Source: Oscillospiraceae bacterium
GTDB lineage: Bacteria > Bacillota > Clostridia > Oscillospirales > CAG-272
Length of the DNA stretch: 34,345 nt
Direction: 5' to 3'
NCBI GenBank assembly: GCA_015064795.1
Contig: SVRO01000005.1
Span: forward strand, 1-34,345
The translations under genes and the position numbers were made by a program. Below the pieces are notes generated by a model. The model was not told where the DNA came from and ran no database searches. It saw nothing but the letters and a program-made list of their open reading frames with translations. Positions 1-34,345 of the stretch are shown here, piece after piece. The number at the start of each line of letters is the position of its first letter. Position 1 is the first letter of the stretch.

Positions 1-283
1 TGGGAGCTGCCTCAACAAGATCCTTAGCATCCTTAAGACCAAGGCCGGTGATCTCACGAACAACCTTGATAACGGCAAGCTTGTTAGCGCCTGCGCTCTT
101 AAGAATAACGTCGAACTCGGTCTTCTCCTCTGCTGCGGGAGCTGCGGCACCAGCGGCAGCAACAACGCCTACGGGAGCTGCGGCAGATACGCCGAATTCC
201 TCCTCAACTGCCTTAACAAGCTCGTTGAGTTCAAGAATAGTCAAACCTTTGATTTCTTCAACAATAGCTGCAATATTAGCCAT
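1..283 (-). CDS. rplL: Ribosomal protein L7/L12 (partial, C-terminus off window)
   Basis: Bacterial large-subunit stalk protein L7/L12, which binds L10 as dimers and recruits translational GTPases. The 94 visible residues begin [20 protein letters not shown]. They show the N-terminal dimerisation and L10-binding helices, an Ala/Pro-rich hinge (about residues 34-52), and the start of the C-terminal globular domain ([13 protein letters not shown], then [20 protein letters not shown], the factor-binding helix). The start is the ATG at 283, preceded by an AGGAGG site at about 291-297. The gene lies 70 bp downstream of rplJ on the same strand, the standard L10-L12 operon order. The C-terminal 25-30 residues lie beyond position 1. 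Confidence 0.97.
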
Positions 284-353
284 TTTCATAATCCTCCTGA
301 AATGATTGTATTATGCGGCAAACGGTGCCGCGCCGATAGAATAGATACCGTGA

Positions 354-953
354 TTATTCAGCGGTTGCTTCTGCTGCGGGAGCCTCAGCGGCTGCCTCTG
401 CAGCGGGTGCCTCTGCGGCAGGAGCCTCAGCCTCTGCTGCGGGAGCTTCATCTCCACCCTCTGCCAACTTGTCTGCAACTGCCTTGATGGCGTATGCAAA
501 GCTGTAAACAGGGGACTTGATGCTTCCGAGGAACTTGGCAATGAGAACCTCCTTAGAGGGAATCTCTGCAAGAGCCTCAACGGTCTTGGTGTCGATAACG
601 GCACCGTCAACGTATCCTGCAAGGATCGAGAAGGATTCGATCTTCTCTGCGTATTCCTTAAGGATCTTAGCGGGAGCAATCGCGTCGTTTTCGCTGATAG
701 CGATAGCGGTCATACCCGTAAGGTACTGCTTCATCTCCGAAAAACCGACCTCGTCGCAAGCTCTGCCCGTGAGGGAGTTCTTAACGACCTTGTAGTTAAC
801 GCCTGCTTCACGAAGTGCCTTACGCATCTTGGTATCGTCGTCAACGGTGATACCCTGATAGTTAACAAGCACGCCGCTTATGGAGTTCTTGATCTCCTCG
901 GCAAGCTCGCTTACAAGATTCTGCTTCTGCTCCAAAATCTTCTTACTTGGCAT
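354..953 (-). CDS. rplJ: Ribosomal protein L10 with long Ala/Glu/Pro tail
   Basis: L10 forms the base of the ribosomal stalk: its N-terminal domain binds 23S rRNA and its C-terminal helix binds L7/L12 dimers. The N-terminus (MPSKKILEQKQNLVSELAEE), the VNYQGITVDD segment and the KVVKNSLTGRA segment are typical of the family. At 199 aa it is longer than the usual 165-175. The excess is a low-complexity tail from about residue 168 built of EAPAAEA-type units. Such tails occur in other Clostridia, and I have no evidence for a specific role. The ATG at 953 follows a GGGAGGTG ribosome binding site (961-968). An L10 leader with an attenuator hairpin lies directly upstream. Confidence 0.96.
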   Translation of the reverse strand: MPSKKILEQKQNLVSELAEEIKNSISGVLVNYQGITVDDDTKMRKALREAGVNYKVVKNSLTGRACDEVGFSEMKQYLTGMTAIAISENDAIAPAKILKEYAEKIESFSILAGYVDGAVIDTKTVEALAEIPSKEVLIAKFLGSIKSPVYSFAYAIKAVADKLAEGGDEAPAAEAEAPAAEAPAAEAAAEAPAAEATAE

Positions 954-959
954 TTCTTT

Positions 960-1098
960 TCACCTCCCATTGTGAAAATAAAAAAATCTTTCTTCCGCAA
1001 AGCATAGCTGCGCGAAGAAAGACCGAAATTTCATTCAAAGTCGCTCCTCGGCAGGAAAGCAATGCTTTTACGGAAACCTGCTGTCTTTGGATAACAGC
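960..1098 (-). ncRNA. L10 leader (ribosomal protein autoregulatory RNA) with attenuator
   Basis: The transcribed leader of rplJ contains a perfect hairpin CCTGCTGTT...AACAGCAGG-type stem at 1077-1101 with the loop sequence typical of L10 leaders. A purine-rich internal-loop region follows at about 1024-1060 (CCGAGGAGCGAC and GAATGAAAT), where L10(L12)4 would bind. The leader ends in an intrinsic terminator (987-1022, U-tract 980-986) just before the rplJ ribosome binding site. Seen: the hairpins, their order and the promoter. Known: L10 leaders mediate feedback by L10-L12. Inferred: here control is by transcription attenuation. The exact 5' end is estimated from the promoter. Confidence 0.8.
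980..1022 (-). terminator. Attenuator terminator in the rplJ leader
   Basis: On the minus strand a TCTTTCTTCGCGCA arm pairs with TGCGGAAGAAAGA and is followed by seven T residues (980-986). It lies between the promoter and the rplJ ribosome binding site, so it can only act as an attenuator of the L10-L12 transcript. Confidence 0.75.
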
Positions 1099-1102
1099 AG
1101 GT

Positions 1103-1131
1103 ATTATATCACACTTTCCGTATGTTGTCAA
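1103..1131 (-). promoter_or_regulatory. rplJ-rplL promoter
   Basis: Consensus sigma-A promoter reading leftward: -35 TTGACA at 1126-1131, 17-bp spacer, -10 TATAAT at 1103-1108. Transcription should start near 1096, at the head of the L10 leader. Confidence 0.88.
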
Positions 1132-1175
1132 GAGCTTTTGAAAAAATATTCGTAAAAAAGTAAAAATTGGGGGAA

Positions 1176-2150
1176 TTATTTGGAGTCGGGGAGATCGGAG
1201 GCCCCCGCGTTCATGTGCTCGATCAGCTTTTTGTTGAATTCTTCCGCGGTATTATAGCCCATGCGCTTCTGACGGCTGTTCATGGCGGCGATCTCCAAAA
1301 TGATGGCGAGGTTTCGACCCGGCTTTACGGGAATAGTGATCATCGGTACCTCGATGCCGAGAATTTCGATCTTTTCATCATCAAGGCCAAAACGGTCGTA
1401 CATTTTCCCCTGTACCCACTGCTCCAGCGTGACGACGAGATCAATGCGCTCGGTATCCTTAACGGCGCCCACGCCAAACAGACGCTTCACGTCCACAATG
1501 CCGATGCCGCGAAGCTCGATGTAGTGACGAATGATCTCGGGAGCAGAGCCAACCAGCGTGATCTTGGATACGCGGCGGATTTCTACGGCGTCGTCGGCAA
1601 CCAAGCGGTGTCCGCGCTTAACAAGCTCGATGGCCGTTTCGCTCTTTCCCACACCGCTATCGCCAAGGATCAGCACGCCCTCGCCGTGCACCTCAACCAA
1701 AACGCCGTGCCGTGTGATGCGCGGGGCAAGGTGGGTATTGAGTGAAGCAATAAGGGCTGCAACGAGATGGCTGGTGCGTTCGGCGGAGACGAAGATCGGA
1801 ACGCCCGCACTTTTAGCTGCCTCCATGCACGCGGGAAAGACCGAAAGCTCGGAAGAGAAAATAACGGCGGCAGGCTTGTGTGCTATGAAATCCCGAAGCT
1901 TTTGGTCACGATCCTCGGGCGCACATTCATCCAAATAATGATGCTCGGCCTTTCCGATGACGCAAATACGCGTAGGGTCAAAGTTGCCAAAGAAGCCCGT
2001 AAGAGCAAGGCCGGGACGAATGACCGCCGAATTGCAGACGAGGATGTCCTTCGCATCGGTTGGCAAATAGACGGGAGTCAGATGAAAATCATCCATGATC
2101 TTTTGCAAGGATATCGTATATTCATTTCCCAACGTCTGTTCGTTTTCCAT
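1176..2150 (-). CDS. hprK: HPr kinase/phosphorylase
   Basis: Bifunctional enzyme that phosphorylates Ser-46 of HPr (and Crh where present) and removes the phosphate, controlling CcpA-dependent catabolite repression in Firmicutes. The 324-residue length fits the family (about 310-330). The N-terminal domain spans about 1-135. The C-terminal kinase domain carries the Walker A loop GDSGVGKS at residues 163-170, the preceding RHGVLVEVHGEGV segment, and the family signature ELRGIGIVDV at 212-221. The ATG at 2150 follows a GGCGGAG site (2156-2162). It appears to be transcribed alone from its own promoter. The usual partner lgt is not adjacent in the part of the genome visible. No clear hairpin terminator separates it from the rplJ promoter. 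Confidence 0.96.
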   Translation of the reverse strand: MENEQTLGNEYTISLQKIMDDFHLTPVYLPTDAKDILVCNSAVIRPGLALTGFFGNFDPTRICVIGKAEHHYLDECAPEDRDQKLRDFIAHKPAAVIFSSELSVFPACMEAAKSAGVPIFVSAERTSHLVAALIASLNTHLAPRITRHGVLVEVHGEGVLILGDSGVGKSETAIELVKRGHRLVADDAVEIRRVSKITLVGSAPEIIRHYIELRGIGIVDVKRLFGVGAVKDTERIDLVVTLEQWVQGKMYDRFGLDDEKIEILGIEVPMITIPVKPGRNLAIILEIAAMNSRQKRMGYNTAEEFNKKLIEHMNAGASDLPDSK

Positions 2151-2187
2151 AATTCTCCGCCTTTCCGAATTTGTTGTTCTTTCCTAT

Positions 2188-2216
2188 AATATACCACATA
2201 TTTCGCGTTTCGTCAA
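2188..2216 (-). promoter_or_regulatory. hprK promoter
   Basis: Leftward promoter with -35 TTGACG (2211-2216), 17-bp spacer and -10 TATATT (2188-2193), about 38 bp upstream of the hprK start. Confidence 0.7.
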
Positions 2217-2269
2217 TGCGAATTTTTTTGAAATGTGAAAAAGTTCATATTGCGGTCATAAAAATATTA

Positions 2270-2275
2270 TATAAT
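2270..2275 (+). promoter_or_regulatory. Probable -10 box for the 2308-4207 operon
   Basis: A TATAAT hexamer lies 33 bp upstream of the lipoprotein start. The -35 is weak: TTCATA at 2244-2249 would require a 20-bp spacer. The location between divergent genes supports a promoter, but the call rests on one box. Confidence 0.45.
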
Positions 2276-2307
2276 AGAAGAGAAAAGAGTGAAAAAGGGG
2301 AGAAAGC

Positions 2308-3297
2308 ATGAAGTTTTTCAAGAAAATTCTGTGTTTGTGTATGACGCTTGTTGTTTTGATTTCCGCCCTTGCGGGTTGTTCCTCGGTAAAGAAGATCAAG
2401 AGCACCAAGGAGGAATCTCGGATCGTGGGAAGCTGCGCGGGCTACAACGTGCGCTATGAGGAGCTTCGTTATATTGCCTATAAGTGTCGTGAGGAGATGA
2501 AGGCCGAGTACGGCGAGGATATCTTTACGGGCACTGCGCGCGACGCTTACGAGCAGGAGCTTTGTACACGCGTGGAGGCCATGCTTTGCGAGAGCTACGC
2601 GATCCTTGACGTTTGCGAGGACGCAGGTGTGAAGCGTTCGAACCGACTCACCAAGGACGAAGTACAGGGAGAGGTCGAGGCCATCGTGACGGCGAAGGGC
2701 GGTGTGGAAGGATATCGCGCGTATTTGGAAAGCGAGCGTATGACCGACGCGGTCTACCGCTTGTATACGGCAATCGTAAGCTGTCAATACCGCTATTATG
2801 ATGAGGTTGCCTTTGACAAGCTCGAAAAAGAGGCCTATGACTTGGTTTTGGCGCACGAGGGCTTCGTTCGCACTATGAGTATTTTTGTCAAAAACGACGC
2901 ATGGGAGCGTGTGGAGGACAACCGTGCCGCGGCCGAGTACGTAAGAGCCGAGGTGCTTGGTGGCAAGCCGCTGGAGAGCTTTATCGGTACGAAATACAAT
3001 CAGGATATGTCCAGCTGTGAGTATTATTTCCCGAAGGGATATATGGAGGACAACTACGAGCGTGCGGCATTTGCGCTTGCGATCGGTGAGGTGAGCGAGG
3101 TTGTGGAGACCGAGGAGGGCTTTTACGTCATTCAGCGTTTGGAGCCCGAAGAAGCCTATTTTGAGACACATATGGAAACGCTCATTGAGATGTACATTGT
3201 GGGAAAGATCAATCTTGAGTTTGACGCATATGCGAAGATGCTTTCCTTTGAGCCGAACGAATACGGCAAGAGTCTTGTTTTGAGTGAACTGAAGTAA
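2308..3297 (+). CDS. SurA/PrsA-like lipoprotein with degenerate parvulin domain
   Basis: Probably an extracytoplasmic, membrane-tethered folding factor or a non-catalytic relative of one. Residues 1-24 form a lipoprotein signal (basic MKFFKK, hydrophobic stretch, lipobox LAGC with the modified Cys at 24). Residues 40-160 are mostly helical and resemble the N-terminal region of SurA/PrsA chaperones. Residues about 175-280 resemble a parvulin-type peptidyl-prolyl isomerase: a glycine-containing KPLESF segment, then YYFPKGYMEDNYERAAFALA, then IGEVSEVVETEEGFYVIQRL. The histidine strand that normally opens the domain (H-I-L-V) reads MSIFV here, so catalysis is doubtful. The start has a GGGGAGA ribosome binding site. 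The following gene starts 10 bp downstream. Confidence 0.7.
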   Translation: MKFFKKILCLCMTLVVLISALAGCSSVKKIKSTKEESRIVGSCAGYNVRYEELRYIAYKCREEMKAEYGEDIFTGTARDAYEQELCTRVEAMLCESYAILDVCEDAGVKRSNRLTKDEVQGEVEAIVTAKGGVEGYRAYLESERMTDAVYRLYTAIVSCQYRYYDEVAFDKLEKEAYDLVLAHEGFVRTMSIFVKNDAWERVEDNRAAAEYVRAEVLGGKPLESFIGTKYNQDMSSCEYYFPKGYMEDNYERAAFALAIGEVSEVVETEEGFYVIQRLEPEEAYFETHMETLIEMYIVGKINLEFDAYAKMLSFEPNEYGKSLVLSELK

Positions 3298-3307
3298 AGG
3301 AGTTTTT

Positions 3308-4207
3308 ATGCTTCGAAAACGTAGAAGGATCCGATATTATAATGGCCCCGCGTATGCGGCAAGGCTGACGCAACGGGTGTGGTTTCCGTTTGCGGCGGTG
3401 GCCGTGGCGGCGCTTGTTTTGGGACTTATTGTCGGTGTCATTTTGAGCGGTGTTTCTTCTAACTCCAAGCTGGCCAGACCCCCAAAGCGCGAGCTTGTGA
3501 CCTTTGGCGGCGTGGAGGCACCGAGTGAACGGTATGCCGCGCTTACCGCTCTCACGGCCGAGGTGATCGACGCGGCGGGACTTAGTGAGTCTGAGTTGAA
3601 AAAGGGAATTTCAAACTGTGACGGCAATGCCGTCGGCGTCCTTTTGTTTGATGGCGAGCTTCATTATAAGAGCGCGGCTGACCTTGGCTACGCGGTGGGT
3701 GGTTCGCTGGAGGCCGAGGAGATCGCGTCTTCTGTGCGCGGCAAATCGCTCTATGGCGTAGCGTGTTTTGTATCTTCGGCGTTTGAGGAAACGGATGCCG
3801 CTAAGCGCGCGTATGAGAAGGGAAGAGAGCTTGCGCTCCTGACCGAGATCGCCGATGCGGGATTCCGTGAGCTTTTCCTGTTCGGTCTGCCGAGCGATGA
3901 GAGCCTCGTGAGCGAGGTGGGGTTGTTTTTGGCACAGGTGTACGACTTTGCGCCGAATACGCGCGTAGGCGTAGTTCTTGACGGTGACGCGAGCGACGCG
4001 CAGATGGCGCGGCTTGTGGCGGCAACCGAGGCGAATGCCGACAGCTTTGCGCTGGATCTGCGCGGCATGAGTGACGAGCAGGCGGCCGACGCCGTGGAGC
4101 GCAATGCCTATTTCCTCACACAATACCGTATGCGCGTAATCTGCGACAAGGAGTCTACCGTCGCGGAGACGTATGAACTTCACTCGGTCGTGCGATTTGG
4201 AGAATAA
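3308..4207 (+). CDS. Membrane-anchored protein of unknown function
   Basis: I do not recognise the family. The 299-residue protein has a basic N-terminus (MLRKRRRIRYYNG), one transmembrane helix at about residues 25-50 (FPFAAVAVAALVLGLIVG) and an extracytoplasmic domain of about 245 residues. The topology follows from the basic cytoplasmic flank. The outer domain has alternating hydrophobic strands and helices (GVACFVSSAF, ELFLFGLPSD, TRVGVVLDGD, DSFALDLRGM, MRVICDKEST), which looks like a partial TIM-barrel or similar alpha/beta fold. Distant kinship to glycoside-hydrolase-like domains is possible but unproven. An AAAGGAG site overlaps the stop codon of the upstream lipoprotein gene, so the two are translated as a unit and may work together at the cell surface. 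Confidence 0.75.
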   Translation: MLRKRRRIRYYNGPAYAARLTQRVWFPFAAVAVAALVLGLIVGVILSGVSSNSKLARPPKRELVTFGGVEAPSERYAALTALTAEVIDAAGLSESELKKGISNCDGNAVGVLLFDGELHYKSAADLGYAVGGSLEAEEIASSVRGKSLYGVACFVSSAFEETDAAKRAYEKGRELALLTEIADAGFRELFLFGLPSDESLVSEVGLFLAQVYDFAPNTRVGVVLDGDASDAQMARLVAATEANADSFALDLRGMSDEQAADAVERNAYFLTQYRMRVICDKESTVAETYELHSVVRFGE

Positions 4208-4212
4208 AAGAA

Positions 4213-4245
4213 TCCTCGAAACCCGTGTTACTTGGGGTTCGGGGA
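4213..4245 (+). terminator. Imperfect hairpin after the lipoprotein operon
   Basis: A 12-bp stem with one G-T wobble and one mismatch (TCCTCGAAACCC with GGGGTTCGGGGA, loop of 9) begins six bases after the stop codon at 4207. No T-run follows, so termination here would be inefficient. It is listed as a possible weak terminator only. Confidence 0.35.
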
Positions 4246-4271
4246 ATAAATTTACAGAAATTTTGTTTCAG

Positions 4272-4310
4272 AATACAAAAAGAAATCCGAACCTAAATGG
4301 TTCGGATTTC
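4272..4310 (-). terminator. Terminator of tRNA-Leu
   Basis: Perfect 12-bp stem (4282-4293 with 4299-4310, loop TAAAT). On the minus strand it is followed by TTTCTTTTTG (4272-4281), a good U-tract. It lies 7 bp beyond the tRNA CCA end. On the plus strand the T-tract is poor, so it mainly serves the tRNA. Confidence 0.8.
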
Positions 4311-4317
4311 TACTGTT

Positions 4318-4400
4318 TGGTGCGGGTGACAGGGGTCGAACCTGCACGAATGAACATAAGATCCTAAATCTTACGCGTCTGCCAATTCCGCCACACCCGC
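4318..4400 (-). tRNA. tRNA-Leu(UAG), CCA encoded
   Basis: Reading leftward, the acceptor arms GCGGGTG (4394-4400) and CACCCGC pair, with discriminator A and an encoded CCA (4318-4320). The D-arm starts GGCGGAATTGGCAGAC, as in bacterial leucine tRNAs. The anticodon stem TAAGA/TCTTA encloses the loop TTTAGGA, giving anticodon UAG (reads CUA and other CUN codons). A class II variable arm of about 11 nt precedes the T-arm with TTCGACC in the loop. The length including CCA is 83 nt, slightly short for Leu because of the small variable arm. No strong promoter of its own is visible, so it may be read from the asd promoter. Confidence 0.95.
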
Positions 4401-4405
4401 ATATG

Positions 4406-4441
4406 TCCGCTTCTAAGCCATAGGCTTAGAAGCGGATTTTT
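4406..4441 (+). terminator. Plus-strand terminator between tRNA-Leu and asd
   Basis: Perfect 14-bp stem (4406-4419 with 4423-4436, loop ATA) followed by five T residues (4437-4441) on the plus strand. Both flanking genes run leftward, so its U-tract points the wrong way for them. It would stop rightward transcripts that leak from the 2308-4207 operon across the tRNA gene. On the minus strand the hairpin has no U-tract. Confidence 0.65.
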
Positions 4442-4457
4442 ATGGAGACTATCAATT

Positions 4458-5534
4458 TCAGTTGAAGAAGCCCTCGCGGTAAAGAAGCTCGGCAATCAGC
4501 ACAGCGCCGCCTGCTGCGCCGCGAAGCGTGTTGTGCGAAAGGCCAACGAACTTATAATCGAAGATGCTGTCCTCGCGCAGTCTGCCAAGCGTTACGCCCA
4601 TGCCGCCGTAAATGTCGCGGTCAAGTGCCGCCTGCGGACGATTGTCCTCCTCAAAGTAAGTAAGGAATTTTTCGGGAGCGCTGGGAAGCTTCAGCTCCTG
4701 CGCCTTGCCCTCGAAGCTTGCCCATGCCTCAAGGATCTCCTCCTTGGTGGGCTTGTTCTCAAACTTTACAAAGACTGCCGCCGTGTGACCGTCGCTTACG
4801 GGAACGCGAATGCACTGCGTGGTGATCAGCGGACCCTCGGCCTTTACGATCGCACCGTTTTCGATATGACCCCAGATCTTCAGAGGCTCCTGCTCGCTCT
4901 TTTCCTCCTCGCCGCCGATGTAGGGAATAACGTTGTCAATCATTTCGGGCCACTCGCGGAAGGTCTTTCCTGCGCCCGAAATGGCCTGATACGTGGTGGC
5001 AAGCACCATGGTGGGCTTATATTTGAGAAGGGGCGTGAGTGCGGGAACGTAAGACTGAATGGAGCAGTTGGGCTTTACGGCAATGAAGCCGCGCTTGGTG
5101 CCCAGACGCTTTCTCTGTGCGGCAATGATCTCAAGATGCGAATCGTTGATCTCGGGAATGACCATCGGGACGTCGGGTGTCCAGCGGTTTGCCGAATTGT
5201 TGGAGACCACGGGGATCTCGGCCTTGGCGTAGGCCTCCTCGAGCGTACGGATCTCGTCCTTCTTCATATCTACAGCGCAGAAAACGAAGCTGACCTTACC
5301 CTCGATGGCGGCAATATCCGAAGCGTCAAGCACGACCATGTCGGCGAACTTTGCGGGCATTTCGGTCTTCATTTTCCATCTTTCGCCAACGGCCTCGCGG
5401 TAGGTCTTGCCTGCCGAGCGAGCCGAAGCGGCCAAAAGCACGACTTCAAAATAGGGGTGATTTTCGAGAAGCGTCAAAAAGCGCTGACCAACCATACCGG
5501 TTGCGCCTACGACACCAACCTTCATCTTTTCCAT
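4458..5534 (-). CDS. asd: Aspartate-semialdehyde dehydrogenase (archaeal/fungal-type)
   Basis: Reduces aspartyl-4-phosphate to aspartate-4-semialdehyde with NADPH, the step after aspartokinase towards lysine, diaminopimelate, threonine and methionine. The Rossmann motif GVVGATGMVGQ lies at residues 6-16. The catalytic cysteine is in VKPNCSIQSYVPAL, and the substrate segment TYQAISGAGK and the C-terminal GLSHNTLRGAAGGAVL are also present. The 358-residue length and motif spelling match the group shared by archaea, fungi and many Clostridia rather than the E. coli type. I chose the ATG at 5534 (MEKMKVGVVG) because an AAAGGAT site sits 10 bp upstream. A frame extending to 5603 would overlap the promoter. 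Confidence 0.95.
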   Translation of the reverse strand: MEKMKVGVVGATGMVGQRFLTLLENHPYFEVVLLAASARSAGKTYREAVGERWKMKTEMPAKFADMVVLDASDIAAIEGKVSFVFCAVDMKKDEIRTLEEAYAKAEIPVVSNNSANRWTPDVPMVIPEINDSHLEIIAAQRKRLGTKRGFIAVKPNCSIQSYVPALTPLLKYKPTMVLATTYQAISGAGKTFREWPEMIDNVIPYIGGEEEKSEQEPLKIWGHIENGAIVKAEGPLITTQCIRVPVSDGHTAAVFVKFENKPTKEEILEAWASFEGKAQELKLPSAPEKFLTYFEEDNRPQAALDRDIYGGMGVTLGRLREDSIFDYKFVGLSHNTLRGAAGGAVLIAELLYREGFFN

Positions 5535-5574
5535 AATCGTATATCCTTTCGGTTTGTAAAATTTATAACAATCT

Positions 5575-5603
5575 ATTATACCGCGTATGTGTGCCAAAAT
5601 CAA
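5575..5603 (-). promoter_or_regulatory. asd promoter
   Basis: -35 TTGATT (5598-5603), 17-bp spacer, -10 TATAAT (5575-5580), reading leftward. Predicted start near 5568 leaves a leader of about 34 nt, too short for a lysine riboswitch. Confidence 0.8.
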
Positions 5604-5638
5604 GAGGGATTTTGCATTTTCTTTCTAAAATCCAACTT

Positions 5639-6370
5639 TTAGGCAAATTTTACGGTGAAAATCGGAGGACTAAGCTCCGGTTTCATAGCTTCTTCGAGAT
5701 TTAACACCTCGGCCTTTCCGTCGCGAATGGCCGCGATCAGCTCCTTGTCAGTGTGGACGCGGAAGGGGAGTGCGATGCCGCTGAACAGCTCTCCGGCGGC
5801 CGCGTGGCAATCACTGCCGCCCGTCATGGGAAGTCCCGTGCTTTTGGCGTATTCGTAGCCGCGACGGTTACATTCGGGTGTGTTGCCGCAGTTATAAGCC
5901 TCTACCGCGTCCACAGCGTCGGGGCGAAGCAGGATGGTCTTGGCGCGCATATAGGCACGCTCGCGATAAGGATGCGCCTGAATGATAAAGGCTCCCGCCG
6001 CGTGCATGAAGGGGAAAAAGTCCTCGCTTGGCATGTCGCGAAGCTCGGGGTGCGCCTTGAGGAAATCGGGTGTGATACCGAGAACGAGATATTCGTCCCA
6101 ATATTCGCATTTTTCCTCAATGCCGAAGAATACGTCAAAATCCTTGCCCTCGGCGGCTTTTTTTGCCGCCTTGTAGCCCGCGCTGTATTCCTCTACGAAC
6201 TGCTCCCAAGGGAGCGAGCGGTCAACGCCTGTGTTTCCGTGGTAAAAATGGTCGGTGACGACCATGCCGGAGTAGCCGTTTTTTATATAAAAATCCACAA
6301 GCTCTACGCCGCCCGAACGGGCGCAGGCGCTTCCTTCTTTTGTATGCAGGTGTAACTCGTATTTATACAT
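5639..6370 (-). CDS. PHP-domain phosphoesterase
   Basis: Cytoplasmic metal-dependent hydrolase of the polymerase-and-histidinol-phosphatase superfamily. The full set of metal-binding motifs is visible in 243 residues: HLH at 7-9, TDH at 39-41, EE at 85-86, QAHP with His 133, and GSDCH with Asp 187 and His 189. The family acts on phosphate esters (histidinol phosphate, nucleotides, phospho-oligonucleotides). Nothing here identifies the substrate. The ATG at 6370 lies inside the end of the FkbM gene (8-bp overlap), with a GGAAG ribosome binding site within that gene. It is the last gene of a three-gene operon. A weak GGATTTT/AAAATCC inverted repeat follows but is not a convincing terminator. 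Confidence 0.9.
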   Translation of the reverse strand: MYKYELHLHTKEGSACARSGGVELVDFYIKNGYSGMVVTDHFYHGNTGVDRSLPWEQFVEEYSAGYKAAKKAAEGKDFDVFFGIEEKCEYWDEYLVLGITPDFLKAHPELRDMPSEDFFPFMHAAGAFIIQAHPYRERAYMRAKTILLRPDAVDAVEAYNCGNTPECNRRGYEYAKSTGLPMTGGSDCHAAAGELFSGIALPFRVHTDKELIAAIRDGKAEVLNLEEAMKPELSPPIFTVKFA

Positions 6371-7463
6371 CTTTCTTCCTTTCGATCGCGTAGAGATTGA
6401 GATCCCACGCGGGAATATAGGGTAATTTTCGAAGATGAAGCTCGTAGCTCGGCATCATCCCCTTGACGAGCTTCGGCAGTGTAAAAAGATCCTCACTTCT
6501 GTGGTAAAGGGATACGAGAAGGCTTGGCTTATGGGCTTCGATGGTTTTTTGACTGCCGAGAAGCGCTTCTTTTTCGGAGCCTTCGACGTCGTATTTGATA
6601 AAGTCGGTGGCGCGGCCATCCAAAATATTGTCTACCGTATCCACGGGAACCTCGGTGATCTTTTTTGCCGTTCCTCCCGTCAGAATCCCTGCGTTTCGGT
6701 TGCCGCTGGCGTCAAAAAACAGGGTGTCCTTTTCGGACCACGCACCCACGTTGTGTGCTTCGATCGCTACGCGCTCCCGAACCGTTTCGGCATATTCCGA
6801 AAGCTTGCGGAAATTGCGGCGGTCGGGCTCCATGGCCGTGACGTGCTTGAGGGCGGGGGAGAGGGGGAGAAGCTTTCGTACCGTGTCACCGTTGTAGGCA
6901 CCCAGATCGGTATAGTGATTGATGGCTTCGGCGTGCAGCAGAGAATGAAAGGCTTCCGTCTCATTGCTTTCGCAAGCGTCAAGAAATTCGATTTTGCCCG
7001 TCAGCTTATAGCGGACGATATTTGTGAGCGTCTCCCGTGAGCACTCGTCAGCAAGCATGGCCTCGGTCTCCTCCAGCTCCTTTTTGTGCGCCTCAAAAAA
7101 GGGACGGTCAAAGAGCGTTTCGCCAAAGACGGGAACGTCTGGGGCGTAAAGCTCCTGCTCCGCGGCTACGCGGTGAATGGTCTCAAGCACGTCGGGCAGC
7201 GAAGAGGCGAAGGAGAGAAGCACGATGAAGTCTTTGTATTTTTCCTTGGCGGCCGAGTAGGAGAGGACGGTCTTTCCGTGGAAGCTATGGCCGCGCACGA
7301 AGCCGTCGCTGGCAAAGGTGTCGGCCACGGGGATGCCGCGTGCTTCGCACACGGCGAGGATCTTATCGGCGCCGTTGCCCATGCCGTAAAGCAGAATGGG
7401 CTTTTCAGCGTGCGTGAGAGTTTCCCACAGATCCTCACGGATCTCGATGTCGCGAATTCTCAT
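6363..7463 (-). CDS. FkbM-family methyltransferase with N-terminal Rossmann-like domain
   Basis: Probable SAM-dependent O-methyltransferase. Residues about 20-120 form a nucleotide-binding-like alpha/beta domain (PILLYGMGNGADKILAVCE, then VLLSFASSLPDVL). Residues about 185-360 form the FkbM methyltransferase: motif I YTDLGAYNGDTV, the acidic MEPDRRNF segment, and the family signature FIKYDVEGSEKEALLG. At 366 aa it is longer than a bare FkbM domain (about 200-250) because of the N-terminal module. That arrangement is common in glycan or secondary-metabolite modification loci, but no such locus surrounds it here. Start and stop overlap both neighbours (ATGA with the amidohydrolase, 8 bp with the PHP gene). 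Substrate unknown. Confidence 0.88.
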   Translation of the reverse strand: MRIRDIEIREDLWETLTHAEKPILLYGMGNGADKILAVCEARGIPVADTFASDGFVRGHSFHGKTVLSYSAAKEKYKDFIVLLSFASSLPDVLETIHRVAAEQELYAPDVPVFGETLFDRPFFEAHKKELEETEAMLADECSRETLTNIVRYKLTGKIEFLDACESNETEAFHSLLHAEAINHYTDLGAYNGDTVRKLLPLSPALKHVTAMEPDRRNFRKLSEYAETVRERVAIEAHNVGAWSEKDTLFFDASGNRNAGILTGGTAKKITEVPVDTVDNILDGRATDFIKYDVEGSEKEALLGSQKTIEAHKPSLLVSLYHRSEDLFTLPKLVKGMMPSYELHLRKLPYIPAWDLNLYAIERKKDV

Positions 7464-8263
7464 AAGCCAAGGAAGCGTGCCGCGTTATCGTAGAGAATGA
7501 CGCGTCGCTCGTCTTCGGTAAGGTCGAGGGCAAAGAAGCGAGCAAGCTCGCTCTTGGCGTAAGCCACGGGGTAATCGGTGCCAAAGAGAACGCGCTCGGC
7601 ACCAAGCTCGTGCACAAGCTCGGTCGCGCGTTCGGGGGTCATTGCCCAAAGGGCACTTGAGGTGTCAAACCAAATATCGTCAAGCTCGGCCAAAAGCGAG
7701 CTTTTTTCCCATGCGCGATAGCCCCCGAAGTGAGCAGCCAAAACCTCAAGCTTTGGGAAACGCTTTTTGACGCGCACAAGGCGCTCGGCCGTCGAGAACT
7801 GATACTTTTCTCGGTCATCGCCCATATGGAAGCAGATCGGCATACGTCCCTCCACGCATTCATATAAGGGGTAAAGACGCTCGTCGTCGATATTCACTCC
7901 CTGAATGTCGGGATGGATCTTGAAGCCGCGAAGTCCCATTTTTTCGATCTCGTCGGCAAGGGCGGGCATATTTTTCGTGTCCTGATGCACACAGGCCAAG
8001 GCAAGCATACGGAAGGAGTCGTTGGTATGCGAGCGGCAGGTCTCGGCTAAATATTCATTGACGTGACCGACCTGCTTTTCGTTGGTGGCAACGCCAAGAA
8101 GCAAGCAGCCCGAAACCTCACCGATTCTCGAGGATTCGGTGAGGTCGTCAAGCGTACCCTTGCCCTCGCATACGAAGTCGTAGAATTTATTCAGATTGGT
8201 CACTGCCTTTTCGGCAATGGCTTCGGGATAGATGTGAGTGTGAATATCGAATATTTTATACAT
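7460..8263 (-). CDS. Amidohydrolase-family TIM-barrel hydrolase
   Basis: Metal-dependent hydrolase of the amidohydrolase_2 type (267 aa). The metal-site motif DIHTH lies at residues 6-10, followed by GFKIHPD, the histidine in LAAHFGG, and the catalytic aspartate in LFGTDYP near residue 230. The family includes decarboxylases and hydrolases of small carboxylates, and I cannot assign a substrate. The ATG at 8263 follows a GGAAGAG site (8268-8275). A longer frame up to 8287 would run into the HIT-gene promoter. Its TGA overlaps the ATG of the methyltransferase gene (ATGA at 7460-7463), so the three genes 7460-8263, 6363-7463 and 5639-6370 are translationally coupled. It is the first gene of that operon. 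Confidence 0.9.
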   Translation of the reverse strand: MYKIFDIHTHIYPEAIAEKAVTNLNKFYDFVCEGKGTLDDLTESSRIGEVSGCLLLGVATNEKQVGHVNEYLAETCRSHTNDSFRMLALACVHQDTKNMPALADEIEKMGLRGFKIHPDIQGVNIDDERLYPLYECVEGRMPICFHMGDDREKYQFSTAERLVRVKKRFPKLEVLAAHFGGYRAWEKSSLLAELDDIWFDTSSALWAMTPERATELVHELGAERVLFGTDYPVAYAKSELARFFALDLTEDERRVILYDNAARFLGL

Positions 8264-8280
8264 TTTCTCTTCCTTTTCTG

Positions 8281-8310
8281 TTGACAAGCACCCGTGCGGG
8301 AGGGTATAAT
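8281..8310 (+). promoter_or_regulatory. Promoter of the HIT-family gene
   Basis: -35 TTGACA (8281-8286), 18-bp spacer, -10 TATAAT (8305-8310). It points right and lies in the divergent gap next to the amidohydrolase gene. Confidence 0.85.
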
Positions 8311-8338
8311 AAAGACATCAATACCAAGGGGGTCAATT

Positions 8339-8677
8339 ATGGATTGCTTATTTTGTAAGATCATCGCGGGAGAGATCCCGTCGGGAAAAGTGTACGAGGA
8401 CGAATACGTGTACGCGTTCCGCGACATTGCGCCGCAAACGCCCACGCATATTTTGGTGGTTCCCAAGACGCATATCGCATCGGCCGACGAGGTGGACGGG
8501 GCGAACAGCATCTTCGTTGCCAAGATATTTGAGGCTATTCCGAAGATCGCGGCCGAGGCGGGACTCGTTGGCGGCTACCGTGTCATTACCAACTGCGGAC
8601 CCGATGCCTGTCAGTCGGTAAAGCATCTGCATTTTCATGTGATGGGTGGCAGACAGCTTCCCGAGAACATGGGATAA
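8339..8677 (+). CDS. hinT: HIT-family purine nucleoside phosphoramidase (HinT-like)
   Basis: Cytoplasmic nucleotide hydrolase that typically cleaves AMP-N phosphoramidates and aminoacyl-adenylates. The 112-residue protein has the N-terminal DCLFCKIIAGEIPS (CxxC of zinc-binding HinT members), the HILVVPKTHI strand and the histidine triad HLHFHVMGG near the C-terminus. The length matches bacterial HinT. The start is the ATG at 8339, preceded by an AAGGGGG site (8326-8332). It is a single-gene unit with its own promoter and terminator. Confidence 0.95.
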   Translation: MDCLFCKIIAGEIPSGKVYEDEYVYAFRDIAPQTPTHILVVPKTHIASADEVDGANSIFVAKIFEAIPKIAAEAGLVGGYRVITNCGPDACQSVKHLHFHVMGGRQLPENMG

Positions 8678-8692
8678 TACGAAAGTAGATTT

Positions 8693-8726
8693 CGGCGTTT
8701 GTCCGTTTGGACAAACGCCGTTTTTT
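8693..8726 (+). terminator. Terminator of the HIT-family gene
   Basis: Perfect 12-bp GC-rich stem (8693-8704 with 8709-8720, loop GTTT) followed by six T residues. The converging lysC ends at 8731, so the hairpin may serve both genes, but the U-tract favours the plus strand. Confidence 0.9.
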
Positions 8727-8730
8727 GTTT

Positions 8731-10047
8731 TTATTTTACAAATTCGTTATAAATGGCGTTCAGCGTCTTTTCAAAGTCGTGCTCCTCTACGCCAACGATG
8801 ATGTTCATTTCGCTCGATCCTTGGTCGATCATCTTGATGTTGACGTCGGCGGCGGAAATGGCGTCAAAGACACGTGTAGCCGTACCCTTGGCGCGAACCA
8901 TACCGCGTCCGACCACGGCAACGAGCGCCAAGCCGTCCTCAACCGAAAGGCTATCGGGACGTAATGTCTTCTGCAAACGGGTAAGCACGCGCTCGCGCTT
9001 CTCCTCGATTGCCTTGGTTTCCAGCACCACGCTCATGGTGTCGATGCCAGAGGGGAGATGCTCAAAGGAAATGCCGTCGTCCTCAAAGACCTCAAGCACC
9101 TTACGGCCAAAGCCGACCTCGGCGTTCATCATATCCTTTTCGATAGTAATGACCGAATAGCCCTTACGTCCCGCCACGCCCGTGATCACGCGAGCGGCGT
9201 CGTATTCGTTGGTTTCGGGGACGATCATGGTACCTCTGTCTTCGGGGCGGTTGGTGTTGCGGATATTGATCGGAATGCCGGCATAGCGAACGGGGAAGAT
9301 TGCCTCGTCGTGAAGCACCGTAGCACCCATATAGGCAAGCTCACGAAGCTCGCGATAAGTGATGGTGTCGATGGTGCAGGGATTGGAAATAATGCGAGGG
9401 TCAGCCATCATGAAGCCCGAAACATCGGTCCAGTTCTCGTACAGGTCGGCGTCTGCCGCGCGCGCCACGATAGCACCCGTGATGTCCGAGCCGCCGCGCG
9501 AGAAGGTCTTGATGGTGCCGTTGGGCATACAGCCGTAGAAGCCGGGGATTACGGCGTATTCGTGCTTTTTCAGCTCCTTGCGCATTTCCTCGTTGGTTTT
9601 TTCCTCGTCAAAGCTCCCGTCGTTGCGGAAGAAGATGACATTCTCGGCGTCAATGAAGTCGAAGCCCAGATACTTCGCGAGGATCATACCATTGAGGTAT
9701 TCGCCGCGGCTTGCCGCAAAATCGCGTCCCGAGTGATGCGTGATGGCGTTTTTGACGTAAGCAAGCTCACCCGAAATATCGAAATCCAAACCAAGATCGG
9801 CAATGATGCCGTTGTAGCGTTCCTCAATTTTAGGGAAATAGGCGTCTGCGTCACCGCCCGTGCGGGTAAGCTCAAAGCACTCGTAGAGCATATCCGTTAC
9901 CTTGATGTCGTTCGAAAAACGCTTACCGGGGGCAGAGGGAACCACGAATCTTCTGGCGGGGTCGGCCTTGATGATGTTGGCAACCTGCTTAAAATGCTCG
10001 GCGTCGGCCAAAGAAGAACCGCCGAATTTTACAACCTTCATTTCCAT
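8731..10047 (-). CDS. lysC: Aspartokinase
   Basis: Phosphorylates aspartate with ATP, the first step of the aspartate family of amino acids. The kinase domain (about 1-290) begins VVKFGGSSLADA and contains FSRGGSDITGA and the TDVSGFMMADPR active-site region. Two ACT domains follow (about 300-438), seen in YSVITIEKDMMNAEVG and VAVVGRGMVRAKGTATRVFDA; these normally bind lysine or threonine for feedback control. The 438-residue length fits a monofunctional clostridial enzyme. The ATG at 10047 follows an AAAGGAT site (10057-10063). The gene has its own strong promoter and is separated from asd by the HIT gene and the amidohydrolase operon. Confidence 0.95.
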   Translation of the reverse strand: MEMKVVKFGGSSLADAEHFKQVANIIKADPARRFVVPSAPGKRFSNDIKVTDMLYECFELTRTGGDADAYFPKIEERYNGIIADLGLDFDISGELAYVKNAITHHSGRDFAASRGEYLNGMILAKYLGFDFIDAENVIFFRNDGSFDEEKTNEEMRKELKKHEYAVIPGFYGCMPNGTIKTFSRGGSDITGAIVARAADADLYENWTDVSGFMMADPRIISNPCTIDTITYRELRELAYMGATVLHDEAIFPVRYAGIPINIRNTNRPEDRGTMIVPETNEYDAARVITGVAGRKGYSVITIEKDMMNAEVGFGRKVLEVFEDDGISFEHLPSGIDTMSVVLETKAIEEKRERVLTRLQKTLRPDSLSVEDGLALVAVVGRGMVRAKGTATRVFDAISAADVNIKMIDQGSSEMNIIVGVEEHDFEKTLNAIYNEFVK

Positions 10048-10099
10048 GCTACGTATATCCTTTCCTAAAAAAGAAAATAAAATACAATTATAATATATT

Positions 10100-10128
10100 A
10101 TTATATGAAATTTTTTTCTTTATGTCAA
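10100..10128 (-). promoter_or_regulatory. lysC promoter
   Basis: Consensus promoter reading leftward: -35 TTGACA (10123-10128), 17-bp spacer, -10 TATAAT (10100-10105). The leader is about 45 nt. A small inverted repeat GTCTATA...TATAGAC lies just upstream at 10155-10175, in operator-like position, with no known role. Confidence 0.85.
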
Positions 10129-10194
10129 GAGCCCATACCTACAAAATTTATGCAGTCTATATCTTTTTTATAGACACAATCACCGAAAGGAGAG

Positions 10195-10241
10195 AAAAAA
10201 CAAGGCGGCAATCGCTCTTTTAGAGCTTTTGTCGCCTTGTT
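10195..10241 (-). terminator. Terminator of yqhQ
   Basis: On the minus strand ACAAGGCGACAA pairs with TTGCCGCCTTGT around an inner GAGCTC-type hairpin and ends in a T-run (10195-10200). It starts just beyond the yqhQ stop codon at 10250. Confidence 0.8.
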
Positions 10242-10249
10242 CTGCATTT

Positions 10250-11203
10250 TTACCAATTATCGCTTTCGTCGTTTGGAATAACCTCTTTCATTGCGGTGAT
10301 GGCGCATTCGATCATGGCGTCATCGGGCTCAAGAACCGTAAGGCGCTGGAGCCAAAGACCCGGTGCGGATATGATCCTTGTGAACAGGTTGTCATGCTTA
10401 CCGGCAAGCTTGATCAGCTCGTAGCCGATGCCCATAATGAGCGGAAGCAGGCCAAGCTTGATGATCACGCGCAGGTAGGTAGGAATGCTTGCGGGAATGA
10501 GCATCGAGATGAGGATGCTGACGAGGATCATCAAAATGAGGAAGGAGGTGCCGCAACGGGGGTGGAAGCGGCGCTGGGCGCGCACGTTTTCTACCGTAAG
10601 CGGAAGTCCTTGCTCATAGCAGAAGATGGTTTTATGCTCGCCGCCGTGATACATAAAGGTGCGGCGAATGTCCTTCATCAAGGAGACTGCGGCCAAATAG
10701 CCGATGAGGATCAGCACCTTGAGAATTCCTTCAAAGGCCGATTTGAGAAACCGGTTATCCTCCGATAAAAAGGGGACGAATTTGGCGAGTAGAGAGTAGA
10801 GGAAGGAGGGGAGGGCGATGAAAAGGCCAACGGCAAGCAGAACGCCAAATACCACGCTCAAAACCATGAGAAGCGTCATGCCAAAGGACTTGCCCTTGTT
10901 TCCCTCGCTGTCTGTCTCGGATTTTTGGGGTTCGTCCTCAAGTCCCGCAATTTCGGCCGAGCGCATAAGGCACTTGTAACCGAATCGCATCGAGTCGATG
11001 AAGTTGAAGATGCCGCGCACGAAGGGAATCTTGCGCACGCCCTTTTTCATGCTGACCTCGGTCTCCCACTTCTCCAGCACGATCTCACCCTCGGGATTTC
11101 GCACCGCCATTGCGGTCATTTTGGGACCTCGCATCATGATGCCCTCAATGAGTGCCTGACCGCCGATGGACGTCTTTTTTATATTTTTTTCATTATCTGC
11201 CAA
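10250..11203 (-). CDS. yqhQ: DUF1385 membrane protein YqhQ
   Basis: Conserved Firmicutes membrane protein of the DUF1385/YqhQ family, biochemical role unknown. The 317 residues start with the family hallmark SIGGQALIEGIMMRGP (about 12-27). The middle motif YHGGEHKTIFCYE and the following RRFHPRCGTSFL are the most conserved parts of the family. Four hydrophobic helices are visible (about 106-132, 160-178, 216-238 and 243-262). The start is a TTG at 11203, chosen because a GGAGGC site lies 7 bp upstream (11211-11216). No earlier or nearby ATG fits the family start. It is a single gene with its own -10 box. In other Clostridia the family often sits next to prmC, which here lies about 14 kb away. 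Confidence 0.92.
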   Translation of the reverse strand: MADNEKNIKKTSIGGQALIEGIMMRGPKMTAMAVRNPEGEIVLEKWETEVSMKKGVRKIPFVRGIFNFIDSMRFGYKCLMRSAEIAGLEDEPQKSETDSEGNKGKSFGMTLLMVLSVVFGVLLAVGLFIALPSFLYSLLAKFVPFLSEDNRFLKSAFEGILKVLILIGYLAAVSLMKDIRRTFMYHGGEHKTIFCYEQGLPLTVENVRAQRRFHPRCGTSFLILMILVSILISMLIPASIPTYLRVIIKLGLLPLIMGIGYELIKLAGKHDNLFTRIISAPGLWLQRLTVLEPDDAMIECAITAMKEVIPNDESDNW

Positions 11204-11234
11204 AATAATAGCCTCCGTTTCTGAAACTTACTCC

Positions 11235-11240
11235 ATTATA
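11235..11240 (-). promoter_or_regulatory. -10 box of the yqhQ promoter
   Basis: TATAAT on the minus strand, 32 bp upstream of the yqhQ start. No good -35 is seen at the usual 16-18 bp spacing. Confidence 0.5.
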
Positions 11241-11299
11241 CACCCAATATATGAACGGGCTGTTACATTATAAAAAAATAAATTTTGATTTGTCGGGAA

Positions 11300-11351
11300 G
11301 ACGATGTGGGTCACCGCCCCACACCCCGCCAGCCTTTTGAAAAAGGCTGGG
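11300..11351. repeat. Tandem inverted repeats in the yqhQ-parE gap
   Basis: Two adjacent hairpins. The first is TGTGGG...CCCACA near 11305-11323. The second is a perfect 10-bp stem CCAGCCTTTT/AAAAGGCTGG with loop GA (11329-11350). Neither is next to a gene end. The gap 11241-11593 contains no coding sequence I can support. Confidence 0.6.
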
Positions 11352-11388
11352 CGAAAACTTTTCTCGCATGGGGTTGCATAAACTTCAC

Positions 11389-11455
11389 GTCATTTTGAGC
11401 CGCGTGGCTCGCGGCATCAATGTTCTTCTCACAAGGTGAGAAGAACCAAAATGAC
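11389..11455. repeat. Palindromic element with three-way-junction fold (MITE/REP-like)
   Basis: Outer arms GTCATTTTG (11389-11397) and CAAAATGAC (11447-11455) pair perfectly. Between them are two further perfect hairpins: GCCGCG/CGCGGC with loop TGGCT (11399-11415), and an 11-bp stem GTTCTTCTCAC/GTGAGAAGAAC with loop AAG (11422-11446). Together they form a compact three-way junction of 67 nt. The outer arm resembles the widespread 'GTCATTCTGAG' type of interspersed repeat, so a non-coding mobile or REP-like element is the best guess. Only one copy is in this window. Confidence 0.6.
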
Positions 11456-11524
11456 TCAGGAAACTCTTACAATATTGCTTTTGCAGACTTTTTAGTAAAA
11501 ATTTTAAGAAAAGTTTTTGAGGGT

Positions 11525-11556
11525 TGTAGGGAACTTTTTTCAAAAAGTTCCCTACA
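11525..11556. repeat. Perfect 15-bp inverted repeat
   Basis: TGTAGGGAACTTTTT (11525-11539) pairs with its exact complement (11542-11556) around a TC loop. It lies in an A/T-rich stretch of near-repeats of AAAAGTTTTT. It has no U-tract outside the stem and lies downstream of the parE terminator, so it looks like part of an interspersed repeat rather than a terminator. Confidence 0.6.
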
Positions 11557-11589
11557 CGTTTTCTCCGATAAACTCCAATTTGTTGAGAT

Positions 11590-11622
11590 GCGAAAAATCC
11601 CTCGGAAAAACCGAGGGATTTT
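11590..11622 (-). terminator. Terminator of the ybaK-parE operon
   Basis: Perfect 12-bp stem AAAATCCCTCGG/CCGAGGGATTTT (11594-11605 with 11611-11622, loop of five). On the minus strand it ends in TTTT then TCGC. It begins 5 bp after the topoisomerase stop codon. Confidence 0.85.
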
Positions 11623-11626
11623 GGCT

Positions 11627-13630
11627 TTAGATATCGGCGTCCTTAATGTATTCGTGTCCGTGCGCGGTGATGAATTCTTTACGCGCGGGCAGGTTGTCCC
11701 CAAGCAGCGTATCAAACATTTCGTAGGTACGTTCGGCATCGGTGGGGGTAACGGCGATAAGGCGGCGTGTTTCGGGGTTCATGGTAGTCTGCCACATCAT
11801 GTCGGGCTCATTCTCACCAAGTCCCTTGGAGCGCTGCAGTGTGTACTTTTTGCCCTCCAGCTTCTTTAAAATGTCGGCCTTTTCGAATTCGTCGTAGGCA
11901 AAATAGATCTGATCCTTGGTCGTGATCTCGAAAAGCGGGGATTCCGCAATAAAGACCTTTCCGTTCTGCAAAAGCGTGGGGAGCAGGCGGTAAAAGAGGG
12001 TTAAAAGCAGGGTGCGGATCTGGAAGCCGTCCTCGTCGGCATCGGTACAGATGATGATCTTTGCCCAACGAAGCGCGTTTATGTCGAAGGCGGGCATATC
12101 GGTCTTGACCTTGCCGTGAAGCTCGACGCCGCAGCCGATGACCTTTAAAAGATCGGTGATGATATCGCTCTTGAAGATGCGATCGTAGGGCGCCTTCAGA
12201 CAGTTAAGCGTCTTACCTCTTACGGGAATGATGGCCTGATATTCGGCGTTTCTGCCCAGCTTACAGGACGAAAGTGCCGAGTCGCCCTCCACGATATAAA
12301 GCTCGCGGACGGCGGGATCTTTCGAGCGGCAGTTGACGAATTTTTCCACGCGGTTGGCGATATCCAGCGTTCCCGTCAGCTTTTTCTTGATGTTGAGACG
12401 CTCCTTTTCAGCGGATTCGCGGCTGCGCTTATTGACAAGCACTTGATTGGCAAAAAGCTCGGCGGCGGTTGGATTCTCGGCAAAATAGATCTCAAGATGC
12501 TGCTTGATAGAATCGCACATCGCCTCGTAGATGAAGCTGTTGGTAATGGATTTCTTGGTCTGGTTTTCGTAGGATGTCACCGTAGAAAAGCTATTGATGA
12601 CCAGCACCAGACAGTCGCTGACATCGTTGAAGGTGATCTTGGACTCGTTTTTTGTGTATTTTCCCGCGTTTTTGATATATTTATCCAGTGCGGAAACGAA
12701 GCCGATCTTCACGGCGCGGTCGGGCGAGCCGCCGTATTCAAGAAAGCTTGAGTTGTGATAATACTCAATTACGTTGACGGAGTTGGAAACGCAGAAGGAG
12801 AAGTCGGCCTTAAGCTTGTAGTCGTCCTTGTCCTCGCGGTCGCGGCCCTTGGTTTCAAGGTGCCAGAAGCTAGGTGCGGTGAGGGCACTTTCGCCCGCAA
12901 GCTCCGAGATATAGTCGGAAATGCCGTTTTCGTATAGAAATTTTTGCTCGGTAAAGCTGCCGTTTTCTTGTTCGAGACGCAAAACGAAGGAAATTCCTGC
13001 GTTTACGACAGACTGACGGCGCATGGTTTCGATAAAGAATTCGTGCGGGATGCTGATATCGGTAAAGACCTCAAGATCGGGACGCCAACGGATCACCGTA
13101 CCCGTACGGCGTTCCTTCTTTTCCAGCTCTCTTTCCTCAAGCTCGGACACAGGCTCACCCTTGCGGAAGCGGATCGAGCGAACCGTGGTGCCGTCGTAAG
13201 AATAGACGTCCATATATTCGGAGCTATACTGCGTAGCACAGGCACCGAGGCCGTTAAGACCGAGTGAATATTCGTAGGCCGAGTCGCCTCCGTTGTTGTC
13301 GTATTTACCTCCCGCGTAAAGCTCGCAGTAAATGAGATCCCAGTTCCATCTTCCCTCGACCTCGTTATAGCCGAGCGGGACGCCGCGTCCGTGGTCGTCC
13401 ACCTCGATGGAGCGGTCGCGATACGCCGTCACGCGTATCTCTTTTCCGTGTCCCTCGCGTGCCTCGTCGACCGAGTTTGAGAGGATCTCGAAGAAGGAAT
13501 GCTCGCATCCCTCAAGTCCGTCCGAGCCGAAGATAACGCCGGGGCGTTTTCTTACGCGGTCGGCACCCTTTAAGGAACGGATGCTTTGGTCGTTATATAA
13601 TGTTTTTGCTCTTTCTATATCTTTTGCCAC
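11627..13630 (-). CDS. Type IIA topoisomerase subunit B, divergent GyrB/ParE
   Basis: ATPase/Toprim subunit of a type IIA topoisomerase (topoisomerase IV-like). The GHKL ATPase has FFEILSNSVDEA (46-57, Mg-ATP Asn 52), DDHGRGVP (78-85) and the lid AGGKYDNN...LGLNGLGA (106-130). The transducer domain follows. The Toprim domain has EGDSALSS (448-455), IPVRGKTLNC (468-477) and TDADEDGFQIRTLLLT (529-544), so the acidic metal residues are kept. The usual EGDSAGG and DADVDGAHI are altered, as in the divergent paralogue of some Clostridia. 667 aa is near family length. The start is a GTG at 13630 behind AAAGGA. No ParC/GyrA-like gene adjoins it: downstream is a terminator and a repeat-filled gap. I leave the symbol blank because parE and gyrB-paralogue cannot be separated by eye. 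Confidence 0.9.
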   Translation of the reverse strand: MAKDIERAKTLYNDQSIRSLKGADRVRKRPGVIFGSDGLEGCEHSFFEILSNSVDEAREGHGKEIRVTAYRDRSIEVDDHGRGVPLGYNEVEGRWNWDLIYCELYAGGKYDNNGGDSAYEYSLGLNGLGACATQYSSEYMDVYSYDGTTVRSIRFRKGEPVSELEERELEKKERRTGTVIRWRPDLEVFTDISIPHEFFIETMRRQSVVNAGISFVLRLEQENGSFTEQKFLYENGISDYISELAGESALTAPSFWHLETKGRDREDKDDYKLKADFSFCVSNSVNVIEYYHNSSFLEYGGSPDRAVKIGFVSALDKYIKNAGKYTKNESKITFNDVSDCLVLVINSFSTVTSYENQTKKSITNSFIYEAMCDSIKQHLEIYFAENPTAAELFANQVLVNKRSRESAEKERLNIKKKLTGTLDIANRVEKFVNCRSKDPAVRELYIVEGDSALSSCKLGRNAEYQAIIPVRGKTLNCLKAPYDRIFKSDIITDLLKVIGCGVELHGKVKTDMPAFDINALRWAKIIICTDADEDGFQIRTLLLTLFYRLLPTLLQNGKVFIAESPLFEITTKDQIYFAYDEFEKADILKKLEGKKYTLQRSKGLGENEPDMMWQTTMNPETRRLIAVTPTDAERTYEMFDTLLGDNLPARKEFITAHGHEYIKDADI

Positions 13631-13651
13631 TTGTCCTTTTCCTTTCTCGGT

Positions 13652-14137
13652 TTATTCTGCTGCGGGTACGATCGGCTTGCAAACGTCCACAAATCCGCGT
13701 GCGCGGGACACTTCAAGCAGCTTGTCGATCGAAAGCTCAATGGCACTGTTTGCACTGCCGCACGCGGGGAATACCGTTTGGAAGCGCTTCAGCGACTCGT
13801 CAAGCCAAACTGCCGTACCTTCGGGATTGGCGAAGGGGCATACGCCGCCTACCGCGTGTCCGGTTTTTGCGAGAACGTCATCAAACGCGAGCATTTTGGC
13901 TTTAAAGGCGAAGGTTTCTTTGAATTTGTGGTTATCGATCTTCACGTCACCTGCCGTGACCACGAGAATGCAACCGCCCTCTTTTGTCTCAAGCGAGAGG
14001 GTTTTGGCGATGCGCGCCTCCTCGGTTCCGAGAGCCAGAGCGGCGAGAGCCACGGTGGCGCTGGATACCTCAAATTCACGGATCTCGCCGTCAAGACCGA
14101 AGGGCTTCAAATATTCTCTCACGTTTTCAATCGCCAT
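13652..14137 (-). CDS. YbaK/EbsC-type aminoacyl-tRNA deacylase
   Basis: Editing-domain protein that hydrolyses mischarged tRNAs, usually Cys- or Ala-tRNA(Pro). The 161-residue protein shows the catalytic-lysine segment RIAKTLSL (Lys 45), the DVKIDNHKFKE region, and the hallmark loop TGHAVGGVCPF (92-102). The ATG at 14137 follows GAGGTAGAG (14141-14149). It is the first gene of a two-gene operon: the topoisomerase subunit starts 21 bp after its stop codon. The pairing has no obvious functional logic. Which mischarged tRNA it edits cannot be told from the sequence. Confidence 0.92.
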   Translation of the reverse strand: MAIENVREYLKPFGLDGEIREFEVSSATVALAALALGTEEARIAKTLSLETKEGGCILVVTAGDVKIDNHKFKETFAFKAKMLAFDDVLAKTGHAVGGVCPFANPEGTAVWLDESLKRFQTVFPACGSANSAIELSIDKLLEVSRARGFVDVCKPIVPAAE

Positions 14138-14167
14138 AATCTCTACCTCACTTTATTTCTTCTTACT

Positions 14168-14196
14168 ATTATACCAAAAAAATCCGCATTTGAAAA
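14168..14196 (-). promoter_or_regulatory. ybaK-parE promoter
   Basis: -10 TATAAT (14168-14173) reading leftward, with a poor -35 TTTTCA at 14191-14196 (17-bp spacer). About 30 bp upstream of the start codon. Confidence 0.55.
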
Positions 14197-14239
14197 GGGT
14201 GTTTTGGAAATTATTTTATTATTTTTTATAGAAATTCTA

Positions 14240-14268
14240 TTGCATAAATAGAAGAAAAAGTATATAAT
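14240..14268 (+). promoter_or_regulatory. murD operon promoter
   Basis: -35 TTGCAT (14240-14245), 17-bp spacer, -10 TATAAT (14263-14268). Predicted start near 14275, about 28 nt before the murD start. Confidence 0.75.
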
Positions 14269-14302
14269 ATTATAGTTATAGTCTTGATTGGGAGGTGTGC
14301 CG

Positions 14303-15721
14303 ATGCGACACGAAGAATTTTTGGAAAAGATCCGCTTTCTTACCTGTGCGGTGTTAGGCTTCGGGGTGTCCAACCGTCCTCTCGTACGTTTTCTTATGGA
14401 GCTTGGTGCCAAGAGCATCACCGTTCACGACAAAAAGAGCGTAGAAGAGCTTGGCGGGGAGGCAGAAGCGCTTGCCAGCGAGGGTGTGGGTTTCGTGACG
14501 GGGGAAAGCTATCTCGACGCGATCGATGCCGATGTGATCTTCCGCTCGCCCGGTATTCGCGCCGACAAGGGCGGCATTCCCGAAGCACTTGCGCGGGGAG
14601 CCTTTCTCACCTCGGAAATGGAGCTTTTCTTTGCGATGACGCCTGCGCGCATTATCGCCGTGACGGGAAGTGACGGCAAGACCACCACGACCACGCTGAT
14701 CTCCAAAATTCTCGCCGCTTCGCTTGCTAAAAGCGGAGAGGGGAGAGTCTACGTTGGGGGCAACATCGGGGAGCCGCTTTTGCCGTATGTGAGAGAGATG
14801 ACGGCCAAGGATTTTGCTGTGGTAGAGCTCTCCAGCTTTCAGCTTATGACCATGAAGCAGTCGCCGTGGCGTGCGGTCATTACCAATCTCTCGCCCAATC
14901 ATCTCGATTGGCACACCGATATGGAGGAATATATCGAGGCCAAGCGCAACATTTGCTCGCATTCCGAGATCACGCTTCTCGTCACCAACGCCGAGAACGA
15001 CGTGACGGCGCGGCTTGCCGCAGAGCAGGAGGGATGCGTGACGCTCTTTTCCTCGAAAACCGACGACAAGGAGCGGCTGACGGAAGGAGATCCCAAGCGG
15101 CACGCGATCTACGAAAAGGACGGCAAGATATGTTTCTTTGACGGTAAGGATGAGCGCGAGATCTTAAAAACGGCGGACATTCGGTTGCTTGGGCGGCACA
15201 ACGTGGAAAATTATATGGCGGCCATTGCGGTGCTGGAGGGCCTTGCGGATGCGGAAAGCATTCGAGAGATCGCCACGAGCTTTGGCGGCGTGGAGCATCG
15301 TTTGGAGTTTGTCCGTGAGCTTGACGGCGTGCGTTACATCAACAGCTCGATCGATTCCAGCCCCTCGCGCACGGCGGCGGCACTCTCGGCGCTCACCGAA
15401 AAGCCGATCGTGCTTTGCGGCGGCTACGACAAGCACATTCCCTTCGAACCGCTTGGCGTCGCGCTTTGCGAGCGCGCAAAGGCGGTGGTACTGACGGGTG
15501 CAACCGCACCGAAGATTGCGGACGCGATCGCAAACACGGGAATGGATGCGCCGCCCGTGTATTTGGAGTCGGATTTTGGGGAGGCGGTATACCGATGCCG
15601 CGCCCTTGCCGCGAGCGGCGATATCGTTTTGCTCTCGCCCGCGTGTGCCAGCTTTGACGCGTTTGAGAATTTTATGGCACGCGGCAAATATTTCAAAAAA
15701 ATCGTAACGGAAATGGAATAA
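14303..15721 (+). CDS. murD: UDP-N-acetylmuramoyl-L-alanine--D-glutamate ligase
   Basis: Cytoplasmic Mur ligase that adds D-glutamate to UDP-MurNAc-L-Ala in peptidoglycan synthesis. The N-terminal UDP-binding domain has VLGFGVSNRPLV (17-28). The central ATPase has the P-loop AVTGSDGKTTTT (119-130), the ELSSFQL segment and NLSPNHLDWH. The C-terminal domain has the LCGGYDKH and LLSPACASFDAFENF motifs diagnostic of MurD. The length is 472 aa, slightly above the usual 440-460. I use the ATG at 14303 because a GGGAGGT site (14290-14296) lies 7 bp upstream; an in-frame TTG at 14288 would overlap that site. It heads an operon with three M42 peptidases and an Alr-type enzyme rather than other mur or fts genes. 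Confidence 0.94.
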   Translation: MRHEEFLEKIRFLTCAVLGFGVSNRPLVRFLMELGAKSITVHDKKSVEELGGEAEALASEGVGFVTGESYLDAIDADVIFRSPGIRADKGGIPEALARGAFLTSEMELFFAMTPARIIAVTGSDGKTTTTTLISKILAASLAKSGEGRVYVGGNIGEPLLPYVREMTAKDFAVVELSSFQLMTMKQSPWRAVITNLSPNHLDWHTDMEEYIEAKRNICSHSEITLLVTNAENDVTARLAAEQEGCVTLFSSKTDDKERLTEGDPKRHAIYEKDGKICFFDGKDEREILKTADIRLLGRHNVENYMAAIAVLEGLADAESIREIATSFGGVEHRLEFVRELDGVRYINSSIDSSPSRTAAALSALTEKPIVLCGGYDKHIPFEPLGVALCERAKAVVLTGATAPKIADAIANTGMDAPPVYLESDFGEAVYRCRALAASGDIVLLSPACASFDAFENFMARGKYFKKIVTEME

Positions 15722-15724
15722 AAG

Positions 15725-16768
15725 ATGGAACTTTTCGAAAAAATAATCCAAATCTCCTCCATGATGTCGGTCACGGGCTATGAGGACTACGAGGATTCCT
15801 CACTCCGTGATCTTGTGGAGGGAGAATTTGACGCGATCGAGGCCGATGCGCTCAAAAACCGCATCCTCGTGAAAAAATGCGGCCGCGAAAACGCGCCTAA
15901 GATCCTCATTGACACGCATTTTGACGAGATCGGAATGTACGTCAGCGACATTCATGAGGGCGGCTTCCTTTCGGTCGTCAACATCGGAGGCCTTGATACA
16001 CGCATTTTGCAGGCGGCCGACGTGATGATCTACGGCAAGAAGCTGCTTCGCGGTGTCATTGCCTCCACACCGCCGCATTTGGCGCGCGCGGAGGATAAGG
16101 GCAAGCTTTGCGCGGTGGACAAGCTCTTCATCGATACGGGCTACGATAAGCAGGCGCTCGCCTCGCTCGTTGCGATCGGCACGCCCGTGGGCTTTGCTCC
16201 GAAATATACCCGTCTTGGTGAAAAAATGCTGGCAGGCAAGGGCTTTGACAACAAGGCCTGCGCGGCCTGCGCCATCGAGGCGATCACCAAGACCGCACGC
16301 GAGGAGCTGGCGGGCGACGTCTATCTGTTGCTTTCGGCACATGAGGAGACCGACCGCTTGGGCGGTGTGGTGTGTGGTGCGTACCGCATTCTTCCTGACT
16401 ACGCCATGGTGGTGGACGTCAACCTCGGTCGCACACCCGACACGCCTACGCACGAAACGGTGGCGCTTGGCAAGGGAATCTCGGTCACACTTTCGGCGGT
16501 GACCGACCGCAAGCTGACCGCGCGTACGCTGGCACTTGCCGAGGAAAAGGAGATCCCCGTGCAGAGAATCGTATCGGCCAATTCCACGGGCACCAACGCC
16601 GAAACGCTTGGGCTCGTAAAGGGCGGCATTCCCGTGGTGGACGTGGGACTGCCCTTAAAGTCGATGCATACCTATAACGAGGTCTTGCATCTTGACGATT
16701 GCGATACGCTTACGGCACTGATCGCGGCCTTTATTTGCGATAAAAAGACGGCGGAGGTGTTCGCATGA
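15725..16768 (+). CDS. M42-family metallo-aminopeptidase (first of three)
   Basis: Cytoplasmic binuclear-metal aminopeptidase of the M42 (PepA/FrvX/TET) family. 347 residues. Expected metal and catalytic residues are visible: His 65 in THFDEIG, Asp 175 in KGFDNKACA (most members have DDR here), Glu 206-Glu 207 in AHEETDRLGG, Asp 230 in VVDVNLG, and His 314 in KSMHTYNE. The PDZ-like insertion (about 70-160) follows the first histidine. It is the most divergent of the three tandem copies. The start lies 3 bp after the murD stop, so translation is probably coupled, and its ribosome binding site (GGAA) is weak. Its TGA overlaps the next start (ATGA). Confidence 0.9.
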   Translation: MELFEKIIQISSMMSVTGYEDYEDSSLRDLVEGEFDAIEADALKNRILVKKCGRENAPKILIDTHFDEIGMYVSDIHEGGFLSVVNIGGLDTRILQAADVMIYGKKLLRGVIASTPPHLARAEDKGKLCAVDKLFIDTGYDKQALASLVAIGTPVGFAPKYTRLGEKMLAGKGFDNKACAACAIEAITKTAREELAGDVYLLLSAHEETDRLGGVVCGAYRILPDYAMVVDVNLGRTPDTPTHETVALGKGISVTLSAVTDRKLTARTLALAEEKEIPVQRIVSANSTGTNAETLGLVKGGIPVVDVGLPLKSMHTYNEVLHLDDCDTLTALIAAFICDKKTAEVFA

Positions 16769-17835
16769 GTGAGAAATTAGAATTGCTTCGCTCGCTTTGT
16801 CTTGCCTTTGGCCCCTCGGGATGCGAGGATGAGGTGCGAGAGAAGATCCTTGCAGAAGGAAAGAAATATTGCGCCGATCACCGCGTGGACGGCATGGGAA
16901 ATCTTGTTTTCTCGTTTCGTCCCGAGGGAGCAACGAAAAAAATGATGCTCTCGGCTCATATGGACGAGGTTGGCTTTATGATCCACACGGTCACCGACGA
17001 GGGCTATTTGAAATTTGCCACGCTCGGCGGGATCGACGAGAGGGTGCTTTGCGGAAGATGCGTTACGGTGGGGAACGAGACGCGGCGTGTGAGCGGCGTG
17101 ATCGCCTCCAAGGCCATTCACCATCAGGACGCCGACGAGCGCAAAAAGACCACGCCCGCGAAGGAGATGCTGATCGACATCGGCGCATCCTCGAAGGAGG
17201 AGGCCGAAAAGCTGGTTTCGATCGGCGATTTTGGTACCTTTGACAGCGAATTTTATGAGTTCGGTGACGAGAAGGCACCGCTTATAAAGTCCAAGGCACT
17301 TGACGACCGTCTCGGTTGCGCGGTGATGCTTCTCACGATGCGCAAGATCGCCTCGGGCGAGATCACGCCAAGCATGGAGGTGGACTTCTGCTTCACGGTG
17401 CGCGAGGAGCTTGGGCTTTCGGGCGCGAAGGTGGTCGCGGAGCGACTTGCTCCCGATTACGCGATTGTGCTGGAAACGACGGCGATTGCCGATGTTGCGG
17501 GTACCGAAGCATCACTTCGCGTGGCTGACGTGGGGCAGGGTGGCGCGATCTCACTTTTGGATCGCTCCACCATTTACGACACGGCTTTCGTGCGTTACGC
17601 GCTGGAGCTTGCCGAGGCGAACGGCGTTCCCGCGCAGGTCAAGCGTTTTGTTTCGGGCGGAAACGACGCGGGACATATCCACAAGAGCGGAAAGGGCGTC
17701 AAGTGCTTGGCGCTTTCCGCGCCGACTCGCTATCTCCATTCGCCCTCCTGTGTGGCGGCACTTGCCGATTATGAGGCGGTTGAGAGGTTGGTAGCACTCA
17801 TGCTGAACGACGCGGATCTGGAAAGGAAGGTATAA
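16765..17835 (+). CDS. M42-family metallo-aminopeptidase (second of three)
   Basis: Same family as its two neighbours, 356 residues. The motifs are AHMDEVG (His 65, Asp 67), KALDDRLG (Asp 180), VREELGLSGA (Glu 214-Glu 215), IVLETTAI (Glu 237 in the metal position that is Asp in the other two, a substitution known in part of the family) and RYLHSPSC (His 325). The Glu ligand and the LHSPSC ending place it in a different subgroup from the third copy, so the three are not recent duplicates. The start overlaps the first copy by 4 bp, with GGAGGTG (16754-16760) as ribosome binding site inside the upstream gene. Confidence 0.93.
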   Translation: MSEKLELLRSLCLAFGPSGCEDEVREKILAEGKKYCADHRVDGMGNLVFSFRPEGATKKMMLSAHMDEVGFMIHTVTDEGYLKFATLGGIDERVLCGRCVTVGNETRRVSGVIASKAIHHQDADERKKTTPAKEMLIDIGASSKEEAEKLVSIGDFGTFDSEFYEFGDEKAPLIKSKALDDRLGCAVMLLTMRKIASGEITPSMEVDFCFTVREELGLSGAKVVAERLAPDYAIVLETTAIADVAGTEASLRVADVGQGGAISLLDRSTIYDTAFVRYALELAEANGVPAQVKRFVSGGNDAGHIHKSGKGVKCLALSAPTRYLHSPSCVAALADYEAVERLVALMLNDADLERKV

Positions 17836-17836
17836 C

Positions 17837-18832
17837 ATGTATCAAACACTCAAGGAACTGATAAAGGTACACGGTGTTTCGGGCCGAGAGGGAGCAGTGG
17901 CCAAGGCCATTTCCGAAAAAATAGCCCCCTACGTGGACGAGATCTCTACCGATGCGCTCGGCAACTTGATCGCGCTGAAAAAGGGAAACGGCGAGAATAA
18001 GAGAAAGCGTATGCTTTGCGCGCATATGGACGAGATCGGATTTATCGTCACGTATATTGAGGATAACGGCTTTTTGCGCGTCTCGAATATCGGCGGTATC
18101 CGCTTTATTCCCTCGGCATATATGCCCGTGGTTTTTGAAAACGGACTGCACGGTGTGGTGGCACCCGACGAGGAGCTTGCCAAAAAAGAGGATTACAAGG
18201 CAACGAATTTTTATATCGACATCGGTGCCAAGGATAAGAAGGACGCCGAAAAGCGCGTAAAGATCGGGGATTGTGCCGTGATCGAGCCCTCGCTTACCCG
18301 TCTTGCCGGTGCAAGAGTTGCCGCGCGCCCCGTGGATGATCGCATCGGATGCGCCATTCTCGTGGATATTGCCAAGCGGCTGGAAGTTCTCAAGGACGAT
18401 GTGTATTTCGTCTTTTCGGTGCAGGAGGAGGTCGGCTGTCGCGGTGCGAAAACGGCGGCCTTTGCCATCAAGCCCGACGACGCGCTCGTCTTTGACGTGA
18501 CGGGCACGGGCGACGTGCCGGGAGCCAAGCCCATGGCGATCTCACTTGGAAAGGGCGCGGCTATTAAGGTGAAGGACAGCTCGGTCATTTGCCATGCGGA
18601 AACGGTCGCTCGCTTGCAGGAGCTTGCGCGGGAGAAAAAGATTCCTTATCAAATGGAGATCCTGACCTACGGAGGTACCGACACGAGCTCCATACAGATG
18701 ACGGGAGTCGGCGCCAAGGTCGGTGCGATCTCGATTCCCACGCGCAACATTCACACGGCGACGGAGATCGTGGATATGCACGATGTCGAGGCCTGCCGCG
18801 ATCTTGCGCTGGCGTATCTTTGGGCGGAATAA
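17837..18832 (+). CDS. M42-family metallo-aminopeptidase (third of three)
   Basis: 331 residues with the canonical ligand set: His 63 and Asp 65 in AHMDEIG, the DDR at 167-169 in RPVDDRIG, Glu 197-Glu 198 in VQEEVGCRG, Asp 220 in LVFDVTGTGD, and His 306 in RNIHTATE. The YGGTDTSSIQMTGVG segment (278-292) is typical of YsdC/glutamyl-aminopeptidase-like members. It starts 1 bp after the stop of the second copy, behind GGAAGG. The three enzymes together could supply peptide trimming with different specificities. Alternatively they may form mixed complexes, since the family makes tetrahedral dodecamers; that part is inference. Confidence 0.93.
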   Translation: MYQTLKELIKVHGVSGREGAVAKAISEKIAPYVDEISTDALGNLIALKKGNGENKRKRMLCAHMDEIGFIVTYIEDNGFLRVSNIGGIRFIPSAYMPVVFENGLHGVVAPDEELAKKEDYKATNFYIDIGAKDKKDAEKRVKIGDCAVIEPSLTRLAGARVAARPVDDRIGCAILVDIAKRLEVLKDDVYFVFSVQEEVGCRGAKTAAFAIKPDDALVFDVTGTGDVPGAKPMAISLGKGAAIKVKDSSVICHAETVARLQELAREKKIPYQMEILTYGGTDTSSIQMTGVGAKVGAISIPTRNIHTATEIVDMHDVEACRDLALAYLWAE

Positions 18833-18842
18833 GGAGAAGACT

Positions 18843-20096
18843 ATGGAATTTTCACAAGAACTTTTGGCACTCGCGGCCGAGGCCGAGGCAAAGCTTGCTG
18901 ATATTTTTGCCGAAATCGACCGTGTTTCCTTTGACAATACCTCAAAGATCATGGACAGCTTCCGTGAGCATCGTGTTTCGGACGCTATGTTCAATCCCAC
19001 CAGCGGATACGGCTACGACGACAGAGGTCGTGAGGTGCTGGACGAAATTTGGGCTGACGTGATGGGTGCCGAGGCGGCACTTGTGCGCCCACAGATCGTC
19101 AATGGCACGCAGGCCTTGACCATCGGACTTTTTGGCCTTTTGCGCCCCGGAGACCTCATGCTTTCGATCGCGGGCAAGCCCTACGACACGCTTGAGGAAG
19201 TGATCGGTATCGGCGGAAAAACCGGCAACGGAAGCCTTGCGGATTTCGGCGTGGACTACGAGAAGGTGGACCTTTTACCAAACGGTTGCTTTGATTTTCA
19301 AACGATTGAAAAACGGCTTGCCGAAAACGAGGGCAGAGTAAAGGTCGTGTTTATTCAGCGCTCGAAGGGATACCTCAATCGCAAGACGCTCAGTGTCCGC
19401 GAGATCGGTGAGGCAGTGGCCTTCGTCAAGGCGCGCGCCAAGGATTGCTTCGTGGTGGTGGATAACTGCTACGGCGAGTTCGTGGAGCGCGAGGAGCCCA
19501 CGGCTGTGGGAGCCGACCTTGTCATTGGCTCGCTCATCAAAAACCCGGGCGGCGGCATGGCCGAGACGGGTGGTTACCTTGCGGGTAGCGCACGTGCCGT
19601 TGAGCTTGCCTCTTATCGTTTAACTTCGGTCGGAGTTGGCGGCGAGGTCGGTGCTTCGCTCGGTATGAATAAGAGTCTTTACAAGGGGCTTTTCTACGCG
19701 CCGCACACGGTGTCGCAGGCACTGAAAACCGCACATCTTGCGGCTTACATATTCGAAAAGCTCGGTTACCGTGTGGAGCCGCGCTTTGACGAGGTGCGGC
19801 ACGATATCATTCAAACCGTGATCACCGAGGCGCCCGAAAAGCTGTGTGCGTTTTGCCGCGGCATCCAGAAGGGCTCACCCGTGGACGCTTTCGTGACGCC
19901 GGAGCCGTGGGATATGCCGGGATATGCCGACCAAGTGATCATGGCGGCGGGAGCCTTTACGCAGGGCTCATCCATCGAGCTTTCGGCCGATGGCCCGCTT
20001 CGTCCGCCTTACACCGCCTTCTTCCAAGGGGGACTTACCTACGAGAGCGGAAAGATCGGCATTTTGGCGGCGGCACAAGAGATGATGAATCTTTGA
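18843..20096 (+). CDS. Alr/YnbB-type PLP enzyme (methionine gamma-lyase family)
   Basis: Pyridoxal-phosphate enzyme of the group annotated as aluminium resistance protein, YnbB or methionine-gamma-lyase-like. 417 residues. The N-terminus has FNPTSGYGYDDRGRE (50-64) and RPQIVNGTQAL (82-92), both hallmarks of the group. VVVDNCYGEF (204-213) carries the PLP-ring aspartate. SLIKNPGGGMAETGGY (230-245) has the Schiff-base Lys 233. The true reaction in this family is not well established. The ATG at 18843 has an AAGGAGA site that overlaps the upstream stop codon. In many Clostridia the gene sits near miaA/hfq, whereas here it closes the murD-M42 operon. No clear terminator follows before the next promoter. 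Confidence 0.9.
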   Translation: MEFSQELLALAAEAEAKLADIFAEIDRVSFDNTSKIMDSFREHRVSDAMFNPTSGYGYDDRGREVLDEIWADVMGAEAALVRPQIVNGTQALTIGLFGLLRPGDLMLSIAGKPYDTLEEVIGIGGKTGNGSLADFGVDYEKVDLLPNGCFDFQTIEKRLAENEGRVKVVFIQRSKGYLNRKTLSVREIGEAVAFVKARAKDCFVVVDNCYGEFVEREEPTAVGADLVIGSLIKNPGGGMAETGGYLAGSARAVELASYRLTSVGVGGEVGASLGMNKSLYKGLFYAPHTVSQALKTAHLAAYIFEKLGYRVEPRFDEVRHDIIQTVITEAPEKLCAFCRGIQKGSPVDAFVTPEPWDMPGYADQVIMAAGAFTQGSSIELSADGPLRPPYTAFFQGGLTYESGKIGILAAAQEMMNL

Positions 20097-20114
20097 TTGT
20101 TTACAAAAAATTTG

Positions 20115-20143
20115 TTGATATTTCTCGGATAATCTGATACAAT
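20115..20143 (+). promoter_or_regulatory. Promoter of the lipoprotein-cysteine desulfurase unit
   Basis: -35 TTGATA (20115-20120), 17-bp spacer, -10 TACAAT (20138-20143), 48 bp before the lipoprotein start. Confidence 0.72.
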
Positions 20144-20191
20144 ATATTCTGTAATATCCTGTAATTTGAAAAGTGAAAGGTGAAAGATCAA

Positions 20192-21196
20192 ATGAAAAAA
20201 ATAATTGCCGTTTTACTTCTTGCTATTATGGTTTTGGGTGTCGTTTCCTGCGGAGAGCAGGTGGAGGCTCCTTCGGGCTTTCAGGTGGCCTCGGTGGACA
20301 GCGATCCCTTCTATTTATACGTTCCGAACAGTTGGACGAGCAATGCCTCCAGCGGCATTTCCAGTGCGTATTGCTCGACGGCGGGCAGCGTGCTCGTCAG
20401 TGCCTTCGCGCAAAAGAACGACGCAGGCATCTCGCTTGAGCAGTATACTGCTAAAACGCTGGAAAGCTTCCAGAGAACGCTTGAGGAGTTTGAGCTTGTG
20501 ACCAAGAAGTTGGAGGAGACCGTGCTGGGCTCCTACGCGGCGTATTGCTTTGACTATACGGCTACCTCTGGTAAAAAGGATATGGCCTTCCGCACGTACG
20601 TTTCCAACTACGCCGAGGGCTTTACGGTTTTGACCTATAGCGCGGTAAAGGATTCCTTTGCAACCTATGAGGAGGACTTTGGCGAGATCGTTTCCAAGTT
20701 CACCTTCAAGGTCGAGAACGAAAACGAGATTCCCTCGAAGGAGCAAAACAGCGAGGTGATCGAGGGCTGGCAGCTTGCCTCCAATATCAAATATGAGTAT
20801 GATTTCTACGTTCCGAAGGCTTGGCGTGTAGACAAGACCACCGAGATTCCCACCGCATATTGCTCGGAGGAGTCGCAGGACAATTCGAACGTAACGCTGA
20901 TGTCCTATGTTTTGAATGAGCCGATGACAGCCGCGGAATATTGGGAGAAGACCAAGAGTGAGCTTACGTATGACTATACCGTGTTCACCACCGACGAGAA
21001 TGCAACGCTTGGCGGACTTTCGGCCGTTGCCGTTGAGTACGAGACCGGCCTTGTGGGCATGATGTACCGTATCAAGCAGGTGTTCTGCGCGACCTCGAAT
21101 ATGGTCTACGTTTTCACCTACACCTCGGATGCCACCCATTACGACACGCACTTGGATGCCGTGAACGAGACGATCGCTATGTTTGAGTTTCACTGA
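20192..21196 (+). CDS. Lipoprotein with two tandem PsbP-like repeats
   Basis: Secreted, lipid-anchored protein of unknown role, 334 residues. Residues 1-20 are a lipoprotein signal ending VVSC, with the modified Cys at 20. The rest consists of two similar halves. Each starts with a motif of the pattern F-Y-V-P-x-x-W then A-Y-C-S: FYLYVPNSWTSN...SSAYCS near 39-62 and YDFYVPKAWRVD...PTAYCS near 205-230. Each continues with an antiparallel beta pattern, and the second half ends MVYVFTYTSD. This layout resembles PsbP/DUF1795-type beta domains. I use the ATG at 20192, which has AAAGG 11 bp upstream; a GTG at 20180 is in frame but lies on that site. Confidence 0.75.
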   Translation: MKKIIAVLLLAIMVLGVVSCGEQVEAPSGFQVASVDSDPFYLYVPNSWTSNASSGISSAYCSTAGSVLVSAFAQKNDAGISLEQYTAKTLESFQRTLEEFELVTKKLEETVLGSYAAYCFDYTATSGKKDMAFRTYVSNYAEGFTVLTYSAVKDSFATYEEDFGEIVSKFTFKVENENEIPSKEQNSEVIEGWQLASNIKYEYDFYVPKAWRVDKTTEIPTAYCSEESQDNSNVTLMSYVLNEPMTAAEYWEKTKSELTYDYTVFTTDENATLGGLSAVAVEYETGLVGMMYRIKQVFCATSNMVYVFTYTSDATHYDTHLDAVNETIAMFEFH

Positions 21197-21202
21197 TCTT
21201 TC

Positions 21203-22369
21203 ATGAAAGAAATCTATCTTGATAACAGCGCCACGACGCCGCTTTGCGAAGGCGCAATTGAAGCCATGGGGCGTGCAATGCGGACGTACGGAAATCCGTC
21301 CTCGCTTCACACGATGGGGCATGAGGCGCAAAAGCTTGTGGATGCGGCAAGAGAGGGAATCGGAAGTGCGCTTGGCGTGCGGATGATGAAGCCGGGGGAG
21401 CTGATCTTTACCTCCTGCGGAACCGAGGCCAATAACCTTGCCATCTTTGGCGTGGCGTATGCCAAGGCTCGCCGCGTGGCGAACAAAATCGTAACGACCG
21501 ACTCGGAGCATCCGTCGGTGGAAAAGTCGCTCCGTATGCTTGAGGCGGACGGCTTTGAGGTCGTTCGCATCTCGACGCGAGGTGGTGTGCTGAATTTTGA
21601 ACAGCTCGAGAACGCACTTGACGAAAAGGTGCTTTTGTTGACCATGATGATGGTCAACAACGAAACGGGAGCCGCGTACGACCTTTCGCGCGTCTTTCGG
21701 CTTGCGAAGGAGAGATGTCCGTCGGCCGTCACGCATTGTGACGCCGTGCAGGGCTTCCTCAAGCTTCGCTTTTCCCCTACCGCGATCGGCGCTGACCTCG
21801 TGAGCATCAGCGCGCATAAAATACATGGCCCTAAGGGTGTAGGCGCACTTTATGTGAACCGTGAGATCTTGAAGCAGAAAAAGCTTGCTCCCCGTCTTTT
21901 TGGCGGTGGACAGGAATTTGGCTTTCGGTCTGGCACCGAAAACGTGATCGGTATCGTCGGCTTTGGCGCGGCGGTACGCGAGACGGGAAGGGGACTTGAC
22001 GAAAAGCTTCAAAGAATGGCATCGCTCCGCGAGTATGCGCTTCTTAAGCTGTCGGCACTTGACGTGACGCTGAACGTGCCGATCGGGGACTGTGCGCCGC
22101 ACATTCTTAACTTTACGCTTCCGCGCATCAAGAGCGAGACCATGCTTCACTATCTTTCGGGCGAGGGGATCTACGTTTCGAGTGGCTCGGCCTGCTCGTC
22201 ACATTCCCATGCACCCAGTCCCACACTTCTTGCGTTTGGACTTTCGCCAAGCGACGCAGAAAATTCCATTCGCGTAAGTCTTTCGGAGTACAACACCGAG
22301 GAGGAGATCGACCGCTTTGTTGAATGCCTCAAAAACGGTCTTGGCGTTTTAGTTCGTGTGCGCAAATAA
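21203..22369 (+). CDS. Cysteine desulfurase (NifS/IscS type)
   Basis: PLP enzyme that takes sulfur from cysteine onto an active-site persulfide for Fe-S clusters, thiolated tRNA or thiamine. 388 residues. YLDNSATTPL opens the protein, SCGTEANNLA follows, and Lys 206 in SISAHKIHGPKG binds PLP. RSGTENV lies at about 242-248. The catalytic Cys 331 lies in SSGSACSSHSH, a flexible-loop class I arrangement. The start is only 6 bp after the lipoprotein stop, and no good ribosome binding site is visible, so translation may depend on coupling. thiI, often next to this type of gene in Clostridia, is absent here, as are iscU and iscR. Confidence 0.94.
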   Translation: MKEIYLDNSATTPLCEGAIEAMGRAMRTYGNPSSLHTMGHEAQKLVDAAREGIGSALGVRMMKPGELIFTSCGTEANNLAIFGVAYAKARRVANKIVTTDSEHPSVEKSLRMLEADGFEVVRISTRGGVLNFEQLENALDEKVLLLTMMMVNNETGAAYDLSRVFRLAKERCPSAVTHCDAVQGFLKLRFSPTAIGADLVSISAHKIHGPKGVGALYVNREILKQKKLAPRLFGGGQEFGFRSGTENVIGIVGFGAAVRETGRGLDEKLQRMASLREYALLKLSALDVTLNVPIGDCAPHILNFTLPRIKSETMLHYLSGEGIYVSSGSACSSHSHAPSPTLLAFGLSPSDAENSIRVSLSEYNTEEEIDRFVECLKNGLGVLVRVRK

Positions 22370-22380
22370 AAAACGGCATA

Positions 22381-22420
22381 AAAAATACGGTGAGACATGA
22401 AGTCTCGCCGTATTTTTGTT
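22381..22420 (+). terminator. Terminator of the cysteine desulfurase unit
   Basis: An 11-bp stem TACGGTGAGAC/GTCTCGCCGTA with one T-G wobble (22386-22396 with 22402-22412, loop ATGAA), followed by TTTTTG and preceded by A5. It is symmetric enough to serve the converging ferritin gene as well. Confidence 0.85.
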
Positions 22421-22425
22421 TCATA

Positions 22426-22935
22426 TTAAAGAACCAACGAGGGAGCGGTATAAATTCTTGCCGCAAGTTCTTGGTTGAGCATATACAAACTCTTGGGATC
22501 CGATCCGAACAGATCCATCTTGGTGATCAGATCGTTGGCATTGGTCTCCTCCTCACCTTGCTCCTTGACGAACCAATCCAAGAATTGCATCGTGCGGAAA
22601 TCCTTCACGTCGTAAGCCGCCGCGTAAATATCGTTGATAAGCGAGGTTACATATTCTTCGTGCTCAAGCCCCGCCTTCAGAACGTCCATGTGGCAGGTGA
22701 AGACCTTGTCTGGCTTATTGATGGCCTCCAAGGTGACGACTTGGTTTTCATTCTGCAGATATTGATAGAAAAGCATGGCATGATCACGCTCCTCCTGTGC
22801 CTGTACCATATACCAATTCGCAAAGCCATCAAGGCCTTTCGCCTTGAAATAATTCGAAAAATCAAGGTAAAGGTAGGCGGAATAAAATTCTTTGTTAATT
22901 TGCTCATTTAAAAGTTCACGTACTTTTGCATTCAT
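22426..22935 (-). CDS. Bacterial non-haem ferritin
   Basis: Iron-storage 24-mer subunit with ferroxidase activity. 169 residues forming a four-helix bundle. Ferroxidase-centre ligands are visible: Glu 16 (NKEFYSAYLYL), Glu 49 and His 52 (QEERDHAMLF), a glutamate in GLEHEEYV (91-94) and Gln 126 (VKEQGEEE). The length and motifs match FtnA. The ATG at 22935 follows a GGAGGGTG site (22941-22948); an upstream in-frame ATG at 22950 would overlap it. It is transcribed alone from a strong promoter whose -35 overlaps the stop codon of the next gene to the right. No Fur box is obvious. Confidence 0.95.
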   Translation of the reverse strand: MNAKVRELLNEQINKEFYSAYLYLDFSNYFKAKGLDGFANWYMVQAQEERDHAMLFYQYLQNENQVVTLEAINKPDKVFTCHMDVLKAGLEHEEYVTSLINDIYAAAYDVKDFRTMQFLDWFVKEQGEEETNANDLITKMDLFGSDPKSLYMLNQELAARIYTAPSLVL

Positions 22936-22965
22936 TTTTACACCCTCCAATGCTTTGATATTTTT

Positions 22966-22994
22966 ATTGTAGCATAACTTTGTTTACAAGTCAA
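22966..22994 (-). promoter_or_regulatory. Ferritin promoter
   Basis: -35 TTGACT (22989-22994), 17-bp spacer, -10 TACAAT (22966-22971), reading leftward. The TGA stop codon (22991-22993) of the DUF368 gene lies inside the -35 hexamer. Confidence 0.83.
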
Positions 22995-23833
22995 GACTGT
23001 TTTTTTCTCAGCTCGGGAAGAGCCATCGCGAAGATTGCGGCGAAGCCGACGAGGGCAAGAAGCGTGCAAAGCAGATAATCCCAAACGCCGAAGCTACCGA
23101 AGTTTTTATCGGCGAAGATCTCGGGCAGGGAGCCGAGCATAAAGCCGAAAATGACGAGATAGGTGGCGCGCGGGACGCACTTGAGCAGCTGCTCCACGGC
23201 GTAGGCCGTCAAGAGCACGCCGATCACGGCACCGATGCCGAGCGGCACAAGGGGAAGAATATCCAGACGGGAAACGTGATCCATGATCTCGCCGTAAATG
23301 CCGAGAACGTAAAGCATTTGCGACAGGCTGATGCCGGGAAGCACGAAGCCGATGGCTACGAGGATGCCGCAAAGAAGCTGAAGAAGGACGCTCTTCACGC
23401 TCAAAGCGATCGGAATGGAAAAGAGATCACTTGGAATTTTGGAGATCGCAAAGACGCAAGCAATACCAAGCACAACGAAGAGAACGTCCAACGGCTTTGG
23501 ACGGTGGATCTCGGCCGATTTCAAAATGATCGGAATGCCGCCCGCCACCGCGCCCGCAAAGAAGAAGCAGACGGCCAGCGGAAAGCGCGCCATGAGCATG
23601 GTGACGAGATTCGAAAACAGCACGAAGCCAACAATGCCCGCAACTCCTGCTTCCAACAAAAAGATAAAAGCTTTTTTACGGTTTTTGCCGCCCGGCAGAA
23701 AGGCACCGACCGCCTCGATGAGCTTGTCGTAAATGCCGAGAATCATGGCCATGGAGCCGCCGCTCACACCGGGAACGGTCAGCGTGCCGCCGATCCAAAG
23801 ACCCTTCAGCACGGTAAACAGTGCGTTTTTCAT
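22991..23833 (-). CDS. DUF368 polyprenyl-phosphate transporter, PopT-like
   Basis: Polytopic membrane protein of the DUF368 family, 280 residues with about eight hydrophobic segments. Members of this family were shown to flip undecaprenyl phosphate back across the membrane for reuse in wall-polymer synthesis. That role is established for characterised members and inferred here. The two halves carry matching motifs: VPGVSGGSMAMILGIYDKL (about 20-38) and LPGISLSQMLYVLGIYGEI (about 165-185). This is the inverted or repeated re-entrant layout typical of the family. The ATG at 23833 follows GGAGAAG. It lies 16 bp downstream of the oxidoreductase gene, so the two are co-transcribed. Confidence 0.9.
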   Translation of the reverse strand: MKNALFTVLKGLWIGGTLTVPGVSGGSMAMILGIYDKLIEAVGAFLPGGKNRKKAFIFLLEAGVAGIVGFVLFSNLVTMLMARFPLAVCFFFAGAVAGGIPIILKSAEIHRPKPLDVLFVVLGIACVFAISKIPSDLFSIPIALSVKSVLLQLLCGILVAIGFVLPGISLSQMLYVLGIYGEIMDHVSRLDILPLVPLGIGAVIGVLLTAYAVEQLLKCVPRATYLVIFGFMLGSLPEIFADKNFGSFGVWDYLLCTLLALVGFAAIFAMALPELRKKQS

Positions 23834-23849
23834 TTTCTTCTCCGTTCTT

Positions 23850-24899
23850 TTATTCGAGGGTAACGGTTTTGCCCGTTTTGGCCGATTCGTAGATCGCACC
23901 GATCAGCTTAACGCAATCGGCACCCGTGGTGGGTAGCACCTCGGGGTCGCGGTCATCGCGCACCGCAAGAATCATATCCTCAACAACGTGGCGGTGGCCG
24001 TACAGCTTGTCCGGCTCGAGCTTAGCCGCCTCGCGATTTCCCTTGCCGTAGCGTGCGAGCATCATTTCCTCCTCGTCGTCCTCGTCCATATCTGCAAGAG
24101 GCTCGCGCATCTTCCAAGTCTTGAGCGTATCGGCATCGGCCTCAATACTACCGTTCGTGCCGTAGAGCATGATCTCGGTGGAGATGCCGGGGTAAGCGCA
24201 GGTGGTGCTTACGAAGGTGGCCGTAGCGCCGTTTTTGAATTTGACGAGCGAGGCGGTGAGATCCTCGGTTTCGATGTCGTGGTTATAGATACCCATGGTG
24301 GAGGTGACCGACGCGGGCTCGCCCATGAACCACAGCATAAGGTCTACGGTGTGGATGGCCTGATTCATAAGCGAGCCGCCGCCGTCCATCGCCCAGGTCC
24401 CGTGCCAATTATTATCGTAATATCTTTGGTCGCGATACCATTTGACTGCAAAGGTACCAAGCACCAGCTTCCCGAGTCGGCCGTCCTCGACCGCCGTTTT
24501 GATGGGATACATATTGAGATTGTAGCGGTTTTGGAAGACTACACCCGCCTTTTTCCCCGTTTTCTTGCGTGTTTCCTCGATGAGCATCGCGCGTTCATAG
24601 GTGATGTCAAGCGGCTTTTCCACAAGCACGTGCTTCCCTGCCTCCATAGCGCGCACCGCAAAATCGGCGTGCATGGCGCTGGGGAGGCAGACGCTGATGA
24701 TATCCACTCGCGCATCCTTTAAAAGCTCCTCAAAGTCGCGGTAAAGCGTGATGCCCTCGTAAAGAGTCGCCGCCTTTTCAAGACGTTTTTCGTCAATATC
24801 GCAGACTGCGATAAGCTCGGCGTGCTCGGACGCCGCAGCAGCCTCTGCGTGAGCCATTCCGATGCCAAGACCGAGAACAGCGTATCCTATCTTTTTCAT
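23850..24899 (-). CDS. Gfo/Idh/MocA-family oxidoreductase
   Basis: NAD(P)-dependent sugar or cyclitol oxidoreductase, substrate unknown. 349 residues. The N-terminal Rossmann domain has AVLGLGIGMAHAEAA (7-21), CDIDEKR, and the family EKP (94-96, VLVEKPLDIT). The C-terminal domain has GGGSLMNQAIHTVDLMLW (173-190) with the conserved His 183. An acidic stretch MDEDDEEEM near 274-282 is unusual. The ATG at 24899 follows AGGAGC. With the PopT-like transporter it forms a two-gene unit; the link could be surface-glycan synthesis, but that is only suggested by proximity. Confidence 0.92.
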   Translation of the reverse strand: MKKIGYAVLGLGIGMAHAEAAAASEHAELIAVCDIDEKRLEKAATLYEGITLYRDFEELLKDARVDIISVCLPSAMHADFAVRAMEAGKHVLVEKPLDITYERAMLIEETRKKTGKKAGVVFQNRYNLNMYPIKTAVEDGRLGKLVLGTFAVKWYRDQRYYDNNWHGTWAMDGGGSLMNQAIHTVDLMLWFMGEPASVTSTMGIYNHDIETEDLTASLVKFKNGATATFVSTTCAYPGISTEIMLYGTNGSIEADADTLKTWKMREPLADMDEDDEEEMMLARYGKGNREAAKLEPDKLYGHRHVVEDMILAVRDDRDPEVLPTTGADCVKLIGAIYESAKTGKTVTLE

Positions 24900-24938
24900 A
24901 ACGATGCTCCTTTATGTATTTTGTGATTTTTTGAAATT

Positions 24939-25763
24939 TTAATTCCTTTTTCGAAGCAAGGCCGTTCGCGGATTGCCCGAAAGGTCATTCTCTACCGCGC
25001 AGGAGAAGCCGAAGGCTTCGGCCAGCTTTTCGATATCCTTTTTTTGATCGAAGCCGATCTCAAATAAGATAAACCCGTTTTCCTTCAGACGCGCGGTGTG
25101 ATGTGCGAGAATGGCGCGGTAAAAATCCAGCCCGTCCGCACCGCCGTCAAGTGCCGCGCGTGGCTCGGAAAAAAGCTCCTCCTCAAGCGAGTCAATAATT
25201 GCGGTACGAATATAGGGGGGGTTGGATAAAATGGCATCGAAGCTCTCCTCGCCAAGCGGCGCATCCTTATGCAGAACGTCGGCCAGAACCAAGGCAACAC
25301 GTCCCTCTACGCCGTTTCGCGCCGCGTTTCGTGCTGCCAAGTCCAGCGTTTCGGGGAAAAGATCGGCGGCAAGCGCGCGACAGTCCGCGCGGTGCTTCAA
25401 GACCGAGATGGCAATACATCCGCTTCCTGTGCAAAGATCGGCAAAGTAGGCGTTCTCGGGAAGAAGGGAAATAGCCTTTTCCACCAAGCACTCGGTGTCG
25501 GAACGGGGGATCAGACATTTTTCATTGACGAAATACGTCTCTTCAAAAAAATCCCATTCGCCGAACAGATATTGAAGCGGATAGTGCTCGCATCGGCGGT
25601 CAAGGGCAGCTATGAGAGCTTCACTTTCATAGTTTCTTTCGGGGGAGGAATAGAGCTGTGCGCGTGGTACACCGCAGAAATGCCACAAAAGGAGCGCGGC
25701 CTCGGTCTCGGCGTTTTCGATGCCCGCATCCTTGAGGCAGTCGACGATTTGGCCGTACGTCAT
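24939..25763 (-). CDS. prmC: Release factor glutamine N5-methyltransferase
   Basis: Methylates the glutamine of the GGQ motif in peptide-chain release factors using SAM. 274 residues. The N-terminal helical domain (1-80) ends in LQYLFGEWDFFEETYFVN. The methyltransferase domain has LIPRSDTECLVE (85-96), FADLCTGSGCIAI (107-119) and the catalytic NPPY (181-184). Its usual partner prfA is not adjacent. The ATG at 25763 follows AGGAGGAAA (25768-25776); a longer frame to 25832 would cross the promoter. It has its own consensus promoter. Confidence 0.95.
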   Translation of the reverse strand: MTYGQIVDCLKDAGIENAETEAALLLWHFCGVPRAQLYSSPERNYESEALIAALDRRCEHYPLQYLFGEWDFFEETYFVNEKCLIPRSDTECLVEKAISLLPENAYFADLCTGSGCIAISVLKHRADCRALAADLFPETLDLAARNAARNGVEGRVALVLADVLHKDAPLGEESFDAILSNPPYIRTAIIDSLEEELFSEPRAALDGGADGLDFYRAILAHHTARLKENGFILFEIGFDQKKDIEKLAEAFGFSCAVENDLSGNPRTALLRKRN

Positions 25764-25796
25764 GTTCTTTCCTCCTAAAACATAATAATTCACTCT

Positions 25797-25825
25797 ATTA
25801 TAATGCTTTTCTTTGGCTTTGTCAA
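25797..25825 (-). promoter_or_regulatory. prmC promoter
   Basis: -35 TTGACA (25820-25825), 17-bp spacer, -10 TATAAT (25797-25802), reading leftward, just downstream of the sigK stop codon. Confidence 0.87.
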
Positions 25826-25838
25826 GCCGCAAAATGTA

Positions 25839-26519
25839 TTATTTAAGAGCTTTTGCAAGCTTGGCAAGCGCTCCCTTTTCGATGCGGCTGACGTAGGAGC
25901 GTGAGATGCCGAGCTTTGCCGCAATCTCCCGTTGCGTCATGACCTTATGTCCGTAAAGACCGTAGCGCAAAACGATGATCTGCCGCTCTCGCTCGTCAAG
26001 AATGCTTTCCACGAGCGAGAGAGCTTTTGAGGTCTGCATACCGCGTTCCACCTCCTCGCTCACGTTTTCGTCTGAGCAGATAAAGTCGCTATAAGTAAGG
26101 GGATTGCCGTCTCGGTCTACGTCGATGGTTTCGCCTAAGGAGACTTCGGCGGCCAACTTTTTTTGCGAGCGAAAATGCATCAAAATTTCGTTTTGAATGC
26201 ATTTGGCCGCGTACGTAGCAAAGCGGGCGCCATTTTCGGGGGAAAAGCTATCTACTGCTTTGACCAGTCCAATGGTGCCGATCGATACGAGATCCTCCTG
26301 CGAATGCGCTTGCGAATAGTATTTTCTTACGATGTGTGAGACTAAGCGCAAATTGTGAAGAATCAGCTTTTGGCGTGCGCTCTCGTCCCCCTGGGCCGTC
26401 TGTTCGATACAAAGGGCTTCCTCGGCGGGCGAGAGAGGGGGCGGGAATTTTTGCGGCGTGCCGATGCCGAGAAGAATGTGCGTGAAACGGGAAATGAGCG
26501 AAAAGATCTGCCAAAACAT
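25839..26519 (-). CDS. sigK: Sporulation sigma factor SigK
   Basis: Late mother-cell sigma factor of endospore formers. 226 residues in one uninterrupted frame, so there is no skin-type element. The hydrophobic N-terminus (MFWQIFSLISRFTHILLGIG) resembles a membrane-binding pro-sequence. It is followed by FPPPLSPAEE, as in SigK and SigE. Region 2 spans about 45-117 (NLRLVSHIVRKYY, EDLVSIGTIGLVKAVDSF, ATYAAKCIQNEILMHFRSQKK). Region 4 spans about 165-223 (ERQIIVLRYGLYG and the helix-turn-helix TQREIAAKLGISRSYVSRIEKGAL). RYGLYG and SRSYVSRIEKGAL favour SigK over SigE. The ATG at 26519 follows GGAGGA (26526-26531). A CATAAAAT at 26548-26555 resembles a sigma-E -10, but no matching -35 is evident. 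Confidence 0.92.
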   Translation of the reverse strand: MFWQIFSLISRFTHILLGIGTPQKFPPPLSPAEEALCIEQTAQGDESARQKLILHNLRLVSHIVRKYYSQAHSQEDLVSIGTIGLVKAVDSFSPENGARFATYAAKCIQNEILMHFRSQKKLAAEVSLGETIDVDRDGNPLTYSDFICSDENVSEEVERGMQTSKALSLVESILDERERQIIVLRYGLYGHKVMTQREIAAKLGISRSYVSRIEKGALAKLAKALK

Positions 26520-26670
26520 AACGCGTCCTCCTTTTCGATATATCTTCATTTTATGCAGGAACGGCACGTCCTTTGATGAAAAGAGAAAGATAGGACAAGG
26601 GCAGAAGAAAGAAAACGGAATTTTTGGTATATAAACAAAAAATGTTTCGCGCTTGAGAGCTTTATAACGA

Positions 26671-26698
26671 AACGGCATTCCGAGATCGGAATGCCGTT
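26671..26698 (-). terminator. Terminator of the M20 peptidase gene
   Basis: Perfect 13-bp stem AACGGCATTCCGA/TCGGAATGCCGTT with loop GA, 31 bp beyond the peptidase stop codon. On the minus strand the tract after it is TCGTTATAAAG, a weak U-tract. On the plus strand TTTTCTTTGTTTTTTT follows, but no rightward gene is present. Confidence 0.6.
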
Positions 26699-26728
26699 GG
26701 TTTTCTTTGTTTTTTTATCGGTCGGATG

Positions 26729-27841
26729 TTAGCAGAAAACTTGGATAAGCTCAATGGCGATCCGAAGACCGTCCTTTAGGCTTTCCAGCTCGATCCACTC
26801 CTCGCGCGTGTGGCACAGGTCGCCGTTGTAAAGGCCAACTGCAACCGAGGGGATACCGATCGACATCGGGGCGTTGCAGTCGGTGGATGCCGATTCGCTG
26901 TGAAGCGGCTTCCCGATATATTTTTCAATGACTGAGCGGCAGGTGTTTGTCAACGCTTCAAGCGCGGCGGGGTCTACGTTTTTAGCGCAGGGTCTGTCGC
27001 CCACCAAGGTCACATTTACCTTTACTCGATCGTTTTGCGCCTCTCGGAAAATTGTTTCAAATTTTTCCTTCATATATTCCAAACAGTTGGCGTCGTCCGA
27101 GCGGTATTCGCAGAGCATTTTTGCGTTTTGTGCGATGGTGTTTACGCTGGTTCCTCCTTCAATGAGGCCTACGTTATAGGTCGTTTTGGTTCCCGCGGGC
27201 TTCGGCACCTCAATCTCATAGATGCGCGCAACGATATTCGCCAAGTTGGCGATCGCGTTTTCCTTGCCAAAGGAACAGAAGGAGTGACCGCCCTCGGTCA
27301 AGACCTCGACCTCGTAGCGATGCGAGCCGACGCAGGAGTCGTGCATCGTGTCGAGGTTACTGTCGAAGGAAATGAGACGGGCAATTCTTCCCGTATACTG
27401 CGCAAGGAGCGCGCGCGTTCCCTTCAGATTGCCAAGTCCTTCCTCGCAGGAGTTGCAAACGAAAAGAATACCGTTTTTGGGTGGGGTATGCGTTGCCTTT
27501 AAGTATTTGGCGGCCACCATCATTGCGGCAACGCAGGCTGTATCGTCGCCGATGCCGGGGCAAAAGGCTCGGCCGTCCTTTTCGTAGTAGGGCATAGGCT
27601 CGGTGTCGGGGAATACGGTGTCGGTGTGCGCCTCGAAGACCGTGATCTCGTTCGAGCCATCACAGTTCCATTCACAGACGACGTTTTTGGCTTCGTCGAT
27701 ATATACCTTGTCAAAGCCGAGCTTGTCAAGATACGCTTTGCAGTATGCCGCGCGCTTTTCCTCGTGGTGCGAGGGAGCGGGGATGGCGCAAAGCTCCTTT
27801 AAGAGCGCATATACTTCTTCGTTATAAGCTTCAAAATTCAT
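26729..27841 (-). CDS. M20-family metallopeptidase
   Basis: Cytoplasmic zinc exopeptidase or deacylase of the M20/M25/M40 group, 370 residues. Metal and catalytic residues are in place: His 72 and Asp 74 in EAHTDTVFPD, the bridging Asp 99 in GIGDDTACVA, the Glu pair 133-134 in NSCEEGLGN, Asp 160 in ISFDSN, and a final histidine in GDLCHTREEW. GGHSFCSFGKENAI marks the start of the dimerisation lid domain. The best guess is a dipeptidase or tripeptidase; the specificity is open. The ATG at 27841 follows AAGGAGAT (27849-27857). A single-gene unit with a strong promoter. Confidence 0.9.
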   Translation of the reverse strand: MNFEAYNEEVYALLKELCAIPAPSHHEEKRAAYCKAYLDKLGFDKVYIDEAKNVVCEWNCDGSNEITVFEAHTDTVFPDTEPMPYYEKDGRAFCPGIGDDTACVAAMMVAAKYLKATHTPPKNGILFVCNSCEEGLGNLKGTRALLAQYTGRIARLISFDSNLDTMHDSCVGSHRYEVEVLTEGGHSFCSFGKENAIANLANIVARIYEIEVPKPAGTKTTYNVGLIEGGTSVNTIAQNAKMLCEYRSDDANCLEYMKEKFETIFREAQNDRVKVNVTLVGDRPCAKNVDPAALEALTNTCRSVIEKYIGKPLHSESASTDCNAPMSIGIPSVAVGLYNGDLCHTREEWIELESLKDGLRIAIELIQVFC

Positions 27842-27875
27842 GTTGGTGATCTCCTTTATAAAATGCTTCGCTTGC

Positions 27876-27904
27876 ATTATATCACGTGTGTCACGAAAAG
27901 TCAA
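27876..27904 (-). promoter_or_regulatory. M20 peptidase promoter
   Basis: -35 TTGACT (27899-27904), 17-bp spacer, -10 TATAAT (27876-27881), reading leftward. The spacer contains CGTGACACACGTG, a partly symmetric sequence that could be an operator. Confidence 0.85.
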
Positions 27905-27973
27905 CGATATTTTCTGTCCTTCAAGAAATAGGGTGAAATATAATAAGGAAGTTTTTCGGTATGGGTGAATTTT

Positions 27974-28954
27974 CTAAGAAAAGATTTGATCGGAGAGTAG
28001 GGAAACGAGGTCGAGTGCCTCAGATTCGGGGAGGGCTTTTTGCAACGCGTCGCGCATTGCCGCAAGGTCAACGGGGCGAGAGATCAGCGCGTGAGCCACC
28101 CGATCGGGAAGCGTCGTATCAAGCGCATCGGTGTAGAGCTTGAGATCGGCAATCACGCCGCCCGTCACCTGCATTTGCAATTCCACACTTCCAAAGGAGA
28201 GGCGACCGCTACAGGAGACATTGAAGGGGAGGGGGGAGCCGTAAAGATACGCCCGACTTCCAAAAAGCGCGGTAAACTCGGCGATGTTTTCGTCCTTGAT
28301 CTCGTCGAGTGGTTCGTGCGGCAGCCCGTATACCTCACGGAAGGCGGTGAGAAGATGCTCTTTCATGCGCGCGCAGGTGAGCGTTGGCGCAAGCTCCGTG
28401 AGGTTGACCACACGCGAGCGTACCGATTTTACGCCCTTGGCCTCCAGCTTTGCCTTGGGCGGCGTGAGGTAGCGCGTCATTTTTTCGGTGTCGGCCGCGA
28501 TCATCAGCGTGCCGTGGTGGTAGGAGTGTCCTTTGCTGTGATAAAAGGCGTTGCCTGAAAACTTTCGGCCGTCGGCCAGAACGTCGTTGCGTCCCGAACG
28601 TTCGGTCGCGATTCCTGCCAGCGCGCAGGCTCTTTGAATGACCGAGAGCTGCTTGTCCACGTCAAAATTTTCGGTGGCGCAAAGGAAGGTGAAGTTCAGG
28701 TTGCCAAGATCGTGAAAAACCGCGCCGCCGCCCGAAAGGCGCCGCGCAAGATGTCCGCCCTCGCTCTCCAAAAGCTCGGTGCGGCATTCCGCAAGGGCGT
28801 TTTGGTTCTTGCCGATCACAACGGTGTTTTGATTTTGCCACAAATAGAGAATAAAGGTCTCACCGTCCACCTCGTCGAATAAATATTTTTCGCGGGCAAG
28901 ATTGGCGTAGGGGTCAAAATCGTTACTTATATAAAAATGAAGTTTTTTTATCAC
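27974..28954 (-). CDS. lplA: Lipoate--protein ligase A
   Basis: Activates free lipoate with ATP and attaches it to the lysine of lipoyl domains. 326 residues, full length with the C-terminal accessory domain (about 245-326), so it should catalyse both steps. The family motif RRLSGGGAVFHDLGNLNF lies at 71-88, and Lys 131 in DGRKFSGNAF is the catalytic lysine. HHGTLMI follows. The start is a GTG at 28954 behind AAGGAG; no nearby ATG fits. The gene runs divergently from the DeoR regulator, beyond which lies an operon for a lipoyl-dependent dehydrogenase. The most likely substrate is therefore the E2 lipoyl domain encoded at 29934-31199. lipA and lipB are not seen in the window. Confidence 0.95.
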   Translation of the reverse strand: MIKKLHFYISNDFDPYANLAREKYLFDEVDGETFILYLWQNQNTVVIGKNQNALAECRTELLESEGGHLARRLSGGGAVFHDLGNLNFTFLCATENFDVDKQLSVIQRACALAGIATERSGRNDVLADGRKFSGNAFYHSKGHSYHHGTLMIAADTEKMTRYLTPPKAKLEAKGVKSVRSRVVNLTELAPTLTCARMKEHLLTAFREVYGLPHEPLDEIKDENIAEFTALFGSRAYLYGSPLPFNVSCSGRLSFGSVELQMQVTGGVIADLKLYTDALDTTLPDRVAHALISRPVDLAAMRDALQKALPESEALDLVSLLSDQIFS

Positions 28955-28988
28955 GTTTTCTCCTTGCTTTCGGTAAAAATACAACAAT

Positions 28989-29017
28989 ATTTTAATATAT
29001 CTTGTGAAAAATGTCAA
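28989..29017 (-). promoter_or_regulatory. lplA promoter
   Basis: -35 TTGACA (29012-29017), 17-bp spacer, -10 TAAAAT (28989-28994), reading leftward. Its -35 abuts that of the divergent regulator promoter. Confidence 0.83.
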
Positions 29018-29046
29018 TAGACAATTTGAGAGATGCGTGATATAAT
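29018..29046 (+). promoter_or_regulatory. Promoter of the DeoR-family regulator gene
   Basis: -35 TAGACA (29018-29023), 17-bp spacer, -10 TATAAT (29041-29046). The 20-bp operator-like repeat begins at the next base, where transcription should start. Confidence 0.65.
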
Positions 29047-29066
29047 AATGTTATAATATGTTATAA
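29047..29066 (+). promoter_or_regulatory. Putative operator, copy 1 (TGTTATAA direct repeat)
   Basis: Two TGTTATAA half-sites (29049-29056 and 29059-29066), 10 bp apart centre to centre, preceded by AA. The 20-bp sequence is identical to copy 2 at 29881-29900. It lies at the start site of the regulator gene, suited to autorepression. Confidence 0.65.
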
Positions 29067-29093
29067 ACTTGAATGCTTAAAACGGGAGGTTTT

Positions 29094-29843
29094 ATGAATC
29101 GCATCAGACAGGATCGTATCAAAAAATATATTGAAAATCAAAACATCGTCACGATTAAGGAGCTTCGCGAGCTTTTTCCCGACGTTTCGCTTATGACGCT
29201 TCACCGCGATCTTACTGCGCTTGAGGAAATGGGGGTGCTGACCAAATTCCGCGGCGGCGCCCGCTCGGTGCATCAGCGCGACGAGGTCGAATTTGACATT
29301 CGAATGAAGGAAAATAATGCGGGCAAGCTTTCCATGGTCAAAAAGGCCATGAAGCTGATAAAGGCCCAAAGCTCGCTTTTTTTGGATGCGAGCACGTCCA
29401 ATCTTTTTTTGGCAAGCAAACTTCCCGATGTGGATCTCAACGTCACCACGATCAGCCCAAATATTGCGCTTGAGCTTTGCAAGCTCAAAAATCCCGTGGT
29501 CAATTTGTGCGGTGGCACCATGAATCGTCGAACGTTGTCGGTTTCGGGGGTGAACACGCTGGATCTTCTCGATCGGATCAATATTGATCTGGCGTTTATC
29601 GGCGTTTCGGGTTGTTCAGCCGAGGAAGGCTTTACCTGCGGCACCGAGGCCGATATGCTCATTAAAAGTCGCGTGATACGGAAGGCTCGCACGACTGTGG
29701 TGCTTTGCGGTGCAGATAAGCTGAAGCGTCTGATGCCGTATACCTTTGCTACCTTTTCCGATGTGGACTATATTATAAGCGACCAGCCCTTGCCTGAGGC
29801 CTTCGTTCAAAAATGCCAAGAAAACGGGGTGAAAATCCTGTAA
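29094..29843 (+). CDS. DeoR/GlpR-family transcriptional regulator
   Basis: DNA-binding repressor with a sugar-phosphate-type sensor domain, 249 residues. The N-terminal winged helix (1-55) reads RQDRIKKYIENQNIVTIKELRELFPDVSLMTLHRDLTALEEMGVLTKFRGGA, the DeoR signature in a slightly divergent form. The C-terminal domain has LFLDASTSNLFLA, VVNLCGGTMNRRTLSVSG and the family motif AFIGVSGCSAEEGFTCG, then VVLCGADKLKR. The ATG at 29094 follows GGGAGGT (29084-29090). It lies between lplA (divergent) and the dehydrogenase operon (same strand). Identical operator-like repeats occur upstream of both itself and that operon, so it is the likely local regulator. The effector is unknown. Confidence 0.92.
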   Translation: MNRIRQDRIKKYIENQNIVTIKELRELFPDVSLMTLHRDLTALEEMGVLTKFRGGARSVHQRDEVEFDIRMKENNAGKLSMVKKAMKLIKAQSSLFLDASTSNLFLASKLPDVDLNVTTISPNIALELCKLKNPVVNLCGGTMNRRTLSVSGVNTLDLLDRINIDLAFIGVSGCSAEEGFTCGTEADMLIKSRVIRKARTTVVLCGADKLKRLMPYTFATFSDVDYIISDQPLPEAFVQKCQENGVKIL

Positions 29844-29872
29844 AATTGATTGTAGATTTTTCGGAAAAGTAA

Positions 29873-29901
29873 TTGACACAAATGTTATAATATGTTATAA
29901 T
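29873..29901 (+). promoter_or_regulatory. Promoter of the 2-oxoacid dehydrogenase operon
   Basis: Perfect sigma-A promoter: -35 TTGACA (29873-29878), 17-bp spacer, -10 TATAAT (29896-29901). The operator-like repeat fills the spacer and overlaps the -10. Confidence 0.9.
29881..29900 (+). promoter_or_regulatory. Putative operator, copy 2 (TGTTATAA direct repeat)
   Basis: Half-sites TGTTATAA at 29883-29890 and 29893-29900, identical over 20 bp to copy 1. A bound repressor would cover the spacer and the -10 box of the dehydrogenase promoter. Confidence 0.7.
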
Positions 29902-29933
29902 AAACTGATATCATATTTTAAGGAGGATTTGTT

Positions 29934-31199
29934 TTGGCAAATGCTGTAATCATGCCCAAGGCCGGTATCACGGTAGAAAGCTGTATCATCGGTAATTGGG
30001 AGAAAAAAGTTGGAGATGCGGTAAAGGTAGGAGATATTCTCTTTACATACGAAACCGACAAGGCAAGTTTCGAATGTGAATCTACCGCAGAGGGTACCTT
30101 GCTTGAGATCTTCTATAACGAAGGTGACGAGGTTCCTTGTCTTGTAAACGTTTGTGCGGTTGGAAATCCCGGCGAGGATTGCTCCGCCCTTCGTCCCGAA
30201 TCTGCTGCTCCCGCGGCAGCTGAGGAAAAGCCTGCCGAGGCACCTGCTGCCGAGGAGAAGAAGGCAGAGGTTGCCGCTCCTGTGGCTACCACGGCCGTAG
30301 ATGGCGCAAAGACTGCGATCTCCCCCAGAGCCAAGAAGCTCGCAGAGCGTGCAGGCGTTGACGCCGCACTTGCTACCCCCACGGGCCCGAACGGCCGAAT
30401 CATCGAGCGCGACGTGAGAACGCTGATGGACAACCCCGTAGTTGCTGCGGCAAAGGTTGAGGCACCTGTAGCGGCACCCGCCGTCAATGCCGTCGTCGAC
30501 GAGGCCGAGTACACCGACGTGAAGTTCAGCGGTATCCGCCGTGCGATCAGCAAGTCGATGCACACCTCGCTGTCCACCATGGCACAGCTTACGCACACCA
30601 CCTCCTTCGACGCTACCACCATTCTTGCTTATCGCAAGATGCTTAAGGCGGCCGAGGGTGAGTATGCGGGCATCACGCTTGGCGACATCATTCTTTATGC
30701 CGTTTCGAGAACGCTTCTCAATCACCCCGACCTCAACGCGCATATGCTTGACGACAACAACATCCGTCTGTTTAAGCATGTCAACCTCGGCGTTGCCGTT
30801 GACACGCCCAGAGGACTTATGGTTCCCACCATTTTCCACGCAGACGAGATGAGCCTTCTTGAGATCTCGAAGGCCGTGAAGTCGCTTGCCGCACAGTGCC
30901 GCGAGGGCAACATCAGCCCCGATAAGCTTACGGGCGGAACCTTCACGGTTTCCAACCTCGGCAACATGGGTGTTGAGTCCTTCACGCCCGTTATCAACCC
31001 GCCTCAGACGGGTATCCTTGGTGTTTGCTGCACTACGGAGCGCGTAAGAAAGGCTGCCGACGGCTCGCTTCAGGTCTACTCCGCAATGGGTCTCAGCCTC
31101 ACTTACGACCACCGCGCCGTAGACGGCTCGCCCGCAGCTCGCTTCCAGAAGGAGCTTGCTCATAATCTTGAAAACTTTACGGCACTTCTTGCTAAATAA
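29934..31199 (+). CDS. Dihydrolipoyl acyltransferase, E2 of a 2-oxoacid dehydrogenase complex
   Basis: E2 core that moves the acyl group from E1 via a swinging lipoyl arm to CoA. 421 residues in the standard order. One lipoyl domain (1-78) has the modified Lys 43 in YETDKASFE. An Ala/Pro/Glu linker (90-125) follows, then the E1/E3-binding domain (129-165, ISPRAKKLAERAG...GPNGRIIERDV), a second linker, and the catalytic domain (about 195-421) ending with DHRAVDG (His 393, Asp 397). The start is a TTG at 29934 (MANAVIMPKAG) behind a strong AAGGAGGA. Acyl specificity (pyruvate, acetoin or branched-chain) cannot be read by eye. First gene of the operon. Confidence 0.95.
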   Translation: MANAVIMPKAGITVESCIIGNWEKKVGDAVKVGDILFTYETDKASFECESTAEGTLLEIFYNEGDEVPCLVNVCAVGNPGEDCSALRPESAAPAAAEEKPAEAPAAEEKKAEVAAPVATTAVDGAKTAISPRAKKLAERAGVDAALATPTGPNGRIIERDVRTLMDNPVVAAAKVEAPVAAPAVNAVVDEAEYTDVKFSGIRRAISKSMHTSLSTMAQLTHTTSFDATTILAYRKMLKAAEGEYAGITLGDIILYAVSRTLLNHPDLNAHMLDDNNIRLFKHVNLGVAVDTPRGLMVPTIFHADEMSLLEISKAVKSLAAQCREGNISPDKLTGGTFTVSNLGNMGVESFTPVINPPQTGILGVCCTTERVRKAADGSLQVYSAMGLSLTYDHRAVDGSPAARFQKELAHNLENFTALLAK

Positions 31200-31211
31200 G
31201 GAGATCATACT

Positions 31212-32579
31212 ATGGAAATTTTTGATTTGTTGGTTGTGGGCGGCGGTCCCGGCGGATATCTTTGCGCCGAGCGTGCGGCTCAGGGCGGCATGAAGGTTGC
31301 CGTATTCGAGAAGAAGGCACTTGGAGGCACCTGCCTGAATGAAGGTTGTATTCCCACCAAGACCCTCCTTAATTCCTCGAAGATGTACAGACATGCCAAG
31401 GAGAGCGAGGCGTACGGCGTTACGGCTACGGGCGTTACCTACGATCACGCTAAGGTCGTTGAGAGAAAGAACGGCGTGGTTAAGACCCTCGTTGCAGGCG
31501 TTGGCGCTACCATGAAGGGCAATAAGGTTACGGTCGTTACGGCAAATGCCGTGATCAAGGGCCGCACCGAGAACGGCTTTGCCGTTGAGGCAGATGGCGT
31601 GGTGTACGAGGGTAAGCGTCTTACCATCGCATCGGGCTCCGAGACCGTGGTTCCTCCCGTTCCCGGCCTTAAGGAAGGCCTTGCAAGCGGATTCGTACTT
31701 ACCAACCGCGAGGTTCTTGATGAAAAGACTCTCCCGAAGAGCATCGTTGTCATTGGCGGTGGTGTTATCGGTCTTGAGATGGCTTACTATTTCGCAAGCG
31801 TTGGCGTTGCCGTCACCGTAATCGAGATGATGCCCAAGATCGCCGGCGCAACCGATCCCGAGATCTGTAAGGTCCTTACCGACGCTTTCGTAAAGCGCGG
31901 TATGGTATTCAAGCTTTCTTGTAAGGTGCTTGAGGTTAAGGCAAATAGTGTTATTTATGAAGAAAACGGCGAGAAGAAGGAGATCGCTTGCGATAAGGTT
32001 CTTCTTTCCGCAGGACGTAAGCCCTCCACGGCGGGCATCGGTATCGAGACGCTTCAGCTCGATATGGACAGAGCGGCGATCAAGACCGACCGTCACCTTT
32101 GCACCAATGTCTCGGGCGTTTACGCCGTTGGTGACTGCAACGGTAAGCTTATGCTTGCTCACACCGCATACCGTGAGGCAGAGGTTGCCGTAAACCATAT
32201 GCTTGGTAAGGCAGACGAGATGCGCTACGACGTGATTCCTTCGGTTATCTACACCGATCCCGAGGTGGCAAGCGTTGGTTACAGCAAGGAAGCCGCCGAG
32301 GAGAAGGGCATGAAGGTCAAGGAGATCAAGCTGCCCATGTCCTACGCAGGCCGTTATCTCGCTGAGACCGACGGCGGCAAGGGCTTCATCAAGCTTGTGG
32401 TTGACACCGATAAGAACCGTCTTGTAGGTTGCCACATGGTAGGCTCCTATGCTTCCGAGATCATTATGACCGCTACGATGATGATCGACACCGAGCTGAC
32501 ACCCAACCGTCTCAAGAAGCTCGTGTTCCCGCATCCCACGGTTGCCGAGATCATTCGCGAGGCTATTTTCCACATATAA
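31212..32579 (+). CDS. lpdA: Dihydrolipoamide dehydrogenase (E3)
   Basis: FAD flavoprotein that reoxidises the dihydrolipoyl arm of E2 with NAD+. 455 residues. FAD-binding VVGGGPGGYLCAE lies at 8-20. The redox disulfide Cys 41-Cys 46 lies in GGTCLNEGCIPTK. The NAD-binding motif is VIGGGVIGLEMAYYF. The second FAD motif is YAVGDCNG. The C-terminal interface carries the active-site His 441 and Glu 446 in FPHPTVAEIIREA. The protein has no N-terminal lipoyl domain. It starts 12 bp after the E2 stop with AAGGAGAT as ribosome binding site, and shares the high-expression codon style of the E2 and E1 genes. Confidence 0.96.
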   Translation: MEIFDLLVVGGGPGGYLCAERAAQGGMKVAVFEKKALGGTCLNEGCIPTKTLLNSSKMYRHAKESEAYGVTATGVTYDHAKVVERKNGVVKTLVAGVGATMKGNKVTVVTANAVIKGRTENGFAVEADGVVYEGKRLTIASGSETVVPPVPGLKEGLASGFVLTNREVLDEKTLPKSIVVIGGGVIGLEMAYYFASVGVAVTVIEMMPKIAGATDPEICKVLTDAFVKRGMVFKLSCKVLEVKANSVIYEENGEKKEIACDKVLLSAGRKPSTAGIGIETLQLDMDRAAIKTDRHLCTNVSGVYAVGDCNGKLMLAHTAYREAEVAVNHMLGKADEMRYDVIPSVIYTDPEVASVGYSKEAAEEKGMKVKEIKLPMSYAGRYLAETDGGKGFIKLVVDTDKNRLVGCHMVGSYASEIIMTATMMIDTELTPNRLKKLVFPHPTVAEIIREAIFHI

Positions 32580-32618
32580 GAAAATAAATTCACATAAATT
32601 CATAAAGGAGAAAGAAAA

Positions 32619-34345
32619 ATGCCAAAGAATTTATTCGTTGATCCCAAAGACACATTGGCAGCCGGTAAGATTACCTTTAAGAGCATTCCGGTAAACGCCT
32701 ACAAGAAGACCATCAAGGAGGAGAGAAGCCGCTACAGCGACGAGGATCTCGTCCGTATCTATCGCGACATTACCGTTCTTCGTGAGTTCGAGTCGATGCT
32801 TAACCAGATCAAGACCCAGGGACTCTACAACGGTATCGAGACCACCTACCCCGGCCCCGCTCACCTTTCCATCGGACAGGAGGCAGCAGCCGTAGGTCAG
32901 GCATACCTTCTTGACCAGAACGACTTCTCGTTCGGTTCGCACCGTAGCCATTCCGAGATTTTGGCAAAGGCTCTCTCTTGTATCCATAAGCTGAGCGAGC
33001 AGGAGCTCATGACCATCATGGAGGGATTCCTTGGCGGTTCCGCTCTTCGCGCAACCGAAAAGCTCGGCCCGGTAAGCGACGTTAAGGAGCTTGCTATTCG
33101 TTTCATTCTTTACGGAACGCTGTCCGAGATCTTCGCTCGTGACACGGGCTTCCACAAGGGTATGGGTGGCTCGATGCACGCATTCTTCCTGCCCTTCGGT
33201 ATCTACCCCAACAACGCAATCGTTGGTGGTTCGGCTGCTATCGCAACCGGTGCCGCACTCTTCAAGAAGATCAACGGCAAGCAGGGTATCGTCGTTTGCA
33301 ACTCGGGTGACGGCTCGATGGCTCGCGGACCCGTTTGGGAGGCAATGAACTTTGCCGCTATGGATCAGTTCAACACCCTTTGGGAGAACCACAAGGGCGG
33401 TATGCCGATCCTTTACAACGTATTTAACAACTCCTACGGTATGGGCGACCAGACCCGCGGCGAGACCATGGGCTACGATATGCTTGCCCGTATCGGCTCG
33501 GGTGTCAGCCCCACACAGTTCCATGCAGAGCGTATCAACGGCTTCAATCCTCTCGCCGTTATCGACGCTATGGAAAGAAAGCTCAAGATCCTTCGCAAGG
33601 GCGAGGGCCCCGTTCTTCTTGATACGCTTACCTACCGTTACTCCGGTCACTCCACCTCTGACCAGAACGCGTACCGTACCAAGGAAGAGATCGATGCATG
33701 GCGCGAGATCGACCCGATCATCACCTACCGCAAGGGCCTGGTTGATGCAGGCGTTGTCGGTGATGCGAAGCTCGATGATATTCTTGCCGAGACCGCAGAG
33801 CGCATGACGCTCATCTGCAAGGCTGCTTCGGATCCTCAGATCAGCCCCTACGTTGATTTCCGCAAGGATCCCGCCGTTGTTGAGCGCCTGATGTTCTCCA
33901 ACCAGAAGATCGAGAAGCTTGATGACCGTGAGCCCGAGGTGAATATGCCTCTTGCTGAGGTTCCCGCATATAAGAAGCTCAAGGAGAAGGAGCGCTCTCC
34001 GATCGTTGACGGAAAGCCCGTTTCCAAGATGAAGCTCTTCAACCTTCGTGACGCTCTGTCCGAGGTTATCTACGACAGATTCTACGAGGATCCCACGCTC
34101 ATCGCTTACGGTGAGGACTGCCGTGACTGGGGCGGTGCATTCGCCGTTTACCGCGGTATGATGGATGCGTTCCCGCACAGCCGTCTGTTCAACTCTCCCA
34201 TCGCCGAGGCTGCTATCGTTGGTACGGCCGTTGGTTACGCCGTTTCGGGCGGTCGCGCACTCGTTGAGCTGATGTACGCTGACTTTATCGGCTGCGCAGG
34301 CGACGAGATCTTCAACCAGATGTCCAAGTGGCAGGCAATGAGTGC
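32619..34345 (+). CDS. Fused E1 alpha-beta 2-oxoacid dehydrogenase (partial, runs off window)
   Basis: Thiamine-diphosphate E1 of the same complex, decarboxylating a 2-oxoacid (or acetoin) and acylating the lipoyl arm. One open frame runs from the ATG at 32619 (AAAGGAG upstream) to the window end, 575 residues, with no stop. Residues about 40-420 are an E1 alpha domain: GPAHLSIGQEA, GSHRSHSEIL, HKGMGGSMHAF, and the ThDP motif GDGSMARGP (from 230) to NNSYG (270-274), a spacing longer than usual. From about residue 471 (KMKLFNLRDALSEVIYDRF) an E1 beta domain begins, with AYGEDCRDWGGAFAVYRGM, NSPIAEAAIVGTAVGYA and the ALVELMYADF segment. Alpha and beta are separate genes in most bacteria. The C-terminal half of beta is missing only because the window ends. 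Confidence 0.93.
   Translation, partial: MPKNLFVDPKDTLAAGKITFKSIPVNAYKKTIKEERSRYSDEDLVRIYRDITVLREFESMLNQIKTQGLYNGIETTYPGPAHLSIGQEAAAVGQAYLLDQNDFSFGSHRSHSEILAKALSCIHKLSEQELMTIMEGFLGGSALRATEKLGPVSDVKELAIRFILYGTLSEIFARDTGFHKGMGGSMHAFFLPFGIYPNNAIVGGSAAIATGAALFKKINGKQGIVVCNSGDGSMARGPVWEAMNFAAMDQFNTLWENHKGGMPILYNVFNNSYGMGDQTRGETMGYDMLARIGSGVSPTQFHAERINGFNPLAVIDAMERKLKILRKGEGPVLLDTLTYRYSGHSTSDQNAYRTKEEIDAWREIDPIITYRKGLVDAGVVGDAKLDDILAETAERMTLICKAASDPQISPYVDFRKDPAVVERLMFSNQKIEKLDDREPEVNMPLAEVPAYKKLKEKERSPIVDGKPVSKMKLFNLRDALSEVIYDRFYEDPTLIAYGEDCRDWGGAFAVYRGMMDAFPHSRLFNSPIAEAAIVGTAVGYAVSGGRALVELMYADFIGCAGDEIFNQMSKWQAMS

What the first reader, a model, noticed from the sequence alone, without database searches (positions are those of the whole stretch)
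11389..11455. 67-nt palindromic element that folds as a three-way junction
Three perfect stems (9, 6 and 11 bp) are nested so that the outer arms close a junction bearing two hairpins. Almost every base is paired, on either strand. It lies in a gene-free gap, is not followed by a U-tract, and the outer arm resembles the GTCATT(C/T)TGAG type of interspersed repeat found in several bacterial phyla. It could be a non-autonomous mobile element, a REP-like hairpin excised by a single-strand transposase, or a structured RNA.
Basis: partly seen in the sequence, partly recalled or inferred. Interest (0 to 1): 0.5.

Follow-up and report, generated by a model that had tools for sequence, protein, structure and literature searches.

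The report
MITE-like repeat of nested hairpins
The hairpin cluster is the middle of a ~300-bp piece of protein-less DNA that has spread to roughly a hundred places between genes in one uncultured gut bacterium, with related elements bursting in a few relatives; it looks like a new family of small mobile elements whose mover is still unknown.

Summary
The palindrome is real: stems of 9, 6 and 11 bp at exactly 11389-11455 (z -6.4 to -7.3). It is only the core of a 302-bp interspersed repeat (11280-11581) bounded by imperfect terminal inverted repeats of two kinds, E1 AAATTGATGTTTRTMGG and E2 AAATTTTGATTTRTMGG. The 1.38-Mb draft genome holds ~205-224 such ends (0-10 for control patterns), about 100 elements. 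All 38 complete copies checked carry one E1 and one E2 end. The interior is a mosaic of hairpin modules in either orientation. The core has three types with three- or four-way junctions; the window copy is the common core minus 47 nt between GCCGCG repeats. Paired columns covary. Across 118 genomes of the family the end frame AAATT-nnn-RTTTRTMGG is amplified in only ~8, each with its own nnn triplet(s); sister species of three carriers hold almost none. Most compared sites in sister genomes lack the element. Copies are intergenic. No target-duplication signal or autonomous partner was found; Y1 transposase is missing from four of seven tested carriers, DDE_Tnp_1 from six. Best reading: a new MITE/BOX/SMR-like non-autonomous mobile family moved by an unidentified enzyme. 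Not a REP/RAYT element, not a known Rfam RNA.

The parts
11280..11581 (+). Complete element in the window (302 bp; common full-length form ~350 bp), intergenic
   Evidence: Similarity to other copies starts and stops at these ends; flanks unrelated
11280..11296 (+). Terminal inverted repeat E2, AAATTTTGATTTGTCGG
   Evidence: Exact match to the end pattern; ~205-224 such ends in G000 vs 0-10 for the reversed control pattern
11565..11581 (-). Terminal inverted repeat E1 (AAATTGGAGTTTATCGG on the - strand; family form AAATTGATGTTTATCGG)
   Evidence: Read; all 38 complete copies checked carry one E1 and one E2
11305..11323 (+). Hairpin H1 (TGTGGG...CCCACA); exchangeable module in the family
   Evidence: DNA fold of the element; H1 loop variants go with the end type
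11329..11352 (+). Hairpin H2 (CCAGCCTTTTGAAAAAGGCTGG)
11354..11364 (+). Left half of inner closing stem AAAACTTTTCT, pairing with AGAAAAGTTTT at 11507-11517
11507..11517 (+). Right half of inner closing stem
11389..11455 (+). Core three-way junction (the finding): stem 11389-11397/11447-11455, shortened arm 1 11399-11415, arm 2 11422-11446
   Evidence: covariation in copies
11399..11404 (+). Site of the 47-nt deletion of arm 1: most copies carry two GCCGCG repeats with ~41 nt between them here, the window copy only one
   Evidence: alignment A1; only the window copy and the copy in L009 are short; CM score 70.9 bits vs 140-150 for full type-A cores
11525..11556 (+). Hairpin H3 (TGTAGGGAACTTTTTTCAAAAAGTTCCCTACA), terminator-like

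Best explanation
A non-autonomous, MITE-like mobile element. A shell of two short terminal inverted repeats (in this genus two unlike ends, E1 and E2) encloses a cargo that codes for nothing and is almost wholly palindromic. Copies were dispersed into intergenic DNA, most likely by an enzyme acting in trans on the two ends; the enzyme is not identified. Hairpin modules inside are lost, swapped and inverted by repeat-mediated events, which would explain the many cores and the shortened core in the window. Shown: copy number, element boundaries, unlike ends, mosaic interior, patchy amplification, absence at most compared sites of sister species, intergenic placement, covariation. Inferred: movement by a trans-acting enzyme; selfish rather than host function; template switching or recombination as the source of mosaicism.
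For: ~205-224 ends in G000 against 0-10 for the control pattern; ends at the same two positions in copies with unrelated flanks and in the sister species G001, whose matches start and stop at the same element coordinates. Complete copies always pair E1 with E2: 38/38, and 18/18 in the unselected 302-kb sample. In that sample 22 complete elements lie between genes, 8 convergent / 6 tandem / 4 divergent / 4 unresolved against 51/126/57 of all gene pairs. High copy number in few of 118 family genomes with lineage-specific triplets, sister species nearly free: G132 122 vs G003 1 and G086 1; G048 70 vs G109 1; G097 35 vs G019 2. Two G000 sites lack the element in G001; none of the five G109 stretches orthologous to G048 element sites contains such an end. 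Interior modular, both orientations (25 forward, 10 reverse for type A), H1 variants linked to end type. 99.5% of paired cells form standard pairs, five pairs with double changes, 0/500 shuffles as high in covariation score.
Against: No target-site duplication signal of 3 bp or more at the boundaries among 62 flank pairs. No autonomous copy with the same ends among listed end pairs in G000, G132 and G048; Y1_Tnp and DDE_Tnp_1 were not found in most carriers. Empty sites come from species too diverged to show an exact junction. At one gene boundary both G000 and G001 hold an element, in opposite orientation, which could mean a preferred or kept site.
Confidence: 0.75

Rival explanations
1. A REP/BIME-type element mobilised as single-stranded DNA by a tyrosine (Y1) transposase (RAYT, IS200/IS605, or a PATE).
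For: Hairpin-rich, intergenic, no target duplication; E1 and E2 are imperfectly complementary, as ends read as single strands can be; the core begins with CGTC, the tag of one REP super-family (PMC3733652).
Against: Y1_Tnp not found in G000, G001, G132 or G048, all high-copy carriers (the last two 95-96% complete); found in non-carrier G003. True terminal inverted repeats, which PATEs lack by definition (PMC3119063). 300-440 bp instead of 20-40 bp; the core is closed by GTC/GAC pairing, without an unpaired tag and CCA tail.
Confidence: 0.08
2. A host-beneficial structured RNA or bidirectional terminator/insulator that became repeated.
For: Compensatory changes, strong folding (z -6 to -10), excess between convergent genes, a terminator-like H3, related elements near the same gene in G000 and G048.
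Against: No Rfam match; interior orientation and sequence vary freely; near absence from sister species; four of 18 resolved copies lie between divergent genes. DNA hairpins can keep complementarity without RNA function.
Confidence: 0.12
3. A sub-case of the best explanation, more specific: a classic MITE derived from an insertion sequence by internal deletion and mobilised by that insertion sequence's DDE transposase.
For: Terminal inverted repeats, size under 500 bp, intergenic, high copy number; fits the description in PMC10969869.
Against: No target duplication, no parent element seen, DDE_Tnp_1 not found in G000, G001, G067, G132, G048 or G098; interior is hairpins, with no sign of insertion-sequence remnants. 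Other DDE families (rve, IS256, IS110, IS66, ISL3, IS1595, IS630) were not tested.
Confidence: 0.35
4. A chance palindrome, single copy.
For: None.
Against: 40 scored relatives of the core in the same genome, ~100 elements, z -6.4.
Confidence: 0.01

Closest known systems
SMR, small mobile repeats of Haloquadratum walsbyi (PMC3119063)
   Same: Terminal inverted repeats not matched to a known transposon, no target duplication, too short to code, mover enigmatic
   Different: SMRs are described as highly uniform within a type (commonly >95% identity); here the interior is a mosaic of hairpins and the ends are of two kinds in this genus
BOX elements of Streptococcus pneumoniae (PMC3049150)
   Same: Modular, structured, MITE-like, ~125 copies, variable length (67-637 bp), over-represented between convergent genes
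   Different: BOX has target duplications and a proposed insertion-sequence partner (ISSpn2); here neither was found, and a three- or four-way junction core sits inside a hairpin shell
MITEs in general (review PMC10969869)
   Same: Under 500 bp, terminal inverted repeats, intergenic, high copy, non-coding
   Different: No target duplication detected, no parent insertion sequence found, interior built of G+C-rich hairpins
CGTC-tagged REPs (PMC3733652)
   Same: Core starts with CGTC followed by AT; that family also has no dedicated transposase, and some of its dimers sit inside larger palindromes
   Different: Not 8-9-bp stems with 4-5-nt loops and CCA tails; part of a 300-440-bp element with terminal repeats

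Membership tests
MITE | Terminal inverted repeats, length under ~500 bp, too short to encode a transposase | tested here: met
   Ends E1/E2; 245-440 bp typical, one 508 bp with nested insertions
MITE | Flanking target-site duplication | tested here: not met
   No clear excess of matching flanks of 3 bp or more at the boundaries in 62 flank pairs; old copies may have lost it
MITE | Ends match an autonomous insertion sequence or transposase | tested here: inconclusive
   No long end pair seen; only PF01797 and PF01609 searched; drafts incomplete
SMR (Haloquadratum) | Terminal inverted repeats, no target duplication, non-coding | tested here: met
SMR (Haloquadratum) | Terminal repeats unrelated to any known transposon | not testable with these tools
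   No insertion-sequence end library on hand
PATE / IS200-IS605 | No terminal inverted repeats; near-terminal palindromes | tested here: not met
   Terminal inverted repeats present
PATE / IS200-IS605 | Y1 transposase available in the host genome | tested here: not met
   No PF01797 match in G000, G001, G132, G048; G000 and G001 are only 78% and 66% complete
REP (GTAG/CGTC) | 20-40-bp palindrome with unpaired GTAG or CGTC foot | tested here: not met
   Unit is 302-440 bp; GTC of CGTC is paired with GAC
Known structured RNA (Rfam 15) | Match to a curated covariance model | tested here: not met
BOX | boxA/boxB/boxC modules | not tested
   No BOX model was available as a query

The most novel reading that the evidence does not exclude
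A distinct class of small mobile DNA in which the ends form a fixed frame (AAATT-nnn-RTTTRTMGG) whose central triplet differs by lineage because it co-evolves with an undescribed recombinase, and in which any palindromic hairpin can serve as cargo, so that unrelated hairpin repeats are captured and spread by the same shell without target duplication.
Probability: 0.15. Interest if true: 0.75.

Novelty: new variant of a known kind. Interest (0 to 1): 0.45.

Why it matters
Roughly 100 copies in a 1.4-Mb draft is about 2-3% of the genome and helps explain why assemblies of these gut Clostridia break. The carriers give natural contrasts (three genera with a loaded and a near-empty species) that make the missing mobilising enzyme findable by simple gene-content comparison. 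A shell with interchangeable hairpin cargo is an unusual arrangement for a MITE-like element and may explain how unrelated hairpin repeats come to be shared among gut Firmicutes.

Tried and rejected
Rfam scan of the window and of five loci: nothing relevant. Target-duplication statistics over k 2-10 and offsets -6 to +6: the signal at the natural boundary is a 2-bp match in 13 of 62 against 6.2 expected, judged too weak. Search for an autonomous copy: the one 2.6-kb candidate pair in G132 is two separate short elements. Y1_Tnp and DDE_Tnp_1 as the mover. DNA-level comparison of the window locus with G001: no orthologous genes found in that 66%-complete draft; gyrB/parE relatives in the family lack the DUF1385 neighbour, so no empty-site test exists for this very copy. 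Phage, plasmid and viral collections: no match. Papers: nothing printing GTCATTCTGAG as a repeat, nothing on such elements in Clostridia.

Full report
OBSERVATION. The sequence at 11389-11455 contains exactly the three stems described: 9 bp (11389-11397/11447-11455), 6 bp (11399-11404/11410-11415) and 11 bp (11422-11432/11436-11446). The minimum-free-energy fold is that three-way junction, -36.3 kcal/mol, better than all 200 dinucleotide shuffles (z -6.4 on 86 nt; -7.3 on 70 nt). It lies between a DUF1385 gene and a gyrB/parE-type gene, both on the minus strand.

THE REAL UNIT. A search of the window's own genome (1.38 Mb, 105 contigs, 78% complete) found 40 scored core relatives. Aligning them with flanks showed that similarity runs far beyond the 67-mer, from 11280 to 11581 in the window and over ~350 bp in most copies, and then stops sharply. 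Both ends are inverted repeats: E2 AAATTTTGATTTRTMGG and E1 AAATTGATGTTTRTMGG. A pattern for the two finds 224 places with up to 2 mismatches (10 for the reversed control) and 205 with up to one (control 0), so about 100 elements. In the sister species G001 (same genus) the matches start and stop at the same element coordinates, and many of its contigs end inside an element.

ANATOMY. From outside in: end repeat; hairpins H1 and H2 on one side, H3 on the other; an 11-bp closing stem AAAACTTTTCT/AGAAAAGTTTT; then a core closed by GTCATTTTG/CAAAATGAC. As single-stranded DNA the window element folds at -71.6 kcal/mol, z -9.0. Three core types were seen: type A (GTCATTTTGAGCCGCG...), a three-way junction, and types B and C, four-way junctions. 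Most type-A copies have a long first arm; the window copy and the one in L009 lack 47 nt between two GCCGCG repeats, as expected of a repeat-mediated deletion.

COVARIATION. In 47 type-A cores, 99.5% of paired cells form standard pairs, five pairs have changes on both sides, and no shuffle of 500 reaches the covariation score. In G001 the first arm has quite different sequence yet folds into the same form. This shows that pairing is kept. It does not by itself show an RNA function, since DNA hairpins can be corrected against themselves (inference).

MOSAIC. Among complete copies the type-A interior occurs in both orientations relative to the ends (25 and 10). H1 comes in several sequences, and its two loop variants of the GTGGGGC type go with the end type: the CTC/CCC variant only beside E1, the GTT variant only beside E2. 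All 38 complete copies with ends within one mismatch carry one E1 and one E2; none has two of a kind; the same holds for 18 of 18 in unselected stretches. This polarity is a feature of the window's genus: in G048 both ends read AAATTAGGATTTRTMGG.

DISTRIBUTION. A covariance model of the core finds matches only in G000 and G001, none below E 0.1 in the G048 stretches or in 73 named relatives. The shell is wider. With the frame AAATTnnnRTTTRTMGG, 118 genomes of the same family give 168 hits in G000, 60 in G001, 70 in G048, 121 in G067, 122 in G132, 35 in G097, 20 in G098 and 11 in G020, and mostly 0-3, never above 6, elsewhere. Carriers have their own middle triplet(s): GAT/TTG (G000), TGG/GGG (G132, G067), AGG (G048), CCG (G097). 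Sister species in three of these genera have almost none (G003 and G086; G109; G019). Elements of G132 and G048, and some in public records (JAGAPH010000013.1, SVTJ01000015.1), have this shell around quite different, still palindromic, interiors. The neighbours by DUF1385 are animal-gut Clostridia/Oscillospiraceae drafts.

SITES. In 302 kb of G000, 22 complete elements lie between genes: 8 convergent, 6 tandem, 4 divergent, 4 unresolved, against 51/126/57 for all gene pairs by a crude ORF caller. At orthologous sites in G001, two G000 elements are absent, one site has a degenerate related end at a contig start, and one has an element in the opposite orientation. None of the five G109 stretches orthologous to G048 element sites contains such an end. 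These species are too diverged to read the insertion junction.

MECHANISM. No target duplication of 3 bp or more was found at the boundaries. Y1_Tnp (PF01797) was not found in G000, G001, G132 or G048, which argues against REP/RAYT and IS200/IS605 mobilisation; DDE_Tnp_1 (PF01609) was found among the tested carriers only in G020. No long copy with the same ends was seen. The most likely mechanism remains movement in trans by an unidentified enzyme on the two ends, as inferred for SMRs and MITEs. Probability of a mobile non-autonomous element 0.75; about half of that for a classic DDE-type mover.

COMPARISON. The nearest described kinds are Haloquadratum SMRs (terminal repeats, no duplication, enigmatic mover; PMC3119063), pneumococcal BOX (modular and structured; PMC3049150) and MITEs in general (PMC10969869). 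It fails tested features of REPs and PATEs, and it fails the target-duplication feature of MITEs, so it is called MITE-like and not filed as a MITE. No paper found in the library describes it.

LIMITS. Drafts are incomplete and break at these repeats; copy numbers are lower bounds. Only two transposase families were searched. Gene calls in the context count are simple ORFs. No expression data exist here.

Noticed in passing
L083, L016, L032, L041, L042, L009; L264:13600-14180: A second hairpin element (CGAGTTTGCTTCGC..RACCTCGGTTAACAAATTGG...CCAATTTGTTAC) sits inside the first, replacing the loop of hairpin H3 or part of arm 2; hairpin loops may be its insertion site.
   Followed up: partly
L264:13635-14143 and L292:1-270: At the same gene boundary G000 and G001 both hold an element, but with the interior in opposite orientation.
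   Followed up: partly
L293:6850-7286, L295:13617-14134, L296:12898-13365 (G048): Composite elements in which a second shell end lies inside a first, as if two elements were joined.
   Followed up: no
L289:1560-1787 versus L264:5044-5399: Unrelated elements of the superfamily lie upstream of the same orthologous gene in G048 and G000.
   Followed up: partly
L284:1101-1619 (G020): Short protein with a weak Y1_Tnp match and no element end in the fetched flanks.
   Followed up: no
window 972-1108 and 4321-4400: Rfam matches to an L10 leader and a tRNA, both on the minus strand.
   Followed up: no
G000, G001, G132 contigs: Many draft contigs end 50-250 bp inside an element, so the repeat limits assembly of these genomes.
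   Followed up: partly
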